A stretch of DNA of 64,000 bases from Thermoguttaceae bacterium (GCA_025062105.1 JANXAQ010000121.1:1-64000), one strand, 5' to 3'; positions 1 through 64,000 are shown, counted from the stretch's first letter. Numbers and translations are program-made. The notes: a model not told the origin generated them from the letters alone.

Positions 1-139
1 ATGAGTCTCTGGAAGGAGTTTAGGTGTGTATATCTGGAAGTGGGTAGGTTCTGTGCAAAGTTGGCTTTCTGGGGGGTTAGGCTTATTTTGCCTATATTGT
101 CTATCTTGCCCAATTCCCCCACAGAATTTCAGCCGCACC
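1..139 (-). mobile_element. Family F element, truncated by window edge
   Basis: This is the reverse complement of the left part of the F copies at 9469 and 56102. It ends in the terminal sequence read on the minus strand as GGTGCGGCTGAAATTCTGTG. The internal text about GCAAAGTTGGCTTTCTGG is nearly identical to the 9469 copy. The other end and its flank lie outside the window, so no target duplication can be tested. Confidence 0.7.
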
Positions 140-248
140 CCGGCTTTAGGTAGGCTAATTTTTGGCAGTCAGTGTAGGGTAATTGAGGAAGTTAGTAGAT
201 TCTAGCACCAGCTAACTGCCCTTATCGGGGCAGCTCCCCTACAAGAGA

Positions 249-275
249 AAAAACCCCCTGCTTTCGGGGGGTAAA
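249..275 (-). terminator. Possible intrinsic terminator hairpin (minus strand)
   Basis: Read on the minus strand, ACCCCC and GGGGGT arms flank a short loop and are followed by a run of six T residues. No gene close upstream on the minus strand would use it, so it may be a stray structure or part of an unrecognised repeat. Confidence 0.3.
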
Positions 276-312
276 ATCCCCTCGAAAGAATCAAGGAATT
301 AAGTCTGTGTTC

Positions 313-425
313 GGCTCTGTTGAAAGGTTGTCCGCATAGTCTGGGGGGGTTTTCCCCATACTGGTCGGTTTTGTTTCAGTTTTGGTAGGTTTAGGGCTCC
401 GACCGGAAAGGGTTTCAACAGAGCC
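313..425 (-). mobile_element. Family G element (113 bp)
   Basis: The 13-bp ends GGCTCTGTTGAAA and TTTCAACAGAGCC are perfect inverted repeats. Read on the minus strand, the interior matches the sequences at 9242 and 18671 (a shared block around TTTCCGGTCGGAG and AAACC-ACCAAAAC). No clear target duplication is seen. It is non-coding. Confidence 0.6.
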
Positions 426-516
426 AGCTTCTAATCAAAATAAGGTTTTTCCCCTTTTATGGGCGCTTAAAGGGCCCCCTTCCGTTCGGGAGTTTTTTGG
501 TCAAGGCTCTAACTGA

Positions 517-663
517 CTCGACTTTTGCCAATTTTGGCCCTACGGCGAAATGGGAAAGTTCTAACTCCTTGAAACTATTGGAGTTAGGGAATTATGTGGA
601 CAATGGGTGGTTCGTCGTAACTCTTGGGAACAAAACACGTTCAGAAAAATGGCAAAAGTCGAG
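517..663 (+). mobile_element. Family A element with 8-bp target duplication
   Basis: The terminal inverted repeats are CTCGACTTTTGCCA and GGCAAAAGTCGAG. The element is flanked on both sides by CTAACTGA (509-516 and 664-671), an exact 8-bp duplication. Inside is the hairpin TAACTCC-11 nt-GGAGTTA typical of the family. It is non-coding. Confidence 0.8.
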
Positions 664-999
664 CTAACTGAAGGTACACTTTCAATCCTTTTGCAAGGGG
701 GATTTAGGCTGGAAAGTAATAAAACCCATTGAAAAAGTGGTATCCCTGTTAGCATGTGGGATGTGGTAAATGATGAGCCGGGGCCAAATGGGCTGAGGGG
801 TAAATGAGCCGCTCAACCGGGCTTTTTGCTACGGCGGCCGGCTTGCACTTCGGAACAACCGGGCTGGACACCGGGGGGCAACCCCGGGCTTCTTCCGTCG
901 GCTGAAATCGTAACTTTTACCTGTGATTAAAGTAAAAGTTCCGGAGATCTCGGATAGCCTTGCTCAGCTCGGTTTGGATTATCAGCAAGAACTTTTTAG

Positions 1000-1147
1000 C
1001 TCGACTTTTGCCATTTTCCCTAACTCCTTTTGTTCCCCGTGGTTACAAAGAGACTTCCTTTTGTTGACCCAATTTCCTAAGTCCAATAGTTACAAGGACT
1101 TAGAGTTTTCCCCTTCCGGGAGAAGGCCTAAAATGGCAAAAGTCGAG
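1000..1147 (-). mobile_element. Family A element, minus orientation
   Basis: It starts CTCGACTTTTGCCATTTT and ends AAAATGGCAAAAGTCGAG, with direct repeats TTTAG at 995-999 and 1148-1152. The internal hairpin reads TAAGTCC/GGACTTA, a compensatory change relative to the TAACTCC/GGAGTTA version in other copies. Confidence 0.8.
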
Positions 1148-1175
1148 TTTAGGCCACCGTTGTCTATTTCTCTTA

Positions 1176-1357
1176 GGAATCTCTGCAAAATCCTGAACAT
1201 ATAGTGAACTTTATGAACTTTTAATCATTCAGTTGTCCTATACGGGCAGCTACTATCTATTGGGGGCTATCAATCCTGGCCCCCCCATATGTTGTGTCAT
1301 AGGGAGCACAAGACAAAATGCTATAAAAACATCCCCTTTGAATTATGCAGAGATTCC
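1176..1357 (+). mobile_element. Family B element with 4-bp target duplication
   Basis: It begins GGAATCTCTGCAAAATCCTG and ends AATTATGCAGAGATTCC. Flanking CTTA is found at 1172-1175 and 1358-1361. The interior has the family hallmarks CTACTATCTATTGGG and ATATGTTGTGT. It is non-coding. Confidence 0.75.
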
Positions 1358-1861
1358 CTTACTCTCTCTGTCTCCCTGCCACCCAGGCAAACTGTCCAGG
1401 GTTTTTATTCCCCCAGTAGGGCCAAGAAGATTTTGAAGCTTCAAGAAGATTCTAACCTAAAGGCAATTAACTAGTTATGTCATTTTAAATGCACTTGTGT
1501 TTTTGGAAAAAGTTCGGTAGAGTCGGCGGGAGGCGGGGGAGGATCTAACTCCCCTTAAAGATGTATTGAAATAAATCTTTAGGGGGGTTATATGGGAAAT
1601 CCCCTTCTGGTGGGGGACTCAGAAGCCCGACTCCCGGAAATCGGAAACGACCTGCAAAAACAGAGCCGGCAGGAAGGCACGGTAAAGTAGCACAGTCTCT
1701 AACCTCTAACAGCGGCACCACCTTGCTTGGAATCGGCTGCCTGGTTGGGGGAAGGTGCTCAGGGAGCCACAAAAAAGGGACTTTGAGGAAGGTTTTCTCT
1801 TGCAAGGGCAATTGGGGCTTTTAAAATGGAAAGTAGAGGCCCGGTAGGTAAGGAGGCCGGT

Positions 1862-2224
1862 ATGAAAAAAGTTATGTTGGGCCTAGTAGGAATAGGGTGT
1901 GTGGTGTGGATGGGGGCTGGGTTGGGCGCTACTCCCAAAGAAGCCAACCCACCGAGGGTAGCCCTTGGCACGGAGGCTATGGGGGCGGGTGGCCAGTCGC
2001 CCCTGCTGGCCTTTGCCACGACTGTGGCCGACAAGTACCAGCAGGTAACCCTCATCGACCCAAAACAGCGGGCCATGAGCGTCTATCACATTGATTTGGC
2101 CGATGGGAAGATCCACCTGCGAAGTGTACGTAATTTCCACTGGGATTTGCAACTGATTCATTTGAACGGCCAGCCGCCTCTTCCTAGAGAAATTCAGGCC
2201 ATTTTAGAACAACCATCGCCTTAA
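1862..2224 (+). CDS. Small secreted conserved hypothetical protein
   Basis: A 120-residue protein. An upstream in-frame ATG at 1826 exists, but the start at 1862 has an AAGGAGG ribosome-binding site 5 nt upstream and makes the N-terminus a clean signal peptide (MKK followed by a hydrophobic run to about residue 22). The mature part contains YHIDLADGKIHLRSVRN and WDLQL, a pattern I associate with small planctomycete proteins of unknown role. It lies 19 bp upstream of the HTH membrane protein gene and is probably co-transcribed with it. The function is unknown; export is inferred from the signal peptide. Confidence 0.7.
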   Translation: MKKVMLGLVGIGCVVWMGAGLGATPKEANPPRVALGTEAMGAGGQSPLLAFATTVADKYQQVTLIDPKQRAMSVYHIDLADGKIHLRSVRNFHWDLQLIHLNGQPPLPREIQAILEQPSP

Positions 2225-2243
2225 CCGTTCGGAGACAGGTCCC

Positions 2244-3380
2244 ATGACCCAATTCTACACGACGCAAGAGGCAGCCCGGATCTTGGGGTTGACGCCTGCC
2301 GAAGTCAATAAACTGCGGGAAGAAAACAAACTGCATGGCTACCGCGACGGCATGGACTGGAAATTTAAAGCTGAAGATGTCCATCGCCTCAAGGCGGAAG
2401 GATTGTCAAGAGAGCCATCTGAAGAAGGTGCGGAACCGGATGTACTACTGAGCGAACTGGAATTGGGTGGCGCAGGTTCGAGCAAGTCGGGTACGGTCAT
2501 CAGTGGGGAGGCTGCCGGTCTGTCCCCGGCCGAAAGCGATCTTCGCTTAGCGGAACCCAAACAACCTCCTGCTACGAAATTCGAAGCCAAAGAAGAACTG
2601 GATTTGGCTTTGGAAGAAGATCTTCCGTTGGCCGAAAGTGATATTGCTCCGAAAAAATCCGCTGCTCCTACTTCGGCTCAGAAAAGCCCTCCGGAGAGTT
2701 CCGATATCGGCTTGGCACCCGTAACCGAAGAAGAGGAGGTGGTCATTGGCGGCAGCAGTGGTTCGGGCAGCGATGTGACGATGGGCGCTGACAGCGGGAT
2801 TTCCCTGGTGGATCCCAGCGACAGCGGTTTGTCGTTGGAGGAGCCGCTGGATTTGGCCCCCCCAGGAGAAGAAACCCTTGAACTGGGGGAAGATGATATG
2901 ATCACCCTAGCGGAGGAAGAAGCGGATCTGGAGTCGCCCACCCAGCTGCGGAGCGAGGAGTTTGATTTGACCGGTCTGGAGGAGCCGGGCGAAGAAGAAG
3001 CAGAAAGTGGTTCCCAAGTCATTGCGTTGGAGGAGGTAGAAGAGGCCGCACCGGTGGCGGGCGTAGCAGCAGGCCGGGCGCCGATGTTAGAAGAAGAATT
3101 GGTCGGTCCGCCAGCCATTAGCCCGATCGTCACTCCACTTGGCGCTCCGCCGGTGGCAGCGCCGGCCGAAATGGCTGCAGCAGGCGCATTAGCTGCCCCC
3201 GCTTTGCCCGAAGCTCCTTACACCATCTGGAATGTACTGAGTCTGGCCCTGTGCGTGCTGATCTTAGCAGTTACCGGCATGATGATGTTCGATATGATCC
3301 GAAATATCTGGAGTTGGGACTCCCAGACTGTGCTGAGCAGCCCCATCATGGACGGCATCCTGAGCCTGTTTGAAAAATGA
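2244..3380 (+). CDS. MerR/excisionase-type HTH protein with acidic linker and C-terminal membrane segment
   Basis: A 378-residue protein. Residues 1-50 (FYTTQEAARILGLTPAEVNK) form a helix-turn-helix of the excisionase/MerR type that normally binds DNA. Residues about 55-320 are strongly acidic and low in complexity (Glu, Asp, Ser, Pro, Ala), including a Gly-Ser run near 168. A single hydrophobic segment near residues 328-350 is followed by about 26 residues. The architecture suggests a DNA-binding head tethered to the membrane through a flexible acidic stalk. Its target is unknown. It sits 19 bp after the small secreted protein gene. Domain calls are by eye; the regulatory role is inference. 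Confidence 0.75.
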   Translation: MTQFYTTQEAARILGLTPAEVNKLREENKLHGYRDGMDWKFKAEDVHRLKAEGLSREPSEEGAEPDVLLSELELGGAGSSKSGTVISGEAAGLSPAESDLRLAEPKQPPATKFEAKEELDLALEEDLPLAESDIAPKKSAAPTSAQKSPPESSDIGLAPVTEEEEVVIGGSSGSGSDVTMGADSGISLVDPSDSGLSLEEPLDLAPPGEETLELGEDDMITLAEEEADLESPTQLRSEEFDLTGLEEPGEEEAESGSQVIALEEVEEAAPVAGVAAGRAPMLEEELVGPPAISPIVTPLGAPPVAAPAEMAAAGALAAPALPEAPYTIWNVLSLALCVLILAVTGMMMFDMIRNIWSWDSQTVLSSPIMDGILSLFEK

Positions 3381-3569
3381 AAATGCAAAGGAGGCTAATA
3401 AAGAGTTCTTCTTTTGACTCCTCTCACCAGCAAGGTGGAAAGCTTTTCTGAAGTCGATTGGGCAGGTACCGGTGCGCAGAGGCTCGCAGAGCAGAAGGAT
3501 CGCAAAGACAAGGAAGTCTTCACCTTCCATAAAAAACCTCCTTGAGGCGGATTCGAAAGGACTCGAATC

Positions 3570-4373
3570 ATGTTTTCCAAAAGCCGCCCGAGTAGGATGC
3601 TTGGGGTGTGTATGGTTCTGGGTGTTTGCGGCTGCATGGTTCCGAAGGGGCAGTTGAATACCTGTCAGACGCAGAACCGAGCCCTGACGGAAAAAAATGC
3701 AGCACTGCAATCTGAGGTTGAAAATCTCCGGGCCCATCGAGACCAACTGGTTCGCAAGCTTCAACAGGTTGAGGAAGAAGCGGCATTAGTGCGGCAGGAA
3801 AACGAACTGATCCGTCGCCGCCTTGAACTGAAAGAGCAAGCCTCTGCGAGGAGCGATTCGGCCTATGGGGCTAGCCAGACGGGGGTCTCAGCGGAGAGCC
3901 GGCTTCGCTTAGAACAATTGTCCAAGCGTTTTCCTTCTTTGGGGTTAAATCCTGTCAGCAGCCAGTGTCTGCTCCTTTCCGAGCGAATTTTTCAGCCTGG
4001 GCAGAGCCAACTGAAACCAGAAGCGGAAAGTACCTTAGCCAACCTGATTCAACTGCTGCAATCTACGGAAGGAAAAGACCTTCGAGTATGGATCGTGGTG
4101 GAGTCGGCGGAACAGAGGACGGAGCAAAGTGGGCGGGCTGGGGTGAACAGCCTCGGCCCGCTGGCTTCCCAGCAAGCCTTAGCACTGAAAGAAAAACTTT
4201 GCCAAATGGGCCTGCCAACCGATCGGATTGGGTTAGCTGCAGTGCCTAGGTCAAACCTTCCGGAAAACGCTTCCACTCAGCCTCCTACCGGCTCCTCCCA
4301 ACTGAAGGTTTTTCTTCTCCCACCGGAAATCCCGATTATCGGCTGGCTCGGCCAGCAGATCCAAAGATTGTAA
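3570..4373 (+). CDS. OmpA/MotB-like lipoprotein with coiled coil
   Basis: A 267-residue protein. The N-terminus has a short basic stretch, a hydrophobic run and a lipobox-like LGVCGC near residues 17-22, so it is probably a lipoprotein. Residues about 30-95 (TEKNAALQSEVENLRAHRD) form a heptad-rich coiled coil. Residues about 130-260 resemble a diverged OmpA_C/MotB peptidoglycan-binding domain: ERIFQPGQSQLKPEAESTL matches the F-x-G-S-A-x-L-x-P region and QALALKEKLCQMGLPTDRI matches the RA-x-V-x-x-L-x-x-x-G helix. The usual GHTD signature is replaced by VVESAE, so peptidoglycan binding is uncertain. It lies upstream of the NAD kinase gene. Confidence 0.7.
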   Translation: MFSKSRPSRMLGVCMVLGVCGCMVPKGQLNTCQTQNRALTEKNAALQSEVENLRAHRDQLVRKLQQVEEEAALVRQENELIRRRLELKEQASARSDSAYGASQTGVSAESRLRLEQLSKRFPSLGLNPVSSQCLLLSERIFQPGQSQLKPEAESTLANLIQLLQSTEGKDLRVWIVVESAEQRTEQSGRAGVNSLGPLASQQALALKEKLCQMGLPTDRIGLAAVPRSNLPENASTQPPTGSSQLKVFLLPPEIPIIGWLGQQIQRL

Positions 4374-4451
4374 AAACAGACCGAAGGAAACATCGTGGAG
4401 GCAGCGTAGTGCTTTGGCAGAGAAGGCTGGTAGGCTGAGGCAGGTCGAACC

Positions 4452-5282
4452 ATGCGGGTAGTGTTATTAGGATTTGGCGGTAAAGCAGGCGTCTTGGAGG
4501 GAGCCAATCGGCTCCGTCCGATCATCCGGCAGTATGCCGACATTGTTGCCGAGGATTTCACCGGTACCCGCAGCTTAGCTGACCTCCAAGCCGACTTGGC
4601 CATTGTGCTAGGCGGGGATGGCTCGATTCTTCGAGCAGCTCGGCAAATGGGATATCAGCAATTGCCCGTTATAGCCGTCAATCTAGGGCGATTAGGATTT
4701 CTAGCGGACTTAACGCCGGAAGAACTCCCGAAACTGCTCCAACAGGCAGTTAGTGGCCAAGTGCAGATCCTAGAACATCTTATGTTTGAATGCCGAGTCT
4801 TTCGAGGCAGCCAGCAGGTAAGCTGTGTGTTAGGGCTCAATGAAACAGCGGTCCTGGCAGGGCCGCCGTTTGCTATGTTGGAAATCGAACTGTACATCGA
4901 CGGCGAACTGGTAACTACGTATAGTTGTGATGGGCTGATCGTAAGTACTCCGGTCGGCAGCACAGCTCATAGTTTATCGGCCGGCGGCCCCATTCTACGC
5001 AAAGAATTACAGGCGTTTGTCATTTCGCCTATTAGCCCTCATACGTTGACGAATCGGCCGGTAGTGGATTCCGCAGATCGCATCTATGAGATGGTGGTTC
5101 CCCATCCGCAGGCCGGTACTGCCGTGGTGGTCGATGGCCAAGTGGTCGATTCTCTCCAGGCAGGGGATCGGATCCGAGTAGAGCGGGCGCCTGTGCATTT
5201 CCGCCTTGTCCAGGCTCCGGGACATAGTTATTATCGAACCTTGCGAGAAAAACTGGGTTGGGGAGGCCGATGGCGCTTGTGA
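4452..5282 (+). CDS. nadK: NAD kinase
   Basis: A 276-residue protein that phosphorylates NAD to NADP using ATP or polyphosphate, in the cytoplasm. The hallmark GGDGS motif is at residues 54-58 (the Asp is catalytic), followed by VNLGRLGFLADL, a conserved NE motif (LGLNETAV) and the nucleotide-binding segment DGLIVSTPVGSTAHSLSAGG. The C-terminal beta domain has VVVDGQVV. The length is normal for the family. The ATG at 4452 has no strong ribosome-binding site, but the N-terminal MRVVLLGFGG matches the usual beginning of the Rossmann-like domain. It is followed 102 bp later by a secreted-protein gene on the same strand. Confidence 0.95.
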   Translation: MRVVLLGFGGKAGVLEGANRLRPIIRQYADIVAEDFTGTRSLADLQADLAIVLGGDGSILRAARQMGYQQLPVIAVNLGRLGFLADLTPEELPKLLQQAVSGQVQILEHLMFECRVFRGSQQVSCVLGLNETAVLAGPPFAMLEIELYIDGELVTTYSCDGLIVSTPVGSTAHSLSAGGPILRKELQAFVISPISPHTLTNRPVVDSADRIYEMVVPHPQAGTAVVVDGQVVDSLQAGDRIRVERAPVHFRLVQAPGHSYYRTLREKLGWGGRWRL

Positions 5283-5384
5283 AAAAACACGGGTTCCGGC
5301 AGCATAAAATCTTTATGCCTGTTTCTAAACAATTCTCCTTCTTCGGAAAGAGTTTTTCAGACCCTAGCAAGAAAGGATCGAACG

Positions 5385-6530
5385 ATGCAGTCGGTTGCGC
5401 CAAGGAGGGCAATGCAAATAGGGTTGGTCGGACTATGTGCGATTGCTGTTTGTCTGGGGAGGCCGTTTGCTGGGTGGCCCCAGCAACAGTCCAACCAATC
5501 ACCAAGCTCTGTGCAACCAGAGGCCGCCAGCCAAAACCCCCGCCCCGGCCAAATGGAGGCCAACCAGGAATCCGATTCTAGCCAGACGCCGGAAGCCCCA
5601 TCCGTAGAAGCCCCATCGGTTAGCCCGGCGGCGAAGGTTTCGCAGACGCCGGCCAGCCCCTCTGAGAGTCCGAAGGCGGATTCTTCAGAGCGCTCGAACC
5701 GTCCAAGCAGGGAACAAATGCACTCTTCACCCCAGTCTCCCAGCGCACGGTATTTACTCCGGTACAAGTTCCAACCGGGAGAAATAATCCGGTGGGAGGT
5801 TACTCATCAGGCCCTGATCCGGACCACCGTTTCCGGCGTCAGCCAAACGGCCGAGTCGGTCAGTCGATCGGTGAAACGTTGGAAAGTGCTTCAGGTGCAG
5901 CCGGACGGCACGGCGGTGTTCGAGCATATGGTAGAGAATGTGCAGATGTGGCAGAAGTTGACCGGCCGGCAAGAGGTGCGCTACGACAGTCAAACCGACA
6001 AGGAGCCGCCGCCCGGGTTTCAGACGATTGCCAAGTCGATCGGAGTACCGCTGGCCAAGATCACCCTTAGTCCGGAGGGTAAAGTAGTTCATCGGCAACG
6101 GTACATCAGCCAGCCCCAGGACCAACCCGATTCCCCTATTACCATGCCGTTACCTGCGGAGCCGATGGCAGTAGGGCAAAGCTGGTCAGAAGTTTTTGAA
6201 CTAGAGGTTCCCTTAGAGACCGGAGCGGTCAGGAAGGTGAGGACGAAACAGATATTTATACTTAAAGATGTTCAGAATAACGTGGCTACGATCGAAGCCG
6301 CTACCCAAATTCTCACTCCTAATCTGCCCCCAGAGGTGGAAGCCAAGATCATCCAGCAGGCCTCAGCAGGTTTCATTCGCTTCGATCTTGAGCAGGGCCG
6401 GGTGGTCGAGCAACAGATCGAAGTCGATAAACGCGTCATTGGCTTCCGTGGGGAAGCCAGCAGCCTGCACTGCTTGAGCCGATTTCAGGAAAAATTACTC
6501 TCCTCCGAACAAACTGCCCGCCGCCCTTAA
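5385..6530 (+). CDS. Secreted protein, DUF6263-like
   Basis: A 381-residue protein. Residues 1-30 form a signal peptide (basic start, then IGLVGLCAIAVCLG). Residues 30-120 are Pro/Ser/Gln-rich and probably disordered. The globular part starts near residue 123 with YLLRYKFQPGEIIRWEVTHQ, resembling DUF6263, a family of secreted bacterial proteins of unknown function. It then has conserved-looking PEGKVVHRQRY and PLPAEPMAVGQSWSE blocks. No catalytic residues are recognised. It is the last gene of the plus-strand group beginning at 1862. Confidence 0.65.
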   Translation: MQSVAPRRAMQIGLVGLCAIAVCLGRPFAGWPQQQSNQSPSSVQPEAASQNPRPGQMEANQESDSSQTPEAPSVEAPSVSPAAKVSQTPASPSESPKADSSERSNRPSREQMHSSPQSPSARYLLRYKFQPGEIIRWEVTHQALIRTTVSGVSQTAESVSRSVKRWKVLQVQPDGTAVFEHMVENVQMWQKLTGRQEVRYDSQTDKEPPPGFQTIAKSIGVPLAKITLSPEGKVVHRQRYISQPQDQPDSPITMPLPAEPMAVGQSWSEVFELEVPLETGAVRKVRTKQIFILKDVQNNVATIEAATQILTPNLPPEVEAKIIQQASAGFIRFDLEQGRVVEQQIEVDKRVIGFRGEASSLHCLSRFQEKLLSSEQTARRP

Positions 6531-6615
6531 ACATGCTCCTAAAAACTCCTTCTGAGCTAGGCAGCCCGACTCAGCACTGACGCCTTTGCTTAGGCTGAAT
6601 TCCTCAGCCACTAAA

Positions 6616-7050
6616 GGAACCTCTACATAATTCCTTGCTGTTATACACAAGTTAGAGTTCAGATGCTCGGACATCACTTTAGGGAAAGCAGGAAAGTTCG
6701 TTGAACAACACAGAATGGATCAAATAGAACAAATAGGCAAAATATTTTCAAAAACCAAACACTTCCTGATCTTCTAAATGATTTTTCCTAAATTGTGCAA
6801 TTTATCCAAAGTAACTATTGGCTTTTTTTCGGAAGGTTTGTTATCCCCCTAGTTGGGGAAGTCATTTGCTGCTGCTGTGAGGGTAAATCCATCCCAAAGA
6901 TGTGTATAACAGCGAGACATAATTCAGGAGGGATATTTCAGTACCCATTTAGCTCCCCCTGCCTCTCCCCTAAAAACCTGGACCAATGAAAACAAGACCA
7001 TGCTTTGGTAACAGAGAGCCGATAAGCTCAGGGCGCTCCTGAGAGCAGTC
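6616..7050 (-). repeat. Family B element split by a family C insertion
   Basis: 6616-6624 gives a B end (GGAACCTCT). The B text resumes after 6916 with ACATAATTCAGGAGGGATAT, as in the other minus-oriented B copies. The distal B end is eroded, so its limit near 7050 is approximate. Confidence 0.5.
6634..6916 (+). mobile_element. Family C element with 9-bp target duplication
   Basis: The ends are CTTGCTGTTATACACA and TGTGTATAACAGCGAG. The 9-bp ACATAATTC flanks it on both sides (6625-6633 and 6917-6925). The element is 283 bp and non-coding. The terminal TTATACACAAGT is also found in the outer end of Tn5/IS50. Confidence 0.85.
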
Positions 7051-7083
7051 TGTTTGTTTATATAGGGCGAAAGGGGTATCGGC

Positions 7084-9201
7084 TTATTGCAACGAGCGGT
7101 GATAATTAAAGTAGAAAAGCTTCCGGGAGGTCCGGGGGTTTGAATGGAGCCATTCGGCCACTGGATCCGGCGAAGCCACCAGATCCACGACCAGGTTCTT
7201 GACCCGGATCCGTTGATTTCGGAGGCCACGCCACTCGAACGGCGTTTCTGGTCGGAAGACCCACAGGTCCCTTTCTCTGCGGGCGATCATGCGCAAGCAG
7301 CGGCGGTCTTCAAACAGCTGGTTTTGATATTCCGAAGGGAGTTCTACCCGGCTAATAGCTAGCGGCGGCCGACCGAAGACATAAAGCGAAAGCCCCACCG
7401 GCGCAGCGGCGCAGAGGTCTTCCAATTGCCGACGATCCGCTTCCAAAGATGCAGTAACAGTCCGGGCACCCAGTTTGCGGAGCATGGCGGCGGCCAGAGG
7501 ATTGAGCACCCCGAGTCCGGGCCCCGCTTCAAAGGCGATCCCAGCATGACGGGCAATCCACCAGGTGCCCCAGCTATTGACCTCCACCGCCAATCGTGCC
7601 TTTTTGCACCGGGAAACCAGTTCCCGAATCCACGGCAGATCCCCTTCAAAACAGACAGCTGGGAGTGCTACCACCGGGCGATTGGATCGGCACGCCTGGG
7701 CAATCCAATTGACATCCTCCGGTTCGACTCCTTCTACAATGAGATGGACTGGCGTTCGTAACCGGAGGAAGCTTTCCAGGTGGTTTTTGTGGAGCCGGAC
7801 GCAGTTGGGCGGGTCGCCCAGGGGCCTTATATTGACACTGGCCGGTTCAAGCTCCGCTTCGCTAATCAGGGACTGAGGCGGGAGGCTGAGTGGTACCGGT
7901 CGGACAGCCGCCCGACGCCATCGGCTCAATTCGGTACTGATCCGATCAACAATCGCATTGGCTGTGCGACGAACTAGCAAAAAGTCCGGATCATCGGTTG
8001 TTGCCGATTCCACCAATACCCCCTGAATCCAACTGCCCTCTAACTCGGCACACAAACTGCCAGCCGAAACCGCCTTGTGCGCCCGATGAATCACACTTTT
8101 CGGATATTGCCAACAAAGCTCTTGTTGGTCGATCCACAGGTGGCAGGAAATGGCCGGACCAGCCGAAGAAAGCAGAAACCGAAATCTCCCCGAACCAGCA
8201 GTGCCGGGGCTTTGGCCTTCGGGGGCTACTTCCAAGGTTGGCTGGTTAGTGGGAAGTTCTAGTTCACCAGTCTGGTCGGAGTCCTCAGGCGGTGGGGAAA
8301 AGCTTTGGGGTTGTCGACCGCGGTTGGAGCCAGTAAGATTTGTACGTTGGCCGGCCAGATATCCATCGGTTAACTGTCGACCTGTGTAGTCGGTCAGACG
8401 TTGGGCTTCCGATTTAAGCGGTTCTATAGCTTGGCCTTGTAGGGCTTGCCGATAGATACGAACCGCTTGTTCGACCCAACCCGGAGATTTTAAGCGACCT
8501 TCGATCTTTAGGCCGGAGACACCTGCTTGTTGGAGCCGATCCAACCAGTCCAACGTGCATAAGTCGTGCATTGAGAAGGGGTTGCCGGCGGGTTGCTGTT
8601 CAACAGTCCATGGAGCCCGACAAGGACTGGCACATAGCCCCCGGTTGCCACTGCGTCCACCCACCCAACTGGACATAAGACACCGCCCCGATACCGAAAA
8701 ACATAGGGCCCCTTGTGCGAAGACCTCGGTTTGGATGCCAGGCACTCGGCTAGCGGCGGCAATTTCCTCCAGAGTCATTTCCCGGGCCAATACCACCCGC
8801 TGGGCTCCTAGGTACTGGGCAGCGGCCACATCCGCACTGTTGGCCATGCAGGTTTGAGTGCTGAAATGGAACTCTAGGGTTGGGAAGGCGGGCCGAACGG
8901 CCAACAAAGCAGGGTCCCGAACCAACACCGCATCAAAGCCTGCCTGGGCAGCTGTTCGGAGCATGTGCAAGGCCAGTCCTAATTCTCGTGTGGCTAGATC
9001 AATATTCAGCGTCAGATAGGCTCGCCGGCCGTGCTGATGGAGGAGTTGGACTGCCTGGGAGGCCTCTGGTTCGGTGAAATTTTTTGCCCGACGGCGGGCG
9101 TTCAGATGACCGAAACCAAAATACACAGCATCCGCCCCCGCCCGCACCGCCGCCTCCAAACAGGCCCAATCCCCTGCAGGTGCAAGCAGTTCCATCGCCA
9201 T
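7084..9201 (-). CDS. U32-family peptidase / RlhA-type protein
   Basis: A 705-residue protein of the U32 (collagenase-like) family. Well-studied members include E. coli RlhA and TrhP, which hydroxylate 23S rRNA or tRNA, so a modification role is as likely as proteolysis. It opens MELLAPAGDW, followed by GADAVYFG and NARRRAKNF. The U32 signature EVFAQGALCFSVSGRCLMS is followed by a conserved Cys pair (RGLCASPCR) that in this family may help bind an iron-sulfur cluster. The C-terminal 350 residues match the longer U32 proteins that carry DUF3656. An upstream TTG at 9219 is possible, but ATG 9201 or 9195 fits the family start better. The HG of the usual signature is QG here. Confidence 0.88.
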   Translation of the reverse strand: MAMELLAPAGDWACLEAAVRAGADAVYFGFGHLNARRRAKNFTEPEASQAVQLLHQHGRRAYLTLNIDLATRELGLALHMLRTAAQAGFDAVLVRDPALLAVRPAFPTLEFHFSTQTCMANSADVAAAQYLGAQRVVLAREMTLEEIAAASRVPGIQTEVFAQGALCFSVSGRCLMSSWVGGRSGNRGLCASPCRAPWTVEQQPAGNPFSMHDLCTLDWLDRLQQAGVSGLKIEGRLKSPGWVEQAVRIYRQALQGQAIEPLKSEAQRLTDYTGRQLTDGYLAGQRTNLTGSNRGRQPQSFSPPPEDSDQTGELELPTNQPTLEVAPEGQSPGTAGSGRFRFLLSSAGPAISCHLWIDQQELCWQYPKSVIHRAHKAVSAGSLCAELEGSWIQGVLVESATTDDPDFLLVRRTANAIVDRISTELSRWRRAAVRPVPLSLPPQSLISEAELEPASVNIRPLGDPPNCVRLHKNHLESFLRLRTPVHLIVEGVEPEDVNWIAQACRSNRPVVALPAVCFEGDLPWIRELVSRCKKARLAVEVNSWGTWWIARHAGIAFEAGPGLGVLNPLAAAMLRKLGARTVTASLEADRRQLEDLCAAAPVGLSLYVFGRPPLAISRVELPSEYQNQLFEDRRCLRMIARRERDLWVFRPETPFEWRGLRNQRIRVKNLVVDLVASPDPVAEWLHSNPRTSRKLFYFNYHRSLQ

Positions 9202-9241
9202 CAGAAGATTCCTAGCCAAGAAAGGGTTTATTAAACCAATA

Positions 9242-9357
9242 GGCTTTGTTGAAATCGTTTCCGCTCAGAGAGTGCCCCAAACCCACCAAAACGTCAAGCA
9301 ACAGGGGCCACCATGGCCAATATCTCCCCAAGCAGCGCACAATGTTCCAACAGCGCC
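9242..9357 (+). repeat. Family G element, diverged
   Basis: It starts GGCTTTGTTGAAATCGTTTC and ends near GTTCCAACAGCGCC, matching the G ends with a few substitutions. It lies just upstream of the U32 gene, so that promoter probably overlaps it. Confidence 0.5.
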
Positions 9358-9468
9358 AACCAATAGAAAAGGGGATTTTACCTCCCCCCACGAGGGAGCC
9401 AACCCCCAAAGTACCCTACAGAATTTTTCAGAGGAGAGAAGACTTTTTCAATGGCCTGGAATGAGTCG

Positions 9469-9739
9469 GGCGCGGCTGAAATTCTGTGGGTTAATTAGGC
9501 AAGATAGACAATATAGGCAAACAGGCCTCCCCCCCAGAAAGCCAACTTTGCACAGAACCTACCCATTTTACTTCCAAATAGAGAGACTTAAACTCCTTCC
9601 AGAGACTCATACCCCATGGAATCTGGAATCCGGAGCTTGTTGCTTCTGGAGATGCCTGTGGGAGGGCCGGTTCGACGGGCCTGGGGATTATCTATGTTCC
9701 CCCAATTCCCTAAACTGACCACAAAAATCAGGGGCACCC
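9469..9739 (+). mobile_element. Family F element inserted at the DUF1598 stop codon
   Basis: A 271-bp element starting GGCGCGGCTGAAATTCTGTG and ending AAAAATCAGGGGCACCC. It is flanked by AATGAGTCG (9460-9468) and AATGAGTCA (9740-9748), an 8/9 match. The right copy contains the stop codon of the DUF1598 gene (9746-9748). The interior aligns over its whole length with the copy at 56102. Confidence 0.8.
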
Positions 9740-9745
9740 AATGAG

Positions 9746-11125
9746 TCAGTTCCACCACCAAGCGGCTGCCTTTTTGGTGGCAGCTTGAGTCCGAACGGCG
9801 CCAAGGGAATCGCTTTTTTCGGTCTTCTGCACAATCTGCCAAGAGGGAATCTGGACTCCGCCGGAAGCGGTGATGACCCAGTTAGTGCCCTTTTTCATGG
9901 CCTTGGCAATCGTTGGGGTCTGCTTGGGCGGGGCAAACTTCAGCAAAGGCACCTGGTTGCCCTCCAGCAACACCGGGAAGCTGTAGCCAGCCTTTTCCGG
10001 CAACCGATATTGGACCATCATGGCTCCTAAGATGGCCAGGTCCATGCAGTTGCGTAGTTGGCCGAAGATCGGCTCAGCCACTGCCAGCCGGTCGTACTGG
10101 GCGGTCATCAGCTCGGCCCATTTTTGGGCCATGGGGTTGGCTCGGCCCGTATGTTGGCGTTGGCCGGTGGCGGTCAGAAAATCTTCCTCCGCCATGGCTT
10201 TGACGCTGCCCCCGCGGAACTCCCAGCTCAAGCCCTCCTCGTCTCGGAGCAAAGGCTGATAGTTCGGCGCCAGCCACCACCGAGGCATCATGTTGTTGAT
10301 CCCTTTGGGCCCGGCACTGATCATGGCCAAATAACTGGGTAATTTCACCCCTTTGGGCACTGGGTCAAATCCCATGGCCAATCGTTTCATGCGATAGTCG
10401 GCAGCCACTAACACCCGGGCAAAATGAGAATCGGCCGGCACACCCTGAACAGTAATCTGCTGGAGCCCGAGGGCTTTTTCAATATTCCGCAGAGTAACAT
10501 CCGGCTGACCGATCGTGCTCAAAGTGCTCACATACGCCTGAAGCTGCTGAAGTCCCTGCGGGGTAGGATCAATCGAACAACTGATGCCGCCTTGAGCGGC
10601 TTGTTGAGCCGTGCGCAACGCTACCAGAAGGTCATCTAGAAGCATCACCGGTCGACCGGTGGTAACGCCGACCAGAAAGCCTCGGTCATCCACTTTCCAG
10701 CCTTCGGCTGGACCAGCGATGATAATATCCTGCCGCTCCGGATCCACGAACACATAGCGGATTTGCTGCAAGCCGGCCAGATATTTGACTTCGTCGGGTA
10801 GGGGTTTACCGGCCTCCAGAGCCTGTTGGATGGCCGATTCTAAACCCCGGAGAGAGATTTTACGTAACTCCGTGGGCTGTGCCAAATCCTGGGGCACCGG
10901 AGCTAGTTGTTTTAAAAGGATTTGCCGGAGTTGTCCGGTGGCATCCACCTGGGCGTTCTGCAGGATGCCTTCCGGATCGATCGACACCCCGCCGACTGCC
11001 CGACGGTAATAATCATCTATTTGACCCCATAGACTGGAAGGCTTCCATAGCACAATTGCCCCAACAGCAGAAAAAATTAATACAGCCCGCAGCCACTGCA
11101 AATAGACTACTTTCTGGCGTTCCAT
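9746..11125 (-). CDS. DUF1598 domain protein (planctomycete-specific, secreted)
   Basis: A 459-residue protein of the DUF1598 type, which I know only from Planctomycetes; function unknown. The N-terminus has a basic start and one hydrophobic helix (AVLIFSAVGAIVLWKP, residues about 14-30) ending in a possible signal cleavage site, so export or membrane anchoring is likely. Distinctive segments are GISCSIDPTPQGLQQLQ, RVLVAADYRMKRLAMGFDP and MMPRWWLAPNY. The ATG has an AGAGGAGA ribosome-binding site about 6 nt upstream. The stop codon lies inside the target duplication of an F element, so the 3' end was at the insertion site but the frame was spared. The C-terminus ends in a run of tryptophans. 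Confidence 0.85.
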   Translation of the reverse strand: MERQKVVYLQWLRAVLIFSAVGAIVLWKPSSLWGQIDDYYRRAVGGVSIDPEGILQNAQVDATGQLRQILLKQLAPVPQDLAQPTELRKISLRGLESAIQQALEAGKPLPDEVKYLAGLQQIRYVFVDPERQDIIIAGPAEGWKVDDRGFLVGVTTGRPVMLLDDLLVALRTAQQAAQGGISCSIDPTPQGLQQLQAYVSTLSTIGQPDVTLRNIEKALGLQQITVQGVPADSHFARVLVAADYRMKRLAMGFDPVPKGVKLPSYLAMISAGPKGINNMMPRWWLAPNYQPLLRDEEGLSWEFRGGSVKAMAEEDFLTATGQRQHTGRANPMAQKWAELMTAQYDRLAVAEPIFGQLRNCMDLAILGAMMVQYRLPEKAGYSFPVLLEGNQVPLLKFAPPKQTPTIAKAMKKGTNWVITASGGVQIPSWQIVQKTEKSDSLGAVRTQAATKKAAAWWWN

Positions 11126-11659
11126 AGGATTTCTCCTCTAATAAGAAAGATAGAAGACCCGACCGTGCCCTAACATTTTAACATAACTTTCCTTCGAAAG
11201 TTTTGCAATAAAGAGTCTTAGAAAATCATAGGAGGAACAACGGGCGGGATCCCCCCTCTAGGGTGGTTGAATGACACCCATCATTCTAGCAGCCCATTTC
11301 CCTGTTTTTCGTAACATTTCGGCCGAGGGAAGAAACCCGCCTCTGCCCTCCAAGGGAAAGGCCGGCTGAGCCGAAGCCCAAGCCGGCTGCAGGGGCCTTT
11401 GCCACCGAAGGCAGAAGGCCGAAGGCGGAGGGCAGAACACGGTAGAATCGGAAAACTCTCCGTTTGCCCTCTGGCCTCTGCTTTCAGTGATTTCCAACTC
11501 ACCCTACCCCCTTGGTGCCAGGGGAGAGGGAAATTTAGGGCCACTTCATTCGGCTGAAGTACTCCTGTTTTTTCTTTCGGAGCGGTAATCCGCTAAGGGG
11601 GATTTTAGTCTTGTGAGGACCTTCGGTGGCCGAAGAGCTTGCTCTCAGAGGAGGGATTA

Positions 11660-11817
11660 GAGGCTGTCTTGAAATTGGGATTTGGACGGTTTCCCATGGG
11701 TTTTGGCCGACCGGCTCCTACCCTCGACACTCCTTAAAAACAGGAATTTTGGGGATTCTGGGGGATTTAGGCGGCAAAAGGCCTTTCATCATAGAACATG
11801 CTTTTTAGGACAGCCTC
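11660..11817 (+). mobile_element. Family D element
   Basis: The terminal inverted repeats are GAGGCTGTC and GACAGCCTC, flanked by TTA on both sides (11657-11659 and 11818-11820). The interior carries CCGACCGGCTCCTA and ACTCCTTAAAAACAGG, shared with the copies at 21810, 43410 and 52105. It is non-coding. Confidence 0.8.
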
Positions 11818-11821
11818 TTAG

Positions 11822-11969
11822 CTTGACTTTTGCCATTTTTGGCTCCGGCCCGGAAGGAGAAAGTTCTAACTTCTTGTAACTATTGGAATTAGGAAATTGG
11901 GTGAACAAAAGGAGGTTTCGTCGTAACTCCTGGAGACAAAAGAAGTTAGCAAAAATGGCAAAAGTTGAG
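11822..11969 (+). mobile_element. Family A element
   Basis: The ends are CTTGACTTTTGCCATTTTTG and AAAATGGCAAAAGTTGAG, with the usual central hairpin and AATTGGGTGAACAAAAGGAG. It starts 4 bp after the D element. Confidence 0.8.
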
Positions 11970-12088
11970 CTAAACAAACCACAAAAAATTAGCCCCATCT
12001 ATCTCAGGGTACCACCTTGCCAAAAGGCCTACTTTCCGGCTAAGTTGAAAAAGAGGTCTTCTGGAGTTTTCGGGTGGTAGTTCGGGAG

Positions 12089-14233
12089 ATGTGGAGGGAA
12101 CAGCTCCTAGGAATTCGAGGGGCTGAAGGTCTGATTTGTGCGGTTACCGATAAGGGGGTGGCCGTGCCGCAGTTAGCCTATCTGGTGATTCGGGAAGGGG
12201 CGCATTGGACGGATGTGTTCCGGCTGGTGCCCGGCCAGACGGTAACCATCGGCCGTGCGCCGACGAATCAGATTGTCTTGAAAGACGAGCGGTGCAGCCG
12301 ATCTCATGCCGAAATCTTTATGTCGGAAGGCCAATGGGTGCTTCGAGACCTGGAAAGCCGAAATGGCACCATGGTCGGCAACCAACGGGTGCAATACGAA
12401 TGGATTCTTCGGCCGGGGGATGTGATTCACATTGGGCGGTCGCAGTTGGTCTTTGTGCATAGTCTGACAGAGGCATTTCCGGAAAGCCGAGCTGGCAGAG
12501 GATCGGGGGCTTCGGCTGAGATAGCCAGTCCTGGGTCCGAGGTGGCCGAGGATGAAGACTCCAGTGTGCTGGCGGCTTACGAGCCCACGACCATCACCCA
12601 TCGTCGGGGCCAAACCCGATTTTTAGAGCCCGGGGAGGTGGATGAGGCCCAAGTAAGTCCGTTGGGTCGGGCTGCTGCCCGGTTGTGCCGACTGGCTTTT
12701 GAGCTGACGACTGCCTCTAGCGCCGCAAAAATGGCCGAATTGGCCCTGAATGCTCTGTTCGAAGCTACCAAGACCGATGCTGGGGCAATTCTGCTGGTTC
12801 CTCGGGGAGTGTCTGGGCCAGTGCGGCCTTCGGAGTTGGAAATTGCTGCTTCTAGGACCCTGACGGGCCGGGCCTATCATCGGGTCTCCAACTTTTTGGC
12901 TTCTACGGTCATGCGGGAGGGAGAGGCAGTCTTGGCTCGCAATGTGCTTGGCGATAGTACCTTGGGCACCCGGGATAGCCAAGGCGAAATCTATTCGACC
13001 AGCGTGCTGTGTGCGCCGATCCGCCGAGGCCGAACCGTCCTGGGCCTCATCCATCTGTATTCCACCGACCCACAGCGGGTGCCTGATCCGGATGATCTGG
13101 AGTTTACCCTGGCAGTAGCCGACACGATGGCAGTGGCTCTGACCAACCTGGCCCGGCAGGAAGAGCTCAACGAAAGTCTTACCCAAATCCGCACGGAAAA
13201 TGTTCAGTTGCGAGAACGCCTGGGTGTACAGAGCGAGATCATCGGCCATAGCCCAGGCATCCGACAGGTGATGGAGCAGATTGCCCGGGCTGCGGCCACC
13301 AAAGCCACTGTGCTTATCCGGGGCGAAAGCGGCGTGGGAAAAGAGTTGGTTGCCAGGGCCGTCCATTTTTCCAGCGATCGACGAAATAATCCATTTATCT
13401 GCCTCAACTGTGCGGCGTTGTCGGAGAGTCTGTTAGCTAGTGAACTGTTCGGCCACGAGAAAGGAGCGTTCACCGGAGCAACGGAACGAAAAATCGGCAA
13501 ATTCGAGGCCGCCCACCGAGGTACCCTCATGCTCGATGAAATCGGGGAAATGAGCCCCAGCTTGCAGGCTAAGTTCTTGCGAGTTCTGGAGGGGCATCCA
13601 TTCGAACGGGTTGGCGGCAGTAAGCCGATTACTGTCGATGTGCGCGTCATTGCCGCTACCAACCGAGACTTAGAAAAAGATGTGGCCGAGGGACGCTTCC
13701 GCCGGGATTTGTACTTCCGCCTGCGTGTGATCGAAATCGTTGTCCCCCCACTTCGCAAACGGCCGGAAGACATCCCCGAACTGGCCCACCATTTCCTCCA
13801 GCGATTCATCAGCGAAACGGGCCGAAAAATCCGGGGGTTTACGCCAAAGGCGATGGATCTGCTCCAGCGCTACCATTGGCCGGGCAATGTCCGAGAACTA
13901 AAAAATGTCATCGAACGGGCTGTGGTCCTCTGCCGTGGCGAATACATCGACGAGGAAGACTTAGTCCTATCGAATCTAGCCAGTGCTGGCGAAACTAGCG
14001 AATCTCGCCCACTGGGCAGAGCACGGTTTACCCCCTGCACGCTGGAGGAAATGGAACGTCGGCATATTCTGGCCACCTTGGAATACACTGGCTGGAATAA
14101 AAGCCGTACCGCTCACCTGCTCGGCATCGAGCGTTCCACTCTGGATCGGAAGATCCGCCGCTATGGTATCCCGGAGCCAAAACTCTTTGGACCTTCGGGA
14201 AATCCTTTGCCAGGCGAACCTGCCCCATCCTGA
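12089..14233 (+). CDS. Sigma-54-dependent activator with FHA and GAF domains
   Basis: A protein of about 714 residues. Order: FHA domain near residues 30-130 ([20 protein letters not shown], then [13 protein letters not shown]), which reads phosphothreonine; GAF domain about 200-365; AAA+ sigma-54 activator domain about 390-640 with Walker A GESGVGKE, the sigma-54 contact loop GAFTGAT and Walker B LMLDEIGE; Fis-type HTH at the end ([20 protein letters not shown]). It should remodel RpoN-RNA polymerase at enhancer-dependent promoters in response to a kinase signal and a GAF ligand. rpoN lies 10 kb away on the same strand. Starts at GTG 12074, ATG 12089 or a GTG near 12163 are possible; none has a strong ribosome-binding site. 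The stop codon abuts a B element. Confidence 0.9.
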
Positions 14234-14380
14234 GGAACCTCTGCAAATGCTGAACATATAGTGAACTATATGGACTTTTGATTCTGTAGCTATACGGCTC
14301 TCCTACCCGCTTATATATCTGTAGGGGGTGAGAGCCCAAATGGGATCAAAAATATCTTCTTTGAATTATGCAGAGGTTCC
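14234..14380 (+). mobile_element. Family B element abutting the activator stop codon
   Basis: It begins GGAACCTCTGCAAATGCTG directly after the TGA and ends GAATTATGCAGAGGTTCC. The element is shorter than most B copies (147 bp) because the middle is deleted. Confidence 0.75.
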
Positions 14381-14577
14381 GGAAAACTTTCGGAATTGAC
14401 TATGTTTTCTAGATTGCTCAGCTTTTCTTTTTAAAATGGCCCAGTTTGCCGTTGTAACAATATACCGAACCGACACAATACTTGCTATTGCGCAGTTGCT
14501 CTTTAAATTGCCCAGTTTCGGGGAATAGGGGGACTGATGCTGTTACTCCGTTCTGCGGAAGTGGTACTGGGAGTAAG

Positions 14578-16701
14578 TTACTGGGACTGAAGAGCACGGG
14601 TAGGTGGCTGGGGGGGAGGTTCTGGGACCGCACTTGCTAAAGACCCATTCCTTTTCGGCCCGGTGCCAACGACCAGAGAAGTTTCACGGATTTTGGTGGG
14701 TTGGCCGGCGGCACCCAGCTGAGCTAGCAGTTCCGGGGAGGCATCTTGAAGCACAAAAATCTCACTCTTGGCATGGGGATCGTCGGTCGGACGAACAATG
14801 AAAATGACTTCGGCGCCTTGCCGGCGCCGTCGGGCAAGCTCGGCCAGCAAAGCGGATTCTTCCGGCCGAAGCCCACCGCCCAAAGCCAACCGGTCCGGCT
14901 CCATTTCCCTAGAGCTCACGGAACCGGCTTCCGTGGAAGACGTCGGTTGATGCGGTTCCCCGGGCGGAGTTGCAGGCGAAGTCCTCGGCTGAGCGTCGGA
15001 AGGAACTTGCTGGTGGGCTAACTCAGAAGGATTTGTGCCACCCGGGGAGCCTCCTGCCGAATTGGCAGGGATACTTCCTTTCTGAATCCAGGAGGCCAAT
15101 TCCAGCCAAGGGTTAACCCTCTCAGCGGGGGGAGGACCAAGCTGGGCGGAAGACCCGACAGCGGTCGGTCGGATTGGCCTACCACCATCGGAAATCGGTT
15201 CATTAGCTTCCGAACCGATTGGTCCGGATCGATTCCCTGGCACCGGATTTGCAGAAGGCCCCAATTGATTTGTCGGTCTGCCAGAAGGTTCCTTCAGACC
15301 GGCTAGGGCGGGGCCAGAGGGTTGGTCTCCATCAAAAGCCGGATTGCCGGCCCTGGGCCAACCAGAGGGGAAACTCGGCAATGGGCAGGGGGAACTATTA
15401 TCGGCTAGGGCAGAGGGGCTCGGTCTGGGCATCTGAGGTGTCACATCGGGAGGCTGTTGATATACAAATTGCAAGCCTACTTCGTCCAATTGGGCATGAA
15501 TGGCCGGCAATGAACTAAAAAGCCCCTCTCGGTCTGTTGGATCCGCTGCATTACAGACGCCGATCAGATATCCTTCCTGGGTGAAAAGCCCGCCGCCGCT
15601 TCGGCCGCTGACAGGCTGATCGGCCACCTGAAGATTCGGCCAACCTAAATACCGATTCACCGAGACGATCCAGGTTTTGCGTACAGTAGGCGGTTGGCCA
15701 TGGTCGCAGCCGACGCTGAAGACAAGCAGCCCTTTTTTGACTGGATAACCGACCGGGGCCACCCGGGCCGCCCGAACCGGCCCTGGTATTTTAATGCTCA
15801 GTAGCCCTAAATCTCGCTGATCATTCCAGGCGATCAAACGGCCGGAGATTTTCTCTGCTGGGGTAGGGCCAAATAGATCCACTTCAATCTGACCTCGGCC
15901 TTGGCTTTCTCGAAATAAATGTCCACATGTTAAAATCAATGCCTCCCCTTGCCGAGTATCAATTATCGTCCCGGTACCATGGGACAAACTATTGCCATGA
16001 TAAACGCGCAAACGTACTGTGGCCGCCACCAACTCCTGTTCAATTCCTGCCACTGGGGGCGATGAAGGACTTGTCGCTGGTGGACTGCTTTGCTCAGTGG
16101 ACGCATTCGGCTGGCCCCTGGAACTGGCTCCGGCCAGAGCACCCGCTCCTGCCGATCCATTGGCTGAGCCGTCTTGGTTCGGGGGATCAAAAGAGGCGTC
16201 TTGGGCCCATGGCTCTCTTGGAACCCCCAATTCTACTACAGGGATGGGCAGGCCAGCTTTAGTGGTAGGGGTAGGTGCAGCTATAGCCTGAGTATTCCCC
16301 CTAGGCAAGACTGCTAGATTTTCTGCAGTGGTTGTACCAGGAAAGCCCTGATTGGCAGCCGGGTTTTTAGTTCCCCCACCCGTTACCGAATTCTGTCGGC
16401 CCAGCTGGCAGAGTCGGAGCAAGCGGGCCAGGCTTACTTGGCCGATCTCCCGACCCACCTCCCGGCCGTTGACTACCATCACGAAACAGGGCACTGAGCG
16501 GACCCCAAAGCGAGCGGCCAACTCGGGATGGTGGTCAATATTGATTTTGCGGATCGGATACCCTTGACGGGCCAGTTGTTCGACCAACGGTGCCATCGCT
16601 CGGCATGGACCACACCAATCCGCATAAAAATCCAAAAGAACCGTGTCATTGCCGACCGTGCCCAGCAGACACCAAATAGCCGTCTGCCAAATCGCAGCCA
16701 C
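14578..16701 (-). CDS. Thioredoxin domain fused to a trypsin-like serine protease
   Basis: A 707-residue protein. Residues about 15-110 are a thioredoxin fold with the redox motif WCGPC (Cys30, Cys33) and the cis-Pro region GVRSVPCFV. A Pro/Ser/Ala-rich linker leads to a trypsin-like domain at about 220-410 with the catalytic His in LTCGHLF, the Asp in NDQRDLGLL and the Ser in GRSGGGLF. The remaining 300 residues are Pro/Ser-rich and end in a Pro/Gln tail. The start is GTG 16701 with AAGGAGG 7 nt upstream; no ATG is well placed. There is no clear signal peptide, although a hydrophobic stretch (IWCLLGTV) precedes the thioredoxin fold. The fusion suggests coupled thiol chemistry and proteolysis in envelope quality control, which is inference. 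Confidence 0.88.
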   Translation of the reverse strand: MAAIWQTAIWCLLGTVGNDTVLLDFYADWCGPCRAMAPLVEQLARQGYPIRKINIDHHPELAARFGVRSVPCFVMVVNGREVGREIGQVSLARLLRLCQLGRQNSVTGGGTKNPAANQGFPGTTTAENLAVLPRGNTQAIAAPTPTTKAGLPIPVVELGVPREPWAQDASFDPPNQDGSANGSAGAGALAGASSRGQPNASTEQSSPPATSPSSPPVAGIEQELVAATVRLRVYHGNSLSHGTGTIIDTRQGEALILTCGHLFRESQGRGQIEVDLFGPTPAEKISGRLIAWNDQRDLGLLSIKIPGPVRAARVAPVGYPVKKGLLVFSVGCDHGQPPTVRKTWIVSVNRYLGWPNLQVADQPVSGRSGGGLFTQEGYLIGVCNAADPTDREGLFSSLPAIHAQLDEVGLQFVYQQPPDVTPQMPRPSPSALADNSSPCPLPSFPSGWPRAGNPAFDGDQPSGPALAGLKEPSGRPTNQLGPSANPVPGNRSGPIGSEANEPISDGGRPIRPTAVGSSAQLGPPPAERVNPWLELASWIQKGSIPANSAGGSPGGTNPSELAHQQVPSDAQPRTSPATPPGEPHQPTSSTEAGSVSSREMEPDRLALGGGLRPEESALLAELARRRRQGAEVIFIVRPTDDPHAKSEIFVLQDASPELLAQLGAAGQPTKIRETSLVVGTGPKRNGSLASAVPEPPPQPPTRALQSQ

Positions 16702-16975
16702 TATATCCCTCCTTGGATGAACTTGCTCATCCTTGCTAGGAAGTAGGTTTTAGTTCGGTGGGAAGCTTTCCCGAGACCTCCCCAGCAACACCAGACTACT
16801 TTCACTCCCTTACAAATTAAGGATTGTCTCTTGAAAAGAGCCAGAGCACAACATCAATTTGCAGATTTTTTTGGTGCCTTACCCCTTTAGAGGCACCTCA
16901 AATACATACAAAGAGGGATACCTTTCGCAAAGGTTGGAAAAATGCGCCACTTTAGGGGGATCCCCTTCTTTTGAA

Positions 16976-17122
16976 CTCGACTTTTGGTATTTTGACCTCA
17001 GCCCGAACGCCCAATGGTTTAACGACTTGGGACAATTTGAGTCGAGAAATTGTATAAACAAAGGGGGCTTCGTAACTACTAGAAGAAACAACGCAGATTA
17101 GAGATAATTCCCAAAAGTCGAG
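16976..17122 (+). repeat. Family A element, diverged
   Basis: The ends CTCGACTTTTGG and CCAAAAGTCGAG are preserved and the spacing (147 bp) is normal, but the interior has drifted and the central hairpin is no longer clear. Confidence 0.55.
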
Positions 17123-17763
17123 GTAAACGGCCCCCACAAAAAGCCCACCCCAAGCAACAACCCCTTTGACGAAGCAGGAGTTTTCGCTTAAAACTAATAG
17201 AGGCTCTGTTTCCAAAGGGCTCAGGCCTTGGCCTAAGGCTCGGCCTCCAATGGGGGGCCCCTACAATGGGGACTTGTGAACCTGGTCAGGGACGAAAGTC
17301 AGCAGCCATAAGCAAGGTAACCATGTGTAGTGGGCCTCCCGTTGGAGGCCGAGCGTGTTCGGGCTTCCGGAACACCTGAGCCAACGGCCGGGAGAGTTTA
17401 TTTTTTGCTCCAGAAGCTCTCCTCCATTGGTTGGTTCCTGCCCACAAGCAACAATGAAAGCGCCAATGTAAGGGTAGTGGGCTGTCAAACGGTAGTCCCG
17501 AGGGCACAAAGAAAAAAACTGGCATTCCTCTCTGAGGCAGGAATGCCGTGATGGACCACGGGGCTGAAAATACTGGACTGAAACTGGACTGAAGATGTTA
17601 CTTTCCTTGTTAGAACAGTTCAGCCGAACGGAATACTCTTATATATTTTTTCTCTCCCCTGCTGAGAGAAGGTTAGGCTCAGGGGGAAAGGATACGCTCA
17701 ACGGGCCTTTTTGATCCTCTGACCCGGCTAGCTGGAGGCTGGCCTGGGTGTCTCAGTTCCGAG

Positions 17764-18047
17764 CTCGCTGTTATACACATTTTTGGGATGGATTTACTCT
17801 CTCACAGCAGCAGCAAATGATTGCCCCAATTAGAGGGATAACGAACCCTCCAAAACAAGCCAACGGTTACTTTGGATAAATTGCACAATATAGGAAAAAT
17901 CATTTAGAAGGTCAGGAGGTCTTTAGTTTCAGAAAATGGTTTGTCTATATTTTCTATTTGATCCATTCTGTGTTGTTCAACGAGTTTTCCTGCTTTGCCT
18001 AAAGTGATGCCCGATTGTCTGAACTCTAACTTGTGTATACCAGCGAG
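17764..18047 (-). mobile_element. Family C element with near-perfect 10-bp duplication
   Basis: The ends are CTCGCTGTTATACACA and TGTGTATACCAGCGAG, flanked by CAGTTCCGAG (17754-17763) and CAGTTCCGGG (18048-18057). It is 284 bp and aligns closely with the copies at 6634 (opposite orientation) and 51608. It is non-coding. Confidence 0.85.
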
Positions 18048-18195
18048 CAGTTCCGGGAGAGGCAGGTTCTTTCGCTCGGCGGAAATGTTCCTTAGGGTGT
18101 TAATGACCTGGATCCTCTGCTTTCGACGGGAGGACGATATCGGTTTTTCCGTTCGACGGCAGTGGTATAGGGGATAGTTTTTTTAGGGACCTTGG

Positions 18196-18342
18196 CTTGA
18201 ATTTTCACATTTTTCCTAACCTGTTTTATTTCCAAAAGTTACGGCGAACGCTCCTTTCGTTCTTCCAATTTCCTAAGGCCAATAATTCCAAGCAGTTAGA
18301 GCTTCCCATTTCGGCTGAGGGCCCAAATTGCCAAAAGTCGAA
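18196..18342 (-). mobile_element. Family A element, minus orientation
   Basis: The ends are CTTGAATTTTCACATTTTTC and CCAAAAGTCGAA. The interior reads AATTTCCTAAGGCCAATAATTC, the family's hairpin segment in reverse. Confidence 0.65.
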
Positions 18343-18519
18343 CTTAGAGGCTGGTGCCAAAAGGCATTGGCCCAGCAAAGACCGTTTATACCTTCTTATT
18401 CCCAAAATGCCCAAACGCCCTATATTTTATAGCACCGTCGAACCAAGGACCGGTCAGCTTAGAACATATCGGGAAACCTCACAATTCCATTTCAGGTCCA
18501 TTTCAGGACAGCCCTTTAG

Positions 18520-18660
18520 CTCGAAGTTTGCCATTTTTCCCTACCTGAGTTTGACTCCGGGAGTTCGAACAAAACCTCCTTTTATTCACAAAGTTCAATT
18601 AACGCTAAGGAGTTCGAAGTAGCTCCCTTCGGCAGAAGGCCAAAATTGGTAAAAGTCGAA
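18520..18660 (-). mobile_element. Family A element, minus orientation
   Basis: The ends are CTCGAAGTTTGCCATTTTTC and GGTAAAAGTCGAA. It is preceded by a short D-like end (TTCAGGACAGCCC), as the A copy at 11822 is preceded by a full D element. Confidence 0.65.
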
Positions 18661-18670
18661 CTTAAAGGCT

Positions 18671-18725
18671 GTGGCTCTGTTGAAACCGTTTCCGGCGGAG
18701 GCCTAAACCCGCTAAAACGGGGAGC
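18671..18725 (+). repeat. Family G left end only
   Basis: GGCTCTGTTGAAACCGTTTC followed by CCTAAACCCGCTAAAAC matches G. The right half is missing and an E element begins 12 bp later. Confidence 0.45.
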
Positions 18726-18736
18726 AAACCAACTAA

Positions 18737-18890
18737 GAGGCTGTCTAAAAAAGATCTCGCTTCCTTCGGCTGCTAAGTTGTTTCCATCCCGAGGAGGAGT
18801 TGCAGGCCAGGATTTGGACACCTTCACTACCCAGAACTTTCACCGGCCGTTGGAAAAGGAAGATTGGTTACCTCCTTTTCAGACAACCTC
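18737..18890 (-). mobile_element. Family E element with TAA duplication
   Basis: It starts GAGGCTGTCTAAAAAAG and ends CTTTTCAGACAACCTC, with TAA on both flanks (18734-18736 and 18891-18893). The interior resembles the copies at 38281, 43172, 56558 and 56715. Confidence 0.75.
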
Positions 18891-18894
18891 TAAG

Positions 18895-19042
18895 CTCGAC
18901 TTTTGCCCATTTTGGCTTCTGCCTAGCAGAGGGCTGTTCTAAGTCCTTGTAACTATTGGACTTAGGAAATTGGGTGAACAAAGGAGAGTTTCGTCGTAAC
19001 TGCTGGCACTAAAACCAGTTAGGGAAAATGGCTAAAATCGGG
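18895..19042 (+). mobile_element. Family A element upstream of dnaX
   Basis: The ends are CTCGACTTTTGCCC and GGCTAAAATCGGG, with CTAAG flanking both ends (18890-18894 and 19043-19047). The central hairpin is TAAGTCC/GGACTTA. It lies about 300 bp upstream of dnaX. Confidence 0.8.
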
Positions 19043-19340
19043 CTAAGATGAGCAAAAACATCTTCAACAGAGTCTAACGAATTAGAAGGCAACTGGAGTC
19101 TATCTCCGAAGAGAGGAATAATCTTGTTATTGGAGCATGGCATCTGTTTCCATCGGGAAAGGCAATGGCCTTCCAGAGCTTGGCAGGGAACTAGCACTGG
19201 ACGGGAGCTAGATCAAACGGGGGAATGGGGAATTTTGTGGGCTGAGTACTTCTTTGGAGGATGTGGGGCTTTCCCCTCGGTGTGGATACTCTGAGCCTTT
19301 TCCGATAAGATAGCCAGACGTTTGAGCAAAGGTCTTTCCC

Positions 19341-21236
19341 ATGGTAGAAAACGGGGGAGGAAAAAGAGCAAAAAAATCCGTGGCCAGCCAACAGACCTCA
19401 GCAGACCGGCCGACATGGCTGGAAACCCCGCTGGAAGATAGGAAAAGGGGTTATTTAGTGGTGGCACGGCGCTACCGGCCACAGCGGTTTGAGGAGCTGG
19501 TCGGCCAGGAGCATGTAACGAAGGCTTTGGTCAATGCGATCAGTAGCAACCGAGTGGGTCATGCCTATCTTTTTACTGGGGCCAGGGGGGTGGGGAAGAC
19601 CTCAACAGCCCGGATTTTTGCTAAAGCCCTCAATTGCCAACAGGGCATCAGCCCTACGCCGTGCAACCGCTGTGAGATCTGCCGGGCTATCAGCACTGGA
19701 GAAGATGTGGATGTGCTAGAAATCGACGGAGCCAGTAATCGGGGAATCGAAGAAATTCGCACGCTGCGACAGAATGTGGGCGTTCGTCCCAGCCGGGCCC
19801 GGTTTAAAATCTATATCATCGATGAAGTCCATATGTTGACCAAGGAGGCATTCAACGCCCTGTTGAAAACGTTGGAAGAGCCGCCCGAGCATGTGAAGTT
19901 CATCTTCTGCACTACCGAACCGAACAAAATTCCGATTACCATTTTGTCCCGGTGTCAGCGGTTTGATTTTGCAGGGATTGGCACGGAGGCAATTCTTCGT
20001 CGTTTGCAGCAGATTGTGGAGTCGGAGAAAGTTTCGGTCGATCCGGAGGCCTTGGAGGCCATTGCACGTCGGGCGGCCGGGTCGATGCGGGATGCCGAGT
20101 CGCTGTTAGAGCAACTGTTAGCCTTTTCTTCGGGGAATATTCGGCTTGAGGATGTCCATGAGCTGCTGGGCACCGCAGGGGATGAGCGGATGGTGGCCTT
20201 AGTGGATCGGCTTCTGCAGCAGGATGCAGCCGGTGCGCTAATGGAGTTGGACGCTGCGGTGCAGCAGGGGGTAGATGTGGCGCTGCTGGTGGAGCAGATG
20301 CTGGGCTATTTTCGGGATTGTATGGCAGCGGCGTTGGGGTGTCCGGCCAATATGTTTCTTTATACACCATCTCGGCTGGCTGACCAAGTGGCCGAAACCG
20401 GCCGCCGTCTGGGATTGCAGCGTCTGTTGGCCATCGAGCAACTGTTGGATCATACGTTGAATCGAATGCGATTTAGTACCCAAGGTCGGCTCTTAGCCGA
20501 GTTGGCCCTGGTGCGGATCTGCCAGTTGGAAGATTTAGAAAGGCTTGCCGAACTGATTGCTGCTGTTCGCTCAGAAGGCGGTCGGATCTCAATAGCAGAA
20601 ATGCTAAGCAAGAAATTGCCCTCAGCCGAAATCCAAGATCTAAAGTCGCCAGAAGCTCGGCAGGCAACCTATGGTAATCAGGAGACATTAGAAACAGGCC
20701 AGGAGGCAAAAAAAAAAGAAGTCCAGCTCCGCCCCCAAGTCTCGCCAAGTCCCCCGGAGTTCCAACAGACAGGCGTAGGTCCAGAAACTGCTAAAGGGTT
20801 CTGGGGACAGAAGTTAAGCCCAACCAATGCCACGGAAGTCTGGCAAACGGTTTTGCGTCGGGTAGGCGGCTTGCTGGGGGAACATGGCCGATATTTCCGT
20901 TCCGTTACCGCTCCGAGCGAAACTCGTCTGGTCGTACAGTTCGATCCGGCATATACTGTATCGAAAGCATTTTGTGAACGCCCGGAGCAACTGAGCCGGT
21001 TAGAGAGGGCCTTGGAAGAGTTGTTGGGCTATCGGGTGCAGGTGGTATTTCAATTGGCCGATAGCTCCGGAGCACCGACAGATCGGCCCCCCCCGTTTCC
21101 CGAACGTTCGTACCAAGAGCGGCTTGCGGAGGTACAACGACGCACTTTCGTTCAGAGAGCCATTGATTTGTTCGGCGCCCAACCGATCCAGTTGATTCTG
21201 CCGCAACCTCCAGAAGAGGAACCAAACACAGAATAG
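19341..21236 (+). CDS. dnaX: DNA polymerase III subunit tau/gamma
   Basis: A 631-residue clamp-loader subunit. The AAA+ core begins at YLVVARRYRPQRFEELVGQE (residues 39-58). Walker A is GARGVGKT (80-87), four zinc-type cysteines lie in the segment from NCQQG to CEICRA, Walker B is IIDEVHM, and sensor 1 is the FIFCTTEP region. After a variable linker the C-terminal tau domain (TEVWQTVLRRVGG) should contact the polymerase. The ATG gives about 38 residues ahead of the core; a GTG near residue 40 could be the true start. At 20701-20718 the gene has AGGAGG followed by C and ten A residues, a likely slippage site that would yield a shorter gamma of about 484 residues. ybaB and recR follow downstream, as in many bacteria. 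Confidence 0.95.
   Translation: MVENGGGKRAKKSVASQQTSADRPTWLETPLEDRKRGYLVVARRYRPQRFEELVGQEHVTKALVNAISSNRVGHAYLFTGARGVGKTSTARIFAKALNCQQGISPTPCNRCEICRAISTGEDVDVLEIDGASNRGIEEIRTLRQNVGVRPSRARFKIYIIDEVHMLTKEAFNALLKTLEEPPEHVKFIFCTTEPNKIPITILSRCQRFDFAGIGTEAILRRLQQIVESEKVSVDPEALEAIARRAAGSMRDAESLLEQLLAFSSGNIRLEDVHELLGTAGDERMVALVDRLLQQDAAGALMELDAAVQQGVDVALLVEQMLGYFRDCMAAALGCPANMFLYTPSRLADQVAETGRRLGLQRLLAIEQLLDHTLNRMRFSTQGRLLAELALVRICQLEDLERLAELIAAVRSEGGRISIAEMLSKKLPSAEIQDLKSPEARQATYGNQETLETGQEAKKKEVQLRPQVSPSPPEFQQTGVGPETAKGFWGQKLSPTNATEVWQTVLRRVGGLLGEHGRYFRSVTAPSETRLVVQFDPAYTVSKAFCERPEQLSRLERALEELLGYRVQVVFQLADSSGAPTDRPPPFPERSYQERLAEVQRRTFVQRAIDLFGAQPIQLILPQPPEEEPNTE
20701..20731 (+). promoter_or_regulatory. 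Candidate dnaX frameshift / transcriptional slippage site
   Basis: AGGAGG at 20701-20706 lies one base before a run of ten A (20708-20717), read as GCA AAA AAA AAA GAA in the tau frame. A weak CTCCG/CGGAG stem (20727-20731 with 20755-20759) follows. Minus-one reading ends at TAA 20792-20794; plus-one ends at TAG 20776-20778. Either gives a product lacking the tau C-terminal domain. Confidence 0.6.
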
Positions 21237-21451
21237 TCCAGCCGAAAGCACTGCCTTGAGTCCTCTTGCCTTTCTCAGTAGTTCAAAGTTGGGTTGCCAA
21301 CACAAAAATAGTTCCTAGCTTTTTATTTTTAATGGACTTCTACGCCTTCTCCTTATATGGACGGATAGGACCAGAAACGGCTTAGCTGTTCCCGTTGGGT
21401 TGGCTAGCCTCTGCGGAAGCACCAGTACAGCTGGTTAGCTCCGGGCCATAG

Positions 21452-21734
21452 CTCGCTGCTATCCACAAGTTGGCGTTGAAGCGTTCGAACTTCACTTTCG
21501 CCAAATACCAAAAGCTCGTTGAACAACGCAGAATAGATAAAATAGGCGATCTAGCTAAGACAGCCTTTGAAACCAAGCACTTTTTGCTTTTGGAAGTGAT
21601 CTTTCCTAAATGCTGCCATTTCTCCAAAGGAACAATTAGCTTGTTTAGAAAGGTTCGGTTATTCCCCTGGTTGGGGTAATCATTTACTGCCGTTCGAATG
21701 GGAAATACCTCCCAAAACTGTGTATAACAGCCAG
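21452..21734 (+). mobile_element. Family C element with perfect 10-bp duplication
   Basis: The ends are CTCGCTGCTATCCACA and TGTGTATAACAGCCAG. CGGGCCATAG is found at 21442-21451 and 21735-21744. It is 283 bp and non-coding. Its middle is closer to the 53123 copy than to the 6634 copy. Confidence 0.85.
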
Positions 21735-21809
21735 CGGGCCATAGAGAGGACGGGGAAAACTTTATACTAACCTATTGTATACGAGAGTTAGGTCCCTTTT
21801 CCTTGTAAA

Positions 21810-21965
21810 GAGGCTGGCCTAAAAAGCATTTTTTATGATGAAAGGAGGTTTCCTTCCTAAATACCCCAGAATTCCCAAAATCCTTGTTTTTAAGGAGTCT
21901 GAAGGGTAGGAGCCGGTCGGCCAAAACCGATTGGAAACCGCCAAAATCCCAATTTCCAGGAAGCT
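21810..21965 (-). mobile_element. Family D element, minus orientation
   Basis: GAGGCTGGCC at the left and AGGAAGCTTTT at the right are eroded D ends. The interior shares TTTTTAAGGAGTCTG and TAGGAGCCGGTCGGCC with the other D copies. Confidence 0.7.
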
Positions 21966-22007
21966 TTTAACTCGAGGTTTGCTATTTTTTGTAATTTCCT
22001 TTATGTC

Positions 22008-22155
22008 TTTGAGTTTTGCCATTTTCCCTAACTGGTTTTGCCATCAGCAGTTACGACGAAACTTCCCTTTGTTCACCCGATTTCCTAACTCCAATAGTGG
22101 CAAGGAGTTAGAATTTTCTCCTTTCGGGGGAACACCAAAAATGGTAAAAGTCGAG
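22008..22155 (-). mobile_element. Family A element with 7-bp duplication
   Basis: It begins TTTGAGTTTTGCCATTTTC and ends GGTAAAAGTCGAG; TTATGTC flanks both sides (22001-22007 and 22156-22162). The hairpin arms are TAACTCC and GGAGTTA. Confidence 0.8.
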
Positions 22156-22344
22156 TTATGTCAAGGAGTTAGGTTTTGAGGATTCTGTAGTCAGCAAATT
22201 TTCTAACTCGAATATTTTCAAAAGGTTAGGATATTCAAAAGGGGATGCACCCTGGAAATTGGCAAAGCCGAGTTTAGCTGGTGTAGTGTTTATGGAGATA
22301 GCAGAGCTGTTTTTGGCACCAATAGAAGGGGAGAAGGTTAAGGA

Positions 22345-22544
22345 GGATCTTCTCCAAAACCATGAACATATCGTGAACTATATGGGGTCTTGATTCCATA
22401 ACCGTTCGGTGCTTCTATCCAAACACTTACTATCTATCGGATACTACCAATGTTAGCACCCTTGATATTGTGTTAGAGGAGAATAAGCCACCGTCTTTTT
22501 CACGGAGCATAAGCCAACATCCTCTTAAATTATGCAGAAGTTCC
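22345..22544 (+). mobile_element. Family B element, diverged
   Basis: It starts GGATCTTCTCCAAAACCATG and ends TTAAATTATGCAGAAGTTCC. CTTACTATCTATCGG and ATATTGTGTTAGAGG mark the interior, and a 20-30 bp internal insertion is present. Confidence 0.65.
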
Positions 22545-22770
22545 GAATTTTGGCCATTTTCTGGAGGGCGGCTTGCAATCTGTGCATCATGGGATTTGCT
22601 GGGGGAGGGCATAAAGGGGAAATAATCTGATCGATAAGCTTTTTTCCTTAGTTGACATTCTCCGCGGCAATGCCGAGATCTCGACAGGGGGAGTAGTGTT
22701 TTGCTCCTTGGCGGCATGGGTCCAGAAACGATCCTCTTTAGAATCTAGAATCTTTTTGAGGAGCTTTTAA

Positions 22771-23295
22771 ATGGGTAGGAAGAAAAAGCAAACTCAGGCA
22801 AAGAAGAAATCTGTCCCCTCAGCTCCCCCTGTTCAGGTGGAGTTGCAAGCATCGCAGGAAGAGTTCATTGATCAACTTGTCCAGATTCACCATCAGCTAG
22901 AGGCGAAACGGGTTTGGGGTCAGGCTGGCGGCGGATTGGTCAAAATCGAAATGAATGGGATAATGCAGGTTTTAACCTGCCAACTGGCACCGGAACTGCT
23001 GGAGAAAAAAGATCCAGAACTTCTCGAAGACCTTTTGATTTCCGCATTTAATGATGCGGTAGAGAAGGTGAAGGATCAAGCGTTCGGTTGTTTGGCTTCC
23101 ACCCTGTCCGACTCGGAACATCCAGAAGCACTACCTGAGATCCCGGCAGTAAGTGCGATGGCTCAATTCTTTCAGGCAAATAAAGACCTGATGGCTGAGC
23201 TGGGGGATCCTTTGATCACGTCGTTGGTGGAACTACTGGTCTCTTTAGAAGACCAAGAGGACGAGGAGGACATGCCCCCCAAAAGGAGGAAATAA
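22771..23295 (+). CDS. ybaB: YbaB/EbfC family nucleoid-associated protein
   Basis: A 174-residue protein. The central part (residues about 28-115) matches YbaB/EbfC, small dimeric proteins that bind DNA with little specificity: VWGQAGGGLVKIEMNGI followed by LLEDLLISAFNDAVEKVK. The N-terminus is Lys/Gln-rich and the C-terminus adds a further helical region and an acidic-basic tail (EDQEDEEDMPPKRRK), so it is longer than the usual 100-110 residues. Its position between dnaX and recR is the classic arrangement and supports the call. The ATG has GAGGAGC 7 nt upstream. Confidence 0.88.
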   Translation: MGRKKKQTQAKKKSVPSAPPVQVELQASQEEFIDQLVQIHHQLEAKRVWGQAGGGLVKIEMNGIMQVLTCQLAPELLEKKDPELLEDLLISAFNDAVEKVKDQAFGCLASTLSDSEHPEALPEIPAVSAMAQFFQANKDLMAELGDPLITSLVELLVSLEDQEDEEDMPPKRRK

Positions 23296-23422
23296 TCCAG
23301 ATTCATCCGGAGCCTGCCGGCCCTCTGTTCCGAGGAGTTTTCAGGGCGTTTGACCAGCGCAGAGGCTTTGGGTAATAAGAAAAAGGGCAATAAGAAATAA
23401 GAAAAAGGTTCGGAGTCTTCGT

Positions 23423-24025
23423 ATGGCCGAACTGAGCGGACCGCTGAAAAACCTGATCGAGCAATTGGCTCGGCTTCCTGGCATCGGCAAGAAGACAGCC
23501 GAACGGCTGGCCTACCACCTTTTGCGAGTATCGAAGCAAGAAGCCTTGCAACTAGCGGAAGCCATCCGCCAGGTCAAAGAAAACCTCCGCCACTGCCGGA
23601 TTTGTTATAATTTGGCTGAGCAACAGGAGTGTGCGATCTGTCAGGATCCTAGGCGGGATCGTCAATTGCTCTGTGTGGTGGAACAGCCTAGGGATCTGAT
23701 GGCCCTGGAGCAAACCGGCATGTATCGGGGGCTATATCATGTGCTGTTGGGCCGTATTGCCCCTTTAGATGGGATTGGTCCGGAGGATTTGACCATCGCA
23801 GCGTTGGTGGAGCGGGTCCGCCAAGGGCAATTTCGAGAAGTCATTATGGCCACTAATCCCACCGTAGAGGGGGATGGCACGGCCTTGTATGTCGCCCAAC
23901 AGCTGGCCCCGTTCGGAGTCCGGATTACCCGATTGGCCAGGGGCATTACCCCCGGAAGTATGTTAGAATTTGCTAACAAGGAGATTTTAACCGACGCTTT
24001 GAGCGGTCGGCAGGAGTTTATGTAA
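23423..24025 (+). CDS. recR: Recombination protein RecR
   Basis: A 200-residue protein that acts with RecF/RecO in loading RecA at gaps. The N-terminal helix-hairpin-helix is LARLPGIGKKTAERLAYHLL, the zinc finger uses Cys58, Cys61, Cys70 and Cys73, and the Toprim domain follows (VVEQPRDLMALEQTG, MATNPTVEGDGTALY). The C-terminal LARGITPGSMLEFANKEIL is typical. The length is normal. The TAA stop coincides with the left end of a diverged A element. It lies 127 bp after ybaB. Confidence 0.96.
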   Translation: MAELSGPLKNLIEQLARLPGIGKKTAERLAYHLLRVSKQEALQLAEAIRQVKENLRHCRICYNLAEQQECAICQDPRRDRQLLCVVEQPRDLMALEQTGMYRGLYHVLLGRIAPLDGIGPEDLTIAALVERVRQGQFREVIMATNPTVEGDGTALYVAQQLAPFGVRITRLARGITPGSMLEFANKEILTDALSGRQEFM

Positions 24026-24154
24026 ACTTTCGATTCTACCCCCTTTGGGCTTCTGAGAAAGGGGAAAAGTTTTAACTCCCTGGCATTATTGGACTTAGGA
24101 AATTGGGTGAAGAAAAGGAGGCAAAACAAGTTCGGAAAAATACCAAAAGTCGAA
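24023..24154 (+). repeat. Family A element abutting recR stop, diverged
   Basis: The right part is clear (hairpin region ATTATTGGACTTAGGAAATT, then ACCAAAAGTCGAA). The left end, starting at the recR stop codon, is eroded to TAAACTTTCGATTCTACC. It may provide the recR 3' hairpin. Confidence 0.5.
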
Positions 24155-24425
24155 ACGTAATTGTCCATAGGCCTTTCCATTGGGAAAACAATCCGAACCG
24201 GAAACGTATTCTGGCAGACGAACAGGGCAGCTGAAATGGGATTTGAGATGGGTTTTGGTGCTGACCATTCCAGCTGGTAAAGGGTAAAATAGGGATTTGG
24301 AGAGAAATTTGGAGCCTGAGGATGGACCTTTCCGTGCTAGCGGGAAAAAGCTTTTCAGGATAGGCTGTAAAGTGGGTTAGGAGGGGGTTTTTCGGAGGCT
24401 ACGAGTCGGCAAAGGAGGACGCACG
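24155..24425. other. rpoN upstream region
   Basis: 271 bp of unique-looking sequence with no repeat family recognised. AAAGGAGGA at 24411-24419 is the rpoN ribosome-binding site. No clear promoter could be assigned. Confidence 0.4.
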
Positions 24426-26006
24426 ATGCGACTGTCTTTAGGACAAGAGATGCGGCAGGTCCAGAAACAGATTCTGGCCCCACGGATGATCCAGTCGATG
24501 GAAATTCTGCAACTGCCGATCCTAGCCCTGCAGGAACGCATCGAACAAGAAATGCAGGAAAACCCTGTCTTAGAACAGGTGGAGGTCGATCCGGACCTAG
24601 TGCCGGAAGAAGCCGAGCAAACGCCTGAAATTGTCCCCCCCGAACCAATTGCCGAGGGCGAACGGGAGTTGGTCATCGACGAAAGCAAACCGGAAGCCGA
24701 TTTTGAGCGGCTGGTGGAAATGGATGAACAGTGGCCGGAACATTTCGAAGACCACAGCCGGCCTTCTCGCAACCGGATTGAAGAAGAGGAGCAGAGGCAC
24801 CATGATGCGATGGCCAACCTGATGGACCGGCCACCCAGTTTGCAGGATTATCTGCGAAGCCAATTGGCCTGGTTCGATCTGGCCCCCCCTTTGCGGGCCA
24901 TGTGTGAACGCATCATCTACAATCTCGATTCAAATGGATATTTGACTACCAAGAATTTGCAAGATCTCCTGGGTCCGGAAGCTACTAAGGCTGATTTGGC
25001 CCTGGCAGAACAAGCCTTAGCCGTGGTCCAAAAATTGGATCCGCCCGGCGTTGGGGCCCGAGACCTGCGAGAGTGCCTGCTGTTGCAACTTTCTGCCGGA
25101 ATGCCTTACTACGAAGAGCTCCGTACGTTGATTACCAACCATCTGGAGGACATCGAACAGAATCGACTGCCTGCCATCGCGAAGAAGACCGGCTACAGTT
25201 TGCAGACTATCCATGCCGCCCTACAAGAACTCCGTAAACTCAACCCTAAACCCGGGGCGGATTTTCAAGAAGAATTTGTTCCCCCAGTTACCCCGGACAT
25301 TTATGTGGAACGAGACGAAGACGGCAATTACAAGGTCCGCCTGGAAGAAGGACGCCTCCCCCGACTGACGATCAGTTCCTATTACCGTCGGCTTCTGACC
25401 GACCCCCAAACAAACGAACAAACCCGGGAATATATCAAGCGGAAGCTCAATTCGGCTCAATGGCTCATCGATGCAATCGCCCAGCGCCGGAATACTCTTT
25501 TGCGAGTGGCCCAAGCTATTGTCGATCACCAAAAAAACTTCCTGGACAAAGGCCCTGAGTATATCGAACCTTTGAAAATGCAGCAAATCGCAGAAAAAGT
25601 CGGCGTCCATGTTACCACGGTCAGCCGAGCCGTGGATGATAAATGGATTCAAACCCCTCGAGGTATCTTCCCCTTGAAGCGGTTTTTCTGTGGTGGTACC
25701 GTCAGCGCTGACGGTGATGAAGTGGCCTGGGATGCCGTTCGACTGAAACTCCAAGAGATCATTGCCAACGAAGACAAGCAGAATCCTTTAAGCGACGAGG
25801 AGTTGGTCAAAGAATTGGCCAAGCACGGCATTCACGTAGCCCGCCGCACAGTAACCAAATATCGAAAAGCCCTTCGGATTCCTAGCTCGCGGCAGCGGCG
25901 AGAATGGTCGGCGGTTATGGGGAAAGTATCCACCAAATCAGCTTCGTCTCCCGGTGCTTCTCCTTCCCATTCCGAAGGGTCTTCCGGAACTGCTTCTGTT
26001 AGCTAA
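24426..26006 (+). CDS. rpoN: RNA polymerase sigma-54 factor
   Basis: A 526-residue protein. Region I begins MRLSLGQEMRQVQKQILAPRM with the Gln-rich activator-interacting segment (LQLPILALQERIEQEMQENP). An acidic region II (residues about 55-115) is followed by the core-binding domain (LQDYLRSQLAWFDL). The DNA-binding C-terminal part has the HTH (IAEKVGVHVTTVSRAVDDKW) and the RpoN box ARRTVTKYRKALRIPSS. It directs polymerase to -24/-12 promoters and needs an AAA+ activator such as the one at 12089. The C-terminus has a 35-residue Ser-rich tail. The start has a strong ribosome-binding site. Confidence 0.97.
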   Translation: MRLSLGQEMRQVQKQILAPRMIQSMEILQLPILALQERIEQEMQENPVLEQVEVDPDLVPEEAEQTPEIVPPEPIAEGERELVIDESKPEADFERLVEMDEQWPEHFEDHSRPSRNRIEEEEQRHHDAMANLMDRPPSLQDYLRSQLAWFDLAPPLRAMCERIIYNLDSNGYLTTKNLQDLLGPEATKADLALAEQALAVVQKLDPPGVGARDLRECLLLQLSAGMPYYEELRTLITNHLEDIEQNRLPAIAKKTGYSLQTIHAALQELRKLNPKPGADFQEEFVPPVTPDIYVERDEDGNYKVRLEEGRLPRLTISSYYRRLLTDPQTNEQTREYIKRKLNSAQWLIDAIAQRRNTLLRVAQAIVDHQKNFLDKGPEYIEPLKMQQIAEKVGVHVTTVSRAVDDKWIQTPRGIFPLKRFFCGGTVSADGDEVAWDAVRLKLQEIIANEDKQNPLSDEELVKELAKHGIHVARRTVTKYRKALRIPSSRQRREWSAVMGKVSTKSASSPGASPSHSEGSSGTASVS

Positions 26007-26138
26007 CCCTCTGAGGCATCGGCTACCAAGCCAGGGGCTGGACCTTTCTAGCCAATATTTCCCGGTTCCTAGACCGCCAGGGCCCCCTTAGGGTCGCTTT
26101 TCTCTTTTCATACCCGGAGGATGGGGGAACGAGAAGAA

Positions 26139-26324
26139 GTTCCGCATAATGTAAAGGGGATATTTTTATACCATGTTGACGTATCCTCCGTCTAAGACAA
26201 TCTCTAGGGGTGCTAGTGGTGGTTAGCAACCAATGAATAGTAAACATTCGGATAGAACAACCGAACGGCTATAGCATCAAGAGTTCCAAAAATTCACTAC
26301 ATGTTCAGGCTTTTCCGGAGGTTC
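26139..26324 (-). mobile_element. Family B element, minus orientation
   Basis: It starts AGTTCCGCATAATGTAAAGG and ends TTCAGGCTTTTCCGGAGGTTC. The CCGAACGGCTATAGCATCAAG block is shared with the copy at 60488. Confidence 0.65.
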
Positions 26325-26642
26325 GTTTAAATGAAATATTTTTACACCGTTTGGCTCCCTCCCCTCTCCTGATAGGGTTGCCAACAACCGCCCTATAGGA
26401 GCTCTTTGAATAGGGCGAGCCAATCCCCCTGGCAAATCAACGGCACTGAGGATGTCTATATGTTCATTGTGTTCATTATTCCTACAGCTTCCAGATCTCC
26501 GCGTTTGCCATTGTGGCCTCTGCAGGAATGGGAAAACTGTAGCTTCTAACAATTGGCGTTCGAAAGATACATGAACAAAAAAACGGTTCTTTCTAATTCC
26601 ACGAGATAAGCCAAATTAAGCGATAAAACAGAATTCGACCAG

Positions 26643-26896
26643 AGGAACCTTTGCCTCATGCAAAGGAGATATTTTTATACCATTTGGCAAGCACTGCTAT
26701 CCGCCTACACAAAGTAGGAATTGGCATAAAGGGGGTTTATGAATACCGGCTTAAAAGTTCCTACCGTTCGATTGCCCTACCTGGACAGCTACTATCTATT
26801 GGGCGCTTGGAAGGCTAGCAGCTCTATATGTGGTGTTAGAAGGAAAACAGCCAAAATGGTATAAAAATATTCCCTGTGAATTATGCAGAGGCTCCT
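26643..26896 (+). repeat. Rearranged family B element
   Basis: It begins AGGAACCTTTGC and ends AATTATGCAGAGGCTCC, with the right B half intact (CTACTATCTATTGGG, ATGGTATAAAAATAT). The left half seems to carry part of a second B right end, so it is probably two merged copies. Confidence 0.5.
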
Positions 26897-27029
26897 TCAC
26901 TACATGTTCAAAATTTTACATAGTTTCCATTTCATCAAGTCGGGATTCCCCAGTTTCGCGGGAACGGAACTTTCAAGCTTCTTTGCCGAAGAACGGGCAG
27001 TCTTCCGCCATTTGGCGGGAGAGTCTTTG

Positions 27030-29231
27030 TTACTTAATGAGGCGAGCTTCGACGTCGGCAATCAGACGGTTGGCGAACTGTTCGGTCAAGAACCACTCTT
27101 GGAAAAGCCCTTCAATTTGGCGTAAATACCAGTCCACAGCTCCTCGAGTGGTCGTGCGGGGTAGATCTTTGGGTCGATCTTCATCTCGGATGGGTGGGCG
27201 GACCCGGGTGGCTGGCGGCTGATAATCAGGATTAAAGACCAAAGCGGGTAAGGTGTCGGCCGGCAGCAGATGCCGCCACAAAAATGCTTGCATCCGATCC
27301 TCTGCCGGCACTGCCTGCCGAACTATCTCCTGCTCGCCCACTTTGGCTACGCCTAAGACGGTTAGATCGACCGGCTGATCCATCTCGACTAAGGTGGTTT
27401 TGATCCCCAGATTAACCATTTCTTGTTTGGGGCCTAAGGTGGCGCCGCCGGATTCAAAGCCGGGGGGGAGGTTCTTGAATCGCAAGCTGATCGGCCCGTC
27501 GAAGCCGTCTTTGCGGATGGCAAACACAGTAAGGCTCCCCCAACTGTTGCTTCGGATGTTTAGTCGGGAGGGGATCACCCGCAGAGCGAAATCCGGCTGC
27601 GGCGGACTGATCCGGAGCCGATAGGCGTATGGTTTGCCGCCCTGTTTGGTCGTTTCACCCAGATGGACCACATATTTTCCATCGGCCGGCAATTTCACCA
27701 TCAGGTAGGAATCGGCATGGTGGGTGTTCAGACCGGAAGCGGCGTCGAAATGATCGTCGTTTAAGGCCAAGATTTTGCCGTCCGGCCCAGTTACCTTCAG
27801 GAAGCTATCCACTGGCGAAGCCAATCGCCGGGCATAGACCTCCGCCACAATCGTCTGACCGGCCTTCCCTTCCAGTTCAAACAGGTCCCAATCGCCCGGT
27901 CGGTCGATCCGGCCGTTGATGATGATAGGAAGCTGGAGTTTTTGTGCTTGGTTCGGCTGGTCGTTGGGTTCGGTTTCCAGGCATTCGGGCAGGTTGTCCA
28001 AAGCGAAGGGCACATAATTGGAGAGCATATTGCCTAGTTTAGCGGCAATTAGGTGTATGCCCGTTCCTGCTTCGGCTGGTGGTGGCGAGAGGGTTGCACC
28101 AGCTAGGTTCCACCCGTCCAGCTCAATCTTCACCTCCTGGCCTAGCCGGGCGCCTAACGGGAAGATACTAGTAATATAGGGAAGCTCGCCGATAGTGATT
28201 CGATAGATGAAACTTTCTCTTCCCCGGAACAGGGCATCATAGATGCAGAGCACATATTCGCCGTCCTCCGGGACCTCCCAATAGAGCACTGGATCCGGAT
28301 GGAAGCGGTAGTCGTCGCAGTAGGCTAATTCCCGTCCGTTGGCGTCGTAAAGTCGGACAACCGCCTGGAACCAGCCGGGCACCCCATCCGGCACATAAGG
28401 AATCAGTTCCCTCGCCAGGACCGAAATGACCAATCGTTGTCCTTTTTTGGCCTGGAACCGATAGCGGTTAATTTCCCCAGGGCCTACTTGGCCGTTCATC
28501 GTGCAGGGGATGCTGATGCGTACCTCTTCTTCTTCGGGCGGGCGATGGCGTTGGGCCAGATGTTCTCGGCCGAGAACAGGAAGTTGGCATGTTTTCATCG
28601 GCTTTCGAGCCACCTCCGGTACCTGGCCCACATAGAAAGGTAACGCATTTGAGACACCTCGTTTGGTAACCACCCGGATTTCTCGACGGCCAGGCGTAGC
28701 GTCCGGAGCAATGGTTACCTCAGCGAAAATAAGTTCACATTGGGAGCGAACCGCCGGGAAGGGTTCGTACTCAGCAAAGACACTTTCCAGCCGGCGGATG
28801 AGATTTTGCTTGGCCAATTCTTGCGGAGGCAACACCGCCGCATTAGCAATGGCGGCTTTCTGGGCAGCCACAAGCTCAGGCGGCCCAATCGGCGCAGGAA
28901 ACTCCCAGTAGGCCCACTTGGCCACCATGGCTTCGCTGAGGGTGGTTTCCGGCTTTTTCAGTTCATTGAGCTGCTGGCGGAGTAAATCCAGTTCCTGATT
29001 GTTCATGACCCGATAATAATCCAGCAGCCGCACTGAAACCCCTTGACCGGTTACCACCAAGCCGGTTGGATAGTTAAGTCCTTGGCCGCCCAGGCGAATC
29101 GAAAAGGTGCTACCCTGCTGACCCCCGGCTGGATACACATACCCAATATACTGGTTCTGTGCCCACACCGAGGGAATAACCACCACCAAAAGGAACAGAC
29201 TCGACAGGACCGTGGTTTTCACTGGCCGCAT
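27030..29231 (-). CDS. Secreted PPC (pre-peptidase C-terminal) domain protein
   Basis: A 733-residue protein. The N-terminus is a signal peptide (LSSLFLLVVVIPSVWAQ). The first beta-rich segment (IGYVYPAGGQQGSTFSIRLGG) is an IPT/Ig-like fold seen at the start of many planctomycete exoproteins. PPC-like domains follow: one around residues 235-345 (GEINRYRFQAKKGQRLVISV, then YDANGRELAYCDDY) and one around 415-545 (PECLETEPNDQPNQAQKL, then GDWDLFELEGKAGQTIVAEV and NDDHFDAASG). The C-terminal region ends in a charged helix. No catalytic site is seen. It is third in a minus-strand cluster after the DUF1549/DUF1553 and DUF1501 genes, a recurring planctomycete arrangement of unknown substrate. Confidence 0.88.
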   Translation of the reverse strand: MRPVKTTVLSSLFLLVVVIPSVWAQNQYIGYVYPAGGQQGSTFSIRLGGQGLNYPTGLVVTGQGVSVRLLDYYRVMNNQELDLLRQQLNELKKPETTLSEAMVAKWAYWEFPAPIGPPELVAAQKAAIANAAVLPPQELAKQNLIRRLESVFAEYEPFPAVRSQCELIFAEVTIAPDATPGRREIRVVTKRGVSNALPFYVGQVPEVARKPMKTCQLPVLGREHLAQRHRPPEEEEVRISIPCTMNGQVGPGEINRYRFQAKKGQRLVISVLARELIPYVPDGVPGWFQAVVRLYDANGRELAYCDDYRFHPDPVLYWEVPEDGEYVLCIYDALFRGRESFIYRITIGELPYITSIFPLGARLGQEVKIELDGWNLAGATLSPPPAEAGTGIHLIAAKLGNMLSNYVPFALDNLPECLETEPNDQPNQAQKLQLPIIINGRIDRPGDWDLFELEGKAGQTIVAEVYARRLASPVDSFLKVTGPDGKILALNDDHFDAASGLNTHHADSYLMVKLPADGKYVVHLGETTKQGGKPYAYRLRISPPQPDFALRVIPSRLNIRSNSWGSLTVFAIRKDGFDGPISLRFKNLPPGFESGGATLGPKQEMVNLGIKTTLVEMDQPVDLTVLGVAKVGEQEIVRQAVPAEDRMQAFLWRHLLPADTLPALVFNPDYQPPATRVRPPIRDEDRPKDLPRTTTRGAVDWYLRQIEGLFQEWFLTEQFANRLIADVEARLIK

Positions 29232-29297
29232 GGTTCGTCTCCCATGGAAAGGTTTCGGTCTTCCCGAAACATAAAAAGACGGACGCCAACTCCCGTA

Positions 29298-29454
29298 GAG
29301 GCTGTCTGGAAATCAAAATTTGGGTGTTTCCCGATAGGGGTTGGATTCAGCAGCTCTTCCAGCAAAAGACGGTAACATAGGCAGTTTCCGGATGTTAGGT
29401 AATCCACCTACTGAGCTGATTTCTCCTGGAAAAAACGCATTTCCAGACACCCTC
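29298..29454 (+). mobile_element. Element with E-type ends and unrelated interior
   Basis: GAGGCTGTCTGGAAATC at the left and ATTTCCAGACACCCTC at the right are E-like terminal inverted repeats. The 120-bp interior does not match the other E copies. It lies between the PPC and DUF1501 genes. Confidence 0.6.
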
Positions 29455-29524
29455 TTCGAGCGGTGGAGGCCGGATGCGCCACCGCCCTTAATGGACATTT
29501 TGGATTTTTCTGCTCGGAAGCGGC

Positions 29525-30940
29525 TTACAGCAGTTCTGCCAGCATTCCGGCGGATTTCATCCCTTCGTTTTCGGTATCCAACACGCGGGCTTCCAGGCCC
29601 AACGGATGGGGCAATTGGGCCGACGGGTCAATACCAGCCAGCAGGTAGAAAGTGCCCAGCAGGTCGCCTGGATACACGGGGCGTTCTTTGACGTTTTCGG
29701 CTTTTTCGTCGGTAGAACCTACGACTCGGCCGCCTTGGATGCCGCCGCCGGCCACTAGGACAGTAAATACCCTTCCATAGTGATGGCGACCTCCGTTCCA
29801 TGGCGGGGCCCAATCGACTTTCGGAGTTCGGCCAAATTCGCCCGTGCACCAAACTAAGGTCGTCTGGAGCAAGCCTCGCTCTTGCAGATCCGTCAGCAAG
29901 GTAGCCAGCCCCTGGTCCAGCCACGGGCACTGCCGTCGCATGGTGGCAAAGTGGCCCGCATGGGTATCCCAACCGCCGGGGAAACTGATCGTAATATAAG
30001 GTACACCAGCTTCCACCAACCGTCGGGCCACCAAGCATTCCTGCCCAAAGGTGTTCCGGCCGTACCGATCCCGCATCTCGCGGGATTCGTTATTCAGGTT
30101 AAAGACTTCTCGGCCTTGGCCCAACAGGAGCTGATAGGCTCGTTCCTTGGCCTCTTCGATAGCGGCCATCTCGGCGGCACCATTCATCCCATAACCGAGC
30201 ACATTGATCTGCTGGAGCAGTTCCCGACGGGCCTGTTGCCGACGGTCGTCAATGCCCCGGTTGATAATCCCTTGGACTTCAAAGCGTTCGGCATTCGGAT
30301 CGCCGCCGGTAGCAAACGGCTTATAGGCGGGTCCGAGGAACCCTTCCTCTGAAAACCGACCAGCCGGCTGAAGCATCACAATGTACGGCGGCAACAAACC
30401 CTTGTATTCCTGTCGGCGGAAGTAGGTAAAAATGGCACCGATGCTGGGGTAGGAAAGGTTTCCGCCGGGTTTATGGCCGGTTTGCATCAGGTAGGCGGCT
30501 GTTTCATGGCCGTCGTTGCCATGGGTCATGCTCCGGATCAGAGCATACTTGTCGGCCACCTTGGCCAACATTGGGAACAAAAAGCTCAGTTGGATTCCGT
30601 CCACGTTGGTGGAGATGGCGCGGTCGAACTCGCCGAGGTACTCGTAGCCGCTGCCTGGCTTGGGGTCCCAGGTGTCATTGTGCGACATGCCGCCCCAGAG
30701 GAAAATCTGGATCACCGATTTGATCTTGGGTTTGTCTTTAGCCTTTTGTTTGGCGGCTTCATCACGGGCTGCTTTTTCTCGGGCCAATTGGTCTTCGTCG
30801 GCTTTGGCTGCCGGGGCCGCAAACACCAGGGGGTTTAGCCGGCTGGCGGCCGCCAAGATCCCGGCTGCACCCCATGCGCCTCGGCGTAAGGCTTCTCGCC
30901 GGGATAAAGCTTCGGACTGGTGTGGCTGGTTGGTCCTCAT
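29525..30940 (-). CDS. DUF1501 protein with Tat signal
   Basis: A 471-residue protein of the DUF1501 family (related to the alkaline phosphatase/sulfatase superfamily), abundant in Planctomycetes. The N-terminus has a twin-arginine signal (SRREALRRG, residues 13-21, then a hydrophobic region), so it should be exported folded. Conserved pieces are QIFLWGGMSHNDTWDPKP, LIRSMTHGNDGHETA, FPGGWDTHAGHF and VWCTGEFGRTPKV. The His/Asp/Thr positions in these motifs are those expected to bind metal. The role is unproven. It pairs with the DUF1549/DUF1553 gene upstream, as is usual. Confidence 0.92.
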   Translation of the reverse strand: MRTNQPHQSEALSRREALRRGAWGAAGILAAASRLNPLVFAAPAAKADEDQLAREKAARDEAAKQKAKDKPKIKSVIQIFLWGGMSHNDTWDPKPGSGYEYLGEFDRAISTNVDGIQLSFLFPMLAKVADKYALIRSMTHGNDGHETAAYLMQTGHKPGGNLSYPSIGAIFTYFRRQEYKGLLPPYIVMLQPAGRFSEEGFLGPAYKPFATGGDPNAERFEVQGIINRGIDDRRQQARRELLQQINVLGYGMNGAAEMAAIEEAKERAYQLLLGQGREVFNLNNESREMRDRYGRNTFGQECLVARRLVEAGVPYITISFPGGWDTHAGHFATMRRQCPWLDQGLATLLTDLQERGLLQTTLVWCTGEFGRTPKVDWAPPWNGGRHHYGRVFTVLVAGGGIQGGRVVGSTDEKAENVKERPVYPGDLLGTFYLLAGIDPSAQLPHPLGLEARVLDTENEGMKSAGMLAELL

Positions 30941-31032
30941 CGTTTTGGCCTCCTTCCAATAGCAACGGTGTATGAGGAGAAAGCTCCCGTATCTTGCTAC
31001 TATAGTTTCTACTAAGTGAACAAATTGTCTCT

Positions 31033-31155
31033 CTCCTCCGAGGGAGAGGCCGGCCAGCCTTCAGACTGGCCGGGTGAGGGGGCCTGGAAGGCCGGTTGAC
31101 TGTATCCTTTCCCCCTCACCCCTATACTGTCCCGCAGCGGGGAGAGAGGAAGGGT
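31033..31155. repeat. Imperfect inverted repeat (CTCTCC...GAGGG type)
   Basis: TCTCTCCTCCGAGGGAGAGG and GGGTGAGGGGG on the left are mirrored by CCCCCTCACCCC and GGGGAGAGAGGAAGG on the right. It lies between the DUF1549/DUF1553 and DUF1501 genes and could act as a terminator or processing site. Confidence 0.45.
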
Positions 31156-31201
31156 TACTCTATTCGGCCGAGATGTTACGGATTTTCTTGCGAGGGAAGG
31201 T

Positions 31202-34200
31202 TTAATGTCGCAGGAGGAATTCCGGGTTATTTATTAGGGCCCAGGTAATGTCGTGCCAAAGGGCCGGTCCTCGGGCTATGCCTGCTTTGGCATACTCCTC
31301 GGCTGCTTGCAATTCGGCTTCGGTCGGGAACCGAGAAAGGATGGTTAGATAGAGTCGTTCGGTAATTTCCTTTGGGGTGCCGGAGGAGATCAAGGCGGCC
31401 AATTTCGGCCCGTTTTGGATCTTGTTCTGAATATGTACAGAGTTGAGCATATGGAGCCATTGTAGGGGGCCGAGTTCATTGACCCGTTCGGTTTCCATGC
31501 CGGTGGAGCGAGCAGATCGGCCAAATAGGGTGAGGAAGGCGTCCGTAACACTGCCATCGGCAATGCCGGTGGCCGACATCTCTTTAGGAATGTAGGTAAA
31601 CGGTTCTGGCACAGCGCTGGTGTACAGGTCTGAGGCGCCGGTGATTTGGTTGATCATGTCGATGAGTACTTCCGCCTCCACTCGTCGCAGCAGATAGTGA
31701 GCGAAATTGGCCGCCGCTTCCGGCCGCTTATCTCGCACAATCGACGAAAATTGGTAGGTGGTCGAGGTTAGGATCAGTCGTTTCAAATGCTTCAGGTTAT
31801 AGCCGCTCGAAACAAACTCTTTCTCCAGATAAGCCAACAATTCCGGGTTACTGGGCGGGTTATCGTCTCGAATGTCGTCTGGTTCATGGATGATGCCTCG
31901 TCCCATAATCCAGGCCCAGGTCCGGTTGACAATCGCTTTGGCAAACCAAGGATTTTCCGGTCGGATGAGCCAATCGGCAAATACCTCCCGGGGGTCTCGA
32001 TCTGGGGGAATGGTTACTTTGGTACCGTCGGGGAAGAGGGCTTCGATTGGGCCTGGCGGCTGGATTGGTTCGGGCAGGTTTTGAGGAATCTGGTTGGTGG
32101 CAGTAACGGCCGAACTGACCGCATCCACCCCCTTGGCCACGCTGTCGGCCATAGCCGCCGATTTCAATGGATCCCAAAAAACGATTTCCTCTTTCCATTC
32201 ACTGGTGGGCTTATAGCCGACCTGGGAGAAGAAGACGGCCAATTGCTCCCTTCGCTCCTTGGGCCACAGATCCACTCGGGTCCCCATTAAGGCCAAGCCA
32301 ACCGCTGCCGCAATTCCTTCTGGAGAGCGGTTTTGGATGGCTCGGTAGAAATTGACCGGACCGACCCGGAAATTACTCCCACTGGAACAGAGCAACTCTC
32401 GAGCAAACTGATCGTAGGGCTTATTTCGGGCAATCGATTCCCAGACCCATCGGTGATACGCCTGAGCGGCGTTGGGCCAAACCTTGACCGGAAACTCCGC
32501 CTTAATCCGCAAAATATCGCTCCAGCGCATCGCCCAGTAATCGAAATGGGCTTGCTGGTCTAGGAGCCGATCTACTAATGCCACCCTTTTATTCGGGTTG
32601 CTATCTTGGATGAAGGCACGAGCTTCTTCGGCCGACGGCAATTTGCCCGTAATGTCCAAGTATGCCCGTCGTACAAACACCGCATCGGAACAGAGCACCG
32701 GCTGAATCCCCATCGACTTCAACTTGGCAAAGACAATTTCATCGATGCGGTTGGCCGGCTGTGGCGGCTGAGGACTTTCCATAATCTGCGGCAGGCGCTG
32801 GGAAGCCAGCAGTTGGTACAGAGCCACTTTTGCCCGCTCGGCCTGAGCACGCTTTTCCTCAGCCGCTTTCCGGGCTTCCAGATAGGCGGCGCGGGCTTTT
32901 TCGGCTTGCTCTCGCAGAGGTTCAGCGGCCGCTTCGGCCTGCTTGGCCGCCTCTTCCTCTGCCTGATGCCGCTGTTTGGCATCTTCAATCCGTTTCTTAA
33001 GATTTTCTAGGGCCTCTTCGAAGGCTTTTTTCTGGGCTTCCAGTCGGCTGAGATTCTGAGCCGCCGTGTTGGCCTGAATGGTAGCTTGTTCCAATTTCTG
33101 GCGAACCGGAGCAAGCAGTTTCCAAGCCTCTTCACGGGCTTTGCGTTTAGCAGCGGCTTCTTCGGCAGCTCGTTGGGCCGCCTCATCCAATTGGACCAAC
33201 TCTTTAGCCGCCTCTCGGGCAGCTTGGTGGGCCGCCGTAGCTGCTGCTAACTCCTGATTGGCCTTTTGCAGGGTTTCGTCGGCCGCTTTCTTTAGGGCCT
33301 GAGCTTCGTTCAATTTTTGGGAAGCCGCATTCACTTGAGCTTCGGCTTGTTGGACGGCCTGCTGGGCTTTGGTCAAAGCGGTTTTGGCCTCCTCGGCAGC
33401 TTTCCGCTTGGCGGCTGCTTCATCGGCCGCCTGCTTTTTCTCCGGTTCTGGTTTATTAGGATCTGCAGCAATTTGTTTGGCCTTGGCTTCGGCCTCCTGA
33501 GCGGCTTTTTCTGCGGCTTCAGCGGCCGAAGTAGCCGAAGCCAGCTGGTTGCGGGCGTTGGCCAGAGCCTCATCGGCGGCTTTTTTCTGGGCCTCGGCTT
33601 CGCTCAGCTTCTGAGCGGCCGTATTGGCCTGGGCCTGAGCCTGCTGCTGGGCTTGCTGGGCTTGGCTTAGCCGAACCCCTGCCTCGGCAACAACTTTCCG
33701 CTTAGCATCGGCTTGGGCGGCTTCTTGGGCTTTTTGGTCGGCCAGTTTGGCTGCCTCCTGAGCGGCCTGCTCCGCCCCTTGCAAACCAGTAAGTTGCTGC
33801 TGGGCATTGGCCAGAGCCTGGTCGGCTTTTTGCTTCTGAGTCTGAACATCTGCTAATCGCTTGGCAGCTGCCTCCGCCTGCTTTTCCAAGTTCGGAATAG
33901 CAGCCTGCAGCCTTGCTAAATTGGCCTTGGCTTCTTGGACAGCTTTGCGCTTGGCAGCCACCTCCTCAGCAGCTTGTTTTTTCTCTGGCTCGGGCTTATT
34001 AGGATCTTCGGCAAATTGTTTGGCTTTGGCTTCCGCCTCTTGCAGAGCCTTTTCAGCCTCTTGGATGGCGGCCGGAGCAGCAGCCAGTTGGTTTCTAGCA
34101 TTCGCTAGGGCTTCGTCAGCGGCTTTCTTTTGGGCCTCCGCCTCGGCCAACTGCTGAGCAGCAGCCTTGGCTTGATTCTGGGCGTTTTCCAGTGCGGCCT

Positions 34201-34792
34201 GGGCAATAGGGAGGGCGATTTTAGCCGCCTCAGCAGCTTTGCGAAGCGCCAGGGCTTTGGCCCTAGCTAACTGAGCCTCGATTTGGTGCCGGTTGGCGGC
34301 ATCGGCGGCGGCTTTAGCCGCCCGTTGCGCTTCCTCGGCAGCCAGGGCGGCCGCTTCATAGGCCTGCTGCAAGGGTTGCGCAGCCGCACGGGCCTCTTCC
34401 AGGGCTTTATCGGCCTCCGGTTTGGCTTTCTGAGCTTCCTCTAACGCTTTCATCGCATTGGCCAAGTTCGCCTCGGCCTGCTGGAGCATCCTAGCCCCCT
34501 CTTCGCCCGCTAAATTTTTCAATTCGGTGGCCTGTTGCCGTTTGGCATTGGCCACGGACCGGGCTTCGGCATAGGCATTGTCGGCCTTTTGCATGGCTTC
34601 CCGCAGTGGGGCTAAGGCGGCTTCGGCTTCCTGAGCCGCCTTTAATGCCGCCTCATAATCGGCACGTGCTTTGGCCTCTGGAGTGGGTTGGGTTTCGGCC
34701 GGTGCTGGCTTGGGCTCCTGACCACCATAGGCAAAAAGCCAGCCCCACATCCCCACCCACCATAACCCTACCAATACCCAGTTAGTTTTCAT
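31202..34792 (-). CDS. DUF1549/DUF1553 protein with giant alanine-rich coiled coil
   Basis: A 1,196-residue protein. Start chosen at ATG 34792 (MKTNWVLVGLWW), which gives a signal peptide; the longer frame from 34876 adds 28 residues that look non-native. Residues about 25-660 are an almost unbroken Ala/Glu/Lys/Gln coiled coil with internal repeats: the unit around DPNKPEPEKKQAA occurs twice and AEAQKKAADEALANARNQL twice. After this come DUF1549 (NRIDEIVFAKLKSMG, then RRAYLDITGKLPSAEEARAF) and DUF1553 (FADWLIRPENPWFAKAIVNR, then LLAYLEKEFVSSGYNLKHLK). These two domains are usually linked to a cytochrome-like or sugar-related module in Planctomycetes; here the coiled coil replaces it. It probably spans or is anchored in the periplasm. 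Confidence 0.9.
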   Translation of the reverse strand: MKTNWVLVGLWWVGMWGWLFAYGGQEPKPAPAETQPTPEAKARADYEAALKAAQEAEAALAPLREAMQKADNAYAEARSVANAKRQQATELKNLAGEEGARMLQQAEANLANAMKALEEAQKAKPEADKALEEARAAAQPLQQAYEAAALAAEEAQRAAKAAADAANRHQIEAQLARAKALALRKAAEAAKIALPIAQAALENAQNQAKAAAQQLAEAEAQKKAADEALANARNQLAAAPAAIQEAEKALQEAEAKAKQFAEDPNKPEPEKKQAAEEVAAKRKAVQEAKANLARLQAAIPNLEKQAEAAAKRLADVQTQKQKADQALANAQQQLTGLQGAEQAAQEAAKLADQKAQEAAQADAKRKVVAEAGVRLSQAQQAQQQAQAQANTAAQKLSEAEAQKKAADEALANARNQLASATSAAEAAEKAAQEAEAKAKQIAADPNKPEPEKKQAADEAAAKRKAAEEAKTALTKAQQAVQQAEAQVNAASQKLNEAQALKKAADETLQKANQELAAATAAHQAAREAAKELVQLDEAAQRAAEEAAAKRKAREEAWKLLAPVRQKLEQATIQANTAAQNLSRLEAQKKAFEEALENLKKRIEDAKQRHQAEEEAAKQAEAAAEPLREQAEKARAAYLEARKAAEEKRAQAERAKVALYQLLASQRLPQIMESPQPPQPANRIDEIVFAKLKSMGIQPVLCSDAVFVRRAYLDITGKLPSAEEARAFIQDSNPNKRVALVDRLLDQQAHFDYWAMRWSDILRIKAEFPVKVWPNAAQAYHRWVWESIARNKPYDQFARELLCSSGSNFRVGPVNFYRAIQNRSPEGIAAAVGLALMGTRVDLWPKERREQLAVFFSQVGYKPTSEWKEEIVFWDPLKSAAMADSVAKGVDAVSSAVTATNQIPQNLPEPIQPPGPIEALFPDGTKVTIPPDRDPREVFADWLIRPENPWFAKAIVNRTWAWIMGRGIIHEPDDIRDDNPPSNPELLAYLEKEFVSSGYNLKHLKRLILTSTTYQFSSIVRDKRPEAAANFAHYLLRRVEAEVLIDMINQITGASDLYTSAVPEPFTYIPKEMSATGIADGSVTDAFLTLFGRSARSTGMETERVNELGPLQWLHMLNSVHIQNKIQNGPKLAALISSGTPKEITERLYLTILSRFPTEAELQAAEEYAKAGIARGPALWHDITWALINNPEFLLRH

Positions 34793-35788
34793 TGGTGTTG
34801 CCCTCGAAAAACAGTTTCCACAGAAACTTTCCGCTTCGGCACCCATCCAAAGCAGCCACATCTCCAAAGCAGCCACATCTGCGCAAGAGAATCTCTGCCG
34901 GGATGGGGATTATTAGGGACCTTTGAAGAACGAATTAAACTGGCCATCCCAAAGCATGGAAATATACTATCTGCAAGACCAGAGAGGTTATTTGGCAATT
35001 CAACCGTCAATAGGAGCCAATCTTGCTCCGGCATGGTTGGCCAAACCATCATCTGGCCGCTCGTGGCAAAGGGGGCTTGCCGGAGGGAACTACCTGGAAT
35101 CCAAAAGCCGAATTTTTTTCTGGACGTACATGCTGGCTGGGTCAGGTAGCCCTTCTATATCCAGCCTCGCCATACTTTCTAAGGCAGGTTTTCGCGGTCC
35201 TTCTGGGTAGGCCTTCTGGGTTGACCGCAGGAAGGATAACAGGAAAAACTCAGGAGGGAATCTTTCCCGGACATTTCCGAGTATTAACATTTCAGCCGAA
35301 TGGTGCACTCTCTCATTCCTGCTCAAGCAGCAGTCCAGTTTTTGCTGTTAGTTTTTCTGCTCTCCCGCTTGGGCGGGAACAAAGCCGGGACTGCCCCCTT
35401 CGCGGGAATGACGATAGAGGTCCTTGCTCAGCTAAACTCGGCAGCTTCTTCATTCGGCTGAAGTGTTCCTATAATTTAAATGTATTATGCCATGCATAGC
35501 AGCCGAACTCAATCCCCCAATGGAATTTTGCCATCGCTCCGTAGGCGTTCTTTTGCGAGGGAAGAACTCTTCGACGGAACATTCCCGCCGAGTGAAGGCA
35601 GCCTCTTTCCCGGAAGCAGACGCTAAGCTGTTATTTTCTGCAAGCGGGAATCCAGGCTTCTTTCCGCCCAAACGGAACTCCAGATTCTTGCTGTTGTTTT
35701 GAGGAACTGGAACCCTGCGTTCACTCCCGATGACACGGGCGGCTTCTCCGTTCGGCTCAACTGTTCCTCTTCCACTAAAGGCAGAAGC
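34793..35788. other. 1-kb gene-free region with inverted repeats
   Basis: No gene. A 172-bp inverted-repeat element lies at 35291-35462, and a diverged relative of its right end lies near 35730-35770. 34920-35270 shows nothing recognised and should hold the promoter of the DUF1549/DUF1553 gene. Confidence 0.5.
35291..35462. repeat. Inverted-repeat element with TTCAGCCGAATG ends
   Basis: TTCAGCCGAATG at 35291-35302 is the exact inverse of CATTCGGCTGAA at 35451-35462. Inside are CATTCCTGCTCAAGCAG and CCCGCTTGGGCGGGAA, which form local palindromes. Related ends occur at 11546, 17630 and 35740. It is non-coding. Confidence 0.55.
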
Positions 35789-36535
35789 CTATTGGGGAGG
35801 GGAGTGGTGGAGGGCACGAAGTTGATCTCGGATTTTGGCGGCTAATTCGTATTGTTCGGCAGCGATGGCCTCAGCCAGCCGCTGTTGTAAGAGCCATTCT
35901 TCTTGACAATTCTGCCGTACCCAGGCCCGGAGTCGTTCCATTTGTTCCAGCATCAATCGTTCTTCTGGGCCGGGCTGTTTGCCCAGCAAGGCAATGGCCG
36001 TTTGCAGTTGAGCTAAGCCCCGATCTGCTTCCTCGGCAGCCGCTTCAGGCCCTTTGTGTTCCAAGGCATACAACGTAGCCGCTTGAGCCCGATGGAACAG
36101 CACCAAGGGGCGACTTTGCTCATGAAGGGCTTGCCATTGAGCGTCGGGAGCATGTTCACTAGCAAAATCCAGCAGCGCCAAGGCATGATCGGCATCAGCA
36201 ATCGCCCGCCGAAATTCTCCTAAGGCCAACCAACATAATCGACGATGATGATACTGCAAAAATTCCCGGTCCACCTCTTGACATTGACGCTGCGAGAGCA
36301 CAAACCGGCCAGTGCTTTGGGCCGCCCGTTCCATCAGGTATTCCAAATAACTCTCATGACCATGGGGCCGACGCCCGTCGGGCCGGCCTACCAACTCCAT
36401 CTGTAACAGGCCCAGGTCAATCCGCATTTGCAGCACCTGCCGACCGTCTCTAGCCCGGACCAAACGGGCTCTGACCATGTCCGGCCGATACTTCCAACGC
36501 CGCAAAATCGCATCAATATCCCAAAAACGACTCAC
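35789..36535 (-). CDS. UvrB/UvrC-motif protein
   Basis: A 248-residue protein. The C-terminal 35 residues (QRLAEAIAAEQYELAAKIRDQL) form a UVR motif, the helical hairpin by which UvrB and UvrC interact and which also occurs in ClpC/McsA-type proteins. The N-terminal half (RFWDIDAILRRWKYRPDMVRARLV) is a domain I recognise only from planctomycete homologues; the middle is helical and TPR-like. The start is GTG 36535, with AAAGGA upstream inside the end of the neighbouring gene. The isomerase gene stop is 10 bp upstream, so they are co-transcribed. A role in DNA repair is not established; a regulatory adaptor is equally possible. Confidence 0.78.
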   Translation of the reverse strand: MSRFWDIDAILRRWKYRPDMVRARLVRARDGRQVLQMRIDLGLLQMELVGRPDGRRPHGHESYLEYLMERAAQSTGRFVLSQRQCQEVDREFLQYHHRRLCWLALGEFRRAIADADHALALLDFASEHAPDAQWQALHEQSRPLVLFHRAQAATLYALEHKGPEAAAEEADRGLAQLQTAIALLGKQPGPEERLMLEQMERLRAWVRQNCQEEWLLQQRLAEAIAAEQYELAAKIRDQLRALHHSPPQ

Positions 36536-36545
36536 ATGGGTTCCT

Positions 36546-37388
36546 TTATTGTGGGGGGGATTCGGCCTTTGGGCTTATGGAGGCAGCACCTACCAGTCGG
36601 GCAAAACTCTCCTTAGCATGCACCAGCAAGGCGGGATAATCTGCCTCGGAGAATTCTTCTCCCAACAGCTCTACATCATAATATCCATCATATCCGGCCG
36701 AGGCAAACGAAGCTACCATCTCAGCTAGGGGGAGGATACCTTCTCCTAGACGGCATCTATTCCCCTCAATAGTGGGGGCACCCCGAGTGTCTCCTAATTG
36801 CACCAAAGCCACACGAGGGGCTAATTCGGGGATCCGCTCCACAATTCGCTCAAAAAGCCCCAAATGGTAGGTGTCAAATACCATTTTCACCCGGGCGCTT
36901 CCGACCATGTCCAAGACCATCAACGTCTCTTCCAGCGTCGTCAAGAAGGTGCAATTGCCCGCACAGGCCGGGTGCATCGGTTCCAAAGCCACCACCAAAT
37001 CTAAACTCTCGGCCAATGGGACCAATTCTTGCAATGCATCCCGGACCAACCGACGAGCGTGGTTGTAGGTATGTCCTGCCCGAGTGCCGCTATAGACGAC
37101 CAGGCAGCTTGCGCCCAAGCGTTTGGCCAACCGGAGCGCTTGCTTGGCATCTTCGACGCTTTCTCGGAACGATCGGCCGTCGCTACCAGTAAATCCGCCT
37201 GCCCAAAATAGATGCGACACTTCCAGGCCATATTCTTGCAGCAACCGGATGGCCTCCACCTCCTGGCAATCGGAAAGTTTCTGCCGCCATACCCCCATGG
37301 CAGGGATACCTGCAGCTGCATAATTTTTCACATCTTCCTCGAAGCTCCATCGAAATGTGGTTGTCTCACTGACCGAGAGCTTGGCCAT
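36546..37388 (-). CDS. Sugar phosphate isomerase/epimerase family (TIM barrel)
   Basis: A 280-residue protein of the xylose-isomerase-like AP-endonuclease 2 fold. The start at ATG 37388 (MAKLSVSETTTFRWSF) has AAAGGAGGG about 10 nt upstream; the frame extends 17 residues further but without support. Metal-binding positions expected in this fold are Glu in LVVALEPMHP, Asp in MVFDTYHLG, His in the same segment and Glu in YYDVELLGEE. Members isomerise or epimerise small sugars or inositol derivatives; the substrate here is unknown. It overlaps functionally with the downstream UVR-motif gene only by operon position. Confidence 0.88.
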   Translation of the reverse strand: MAKLSVSETTTFRWSFEEDVKNYAAAGIPAMGVWRQKLSDCQEVEAIRLLQEYGLEVSHLFWAGGFTGSDGRSFRESVEDAKQALRLAKRLGASCLVVYSGTRAGHTYNHARRLVRDALQELVPLAESLDLVVALEPMHPACAGNCTFLTTLEETLMVLDMVGSARVKMVFDTYHLGLFERIVERIPELAPRVALVQLGDTRGAPTIEGNRCRLGEGILPLAEMVASFASAGYDGYYDVELLGEEFSEADYPALLVHAKESFARLVGAASISPKAESPPQ

Positions 37389-37920
37389 CTTCCAGCCCTC
37401 CTTTCTCCTACAGCCCACTGGACGGAGGGAGCAAACCAAATCTCTGCAGCAATACTATATATTGGGGTTAAGAAAGATTTTGCCCCAATAAATTGTGCTC
37501 ATCCTGCCCTTACGAAATCTGTTTCCGTAGTATGGCTTAAAAACGGTTTGCTGTAAAGACAGCCAGAGATCAAAAATCCCCCAGGGGGCAAAATTCCCCA
37601 CTAAAGTGTGCTCTAAAACAGCCTCTCCACCTTCCTCACCTTCCCGCTTCTAAAAGCGTTTGCCTTTAACCGCCGCCTGCCCTTTGCTTTGGCTCCAAGC
37701 GGGTGGGGCGGTGGACCCACCAAGCCAACGGCCTGCTGGACAGCTTTTTTGCCGCTCCCCCACCTACCGGCTTTTAAAACCCAGCTGTCAAGTGGACCGC
37801 CCAACCCCCCTCCCGGAGCTTTTTTGCCCCTCGCACACCCATTGCAACCACACCACAAGCTGAAAAACGGTGGAACCAACATAGTGAGAACCTCTGCGTA
37901 ATTCGGAGATATTTATATTG

Positions 37921-38108
37921 GGAACCGCTGCAAAATCCTGAACATGTAGTGAACTTTATGGAGTTTTGCTTCTATAGCCGTTTGGTGCTTCTATCCGAAC
38001 ACCTACTATCTATTGAGTACTAGCAATGCTGCAACTCTATATGTTGTGTTAGAGGAAAGTCTTCCAAAATGGTATCAAAATATCGCCTTTGAATTATGCA
38101 GAGGTTCC
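37921..38108 (+). mobile_element. Family B element, full length
   Basis: It begins GGAACCGCTGCAAAATCCTG and ends GAATTATGCAGAGGTTCC. The interior has ACCTACTATCTATTG, GCTAGCAATGC and ATATGTTGTGTTAGAGG. A short minus-oriented B end precedes it at 37888-37910. Confidence 0.8.
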
Positions 38109-38128
38109 TTGGCTTATTTCCATCTGAG

Positions 38129-38276
38129 CTCGACTTTTGCCATTTTTGGCCTCGCCCAGGACGTGCAAAGCTCTAAGTCCATGTAACTATTGCAGTTAGG
38201 AAATTGGGTGCGCAAAAAGAGGTTTCGCCGTAACTATTGGAGGCAAACCAGGTTAGGAAAAATGGCAAAAGTCGAA
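38129..38276 (+). mobile_element. Family A element with CTGAG duplication
   Basis: The ends are CTCGACTTTTGCCATTTTTG and AAAATGGCAAAAGTCGAA; CTGAG occurs at 38124-38128 and 38277-38281. The central hairpin is partly eroded (TAAGTCC against GCAGTTA). Confidence 0.8.
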
Positions 38277-38280
38277 CTGA

Positions 38281-38436
38281 GAGGTTGTCTGAAAAGGGAT
38301 GTAGCCCGTCTTCATTCCAACGGCCAGTGAATGCTCTGGGGTAGCTAAGGTACCCAAATCCTCGGCTGTACCCCGTCCTGGTGGGGAAACAACTTGACTA
38401 CCGAGTGAGCCAAAAAAACTCTTTTCACACAGACTC
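38281..38436 (+). mobile_element. Family E element
   Basis: It starts GAGGTTGTCTGAAAAGG and ends CTTTTCACACAGACTC. The interior shares GGGGTAGCTAAGGTACC and CAACTTGACTACCGAGTGAG with the copies at 43172 and 56558. The left flank is TGA and the right flank TAA. Confidence 0.7.
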
Positions 38437-38569
38437 TAACCCAATAGATAGGGTTGCTAGCACTGCTAGCATCCAATAGATGGTAGGTATTCGGGCAGAG
38501 AGAACCCAGCAGCTCTTGAATCAAAAGTTCACAATGTTCACTATATGCTCAGGATTTGGCAGCGCTTCC
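38437..38569 (-). repeat. Family B element truncated by E
   Basis: The text AATAGATAGGGTTGCTAGCA through AGTTCACAATGTTCACTATA is a B element in minus orientation. Its outer half is replaced by the E element. Confidence 0.6.
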
Positions 38570-38668
38570 TCTATAGAAAATCCCTCTGTAGGGTCATTTG
38601 CCTATCCTATTTATGAGGGAGTAACTCCCTCTTGACCTTTCCTGTCGTTTAGGGCCAAACTACCCGGT

Positions 38669-39856
38669 ATGCCGCTGATAAGCCGACATGTGGTTACGGA
38701 ATTTCTGAAAGTCTTTCTGTTGGCCCTCGCCGCTCTCACCCTCTTGATTGTACTCGGGGGGGTGATCCGGGAGGCGTTGATGCAGAATCTGCCTTTGGGG
38801 CAGGTAGTGCGTCTGGTTCCTTATATTCTGCCGGATGCATTACGGATTGCCATCCCCGTTACTTTGCTGCTGGCAGCCACGAATGTCTATGGCCGCATGG
38901 CCGGCATGAACGAAATCATCGCCTTAAAGGCGTTGGGCATTTCCCCTTGGCCGATTCTTTGGCCCAGCTTGTTTATAGCCACGCTGATTAGTTTCCTGGC
39001 TGTGTGGTTGAACGATTTGGCCGTCTCTTGGGGCCGCACAGGAGTGCAACGGGTCATTGTCCAATCCGTCGAACAGATCGCCTACCACATGCTTCAGACG
39101 CAACGTCGCTATAGTTCCCCTCTGTTTGCCATTAATGTCGAACAGGTGCAAGGTCGTCGATTGATCGCTCCGACCATCTCGCTGCTGCCCCGGGGTAACA
39201 TGCCTCGGATTGCTATCCGGGCGGCGGAAGCGGAGCTAAGTTCCGATTGTGAAGAGGGGTTTTTACGGATTCGGCTCCGCAACGGGAGGGTCGATGTGGA
39301 AGGCGGGATGTCGATTCGCTTTCCCGACGAATATGAACAATTGATTCCATTAACTCAGACTACCCGGCTCGCCTCGGCCAATCCGAGTCCCTCCTGGTTG
39401 CCTCTTCGCCGAATCCAGGAACAAATCCAAAAACAGCGTCAACAGATCGAGCAACTTCAGGAGGAAATAAGTCGAGAAGCCGCCCTAGCGCTGTTTCGGG
39501 GTGAAATGGAGCAGTGGGCAACCCCAGCCTGGCAGTCCCGTTGGCAAAGACTCCAGGAGGCCAAAAGTTATCTCGCCCGCCTCCAAACAGAACCCCACCG
39601 CCGATGGGCTGCTGGCTTTAGCTGCTTATGTTTCCTCTGGGTAGGCGCCCCGATGGCTATTTGGCTTCGCCATCGGGACTTCTTGACCAGTTTTTTCCTC
39701 TGCTTCCTTCCGATTCTAGTGGTCTATTATCCACTGATGATTTATGGGGTTGATGGCGCCAAAAGCGGCACCATTCCCCCATGGTCGGTTTGGGTGGCTA
39801 ATGGGGTCCTGGTGATTTGGGGGGCTTGGCTTCTGCGCAAAGTCTTTCGCTATTAA
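38669..39856 (+). CDS. LptF/LptG family permease
   Basis: A 395-residue protein of the YjgP/YjgQ family, the membrane permease that works with LptB to extract lipopolysaccharide and push it toward the outer membrane. Three hydrophobic helices lie in the N-terminal part (about residues 12-35, 55-75 and 95-118), a periplasmic beta-jellyroll occupies about 130-245, a coiled-coil insert (RIQEQIQKQRQQIEQLQEE) lies about 250-310, and three helices follow at the C-terminus. The coiled-coil insert is unusual for the family. Which of LptF or LptG it represents cannot be told. The TAA stop overlaps the beginning of an eroded A element. Confidence 0.9.
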   Translation: MPLISRHVVTEFLKVFLLALAALTLLIVLGGVIREALMQNLPLGQVVRLVPYILPDALRIAIPVTLLLAATNVYGRMAGMNEIIALKALGISPWPILWPSLFIATLISFLAVWLNDLAVSWGRTGVQRVIVQSVEQIAYHMLQTQRRYSSPLFAINVEQVQGRRLIAPTISLLPRGNMPRIAIRAAEAELSSDCEEGFLRIRLRNGRVDVEGGMSIRFPDEYEQLIPLTQTTRLASANPSPSWLPLRRIQEQIQKQRQQIEQLQEEISREAALALFRGEMEQWATPAWQSRWQRLQEAKSYLARLQTEPHRRWAAGFSCLCFLWVGAPMAIWLRHRDFLTSFFLCFLPILVVYYPLMIYGVDGAKSGTIPPWSVWVANGVLVIWGAWLLRKVFRY

Positions 39857-39857
39857 C

Positions 39858-40003
39858 CTCGACTTTGGCTCTATTTGGCCTCGTCTTGGAACAAAGATGC
39901 TCGAACTGCTGGCAGGTATTGCAGGTGGGAGATGGGATGGACAAACACAAATGTCCCCATGACTTTCCGAGCCAAAAGTACTTCGGGAAAATGGCAAACC
40001 TCT
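39858..40003 (+). repeat. Family A element remnant at the LptF/G gene end
   Basis: The left end CTCGACTTTGGCTC and right GGGAAAATGGCAAACC are A-like, but the interior has diverged. The lptF/G stop codon is adjacent. Confidence 0.4.
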
Positions 40004-40153
40004 AGATTATGCAGCTCTGCCGAAAAGCAATTTGCAGCTTCTGAGCAGAGCTCTGCTTAGACACCCCAAAACCCCTATTTTGCCGTGCTTTGTCCCAGGA
40101 ACCGTCAGCCCGAAAAATCTGGTAGGGCTGATTGTTTAGAGTTCGTTTAGCTC

Positions 40154-40300
40154 CTCGACTTTTGCCAATTTTGGGCTTTGTTGAAAGAGCAAAGCTGTAA
40201 CTGCTTGGAATTATTGGAGTTAGGCAATCGGGTGAATAAAAGGGGTGTTCGCCCTAACTTTTGGAGACAAACCAAGTTAGGGAAAATGGCAAAAGTCGAA
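40154..40300 (+). mobile_element. Family A element with perfect 8-bp duplication
   Basis: The ends are CTCGACTTTTGCCA and GGCAAAAGTCGAA. TTTAGCTC is found at 40146-40153 and 40301-40308; the second copy also supplies the first bases of the next A element. Confidence 0.8.
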
Positions 40301-40305
40301 TTTAG

Positions 40306-40451
40306 CTCGACTTTTGCCATTTTGGCCCTGTACTGAAAGGGAAAAGTTCTAACTGCCTAGAATGATCGGAGTTAAGAAATTGGGTGAGAAAAGGAGCGTT
40401 CCTTATAAGTCTTGGAGACAGACCAAGTTAGCAACGATGGCAAAAGTCGAG
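40306..40451 (+). mobile_element. Family A element in tandem, next to tyrS 3' end
   Basis: It begins CTCGACTTTTGCCATTTTGG and ends GGCAAAAGTCGAG. It is directly tandem with the preceding copy and ends 12 bp from the tyrS stop codon, where it may serve as a terminator. Confidence 0.75.
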
Positions 40452-40463
40452 CTATTCCCGCCA

Positions 40464-41747
40464 TTATTCGCCAAACCGGAGCAAGGCGTAATTTTTTTTC
40501 CCAGTGCGGAGCACTAGAATCGTTTGGCTAGCCAAATGCTCCGGTCCGAGGCGCAGTTCCATATCCTCGACTCGCCGATTGTTCAGATACACACCGCCTT
40601 GGCTGATGAGTCGGCGGGCTTCACTGCGAGTTTTAGCCAGTCCGGCTTCGCACAGGGCTTCCACGATCCAAAGCCCTTGGTTTAGCAATCGGCTTTTGGG
40701 GAGCGTGCGGCTTGGGACATCTGCAAAGATGGCTTCCAGTTCCGTATCCGTCAGATGTTCGATTTCGGCGCCGAATAGGATTTCGGAGGCCCGCTGAGCG
40801 GCTGCCAGTGCCTCTGGCCCGTGCACCAGGCGAGTGAGTTCCCTGGCCAACAGTTTCTGCGCCTCCCGGCGGGAGGGATCTTTCTGATGGTCGGCCATAG
40901 CAGCCTGAATCTCCGCAGCATCCAACTCAGTGAAAAAACGTAAACATGTGGCTACGTCTGCGTCTGGTAGGTTAATCCAGTATTGATAGAATTGGTAGGG
41001 GCTGGTTCGTTGCGGCGAAAGCCACACGGCACCCGTTTCCGTTTTACCCATTTTCGTACCGTCGCTACGGGTTAGCAGGGGACAGGTCAGCCCATACAAT
41101 TGCACCCCACAAAGCCGACGGGCCAAGTCGATCCCGGCAGTAATGTTTCCCCATTGGTCGCTGCCGCCAATTTGCAGTTCGCATCCATATTTTTTGTACA
41201 AATATACAAAGTCATATGCCTGCAACAACATATAACTAAACTCTGTATAACTCAGGCCCCCCTCTGGTCGCTCCAGGCGGGTCTTGACCGATTCTTTGGT
41301 CAGCATCACCGACACCGGCACATGTTTGCCCACATCCCGGAGAAAGTCCAGGAAGCGAATCGGCCCAATCCAATCGTAGTTGTTCACCAGCAAGGCTGAC
41401 GACGGCCCTGACTCAAAATCCAAAAACCGACGCAACTGCGGTTCCATCCCAGCGATATTCGCTTGAAGGGTTTCCCAGCTAAGTAATTGCCGTTCTTCGG
41501 TTTTGCCGCTCGGATCGCCGATCATGCCGGTGGCCCCACCAATGACCACGATCGGCCGATGGCCTGCCTTCTGAAATCGCCGCAGGGTCATCAGCGCCAC
41601 CAAATGGCCCACATGCAGACTATCGGCCGTGGGATCAAAACCCGCATACACCGTCCGAGGCCTCTGGCGAAGCCAATCGCCAAGATTCGGATCCGTCGTC
41701 TGATGTATCAGTCCACGCCACTGCAATTGTGCAAAAATGTCCTGCAT
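40464..41747 (-). CDS. tyrS: Tyrosyl-tRNA synthetase
   Basis: A 427-residue class I synthetase that charges tRNA-Tyr. The HIGH motif appears as HVGH (residues 45-48) after YAGFDPTADSL. The tyrosine pocket includes LLQAYDF and IGGSDQWGNI. The KMSKS loop is KMGKT (232-236). The C-terminal S4 RNA-binding domain (LCEAGLAKTRSEARRLISQG) is complete, so the protein is full length. The KMGKT form and spacing fit the bacterial TyrRS type that uses an S4 tail. Confidence 0.96.
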   Translation of the reverse strand: MQDIFAQLQWRGLIHQTTDPNLGDWLRQRPRTVYAGFDPTADSLHVGHLVALMTLRRFQKAGHRPIVVIGGATGMIGDPSGKTEERQLLSWETLQANIAGMEPQLRRFLDFESGPSSALLVNNYDWIGPIRFLDFLRDVGKHVPVSVMLTKESVKTRLERPEGGLSYTEFSYMLLQAYDFVYLYKKYGCELQIGGSDQWGNITAGIDLARRLCGVQLYGLTCPLLTRSDGTKMGKTETGAVWLSPQRTSPYQFYQYWINLPDADVATCLRFFTELDAAEIQAAMADHQKDPSRREAQKLLARELTRLVHGPEALAAAQRASEILFGAEIEHLTDTELEAIFADVPSRTLPKSRLLNQGLWIVEALCEAGLAKTRSEARRLISQGGVYLNNRRVEDMELRLGPEHLASQTILVLRTGKKNYALLRFGE

Positions 41748-42141
41748 CGTTCGACCGTCGGTTATTCATCTTTTGGAGGATTTCCAGCAACTGACATAGC
41801 CCCCAGAATGACCTGTAGGTTGTCATTCCCGCTCAAGCGGAAATCCACAGATAATTGGAACCTCCGAAAAATATGAACATATATGAACTTTACGTACTTT
41901 CAATCCTCTAGCCGTTCTGCTCTCCTAGCCGAACACCTACCATCTATTGGTTACTAGCAATGCTAGCAACTCTATCGATTGGGTTAGAAGAGAGGCATGG
42001 CATAAAAATACCTCCCTTGAATTATGTAGCGGTTCCCATTGTCCTGGATTGCTCTTTCGCAGGGATGCCAAGGGGTCGCATGGCTGCAAATGCCACCCCC
42101 TAACCGTTGGGCTTCGCCCCACATAGGCAACAGCCGGGCGA
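41748..42141. other. tyrS-ispD intergenic region with B element
   Basis: 394 bp. The B element at 41857-42036 fills the middle. The 42040-42140 part shows nothing recognised. Confidence 0.5.
41857..42036 (+). mobile_element. Family B element
   Basis: It begins GGAACCTCCGAAAAATATG and ends GAATTATGTAGCGGTTCC. The interior carries ACCTACCATCTATTGG, the palindrome GCTAGCAATGCTAGC and ATAAAAATACCTCCC. Confidence 0.75.
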
Positions 42142-42882
42142 TTACCGCCACATATCATCATCGGCAAATGGATGGGCCGGTACGTCCAGTTTCGGTTTGG
42201 GCAGGAGTTTAAGGGCCTGTTCGGCCAGCCGAAGGTCCTCCTTGGTGGTAATTTTAATATTCAGCGAAGAGCCTTCCACCACCTGGACCGGATAGCCAAG
42301 CCGTTCCACCAATTGGGCATCGTCGGTAGCGGCCACCCCTTGCCGGTTCGCATACGCCTCCAGCAGCCAACTACGGCGAAATACCTGCGGCGTCTGAGCC
42401 TCCCACAGATCCGTTCGGGAGAGGGTTTCGGTAATCTCTCCTGTAGAGCTGACCCGTTTCAATGTATTTCGGACCGGCAGGGCCAAGATGGCTGCCCCAG
42501 TCTTCTGGGCCGCGGCAAAAACCGCATCGATCCATGGATCGCAAATGCATGGCCGGGCCGCATCGTGCACGCAGACAAAATCCGCTTCCGGTTTCACCCG
42601 GCTTAGCCCAGCTGCCACCGAATCGACCCGCTCCTGCCCCCCATCAACCAATTCAATGCCCAACAAAGCCGCATTAGTCCCAAATTTCTGCTGAAAAAAC
42701 TCCCGATCCTCCTTGGCAAGCACCAAAATCACCTGCACCACATCCGTGCGGTTGACAAACCGTTCGGCCGAATGCATCCATACTGGCCGATTCTCTAAAG
42801 GAGCAAAAACTTTTTTATAATGGGGATCATGGAACCGGCTGCTCCGTCCTGCCGCCGGTAAAATCACCGCAAACCGCGCCAT
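42142..42882 (-). CDS. ispD: 2-C-methyl-D-erythritol 4-phosphate cytidylyltransferase
   Basis: A 246-residue enzyme of the non-mevalonate isoprenoid pathway; it joins CTP and methylerythritol phosphate. The CTP-binding loop is LPAAGRSSRF (residues 8-17), followed by KKVFAPLENRPV. The active-site region VHDAARPC has the Asp and Arg expected of IspD, and TDLWEAQTPQVF matches the family's late motif; ATDDAQLVERLG and GSSLNIKITT complete it. The length is normal. The usual G-x-G-x-R-M becomes GRSSRF here, so one pocket residue differs from E. coli. Confidence 0.95.
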   Translation of the reverse strand: MARFAVILPAAGRSSRFHDPHYKKVFAPLENRPVWMHSAERFVNRTDVVQVILVLAKEDREFFQQKFGTNAALLGIELVDGGQERVDSVAAGLSRVKPEADFVCVHDAARPCICDPWIDAVFAAAQKTGAAILALPVRNTLKRVSSTGEITETLSRTDLWEAQTPQVFRRSWLLEAYANRQGVAATDDAQLVERLGYPVQVVEGSSLNIKITTKEDLRLAEQALKLLPKPKLDVPAHPFADDDMWR

Positions 42883-43101
42883 TCAGTAGTTCCTTTTTGG
42901 CATGGGACCTCGGGGGTACTGGCTCTGATGGAACCTATTCTATCAGACTGGCTTGACTGCCCTAGCCACACGGCGTTCCGTTGGCCGGTTTGGTGAATGG
43001 TACCCGGTGGGAATAGAAAGTGGAAGGCCGGGTGGTTTTATCCGGAAATTGGGAGGCACCGGCCATCTTGAAGGGGGCTTTTCTGGACCATTGTTTCCTA
43101 G

Positions 43102-43405
43102 CTGGACTTTTGCCATTTTTCGCTTCCCTCTGGAAAGGCAAAACTCTAACTCTTTGTAATTATTGGACTTAGAGTTTGTTTGAAAAGAGTTTTTGGCTCC
43201 CTCGGTAGCTAAGTTGTTGCCCCCACCAGGAGGGGTTACCGCCGAGGATTTGGGACCTTAGCTACCCAGGCATTCACTGGCCGTTGAAATGAAGACAGGC
43301 TACATCCCTTTTCATACATGCTATTAGGAAATTGCGTAAATAAAGGGGGGGCCTCGTTGTAACTCCCAGAAACAAAAGCAGTTAGGGAAAATGGCAAAAG
43401 TCGAG
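43102..43405 (+). mobile_element. Family A element interrupted by E
   Basis: The ends are CTGGACTTTTGCCATTTTTC and AAAATGGCAAAAGTCGAG. Removing 43172-43323 plus one TTA copy restores ATTGGACTTAGGAAATTG, which matches the A copy at 18895. Confidence 0.85.
43172..43323 (-). mobile_element. Family E element nested in A, TTA duplication
   Basis: A 152-bp E element starting GAGTTTGTTTGAAAAG and ending CTTTTCATACATGCTA. TTA flanks both sides (43169-43171 and 43324-43326), showing a 3-bp target duplication inside another mobile element. Confidence 0.85.
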
Positions 43406-43409
43406 CGTA

Positions 43410-43567
43410 GAAGCTGTGCGAAAAAGCATTTTCTATGATGAAAAGAAGTTTCCTTCAGCAATGCCCCAGAATCCCCAAAATGCCTGTTTTTAAGGAGTCA
43501 GGCGGATAGGAGCCGGTCGGCCAAAACCCATGGGAAACCAGCCCAATCCCCATTTTAGGACAGCCTC
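43410..43567 (-). mobile_element. Family D element, minus orientation
   Basis: It starts GAAGCTGTGCGAAAAAGC and ends TTAGGACAGCCTC. The interior matches D copies (TTTTTAAGGAGTCAGG, GGAGCCGGTCGGCC). Confidence 0.75.
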
Positions 43568-43571
43568 TTAG

Positions 43572-43720
43572 CGCGATTTTTGCCATTTGGGGCCTCCTGC
43601 CCAAAGGGAAAAACTCTAACTCCTTGTAATTATTGGGGTTAGGAAATTTGGTGAAGAAAAAGAGAAAGTCGTCCTAACTTCAAGAGACCGAACAACTTAG
43701 GAAAGTTGGCAAAAGTCGAG
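43572..43720 (+). mobile_element. Family A element next to secDF 3' end
   Basis: The ends are CGCGATTTTTGCCATTTG and GGCAAAAGTCGAG, with the central hairpin TAACTCC/GGGGTTA. The secDF stop lies 70 bp downstream. Confidence 0.75.
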
Positions 43721-43789
43721 CTAAGACCAGAGCTTCCTTCCGGGTACCAGTGGGTAAGCCCAATGCAGGGGGTGGCCAGCTCGGCGATT

Positions 43790-46700
43790 TTACCGGGCGG
43801 AGGTAGGGGATTCGGGTTTTGCTTCGCCGGAAACGCCGGCCAACCACAACAAAATCGGCGAAGCGATATAAATGGAACTGAAGGTTCCAGTAACGACGCC
43901 AAAAAGCATCGTAAACGCAAAGGCATGAATCCCTTCCCCACCTAAGATATATAAGATCAGCAGCCCCATGATCACCCCACCACCGGTAATGATGGTGCGG
44001 GCCAAAGTGTCATTGACGCTGCGGTTGATCATCGCTTCAGTAAGCCAGGGGGCTTTGCCCTTGACCTCTCGGATGCGGTCAAAGATGACAATGGTGTCGT
44101 TGAGCGAATAACCGATCAGCGTCAAAAACGCTGCCAGCACGTCCAAGCCGATCTTCATCTCGTCGATCAACAGGAAGCCGAACAAAGGAGCCAACCAATA
44201 GGTCAAAGCCACTGCCCCTAAAGTAATCGCGACGTCATGAATCAAGGCGACCACGGCGGCCAACCCATAAACTAGACGCTGAAAACGGACCCAGATGTAC
44301 ACAACGATGCAAAACAGACTGGCAACCAATGCGGCCACCGCCTGGCGCCTGGTCCCGCCTGCTACTTTGCCCCCGATTTCGTTCGAAGAGGGAAAATAAG
44401 GCGACTTCTGAAGTCGAGCATTGACATTTTCCAACACTTTTTTGGCCTCTTCGACTGGCAAAGCCAATTTGACCTCCCAATCCGTAAAGGCAGTAGAAAT
44501 CCCTGGCACATACTCTGGATGGCTCAGTTCAAAGGCCACCGCAGCCGTATGGCTCTCTTGAAGCGCCTGTTGCATGATGGCTTTCAGGCGATCATAGTCG
44601 ATCCGGTGGGTGAAATTCAGTACAGCTTTGGTGCCACCGACAAAAACGTCCACTTTGGCGGAGGCCTGGGGTTTGGCCGAGGCTTCCGTCGGCTGAGCGG
44701 AGGACTTCGGCACCATCGGTTCCGCAACTTTGGCAGACTCGGGCGCTTCCGGCACTGGCTGAGTAGGTAGGGCCGAAGATTCTGCAGCTGCTTTAGACAC
44801 AGGAACTTCCGATAGTTTCGGAGCCTCGGGAGGTGCTTTGCTGGAAGCAGCCGAAGCTTCCCCTGCCGTCTTCGGCTCGGAGGGTTCGGCCGATGCTGCC
44901 GGGGGCTTGGCCTCAGAAGAAGAATCCGGCCCAGCCTTAGACGCAAGGGGTTGCGAAACCTTCGACATTTCCAACGCTTTATCCGACGCTTTAGAAGTGT
45001 CCGAACCGGTCGCCTGGAGTTTCGAGTCAGGCAATTCCGAAGCCTCTGGAGAACTTGCCGGTTGGGGAGCGGTCTGGTTAGCCAGCCACTGCTCAGCTGA
45101 CCAGTGCTCGGCCATAGCCACTGCTAGAAAGCTCTGGTCTTCTATTGCCGCCGTTGTCCATCCCAAACAAGCGGCTGCTGCCTGAGCAGACGAAGCCAGT
45201 CGGAACCGGTCTGCCACTAAACCGGGGAAGACCACCGGTGCTAACTCCTGAGAATGCCAGGAGGTTTTTTCACCGGCCGGTTGGGGCGGTTGTTTAAGTT
45301 GTTCCTGCGATGAGCCAGATGGTTCTTTTGCCGGGGGGGCTGGTTGATCTTTTGCCGAAGGGGCAGGTTGTTGTTTTTCGGAGGGGGCTAGGGGTTCTTT
45401 TCCAGGAGGGGACGATGGTTCTTTTTCCGAGGCAGTAGGAACGGAAGACGGCAAAGAGCTTGGCTTTTCGGTAGGAGGAACCTCCGGTTTGGTAGGAGGA
45501 ACTTCCGGTTTGGCTGACGCAGGAGCCTCGGGTGGGGTAGGAGGTTTTGGTTCGGCCGGTTTGGATTCCGGCTTGGGCTGAAGCTGCGCAGAAGCAGGTT
45601 TTTCGGCAACCTGCGCCTTCGGGGCAGAGGCCTCCGCCTTTGGAGAAACTTCTGGTTTTTTCTGGGAAGGTTCGCCTTTAGGGAGCGGTTGGGGTTTGGG
45701 CAGTTCGGATGGTTTAGCCGAGGCTTCCGCAGGAGCAGTCTTTTGAGAAGATTTGGCCTCTGGTTTATCTTTGGCTTCTGGTTTATCAGGGGGACGTACT
45801 TTTTGCGCTGAAAGGGTCTCCAAGGATTTAATAGAAAAGCTGTTAGCGGCCAGTTTGTCGCCAAATTGCTTAATGAGGATTTCTTCGACCCATTCGACAG
45901 CTGTATAGGGTTGGCCGGTTTTCGGATTGATAACTGGTTGACCGCTGTGAGGATCCGTTGGCGGCTGCAACGACGTATTGATCATGAACCGAAGACCTTT
46001 GGGTTCATCCAGGAGTTTCACGTCGCTGACGGCCAAATCAGGTAAAACCTCGGACAAACTCCGACGAATCTGGGCAATATCTTGAGGCTCTTTAAAGACT
46101 ACTTCCACAGAAACACCGCCAGTAAAGTCGATATTAAACAGTCCCTGGCCTCTGGCCCAAGCACCTATCAGACCGATAAGGATCAGGCAGCCAGAAACGC
46201 CCACCGCCACATACTTGGCGCCTAAGAAATTGATGTCGGTGCGTCCGAGCATTTTGAGCATTCGGATTCGGTTGATCCAGCCCTGGCGCTCCATCAGATC
46301 AAAGACCACCCGAGCGCAGAACACACCTGTATAAAGGCTCAGCAGGACGCTCAAAAGCAGGGTGATGGCAAAACCTTTGATTTGATCGGTGCCGACCACG
46401 TAAAGCACCACCGCGGTAATTAAGGTGGTCATATTGGAGTCAATAATGGCGGACATGGCCCGGTGGAAGCCGTTGCGAATGGCCATCCGAAGGGTAGAGC
46501 CCCGCTCCAATTCCTCCCGCATCCGCTCATAAATCAACACATTGGCATCCACCGCCATACCCACGCCCAACACAAGACCCGCAAACCCCGAAAGTGTCAG
46601 CTCCGCATTGATGGTAATCATCACAGCCAAGACTAAGGCCAAGTTCATCAGCATGGCTAAGCAGGCCACCAAGCCAGCCGCCCGATAATAAATGGCCATA

Positions 46701-47803
46701 AAGACAAACACAAAGACAATCGACAAAATCGTAGCGATCGTGCCGCGGCGGATTAAGTCTTCGCCCAAGGTGGGGCCGGTAACCAACTCGCTGATGGGAC
46801 GCTCAGTCAAGGCGGCGGGTAACTGGCCGGCTTTTAAGACCCGAACCAAATCATCCACATCTCGTCGGGTGAAATTGCCTGTGATTTCGCCGCGATCATA
46901 GATGGTGCTTTCAATATTCGGGGCCGAATACAACGCTCCGTTTAGGATGATGCCTAACCGACGGCGAAAACCAGAGGTCTCATCCGGGACATGATCGCCA
47001 GTCAATCGACTAAACAATTGAGCACCTGTAGAGTTGAACGCAAACTCCACACAAGGCCAACCCCGACGATCAATCCCTGGCCGAGCATCCACCAGATAAT
47101 CGCCCTTGACATGATACGGATCTTGAAAGACCAAGACCTCCAGCGTTTTGTTTCCGCGTTCATCGGTGATGGTGCGCCAGCGAATTTCGCCGTCGCCTTG
47201 GCCCGCCTCGGCAGTCTCCCAGGCCCGACCGGCAAACTCATGTTCCTGCCCCCTTTCCACCGGCACCCACCAACCCAAACGGTTGCCTTGAGAATCAAGA
47301 ATATCTCGGCTTAGGGGATTTTTCTCCGCCAGTTCAATAATCTGAGGATGATCCCGCTGATTGCAGAGAATGCGGAACTCGAGACTACCGGTCTGGCTGA
47401 TAATGCGTTTGATTCGCTCCAGCTCCGCCTGTTCGGCCTGAGGGATGATCACCTCGACCTGATTTTCGCCATATTGGCGCACCGTTACTTCCCGTTGGCC
47501 GCCGGGGTTAACACGCCGCATAATAGCGGCTACCAACTGCTCCATATCCACCCGTTGCGAAGGATCATGTTTGGCAGGATCTACTTCGTACACCAAAATC
47601 ACCCCACCTCGAAGATCAATGCCCAATCCTGGCGGCCAACGCGTGAGCAAAATCGCTCCACCCGTTAACACAGAAAATAAAATGACCGAAAATTTCCAGC
47701 CATAATCCGGCATCCGGAGGCGCCCAGCTAAGTACATGCCTCCGAGCCAAGAAATCACTAGAAGCACCAAGGCAACCAAAAAATCCCACATTAATGGAGA
47801 CAT
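43790..47803 (-). CDS. secDF: Fused SecD-SecF translocase subunit with long low-complexity insertion
   Basis: A 1,337-residue inner-membrane protein that uses the proton gradient to help SecYEG complete protein export. The SecD part (residues about 1-520) has the first helix, the P1 periplasmic domain (LGIDLRGGVILVYEV, then QTGSLEFRIL) and TM 2-6 (GMAVDANVLIYERMREEL). The SecF part begins near 535 (NIDFTGGVSVEVVF) and ends with GYSLNDTIVIFDRIREVKG. Between about 668 and 1048, inside the SecF periplasmic loop, lies a roughly 380-residue insert rich in Pro, Ala, Lys, Glu and Ser with PTKPEVPPT-type repeats. It is last in tgt-yajC-secDF. SecDF fusions are known; I do not know of such an insertion. 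Confidence 0.93.
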   Translation of the reverse strand: MSPLMWDFLVALVLLVISWLGGMYLAGRLRMPDYGWKFSVILFSVLTGGAILLTRWPPGLGIDLRGGVILVYEVDPAKHDPSQRVDMEQLVAAIMRRVNPGGQREVTVRQYGENQVEVIIPQAEQAELERIKRIISQTGSLEFRILCNQRDHPQIIELAEKNPLSRDILDSQGNRLGWWVPVERGQEHEFAGRAWETAEAGQGDGEIRWRTITDERGNKTLEVLVFQDPYHVKGDYLVDARPGIDRRGWPCVEFAFNSTGAQLFSRLTGDHVPDETSGFRRRLGIILNGALYSAPNIESTIYDRGEITGNFTRRDVDDLVRVLKAGQLPAALTERPISELVTGPTLGEDLIRRGTIATILSIVFVFVFMAIYYRAAGLVACLAMLMNLALVLAVMITINAELTLSGFAGLVLGVGMAVDANVLIYERMREELERGSTLRMAIRNGFHRAMSAIIDSNMTTLITAVVLYVVGTDQIKGFAITLLLSVLLSLYTGVFCARVVFDLMERQGWINRIRMLKMLGRTDINFLGAKYVAVGVSGCLILIGLIGAWARGQGLFNIDFTGGVSVEVVFKEPQDIAQIRRSLSEVLPDLAVSDVKLLDEPKGLRFMINTSLQPPTDPHSGQPVINPKTGQPYTAVEWVEEILIKQFGDKLAANSFSIKSLETLSAQKVRPPDKPEAKDKPEAKSSQKTAPAEASAKPSELPKPQPLPKGEPSQKKPEVSPKAEASAPKAQVAEKPASAQLQPKPESKPAEPKPPTPPEAPASAKPEVPPTKPEVPPTEKPSSLPSSVPTASEKEPSSPPGKEPLAPSEKQQPAPSAKDQPAPPAKEPSGSSQEQLKQPPQPAGEKTSWHSQELAPVVFPGLVADRFRLASSAQAAAACLGWTTAAIEDQSFLAVAMAEHWSAEQWLANQTAPQPASSPEASELPDSKLQATGSDTSKASDKALEMSKVSQPLASKAGPDSSSEAKPPAASAEPSEPKTAGEASAASSKAPPEAPKLSEVPVSKAAAESSALPTQPVPEAPESAKVAEPMVPKSSAQPTEASAKPQASAKVDVFVGGTKAVLNFTHRIDYDRLKAIMQQALQESHTAAVAFELSHPEYVPGISTAFTDWEVKLALPVEEAKKVLENVNARLQKSPYFPSSNEIGGKVAGGTRRQAVAALVASLFCIVVYIWVRFQRLVYGLAAVVALIHDVAITLGAVALTYWLAPLFGFLLIDEMKIGLDVLAAFLTLIGYSLNDTIVIFDRIREVKGKAPWLTEAMINRSVNDTLARTIITGGGVIMGLLILYILGGEGIHAFAFTMLFGVVTGTFSSIYIASPILLWLAGVSGEAKPESPTSAR

Positions 47804-47874
47804 CTTTTCGCTTCCTATTACCCTAAATCCTCTCCACTGCTTCTGCCACCACCGGCTTATCCGCCCAAGCTGGC

Positions 47875-48219
47875 TTATTTCTCCTCCTCGGAAGGCGCTT
47901 CCTGAAGCACCCGGGCAATGGCATTTAGACTGACGCGGATTTTGGTATTGGTAGCTTCGTCCACCTTCAGGGTAACTTCATCGGCCTCCCGATGCACGTT
48001 GGTAACCACCCCGTAAATGCCTCCAATAGTAATAACTCGGTCGTTTTTCTTCAAGGCGGCCAACATCTCCTGACGTTTGCGCTGTTCTTTGCGCTGCGGC
48101 ACAATCAGCAAAAAATAAAACAAAAAAACAATGGCCAACATCGGGATCAACATGGCCCAGATGCTAGCACCTTCCTGCTGGGCTAAAAGCGACGGTACAG
48201 AAAACCAACCTCTATCCAC
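47875..48219 (-). CDS. yajC: Preprotein translocase subunit YajC
   Basis: A 114-residue accessory subunit that associates with SecDF. A single membrane helix (AMLIPMLAIVFLFYFLLIVP, residues about 22-41) is followed by the basic RKEQRKRQEM segment and the conserved LKKNDRVITIGGIYGVV. The start is GTG 48219 with AAGGAG about 7 nt upstream. The gap to secDF is 71 bp. Confidence 0.95.
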   Translation of the reverse strand: MDRGWFSVPSLLAQQEGASIWAMLIPMLAIVFLFYFLLIVPQRKEQRKRQEMLAALKKNDRVITIGGIYGVVTNVHREADEVTLKVDEATNTKIRVSLNAIARVLQEAPSEEEK

Positions 48220-48307
48220 AGAAATCTCCTTGATAGGGAATTAAGTAGATGGTCCACAAATGGTCCAAGGTGCCGTAGAGAGCTTCCTTGGTTTGCTAAT
48301 CACCTTA

Positions 48308-48497
48308 GGAACCTCTGCAAAATTCTGAACATCCAGTGAACTTTATGTACTTTTGATTCTCTCGCCGTTCGGTTCTCCTACTAGGCCCCCTACTATCTAT
48401 TGTGGGCTAGCAATACTAGCGCTCCTATATGTTGTGTTACAGGAAGGATCAGCCAAAATGGTATAAAAATATCCCCTTTGAATTATGCAGAGGTTCC
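48308..48497 (+). mobile_element. Family B element, full length
   Basis: It begins GGAACCTCTGCAAAATTCTG and ends GAATTATGCAGAGGTTCC. It is 190 bp and one of the best preserved B copies. It lies inside the tgt-yajC-secDF gene set. Confidence 0.8.
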
Positions 48498-48614
48498 ATA
48501 TTTTTAGTTCCCGGTTCCCGTCCCTGATGAGCCAATAAGGTTACTGCATTGGCAGTCCCCATAGTCCCCTCCCTATGATAGGGGTTTGGATGGGACGGCC
48601 CAATCCCTTTCCAA

Positions 48615-48663
48615 TCAAAAGTTCACTTTGTCCACTATATGTTCAAGGATTTTGCAGAGGCTC
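48615..48663 (-). repeat. Family B end fragment
   Basis: AATCAAAAGTTCAC and TATGTTCAAGGATTTTGCAG match one B end in minus orientation; the rest is absent. Confidence 0.5.
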
Positions 48664-48777
48664 CTTGGCTTTTCAGGGTCTCGGAGGCTGGCAGAATCGG
48701 TTTTTTTCCGTTGAACAATCTTGCTGCTGGGAGCCGGAAGGTCAACCCTCGGCTTGCCCACCTGCCGGGAGGATTTT

Positions 48778-49929
48778 CTATTTTTCCGAGTATGTCTGTT
48801 TTTCCCAATCTGCCTCTTTTTGCCAATGTCGCTTTTTTTCCAGACAAAACTCCAGGAAGCGATCCTGTTCAATGGCCTGTCTTGCCTGGCCGATTAGACG
48901 CTGATAATACCAAATATTGTGCAACGAGAGTAATACCGGGCCAAGCATTTCTCCGGACAAAAACAAATGGCGCAGATATCCTCGAGAACGCTGACAGGCT
49001 GGGCATTGGCATCCTTCTTCCAAAGGACGCTCATCCCGTTCATATTGGTGATTTCGAATCCGGATTACCCCATGATCGGTAAAGGCCCATCCATTTCGGC
49101 CGTTTCTGGTCGGCAACACACAATCAAACATATCTACCCCTAGAGCAATGGCATCCAAGATGTCCTCTGGTCGGCCTACACCCATCAGATATCTGGGTTT
49201 GTCGGCTGGCATAGCCGGAACGACCACTTGCAGGACTTGGCGCATTTGTTCGGGGGTTTCGCCTACGCTAAGCCCGCCGATGGCGTAGCCGTCAAAATCC
49301 AGTTCCACCAGCCGAGCCAAGCACTCCAATCGCAGCTTGACATCCAGACCACCTTGAATAATACCAAACAGTGCCTGATCGGATCGGCAAGCGGCCTGTT
49401 TACAACGTTGAGCCCAGCGAACGGTTCGATAGGCTGCCTCTTGGACCAGCTCCGGAGGGCTAGGTAAACCGACAACATGATCCAATACCATCGCTATATC
49501 CGACCCTAAGGCCTCTTGAATCCGGATGGCTTCTTCTGGAGAAAGCTCCCATGCTCGGCCATCAATGTGGGACCGAAACCAGGCAGCCTGTTCGGTAATT
49601 TGGGTCCTCTGGGCAAGACTGTAAATCTGAAAGCCGCCGCTATCGGTCAGGATGGGGCCAGGCCAGCCACAAAACCGATGTAACCCCCCCAATGCCGCTA
49701 CCACCTCTACCCCCGGACGCAACATCAGATGATAGGCATTAGCCAAGATCATCTGAGTACCGGTGGCCTGAAGCAAACTCAGTTCAATTCCTTTGACCGT
49801 TCCCTGAGAACCAACCGGCATAAAGACCGGCATCTGCACGAGACCATGAGGCGTATGCAAACTGCTCCGCCTGGCCCCGGTCCGGGCATCCACATGATGC
49901 ACCTGAAAACAAAAGCCAGTCTCTGGCAT
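48778..49929 (-). CDS. tgt: Queuine tRNA-ribosyltransferase
   Basis: A 383-residue TIM-barrel enzyme that exchanges guanine 34 for a queuine precursor in tRNAs with GUN anticodons. It has TDSGGFQIYSL (Asp96 region), the substrate segment YAIGGLSVGE, the nucleophile region FDCVLPTRNGRNG and the zinc site CQCPACQ with the later LHN histidine. The zinc ligands Cys-x-Cys-x-x-Cys and His are all present. The length is normal. A C-terminal 15-residue charged tail is extra. It is first in the tgt-yajC-secDF group. Confidence 0.96.
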   Translation of the reverse strand: MPETGFCFQVHHVDARTGARRSSLHTPHGLVQMPVFMPVGSQGTVKGIELSLLQATGTQMILANAYHLMLRPGVEVVAALGGLHRFCGWPGPILTDSGGFQIYSLAQRTQITEQAAWFRSHIDGRAWELSPEEAIRIQEALGSDIAMVLDHVVGLPSPPELVQEAAYRTVRWAQRCKQAACRSDQALFGIIQGGLDVKLRLECLARLVELDFDGYAIGGLSVGETPEQMRQVLQVVVPAMPADKPRYLMGVGRPEDILDAIALGVDMFDCVLPTRNGRNGWAFTDHGVIRIRNHQYERDERPLEEGCQCPACQRSRGYLRHLFLSGEMLGPVLLSLHNIWYYQRLIGQARQAIEQDRFLEFCLEKKRHWQKEADWEKQTYSEK

Positions 49930-50071
49930 TTATCCCACCAACAGCGCCGCTCCTCCTAACGGAGCTTCCCCAAGTTGGATGCCTTATTTCCCCACCCCAA
50001 GACCTTTGAACAATCAAGCGATTGTTTGCCAATGTAGGACAGACTGCTTCCATCCTGGCATTGTTAGCAGC

Positions 50072-51415
50072 CTACTCCCCGCGCAGTTTGAGCCCAAACT
50101 GCCGCAGCTTTTCCCGTACCTCGTTCAGACTGGTTACACCAAAATTTTTACACTCCAGCAACTGGTCGCCACTATAGCGGATCAACTCCCCAATGGTACT
50201 GATGCCTTTGCGCATCATGCATTTTCGAGCCCGGACCGAGAGATTCAAATCGGTTACCGGCCGGTTTAATAGGGCCTGTTGGTCAGGGCTCAGTTCCTCA
50301 GGCTCGAAAGGCTCCGGCAGCCGTTTTTCCGAAGCAAACATCCCCAACGACAAACCTTTGGAAGCCAGAATTTCCCGAATTTCCTGGAGGCTGGTTTCCC
50401 CGAAATTCTTACTGGCCAACAGTTGCTGTTCGGTGGTTCGGCACAAATCGCCCAGGGTACGGATACCCATCTTTTGCAGACAATTTCGACTCCGTTGAGA
50501 CAATTCGAAATCAGTAACCGGGATATTCAATACTTGACTGAGTCGATCCCGCTTTTTCTGCAGATCTTCGTCTAGGAACATACTGCAAGAGGCCTGGGCA
50601 TCTCGCAGAAATAGCCAGGCTCGCTGATGATCCGGATAGGCATCCAGGATCCGCTGATAACATTGCACCGCCAATTCATATTGGCCATAATCTTCGTATA
50701 AAATACCCAGATTCAACAACGCTCCCAAATGAGGGGGAAACCGGGAGGCGGAACGTTTGTAAAGATCAATAGCTTCTTCGTCATTCCCTTGGCGATCGTT
50801 CTCCAAGGCCAGTCCGAACAATGCCCCTGGGTGATTCGGATCCACCTCCACGGCTCGTTCGTACAGGGCAATAGCCTCAGCCGGATTAACACCTAAGGCA
50901 GCTATGGTGGCTGCTCGTTGATAAAGATATTCTGCCGTCTCTTCAATGGCGCCGGAAAGTCGATCTAAAATGTGGAGGGCTTCGGTCGGTTTGCCCATCA
51001 GACGCAGTGCTTCCGCTCGGCCTAAAGCACACCAGTCTGGGTCATAACCGGCCTTCTGGGCCGCTGCATAACTGTCCAAGGCCCGATCGTATTCCTGCAA
51101 CGCCACCCAGGATTTGGCTAAATAATAATGGGCCAATGCCCCGCCATCGCCCTTTTGCAGCGATTCGACCGCCCGCCGATACCGTCCTAACAAATACTGA
51201 CATGTGCCTAACCGAACCATCCCGGCCGGACTCAGTTCCTCCTTCTGCTCTAATTCGCCCACCGCCTCCCGGAGGAGCCGGTATTGATTAATGTCCGTGG
51301 CAATCGCCTCGCTAATCAATTGCACCTCTCGGGGGCCAAACAGACTATCCATCAAAACCATCTGTTTAATGTCCACCATCGACTTCAGTTCAGTAGCCAT
51401 TGCACTCTGTATCAT
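50072..51415 (-). CDS. TPR protein with two RNA-polymerase alpha-CTD-like repeats
   Basis: A 447-residue protein. The frame is open to GTG 51508, but ATG 51415 has AGGAGG 10 nt upstream and leaves a sensible N-terminus; I prefer it. TPR motifs run from about residue 70 to 280 (YLLGRYRRAVESLQKGDGG, AIALYERAVEVDPNHPGALF, HLGALLNLGILYEDYGQYE). Two copies of the alpha subunit C-terminal helix-hairpin-helix follow at about 297-360 (ELSQRSRNCLQKMGIRTLGD) and 383-447 (LSVRARKCMMRKGISTIGEL). In RNA polymerase this domain binds UP-element DNA and activators. Here it is detached from the polymerase and doubled, so it could dock on DNA or on polymerase. The family is planctomycete-typical; the role is unknown. 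Confidence 0.85.
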   Translation of the reverse strand: MIQSAMATELKSMVDIKQMVLMDSLFGPREVQLISEAIATDINQYRLLREAVGELEQKEELSPAGMVRLGTCQYLLGRYRRAVESLQKGDGGALAHYYLAKSWVALQEYDRALDSYAAAQKAGYDPDWCALGRAEALRLMGKPTEALHILDRLSGAIEETAEYLYQRAATIAALGVNPAEAIALYERAVEVDPNHPGALFGLALENDRQGNDEEAIDLYKRSASRFPPHLGALLNLGILYEDYGQYELAVQCYQRILDAYPDHQRAWLFLRDAQASCSMFLDEDLQKKRDRLSQVLNIPVTDFELSQRSRNCLQKMGIRTLGDLCRTTEQQLLASKNFGETSLQEIREILASKGLSLGMFASEKRLPEPFEPEELSPDQQALLNRPVTDLNLSVRARKCMMRKGISTIGELIRYSGDQLLECKNFGVTSLNEVREKLRQFGLKLRGE

Positions 51416-51607
51416 CCGGACCATCCCTCCTACTTGTAAAGGTTCTGTGGTTAAAGCTTCTGTCCATATGGACCGCACCAAGGCCAGGAACCTTGGCTCC
51501 ACCTCCACCGAATAGCCAATCTGTCATTTTTCTCGGATGGAGAAATCCAAGTTGTTCCTAGGAACTTCTGCATCATTTCTGGCTTGGTATCCCCCTCCTC
51601 AATATCT

Positions 51608-51870
51608 CTCGCTGTTATATACAGATCGTTGGGATGGATTTACCCTCCCAGGAGCACCAGCAAATGATTGCCCTAATTAGGGGGATAACAAACCTTTCAA
51701 AACAAGCCAACGGTTACTTTGATAAATTGCACAATTTAGGCAAAATCATTTAGAAGATCAGGAGGTCTTTGGTTTCAGAAAATGGTTTGTCTGTGTGGTT
51801 CAACGAGTTTTCCTGCTTTGCCTGAAGTGATGTCCGAGCGTCTGAACTCCAACTTGGGTATAACAGCGAG
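51608..51870 (-). mobile_element. Family C element
   Basis: The ends are CTCGCTGTTATATACA and GGGTATAACAGCGAG. The interior is nearly identical to the 17764 copy apart from a deletion of about 20 bp. No target duplication is visible, so one flank has been lost or rearranged. Confidence 0.75.
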
Positions 51871-52018
51871 GTGTGCTGAGCAGGCCTCTTGTCCCACAAG
51901 CCGGGGGGGTGAAACGATCTGATGGGACTAAACGGAGCTTTGCACCCCTGCCCAGAATCCCATCGGCCTGGGCCGAAGAAGCTTGAAGAATAAGTCTGGC
52001 TGGGCCTTTTCCGCCAAG

Positions 52019-52092
52019 AGCCAGCGGTGGGACTCGAACCCACAACCCCCGCATTACGAGTGCGGTGCTCTGCCAATTGAAGCTACGCTGGC
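52019..52092 (-). tRNA. tRNA-Thr (CGU anticodon)
   Basis: The cloverleaf is readable on the minus strand: acceptor GCCAGCG/CGCTGGC, D arm with AATTGGCAGAGC, anticodon stem CCGCA/TGCGG with loop CTCGTAA (anticodon at 52056-52058), T arm GTGGG-TTCGAGT-CCCAC. CGU reads the ACG threonine codon. CCA is not encoded. A D element begins 12 bp upstream of the 5' end. Confidence 0.93.
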
Positions 52093-52104
52093 AACCCTTT
52101 TAAG

Positions 52105-52260
52105 GAGGCTGTCCTAGAATGGGGATTGGCCTGGTTTCCCATGGGTGTTGGCCGACCGGCTCCTATCCTCCAGACTCCTTAAAAACAGGGATTTGGGCAA
52201 TTCTGGAGAATTGAGGAAGGAAAACTGCTTTCATCATAGAAAATGCTTTCGGACAGCCTC
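52105..52260 (+). mobile_element. Family D element upstream of tRNA-Thr
   Basis: The ends are GAGGCTGTCCTAGAATG and CTTTCGGACAGCCTC, with TAAG on both flanks (52101-52104 and 52261-52264). It is the best preserved D copy. Confidence 0.8.
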
Positions 52261-52302
52261 TAAGAGAGGATCTTGCTCCCTGGGGATTCGGAGATTTTAT
52301 GA

Positions 52303-52467
52303 GTTCGACTTTTGCCAATTTCCCTAACTTGTTAGGCCCCTGGGATTACGACGAACCATCCTTTGGGCATACAATTCTTTTGGGCATACAATTTCCTAAC
52401 TCCAATAATTCCAAAGAGTTAGTACTTTCCCATTTCGGCAGGACCACCAAAATTGGCAAAAGTCCAG
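52303..52467 (-). mobile_element. Family A element with internal duplication
   Basis: The ends are GTTCGACTTTTGCCA and GGCAAAAGTCCAG. A TTTTGGGCATACAATT-like unit is present twice in the interior, making this copy about 17 bp longer than the others. Confidence 0.65.
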
Positions 52468-53122
52468 TTAAAGTCGCCTTGACTTTATGGAGTGGTGGCC
52501 CTCGGAGCCATCCTCAGGCCAATTCCAACCCCTACCCAACAATTCTGAGGTTGGCTGGCCGGTGTTCAGGCCGCCCCTTCGTGCGAAAGCAACCCTTTTG
52601 GTAGGCTGGGCTTCCAGTCCCTGATCACTTAGGCCCATAGCCTCTTCATAAGTCTCCTGCAACCGGGTACTCGCCGCACCTAGTCTCTTGAGATGTTGTC
52701 AAAAGTCAATTTCTTCCCTCGGCTAAAATGTCCTACATGCTTCCGCCAAATGGAGGAAACCTGTATTTTTTTCTATTTTTTAATCTTCCAGCGCCGAGGC
52801 GGCTCAGAAGGAAAAGGCAGACGAACCCGGCACTGCCAAATAGCTGCTTTACTCGCTTAAGGGACTACACAAAAAATTTTAGTTTACCCAAAAATCTCAA
52901 AATAACAAGCCGGCATAGGAAAACTGAGGCCGCTGAAATCCTATAGGCCAATTGGGCAAAATAGGTAATGTAGCAAAATAGGATAACCCGTAGAATTCCT
53001 CCTTTGCTCAGCCCTAGGCGGTTCCCTGGATTAATGGAGGCCCTAACCTCTTTAGAAAATTACTAAATCTGCTCCCCGAAAATTTCATGGCCATGGATGG
53101 AATACGGTCCCTCGTTTCCTAG

Positions 53123-53375
53123 CTCGCTCTTATAGATCTTCACTGTAGCCAAATACCAAAAGCTCATTGAACAACCCAGAATGGATACAATAGGCGATCT
53201 ACCTAAGATTAAAACCAAGCACTTTTTTCTCTCGGAAGTGATTCTTTCCGCAATGCTGCAATTTCTCTAAAGGAACAATTAGCTTCTTTTGAAAAGTTCG
53301 TTACTCCCCTCTCTGGGGGAATCATCTGCTGCCGTTAGAATGGGAAATACCTCCCAAAATGTGTATAACAGCGAG
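53123..53375 (+). mobile_element. Family C element with perfect 10-bp duplication
   Basis: The ends are CTCGCTCTTATAGATC and TGTGTATAACAGCGAG. CGTTTCCTAG is found at 53113-53122 and 53376-53385. It is 253 bp and resembles the copy at 21452. Confidence 0.8.
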
Positions 53376-54179
53376 CGTTTCCTAGAGAGCCCAGCAAGAA
53401 GCAGTTCGATTGGTCGGGGGACGCCATCCCCCACCAAACGGACCGCAAAAAAACAGTCTGCCTCAGAAAACAAAAATCTAAACAGTCCCAAATTATTGAT
53501 TGAAAGAGGCGTTTGCTTGGCCAATCCCTGCCCCAACCTCCCTTCTGGGACAAGAGAACCGACCTCTCAATTCCCCATTAGGGGCACTTTCCACTTCCTT
53601 AAAGAGTTCCCCTTGGAAGAGGCAGATTTTATCCTTTTTGCCCACATAGCTAGCCAAACTCATCTTCAGGAGCAGAAGTAGGAGAAATCGTCTATTGGGA
53701 ATAGACGATCCCCTAAATAGGGGATCAATTTTCCAAAGGGTGGCTTTTTTCTCCTATGATTTTTGGAAATAATACCTTAGCACAATCGGGATTATTTCAT
53801 TGTAAAGAGGGGTAGAGTGTGATAAAATCCCAAAAGAGGCTTTTCTCAGACAAACCTTCTTCAGCAAACCAAGATACGCTCTTGAATACTCAATCTTTCC
53901 GCCAATGGGAAGAGGCGATTGGGAAAAGAAGACTAGAGGCTTATATCGGGAGCTAAACTAACCAGGCAGGCCATCAGAGGCCGGATGTTGGCTGCCTTTT
54001 GAACGTGGGACTACTAGCCGGATGGAAAAAAAGAAGGCCGAATTTCCCCTTGGCGGCTGGGAGGCCTAGGTTCTCTAGCTCACAATAACCTCCAATACCC
54101 TTCGAGCATTCCGAGAAATTACCTAAGGTTTTTCCAAGGGGGCAACAGGACACCACATAGATAGAAGGAGGTCCTGAGT

Positions 54180-56072
54180 ATGGGCAATCCAACGGAGCGG
54201 CAACCTCAGGTACCCCAGGGAGTTCCCCCGGGCTTATCCCAAGGAGGGGCACCATCAGTCTCCTCTAAGGGAGCAGGCCAACCCCCTTTGCAAGCCGTGC
54301 CGGTGGCCCGAGCTATTCCTATAGGGAAAGTGGCAACCCCATCTAAAGGGGGAATGCCAATACCCCAAGCGATCCATATCGGCTCTTCCGAGGGAAGCGC
54401 TCCCCCCGGTCAGATTACATATCCTCAAGCCCAACCCATTGCCACCCCCTTGCCGCAAGGCCAACCGATTCCCTTCCAAATGCCACAGGCCCAGCCAATC
54501 CCAGTTGCCCAAGCTCTTCCAGGGGCAAGAGTTGCTACCAAACCTACCCTTGCAGAAAAGGTCCCAACAAAAGCAGCTCCGGGGCGGGCCCCAGGGGCCG
54601 GTGCTACTCAGCAACCTCAAGACCAACTTGAAGAGTCGGACCAAGAGATTCTGGAAGTGGCCCTCCGAAACGCTCCGAGTTGGCTGTTCAGTCTGGTGGT
54701 GCACATGGCTCTGATGATTCTATTGGCTCTTTGGCTTTTGCCGGTGCCTTCCAGAAATATTCTGTCGATTTTGGTTCCTCGGGAGATATGGGCCGAGAAG
54801 TTGGGCGAACAGTTGGAGTTTGACAGTCCGCTAGGGATGGAAAACGTACTGACCAAAGAAGAGCCGGTCCTCACCCCGGATAACCTCCCCGAGGTGGAGG
54901 ATCCTTTTGCAGCTCCCAGCAAGTGGGACATGGTTTCTCCAGATGGCCGCATCGCCAGTAACGATGAAAAGGTGGATCATATTGGGCTAGCCTTGCATGG
55001 CCGACAAGAGGGCATGAAGAAAGCTCTGGTGGGCCTTTATGGTGGCAATCGGCTTACGGAAAAGGCAGTGGAGTTAGGATTGGCGTGGTTGGCTCGTCAG
55101 CAGCGCAAAGACGGTTCCTGGAGCCTCAAAGGTCCCTATCGGGACGGTGCCACCCAGGAGGACAACCCGGAGGCAGCCACGGGATTGGCCTTGTTGGCCT
55201 TTTTGGGCGATGGGCATACCCATGTGAAAGGGCGATACAGCAAAAATGTTCAGAATGGCATCAACTGGCTTCTAAAACAGCAAGACCAATCCGGCAACTT
55301 GTATCACGAAGGGGGCTTTAACCACCATTTCTACACGCAGGGCATTTGCACCATTGCTCTGTGCGAACTGTACGCGATGACCAAAGACGAGAAGTTTAAA
55401 GAGCCTGCCCAACGAGCTGTACAATACTGCTTGGCCTCTCAGTCGCCGGAGGGCGGTTGGCGCTATCAGCCGGGAGTGGATAGCGATGTGTCGGTTACTG
55501 GCTGGGTGGTCATGGCATTGCAAAGTGCCCGAATGGCTGGCATGGAAATACCGCCGGACCATTTCCGTCGCGTCGAACGGTTCCTGGATCGTTCGGTGGC
55601 CTCGGACGGATTTCGCTACTGCTATCAAAAAGGTCATGCCCCTTCGTTAGCCATGACTGCCGAAGCCCTTCTGTGCCGACAATATCTCGGTTGGGCCAAA
55701 GACGAACCCCGTCTGATCGAAGCCTTAGAGTGGATCACTCAAAAAGAAAATCTGATCGATTTTTCGCCCGGTAAGCGAAATGTCTATTATTGGTACTATG
55801 CTACTCAAGTCTGTCATCATATGGACCGGGATAGTAAGTACTGGAAAACTTGGAATGCGGTCATGCGGGAAGCCGTACCCAGAGCCCAAGTGAAAAAAGG
55901 GCCAGAAGCCGGCAGCTGGGACCCCGATTTTCAAGATCCCTATGAGCCGCACGGCGGCCGTCTCTATGTAACCTGCCTATGCATCTATATGCTAGAAGTC
56001 TATTACCGGCATCTGCCCATCTATGCTCCGGTCTATACGCTATTAGGGAAACCGAAATATCAATTGCCGTAA
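54180..56072 (+). CDS. Prenyltransferase/squalene-cyclase-repeat protein, membrane-anchored
   Basis: A 630-residue protein. The first 160 residues are Pro/Gln/Ala-rich with repeated AQPIP-type motifs. One membrane helix lies near 168-190 (LFSLVVHMALMILLALWLLP). From about 280 to 600 alpha/alpha-toroid repeats of the prenyltransferase/squalene-oxidase type are clear: LGLAWLARQQRKDGSWSLKG, GINWLLKQQDQSGNLY, YCLASQSPEGGWRYQPG. The catalytic DxDD of true cyclases is not evident, so it may bind rather than cyclise its ligand. The start has AGAAGGAGG 7-8 nt upstream. Homologues I know of are planctomycete proteins of unknown role. The toroid should lie outside the cytoplasm, by inference. Confidence 0.88.
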   Translation: MGNPTERQPQVPQGVPPGLSQGGAPSVSSKGAGQPPLQAVPVARAIPIGKVATPSKGGMPIPQAIHIGSSEGSAPPGQITYPQAQPIATPLPQGQPIPFQMPQAQPIPVAQALPGARVATKPTLAEKVPTKAAPGRAPGAGATQQPQDQLEESDQEILEVALRNAPSWLFSLVVHMALMILLALWLLPVPSRNILSILVPREIWAEKLGEQLEFDSPLGMENVLTKEEPVLTPDNLPEVEDPFAAPSKWDMVSPDGRIASNDEKVDHIGLALHGRQEGMKKALVGLYGGNRLTEKAVELGLAWLARQQRKDGSWSLKGPYRDGATQEDNPEAATGLALLAFLGDGHTHVKGRYSKNVQNGINWLLKQQDQSGNLYHEGGFNHHFYTQGICTIALCELYAMTKDEKFKEPAQRAVQYCLASQSPEGGWRYQPGVDSDVSVTGWVVMALQSARMAGMEIPPDHFRRVERFLDRSVASDGFRYCYQKGHAPSLAMTAEALLCRQYLGWAKDEPRLIEALEWITQKENLIDFSPGKRNVYYWYYATQVCHHMDRDSKYWKTWNAVMREAVPRAQVKKGPEAGSWDPDFQDPYEPHGGRLYVTCLCIYMLEVYYRHLPIYAPVYTLLGKPKYQLP

Positions 56073-56101
56073 TTGGGCAGAAAGTGGTGTAGGCTTACTG
56101 G

Positions 56102-56398
56102 GGTGCGGCTGAAATTTTCTGGGTTAACTGGGCAACATAGGGAATATAGGCAAAACAGGCTTCGGCCCCCTGGAAACCATCTTTGCACAGCCCCTAGCCT
56201 ATTATAAAAATACCCTTTTGCTCCCCTTTTTCCTTCCGAGACATAAGCACCTGAACTCCTTCGACTGACTCCTAGCCCCTACAGTACGGAGCCTATTGGC
56301 CTGTGGGGGAACTGCCAGGCAGGAAGGCTTCCATGGGGCAGGGAGCGATCTATCTTAAACCACTCCCCTAAACGAACCACAAAAAATCAGCCGCATCC
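56102..56398 (+). mobile_element. Family F element with perfect 9-bp duplication
   Basis: The terminal repeats are GGTGCGGCTGAAATTTT and AAAAAATCAGCCGCATCC. GCTTACTGG is found at 56093-56101 and 56399-56407. It is 297 bp and non-coding, 29 bp after the prenyltransferase-repeat gene. Confidence 0.85.
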
Positions 56399-56557
56399 GC
56401 TTACTGGCCAGGCATTGACTGGGTTCCTCTTCAAGATTCTTTCCATGATGCGGAGCCTGGCCAGCTCCATGCTCTCGGATTACCTGTTCAGAAAGATGTG
56501 TAGCTCCCCATGGGGGACATCTGTAAGCAGAGCGCCGAGTAGTCGAGCGGTATGTTA

Positions 56558-56711
56558 GAGGCTGTCTGAAAAGGGGGTAGCCAGACTCCTTATTTCCACC
56601 AGACGGTAAGGCATAGGGTACCAAAATACTCAAATCTTGGGTTGTAGCCCTCCTGATGGGGGGAACAACTTGGCCGCCGAGTGAGCCAAAAACCTCTTTT
56701 CAGACACCCTC
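56558..56711 (+). mobile_element. Family E element
   Basis: It starts GAGGCTGTCTGAAAAGG and ends CTTTTCAGACACCCTC. The interior contains CCCTCCTGATGGGGGG and CAACTTGGCCGCCGAGTGAG. It is followed almost at once by a second E copy. Confidence 0.75.
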
Positions 56712-56714
56712 GAA

Positions 56715-56872
56715 GAAGTTCTCTGAAAAGGGGGATGTAGCCTAGCTGCCTTTTCCAAAGGCCGGTGAAGGTTCTGGGTAGCCAAGGTGTCCAAATCTTG
56801 GCTTGTAGCTTTTGCTGATGGTGGAAACAACTTGGCAGCCCAGCGAGCCAAACGTGCTTTTCAGACAGTCTC
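56715..56872 (+). mobile_element. Family E element in tandem, next to amidotransferase-like gene
   Basis: It starts GAAGTTCTCTGAAAAGG and ends CTTTTCAGACAGTCTC. It is tandem with the E copy at 56558 and ends 25 bp from the stop of the next gene. Confidence 0.75.
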
Positions 56873-56897
56873 TTATTCCTGCGGCAGCTTACCGGCC

Positions 56898-57647
56898 TTA
56901 AGCCACCATCCGCATTTCCTCGGCTTTAAACCGAAGTACGCCCTCAACAAACTCTTCAAAGATCCGGAAGTCCAGAGCGGTGGCCGAGGGGGCCTCTGGA
57001 TGGAATTGGGTCCCAATGGCAAACCAATCCGATCGGGTGCTTTCGATGGCTTCTATTACACCGTCCGGAGACCGAGCGGTTACTGCAAACCCAGGGGCTA
57101 CCTCATCAATGGCCATATGATGCATACTGTTGACACGAATTTCCCCCTCGCCATAGACTCGGTCCATTAGAGAGCCACGGACTACCACTAAGGCATGACG
57201 ATGGAATGGATCGGTCGGATCATAATGAGGCAGAGCTCTGGGAAGATCCTCAGGGATGTGCAAAAATAGATTCCCGCCCATGACGACGTTCAGCAATTGC
57301 ATACCCACGCCAATGCCATACACAGGCATCCGGCGGGCGGCTACCATTTTCATCAACAAGCGGTCGAACTCTTCACGGCGGCGCTCCATAGGTCGAACGC
57401 TGGGATGCAGCATCCATCCATCCCGACGAGGATCCAAATCGGCCCCCCCGATAAAGACCATCCCATCCAGCAGGTCTAACACTCGGGCCATATCGTTGCG
57501 ATCCCCAAGCGGCGGCAGGATGATCGGTACCGCTCCTGCCTTGATCAGACAGTCATAGTAGCCGGCAGATAGGTAGCTGTAGGCTGCCGATGGCTGTTTG
57601 GCGGCACGATACTCGGCATTCAACCCGATCAGCGGTTTTACGGCCAT
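56898..57647 (-). CDS. Class I glutamine amidotransferase-like protein lacking the catalytic Cys
   Basis: A 249-residue protein related to gamma-glutamyl-GABA hydrolase (PuuD, peptidase C26). The fold markers are present: GMVFIGGADLDP (residues 62-73), LPHYDPTDPFHRHAL and the catalytic His-Glu GTQFHPE (His216, Glu218). But the nucleophile motif, normally GICRGMQ, reads GIGVGMQ (residues 111-117), so the Cys is Gly113. Hydrolase activity by the normal mechanism is therefore unlikely; it may be a binding protein or a pseudoenzyme. The ATG has AAGGAGGA 6 nt upstream, indicating active translation. Confidence 0.85.
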   Translation of the reverse strand: MAVKPLIGLNAEYRAAKQPSAAYSYLSAGYYDCLIKAGAVPIILPPLGDRNDMARVLDLLDGMVFIGGADLDPRRDGWMLHPSVRPMERRREEFDRLLMKMVAARRMPVYGIGVGMQLLNVVMGGNLFLHIPEDLPRALPHYDPTDPFHRHALVVVRGSLMDRVYGEGEIRVNSMHHMAIDEVAPGFAVTARSPDGVIEAIESTRSDWFAIGTQFHPEAPSATALDFRIFEEFVEGVLRFKAEEMRMVA

Positions 57648-58489
57648 GCACTGTCCTCCTTAACTACTGGCAGAAAAACGAAAACCCAGGACCGAATTGA
57701 AAAGCCTTTCCCGGCATCCATTCCCGATGTAGCCGACTAGCAGGTGGCAGAGCGCCGCAGAGCCTAGGAAATCTCAGAATGCCCAATAGCTAGCGAATCC
57801 TTCCGAGGCCCAGTAGGCTGGCGCCTCCTTACCAGCCTGTGTCTGGGAACTGATTCCGGTTCGGCCAGATTGCCCTCCTTGCACACCAGTTGTTGAAGAA
57901 TAGCGTTGGTTCTGTCCGGGAAACCAACTGCCTTTGAGAAACCGGAAACGGCCAAAGTGTACCTAGACAGCAGAGAGTTGAAAAGAGTTACTCAGTATTT
58001 TGTATGCTAGCATTGCTAGCAGCTCAGGATAATGATGTATTAAAATGAATATAGTATTCGAAAGATTATTTTGGGCAGCCTTTTGGCATTGGCCCGGCAA
58101 TGAGCTCCTTTGTCTTGCCGGCATCTTGAGGCTAACTGCGGAGTCCAGAGAAATAATGGAAATCTGGCATAACTAGAGAAAATAGCCAATCTCCCATCAG
58201 ATTGCCCGCAATATCCCAGGCTATTGGCAACACTTCCGCCCCCCTCCTAAGCGCCCATCTCCAATGACCAGTGACGCGATCCAGACACCTCAGCCGAACA
58301 AAGCTCGCCGGGTCAGTGAAACAAAAAGCCCGACTTGTTTACCTCCTTCCGGCGCAGCCTAACCCCTTTTCTTGTAGCGGCAGAAAACAGGAAAAAAACA
58401 TAGACCATCGATTTGGCTGAAGTGTATAGCCGATGCCAAACTCGTTTCCCCTGGCCAAGCTGCTCAGCCAGCCGGAGAAAAACTCTCCG

Positions 58490-58698
58490 GGAACCTCTGG
58501 TAATTCGGAACATGCAGTGAAACTAATGAACATTTGATTCTTAAGCCCTTTCGTTCTCCTAGTCGAAACATCTACTATCCATTGGCTGCTAGCAATGCTA
58601 GCACTCAATAGATAGTAGCAGTCCAGGTAGGCCAACGAAACGGCTGGAAATCAAAAGTTCACATAGTTCATCATATGTTCAGAATCTTTAGAGGTTTC
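58490..58698. repeat. Family B palindrome (two left halves head to head)
   Basis: Both arms carry the B left half: GGAACCTCTGGTAATTCGG...ATGAACATTTGATTC on the left and GAAATCAAAAGTTCAC...GAGGTTTC on the right. They meet at the palindrome GCTAGCAATGCTAGC. The arms differ at scattered positions, so it is an old structure. Confidence 0.7.
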
Positions 58699-58710
58699 TC
58701 TATTGGGCCA

Positions 58711-58850
58711 CTCCTGGCGGCAAACAAAATGATATCAAAAATACCTCTCTCGAATTATGCAGAGGTTTCAACAATATGTAGAATGCTAGCAGTGCTAGCA
58801 ACCCTATCTATCAGGTCAAGGGGGCTTATGCCCAAACCAATGCGGAGCTG
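58711..58850 (+). repeat. Family B fragments
   Basis: The right end (ATGATATCAAAAATACC to ATTATGCAGAGGTTTC) is followed by a separate core GAATGCTAGCAGTGCTAGCA. Together they look like two broken B copies. Confidence 0.5.
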
Positions 58851-58855
58851 CAAAT

Positions 58856-59000
58856 CTCGACGTTTGGCATTTTTGGCTTTTTGTCGAAAGAAGAAAGCCC
58901 TAACTGGTTGGAATTACTGGAGTTAGAGAATGCTGTGAGCAAAGGGGGGCGCTGTAACTGCTGAGCAAAAAAGAAGTTAGGAAATTAAGCAAAAGTCCAG
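58856..59000 (+). mobile_element. Family A element, diverged
   Basis: The left end is CTCGACGTTTGGCATTTTTG and the right GCAAAAGTCCAG. The hairpin TAACTGGTTGGAATTACTGG is recognisable. It lies about 75 bp from the sulfotransferase stop. Confidence 0.6.
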
Positions 59001-59073
59001 AGAAGTGCCCGCTACCGAAACAGTAACCCATATATTCTGTGGCAGGTTCTCTTCTGGAAAGGGGCTGGAACAG

Positions 59074-60096
59074 CTACTTCGGCAGCGTGCGAAGCGGAAA
59101 CCCAACCGAAGCGAGCCGACGTTGATATTTACGGTCAAATTGTTCATGCAGTGGTGGGCTGAAAGCCTGCTGTCCTTCGCCCGGCTGACCTTTGCGTAAG
59201 AAGCGGCCCGGTACGATTCCCTGATCCACTAAAAGCTCAAAGGCATAATCGAACTTCTCTTCATGCTGTTTCATAAACTCGAAGCTGGACCGCCGTACAA
59301 TTTCTGGTATCCGCTCCTCTGGGATTTGAAGCCCACAAAACTGAATGATCTGCCGGATCGCCCCTTCTAGGTCCTGAACCATGTCTTCGTAGAAAAGAAA
59401 CAAGAACCGAGGATCATTTCGCCGCTTCCAATAGCCGCGAACATGGTAGAACCAAGACCCCCAAGCCACCCAGCCACGCATAAAAAGCCGGAAAAACTGC
59501 TCAAAACTGCCCCGGTACCGAAAATGGGACCGATAAAATTGATAGAACGACCAGGCCACGTCCTTGCCATTGCGGGCAACGTAAATATACCGGCATCGAC
59601 GTTTCGGTAGCCAAATATATGGTAGATGAGTTTTGAATACCCTTGGTGAAGGTAATTTTTCGAGGTTCCGTTTGCTAATCGCTGAGCGTTCAAACCAGGG
59701 GCATTTCTCCGCAATATGGGCAAAATCCATACTGCCATCTGTGGTCAATTGATAAAGGATCATCTGAAGCCAGGTAGTTCCGGACCGGGGATAGGAGACG
59801 ATAAAAATATCGTCCGGCCTGGCCGTGTAATCCAAATACATTAGCCGAACGTAATCGATCGCCACATGGATGCCAAAGCAAATCCATTGCAAAATCCGAA
59901 ACAGCCAACTCAGGATCCAAAGAAATCGAGACACCGGCCAACGGATCGGCCAAAGCAGCCGCCACAAAAAGGCCTTTATCCGTAGCCCCACAGTCTCGGG
60001 CGGCGGCGAAAGTTTTACCGTCATCCGGCCATCACCGTCCAACGGAACCGTGACGTTATGAGCGGTTGAGTCCATAGGAAAGCGTGCTTGAGTCAT
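59074..60096 (-). CDS. PAPS-dependent sulfotransferase domain protein
   Basis: A 340-residue protein. The 5'-phosphosulfate loop is YPRSGTTWLQ (residues 102-111), in FIVSYPRSGTTWLQMIL. The 3'-phosphate region is YIYVARNGKDVAWSFYQFYR, and YEDMVQDLEGAIRQI is the conserved later segment. It would move sulfate from PAPS to a hydroxyl or amine; the acceptor is unknown. The N-terminal 40-85 region is hydrophobic and Trp-rich (FLWRLLWPIRWPVSRFLWIL), suggesting membrane association. It lies 1.2 kb from the NRPS gene on the same strand, so modification of the peptide product is possible but not shown. Confidence 0.88.
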   Translation of the reverse strand: MTQARFPMDSTAHNVTVPLDGDGRMTVKLSPPPETVGLRIKAFLWRLLWPIRWPVSRFLWILSWLFRILQWICFGIHVAIDYVRLMYLDYTARPDDIFIVSYPRSGTTWLQMILYQLTTDGSMDFAHIAEKCPWFERSAISKRNLEKLPSPRVFKTHLPYIWLPKRRCRYIYVARNGKDVAWSFYQFYRSHFRYRGSFEQFFRLFMRGWVAWGSWFYHVRGYWKRRNDPRFLFLFYEDMVQDLEGAIRQIIQFCGLQIPEERIPEIVRRSSFEFMKQHEEKFDYAFELLVDQGIVPGRFLRKGQPGEGQQAFSPPLHEQFDRKYQRRLASVGFPLRTLPK

Positions 60097-60184
60097 CTTT
60101 CAATAACATTAAGCTCGATTTTGCCATTGGTAAGATTTCGGTCAAATAAGGTGGATTTATTTTTTCCCTCTCTCGGTCCTCTGA

Positions 60185-60341
60185 GAGGCTGTCTGAAAAA
60201 CAGAGCATTTTGGGCTTAGAAGGCAGAGAAAGTCCTTTGCTCCGGATGTCAATTTCCACATTTTTATGGGGTTTAGTGCAAGGGCTGTTCCCCGGGCGAT
60301 CTCCTGGCAAACCAATGCATTTCTTATTTTCAGACAGCCTC
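60185..60341 (+). mobile_element. Element with E ends, TGA duplication and different core
   Basis: The terminal repeats are GAGGCTGTCTGAAAAAC and ATTTTCAGACAGCCTC, with TGA on both flanks (60182-60184 and 60342-60344). The interior does not match other E copies. Confidence 0.75.
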
Positions 60342-60487
60342 TGAGATTTAGGTCAAAGGGAGATGAGAGGGGCAGACGGCCTTTTTCCCTGCAGAAGGCA
60401 TTCCTTTGGCTGGGACGGCAATTCCCCACAGGGGGCACGCTGTGATAGGTTTCAACTTTTCCGAACAGGTGAGCTAAAGCACCTTTA

Positions 60488-60665
60488 GGACCTCTGCATA
60501 ATTTAAGGGGGATGTTTGGAGACCATTTTGGCTTCCCCTCCCTCTCACACCACATATACGGTTGCCAGCATTGCTAGGACCCGATAGATAGTAGCTATCC
60601 AGGTAGAACAACGGAACGGCTATAGCATTAAGTTCACTATATGCTTAGAATTTTGCAGAGGTTCC
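60488..60665 (-). mobile_element. Family B element with TTTA duplication
   Basis: It starts GGACCTCTGCATAATTTAAG and ends GAATTTTGCAGAGGTTCC. TTTA is found at 60484-60487 and 60666-60669. It is 178 bp with the family core. Confidence 0.8.
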
Positions 60666-60849
60666 TTTACAAAATCCTGCACACATAGTGAACTTCATGA
60701 ACGTTTCATTCGATGGGCTTTGACACCCTTCATCCCACCACCTAGTCCATATAGGGTTACTAGTAGGACTAGTCCCCTAGATATTAGGTAGAGACCATAA
60801 GGATCCAAATGATATAAAAATATATCTCCTGAACGATCCAGAGCTTCTC
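60666..60849 (+). repeat. Family B element, diverged
   Basis: CAAAATCCTGCACACATAG and GATATAAAAATATATCTCC identify it as B. The ends are eroded and the left end is shared with the preceding copy. Confidence 0.55.
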
Positions 60850-61034
60850 AAATAAAATGGAGGGCCTTTAATACTGACCCTTTAGTAACTTTATGAATTT
60901 TCAATTCGGTAGGCTTTAGCTGCTCCTATCCAAACACCTACGGTATATAGGGTGCTAGCAGTGATAGCAACTCTACATATTGGGTCAGACGCGGGGGAAC
61001 CCAAATGGTATTAAAAATATCTTTCTCTAATGAT
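60850..61034 (+). repeat. Family B element, strongly diverged
   Basis: It retains GTAACTTTATGAATTTTC, CTGCTCCTATCCAAACACC and ATGGTATTAAAAATATC in the family order. The ends are unclear. Confidence 0.5.
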
Positions 61035-61301
61035 CCAAAGGTGCCTGGACAATATAGACAATATGCATAAAAATCAATTCTGAACCACATTTTCCTAGGT
61101 TTGCTTGGGCTTCATAATCCGTCGCTTCATCGATTTCGGTGCTCCGTTAAAGTGCCCTTTGGGGGCAGGAGTATATTTATAATCTCCATAATCTCCTGTT
61201 GCCGACCCACAGGGGAATCATAACGAGCCCTGAGAAGGGAAAGGACGATTCGTCAATCGGCTGAGATGGTAGAAGTTTGGTTTGGTTGCTCATTGAAACG
61301 G

Positions 61302-64000
61302 TTATATTCCGAGCAGACAGGCCTGGAGTTTTTCCGCCAAGACCCGTACATAAGGTTCTCGAATGAGGTCCAGATGACGGCCGGGGATTCGGTGTACTTC
61401 TACGCCACCTGCCGCATACGGAGACCAACCTAAGTAGGGGTCCTGGGCTACGTCGATTCCGGCAGGCTGCTCCTGGCTGGCAAACAGAGTGATTTTACCT
61501 GGATATCGGCTGGGACGATATTCCCACATCGCTTTCAGGTTGGCTTTGAAGACATTGAAGACATGCCCGGCCATTTCAGGTGAAAACTGCGGCAGGACAA
61601 TACCGGCTTTTAATGCCCGGCGAGAGAAATATTCGAAATGTTCTTGGGGACTCATTTGGCGAAGTTGTTCCAAGCTGATCTGGTCATCGCCGGGAAACAG
61701 AGCCATGATGATCGGCAAAAAATCTTCTTCTGTGGGATCCCGATCGGGTGGCAAGGCTCCAGAATCGAATAGGGCCAGCAGTTGCACCTGCTGGCCTTCC
61801 TGGACCAATTGGCAGGCCATAGCAAAGGCCAAATTCCCGCCCAACGACCAACCGCCCAATAGATACGGCCCTACCGGCTGCACAGAGCGGATGGCAGCCA
61901 AATAGTGAGTTACCATCTCAGCGACTGTCTCATGTGGGGGCCGGATCCCATCCAGCCCAACCGCTTGCAGCCCGTAGATGGGGCGATCCGTTCCTAGGTA
62001 CTGCACTAAGGCCTGATAGCAGAACACAGTGCCACCAGCAGGATGCACCAGGAAAAGCGGTCTTTTTTCCCCTTTCGGTTGGAGAGGCACTAAGGAAGAT
62101 TCCGGCGGACAAGCCTCCGGTACCTGGAGGAGGCCGGCTAGATGCTCGACCGTAGCCTGCTGAAATAGGGCGATCATGGGGATCCGTCGGCCGGTCCGAC
62201 GTTCGAGCTCAGCGATCATACGCACGGCCAACATGGAATGACCCCCCAGTTCAAAGAAATTATCCCGGCGACCAATCGGACTCACCCCGAGCAGTTGTTC
62301 CCAGACTTCAGCCACTAGGAGTTCCTCAGGCGTTTGCGGCGGTTGATATGCTTGGCTCCAGCCAGTGGATCCAATGTTCATGTATTCTTGAAGCAAGCGC
62401 CGGTCCAGTTTCCCATGGCTGCTCCGAGGAATCGACGGAACCACCACCAGCCGAGAAGGAATCATATATTCAGGCAGCCGTTCTTCTAGGTATTGACGAA
62501 GCTGGTGAACCATCTGCCGGACGGCTACCGTTTGTAATGGATGGCTGGCATACTTGGCAAAACTTTCCTGGCTGGGCAACTCCGCTTTGTTAGAAGCAGA
62601 CTGTTCCGGCATCGGCTCCTGGAGGCAAGGGGGCAGTTTTTCCGCTACTGGCCCCAGTCTGTCAGAACAAGACTGTTCCGAGGCCGACGGGATATGGAGT
62701 GGCGTGGTGGTAGCCGCTGCTTGGTCCCAAGCAGACAAGCCCCCTGCCGGGGCAAACCGTCGGGTTTTTCGCCAGGCCCGGCGAGCCACACGTTGTGCTC
62801 TTCGGTGTCGGCGCATGGGGTTCGAATAGGCTAACTTATGACCAGATGGCCAAATGACCACATCCATTAACCCCCGCGCATCCCAACCGTCTGCATCCCC
62901 GATCGTTTTTTGCATTTCTAAGGAAGACTGAACTTTCCGTTCACCGGGCCGATGCCAATAGACCTCCACCTGACAGCGAAACTGGTCGCCTAATGCCCAA
63001 AACATTTCTGGATCCACACCAGCAGAAAGGCTCCGAGCGGGTTCTTTGGCAGGGGGTATCGGCCGGGCCGAAGGTTCGGATTCATTGGCCGAATCGGAAG
63101 GATTGGTCGTCGGCCGGGTTAGAGGCCCACCAGCAGCGGCCACCCGCAGATCGGCCACCGTGCTCAAACCCGCTGGCCGATCCAAAAGCCTCTCTAATCG
63201 AAGGTCCTCTTGCAACCTGGCATTCGGTACACCCCGAATCACTAATCCCTGTTGAGCCGCCTGGGGAACCCAGTCCGAGCGTCGGGGATCGTACCGGTCC
63301 GGGTCCCAGTCCACCTGCCTTTCAGGCAAAGGCGGGGGCTGCCGATCCAGCCATAAGACCACATCATACCGATATTGGGCTACCTCGTTCTGCAGGCTGC
63401 CTCGTTTGCAAAGGATTTCCACCCCTGCCAATCGGGGCAATCGGCCAACCAATTGACGGAACAATTCCGGATCCAGCCAAAGTTCTGGGTCCCGTTGTAT
63501 CCGGGCTTCCACGCGGCGTCGAAGTTGCTGGAGGCTGCAGTTAGGATCGGCTAATAAACACTCTATCCCTACCGCCTGCGTCCGCTGGAGCCCCAAATGC
63601 CGGACGTCGGTCAGCACAATCTGCCCTTCCGGCACCACATAGCCGACTACCTTTTCCAACGCCCGAACGAAAGCCTCCAAGCTGGGAAAATATTGGACCA
63701 TCGAAGTAAAGACAACCAGATCAAATTGTTCTGGCAAGCGGCGGTGGCGATGGCAGGCTCTAGCACCCGCAGACCTGTCCAGATCAGAGTAAGTGGGGAC
63801 CGCAACCGGGTTAGGCTTAGCTTGAGTCTGCAGGTTCGGAGAAACCGATGGGTATGGAGCTTGGAATTCGTCGCGAAAGTCGGGGTGTATAGAGGAGGGT
63901 GTTTGGCCCGCCTGGAGGTTTTCCGACGCCGCACCAGGAGGTCCATGCAAATGGGGATGGGAAGGAGGATTTTTCGGCTGGCAGTGGGCTTCCGTCTGGG
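61302..64000 (-). CDS. Nonribosomal peptide synthetase, C-terminal part (partial)
   Basis: The frame is open to the window edge; the 5' part with the AMP-binding core lies outside. About 899 residues are visible. Order from the edge: a methyltransferase domain embedded in the adenylation domain (FDLVVFTSMVQYFPSLEAF, then GQIVLTDVRHLGL); an Arg-rich bridging region; the adenylation C-terminal subdomain with its catalytic Lys (LPEYMIPSRLVVVPSIP, then SHGKLDRRLL, near 62400); a carrier domain with its phosphopantetheine Ser (FFELGGHSMLAVRM, near 62240); and a type I thioesterase (LFLVHPAGGTVFCYQAL, GWSLGG near 61855, His in PGRHLDLI) that releases the product. The thioesterase makes this the last module. 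The substrate cannot be read because the specificity pocket is outside the window. Confidence 0.92.
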   Translation of the reverse strand, partial: QTEAHCQPKNPPSHPHLHGPPGAASENLQAGQTPSSIHPDFRDEFQAPYPSVSPNLQTQAKPNPVAVPTYSDLDRSAGARACHRHRRLPEQFDLVVFTSMVQYFPSLEAFVRALEKVVGYVVPEGQIVLTDVRHLGLQRTQAVGIECLLADPNCSLQQLRRRVEARIQRDPELWLDPELFRQLVGRLPRLAGVEILCKRGSLQNEVAQYRYDVVLWLDRQPPPLPERQVDWDPDRYDPRRSDWVPQAAQQGLVIRGVPNARLQEDLRLERLLDRPAGLSTVADLRVAAAGGPLTRPTTNPSDSANESEPSARPIPPAKEPARSLSAGVDPEMFWALGDQFRCQVEVYWHRPGERKVQSSLEMQKTIGDADGWDARGLMDVVIWPSGHKLAYSNPMRRHRRAQRVARRAWRKTRRFAPAGGLSAWDQAAATTTPLHIPSASEQSCSDRLGPVAEKLPPCLQEPMPEQSASNKAELPSQESFAKYASHPLQTVAVRQMVHQLRQYLEERLPEYMIPSRLVVVPSIPRSSHGKLDRRLLQEYMNIGSTGWSQAYQPPQTPEELLVAEVWEQLLGVSPIGRRDNFFELGGHSMLAVRMIAELERRTGRRIPMIALFQQATVEHLAGLLQVPEACPPESSLVPLQPKGEKRPLFLVHPAGGTVFCYQALVQYLGTDRPIYGLQAVGLDGIRPPHETVAEMVTHYLAAIRSVQPVGPYLLGGWSLGGNLAFAMACQLVQEGQQVQLLALFDSGALPPDRDPTEEDFLPIIMALFPGDDQISLEQLRQMSPQEHFEYFSRRALKAGIVLPQFSPEMAGHVFNVFKANLKAMWEYRPSRYPGKITLFASQEQPAGIDVAQDPYLGWSPYAAGGVEVHRIPGRHLDLIREPYVRVLAEKLQACLLGI

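Follow-up and report, generated by a model that had tools for sequence, protein, structure and literature searches.

A SecDF of a Thermoguttaceae bacterium with a SecF loop predicted to hold two P4 domains joined by a long disordered linker

Introduction

Proton movement through SecDF requires the Asp region of TM4 in SecD and an Arg region of the SecF transmembrane domain. In the solved SecDF proteins, SecD and SecF are fused, the fold is of the RND type, and the periplasmic loop between TM7 and TM8 contains one P4 domain of about 100 aa. In E. coli, SecD and SecF are separate chains, also with a single P4 and without a long linker. Two other groups of proteins have partial likenesses to the protein described here. 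In RND efflux pumps, the TM7-TM8 loop holds two small alpha/beta porter subdomains. TonB and TolA have a flexible periplasmic stretch, rich in Pro, Lys and Glu or in Ala, that is driven by a proton-powered machine in the inner membrane.

We analyzed a secDF gene in a 64,000-nucleotide stretch of DNA from a Thermoguttaceae bacterium (the whole stretch is called the window below). The top matches of its product, by both sequence and fold, were Thermus thermophilus SecDF (3aqp, 5yhf) and the entries 5xam, 5xan and 5xap. The solved proteins have one P4 in the TM7-TM8 loop, whereas the protein from the window has a P4 (P4a), a 387-aa linker and a putative further P4 (P4b).

Results

Membership in SecDF

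We found that positions 43790-47803 of the minus strand, the strand of every feature given below, contain one open frame of 1337 aa with no internal stop. The translated protein scored 384.1 bits against TIGR01129 (SecD; cut-off 244.4) and 316.5 bits against TIGR00966 (SecF; cut-off 160), in agreement with an earlier note that had called the gene a SecDF fusion from the DNA sequence. Pfam matches were to SecD_1st, SecDF_P1_head, Sec_GG and SecD_SecF_C. The SecD half (P1 region and TM1-6) together with TM7 occupies residues 1-558 (46130-47803; TIGR01129, Pfam and alignment to 3aqp), and SecF TM8-12 occupies residues 1144-1325 (43829-44374; SecD_SecF_C, TIGR00966 and AlphaFold2). With the solved SecDF proteins it shares the fusion of SecD to SecF, the RND fold, P1, the DFTGG motif and the transmembrane motifs GMAVDANVLIYER and GYSLNDTIVIFDRIRE. 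The SecD TM4 Asp region (GMAVDANVLIYERMREEL) and the SecF Arg region (GYSLNDTIVIFDRIRE) align with the same motifs in 3aqp.

A putative yajC, the neighbor expected beside secDF, lies directly upstream on the same strand (47875-48219; assigned by sequence pattern and place). A yajC neighbor is common to this locus and to E. coli, and the SecF transmembrane domain of the E. coli holo-translocon (5mg3) matches that of the window protein. A search with PF02355 found this to be the sole clear SecDF of its genome, the other match (G000:C273) being weak at 24 bits. As the sole clear SecDF, next to a yajC-like gene, it is presumably a working export protein.

By every sequence criterion that we tested, the protein belongs to SecDF; its loop anatomy departs from that of the solved members. 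In place of a single P4 of about 100 aa there are two domains and a linker, 585 aa in all from DFTGG to the GGKVAG of TM8, and alignment to the solved structures left a gap of ~500 residues in the SecF periplasmic loop. The content of the TM7-TM8 loop varies, and so we regard the protein as a SecDF variant and not as excluded from the family. Another oversized SecDF fusion, PRK12911 (NF009540; a model of 1403 positions), matched its SecD part, but the score of 303 bits was far under the cut-off of 1878.

Two predicted domains in the SecF loop

The SecF loop is predicted to contain two folded domains. We used AlphaFold2 with residues 520-1337 (the SecF half, without SecD P1) and 53 relatives as input. 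The model consisted of a complete P4a (confident over residues 563-663), approximately 390 residues of low pLDDT, a complete P4b (1058-1143), and TM8-12. P4a spans residues 559-664 (45812-46129; AlphaFold2, hhalign and profile) and P4b residues 1053-1143 (44375-44647; AlphaFold2 and profile), the latter running into TM8; both have the order beta-alpha-beta-beta-alpha-beta. The pLDDT was mostly >92 in P4a and about 92-98 in P4b. A model of a relative with only ~24 linker residues (L106 of genome G005) again contained both domains, with a mean pLDDT of 90. As a prediction, a TM7-TM8 loop with two ferredoxin-like P4 domains in tandem and the linker between them is well supported.

The earlier note had the insert splitting the SecF periplasmic domain, with its left border at NTSLQPPTDPHSG. 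Because both models give two complete domains, we rejected this reading: the insert joins domains and splits none. The true border is ~45 residues farther on, between FSIKSLETLS and AQKVRPP, and the stretch before it is, in the model, the last helix and strand of the folded domain.

We compared P4a and P4b using secondary structure and profiles. P4a is by these measures an ordinary SecF P4: hhalign against single-copy P4 domains of other phyla gave a probability of 96.7, and the P4a profile of the order matched 12 of 12 single-copy P4 domains. Direct hhalign of P4a against P4b of the order detected no similarity (probability 5.6). Kinship was visible only when the P4b profile was run on the first domains of other planctomycetes. 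Among 82 first-domain halves (80 of them planctomycete) from SecFs with enlarged loops, 24 matched with E<=0.1, and for 5 of these E was <=1e-3. None of five shuffled sets gave a match, and a reversed set gave 2 at E<=0.1 and none at <=1e-3. This similarity, weak but control-tested, moderately supports kinship of P4b with P4a, that is, a duplication.

Foldseek matched the model of the SecF half to the RND efflux pumps AcrB, MexB and MtrD. These pumps, unlike SecDF, export drugs and have no disordered linker. TM-scores were low and the rmsd was large, and the likeness in tandem domains is therefore only an analogy.

The linker and its growth

The insert, given as roughly 380 residues in the earlier note, measured ~387 aa (residues 666-1052; 44648-45808; delimited by pLDDT and identity). 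Its described Pro/Ala/Lys richness was confirmed: over residues 666-1056, Pro and Ala each make up 18%, Ser 14%, and Lys and Glu 10% each. The disorder that it was suspected to have is predicted by a pLDDT mostly under 50. The PxKPE-like repeats that had been noticed correspond to in-frame tandem repeats found by repeat search: a 24-bp (8-codon) array in linker arm 1 (45321-45432), a 21-bp (7-codon) array of KPEVPPT-type repeats (45470-45544), and an 18-bp (6-codon) repeat, DKPEAK (45752-45787). These in-frame repeats point to slippage as the way in which the linker lengthens.

The linker arms diverge while the rest of the protein keeps 70-97% identity within the genus. Arm identity was mostly 26-38%, with one pair at 48% in arm 1, compared with 80-83% for P4a, 70-74% for P4b and 91-97% for TM8-12.

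Distribution in the order and the phylum

We found that a long linker is not unique to the window and, in the loci that we aligned, recurs across the order. Absence from close relatives had been named beforehand as grounds for giving up the idea; both same-genus genomes carry the insert, in single open frames on independent contigs, with P4 regions of 586 aa (G001) and 467 aa (G002). Across the order the P4 region was 188-586 aa, with the window and G001 at the long end, after two shorter rows were set aside (L084, at a contig end, and L100, a second copy in G007). At least 50 aa separated the P4 domains in 42 of 60 aligned loci. Linker length was about 20 to 390 residues, the window being at the long extreme.

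A quick tree required 11 changes of linker state, at least 8 of them forced by well-supported (starred) branches, a count that is approximate because the tree is quick and two rows (L084, L100) are odd or mislabelled. On this tree the linker has been repeatedly gained or lost in the order. Little or no linker was present in the same-family relatives G005, G024 and G028 and in a clade of six, and the linker is therefore not needed for basic SecDF function. G007 has two SecDF genes, one with linker and motif (L081) and one with a short P4 and no linker (L100). Four loci of order family f16 (L188, L189, L094, L205) have an extra insert of ~80 aa inside P4a; the one tested, from L188, had a weak likeness to the flagellin hook IN motif (PF07196, 18.9 bits, below the cut-off of 22.7).

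Judging from anchor distances, nearly all of the sampled Planctomycetota have an enlarged P4. The anchor gap was 161-477 aa in all but two loci, compared with 63-73 aa in Proteobacteria, Omnitrophota and other loci with an ordinary P4. The two exceptions, L120 and L148 (G114, G062), have an ordinary short P4 and gaps of 76 and 86 aa. Outside the phylum, two loci had enlarged loops (WOR-3 and Myxococcota, 205 aa).

Other families of the phylum have loops of other kinds. In L142/L181, L146 and L147 (G112, G125, G096; one family), the SecF loop of about 410-430 aa appears by eye to be several P4-like units in a row and not a disordered linker. In L166, L169 and L182 (G108, G092, G073; another family), a Pro/Ala/Asp-rich linker preceded by LLPAAYGQDAP lies elsewhere, within the first P4 and ahead of its second helix. 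This looks like an independent acquisition.

A hydrophobic island and a motif shared in the order

The window linker contains a hydrophobic island that the earlier note did not mention (residues 847-909, 63 aa, TSWHSQELAP...SFLAVAMAEHWSAEQWLAN; 45077-45265; from alignment and composition). Of the 50 L/M/F/W/I/Y/V/C residues in the linker, 20 fall within the island (hypergeometric p = 1e-5, with boundaries chosen by eye). AlphaFold2 predicted two weak helices in it (891-899 and 903-909) and no confident structure. In the alignment of congeners, TSWHSQELAP...RFRLASSAQ of the window corresponds to TSFQSQEGFQ...LPLASSAH, and identity over the island is only 25-32%.

Large hydrophobic residues were clustered in one island at p<=0.01 in 16 of 42 linkers and at p<=0.05 in 24 of 42. 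For the window linker alone, island tests gave p=0.20 and p=0.024. An initial measure, mean hydropathy (p<=0.01 in 9 of 44), is weak because it counts Ala as hydrophobic, and it was replaced by this clustering measure and by an EM motif search. The EM search of the 42 linkers gave a likelihood score of 438, compared with 178-206 for six shuffled sets, and a consensus of about QSRxDLPPxxLLAxAD, which several families of the order carry, further Pirellulales genomes among them. A 30-aa motif query matched four genomes, once each and always in the SecDF frame, and had no match in two others, one of which was the window's own. The window island is at the position equivalent to the motif; its sequence has diverged and matches the motif poorly. 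The motif analysis was exploratory and was made after the sequences had been seen. Within these limits, a short motif is conserved inside otherwise fast-evolving linkers and, since it is also hydrophobic, some binding role for the linker is plausible; the substrate binding suggested in the earlier note may be one such role.

Planctomycete YajC N-termini often read LLAQ or LLADD followed by Ala, Pro or Gly (window 47875-48219; L037, L061, L091, L108, L110). By inspection they resemble the SecDF linker island, which raised the idea that the island might have been copied from YajC; the likeness is short, and we treat it as a curiosity.

Discussion

We favor, with a probability of roughly 0.5, the notion that this SecF has been rebuilt, with tandem P4a and P4b on a disordered entropic tether that presents a docking peptide. 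The ~387-residue linker would let P4a (on TM7) and P4b (on TM8) move independently in the proton-driven cycle, and the short hydrophobic element near its middle would be the docking peptide, held close to the Sec channel exit. The likeliest docking partner would be on the Sec side (SecD P1, the YidC periplasmic domain, YajC or a periplasmic chaperone) or a transiently emerging substrate. A long leash on a two-module P4 could widen the capture radius for the partner or substrate. Linker length would be free to drift because selection, in this proposal, acts only on tethering and on the motif. Periplasmic contacts of this kind are credible because SecF contacts the P1 of YidC, with P4 and the P1-base moving together (PMC8669966), and because the periplasmic domains of SecDF and YidC contact BAM in E. 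coli (PMC7695460). Several results speak against this proposal: the window island matches the motif poorly and is little conserved among congeners, AlphaFold2 gave the island no confident structure, same-family relatives do with little or no linker, and direct hhalign detected no similarity of P4a to P4b. A more specific version seems improbable to us: the motif would be a pseudo-substrate or chaperone-like hook, gripped and released by SecD P1 and the paired P4 with the proton cycle, making the linker a tethered capture line of Pirellulales SecDF. If true, this would be a power-stroke or ratchet layout, which is not known from any SecDF described so far.

The linker might instead be a neutral or nearly neutral spacer, expanded by slippage and tolerated at a permissive P4a/P4b junction. 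We regard this as a serious rival, possible although clearly the less probable of the two. The in-frame 18-, 21- and 24-bp repeats, the fast divergence and indels, the spread of lengths from about 20 to 390 aa with its forced gains and losses, the near absence of the linker in G005, and acidic and basic contents that vary widely among relatives are all as a spacer would have them. A spacer does not account for a motif conserved across families of the order far over shuffled controls, with a single match, in SecDF, in each of the four genomes in which the query found it, or for the clustering of hydrophobic residues in 16 of the 42 linkers. Another account, an error of assembly or a frameshift, has in its favor that repeat-bearing, low-complexity DNA is prone to mis-assembly. 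We give it almost no weight: the frame is open throughout, and similar linkers occur in many unrelated assemblies, complete genomes included. We rejected assembly error because both same-genus genomes carry the linker on independent contigs, at the same place and of similar length.

A periplasm-spanning arm like that of TonB or TolA, through which the movement of SecDF would reach BAM or other partners, is unlikely in our view. The PxKPE-like repeats, which we take to be akin to TonB-type spacers, speak for it, and this SecDF shares with TonB and TolA a flexible low-complexity periplasmic stretch. However, TonB and TolA have a single N-terminal transmembrane segment and a free C-terminal domain at the outer membrane, whereas the linker is internal in the model, with P4a and TM7 on one side and P4b and TM8 on the other. 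Both its ends are thus held at the inner membrane, and the chain is a loop. With its ends anchored, with neither length nor charge conserved, and with no globular tip or outer-membrane-binding domain, a reach across the periplasm, the other role suggested in the earlier note, becomes less likely; some relatives also have no linker. The contact of E. coli SecDF with BAM, through which SecDF passes on proton-motive force, would fit such an arm, but it is assigned centrally to SecD P1 (PMC7695460). Less probable again, and by a wide margin, is that SecF is cleaved within the island, at a protease site or one resembling a signal peptide, into two non-covalent halves with one P4 each. Many islands do end in hydrophobic-A-x-A-[DEQ] (AVAMA/EHW in the window, LALA/DD and LLAQA/E in relatives), a looser pattern, chosen post hoc, was present in 25 of the 42 linkers, against an expectation of 12.1 and a highest count of 20 among 500 shuffles, and LLPAAYGQDAP occurs in independent linker lineages. 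Most islands, however, are broken (STDP or ADQD mid-island) and lack an unbroken hydrophobic core of the length that a normal signal peptide needs.

The earlier note knew of no SecF with such an arm; likewise, neither a tandem P4 nor a long SecF linker was described in the open-licence papers that we searched. The mechanism of SecDF, an export motor that is almost universal, has been drawn from single-P4 proteins. The enlarged, apparently doubled P4 that most of this phylum has would provide natural variants with which to test the role of P4 and the partners of the SecF loop. An order with up to ~390 disordered residues and a conserved motif between the P4 copies would serve the same use, and would give studies of planctomycete envelope biogenesis a concrete feature to address.
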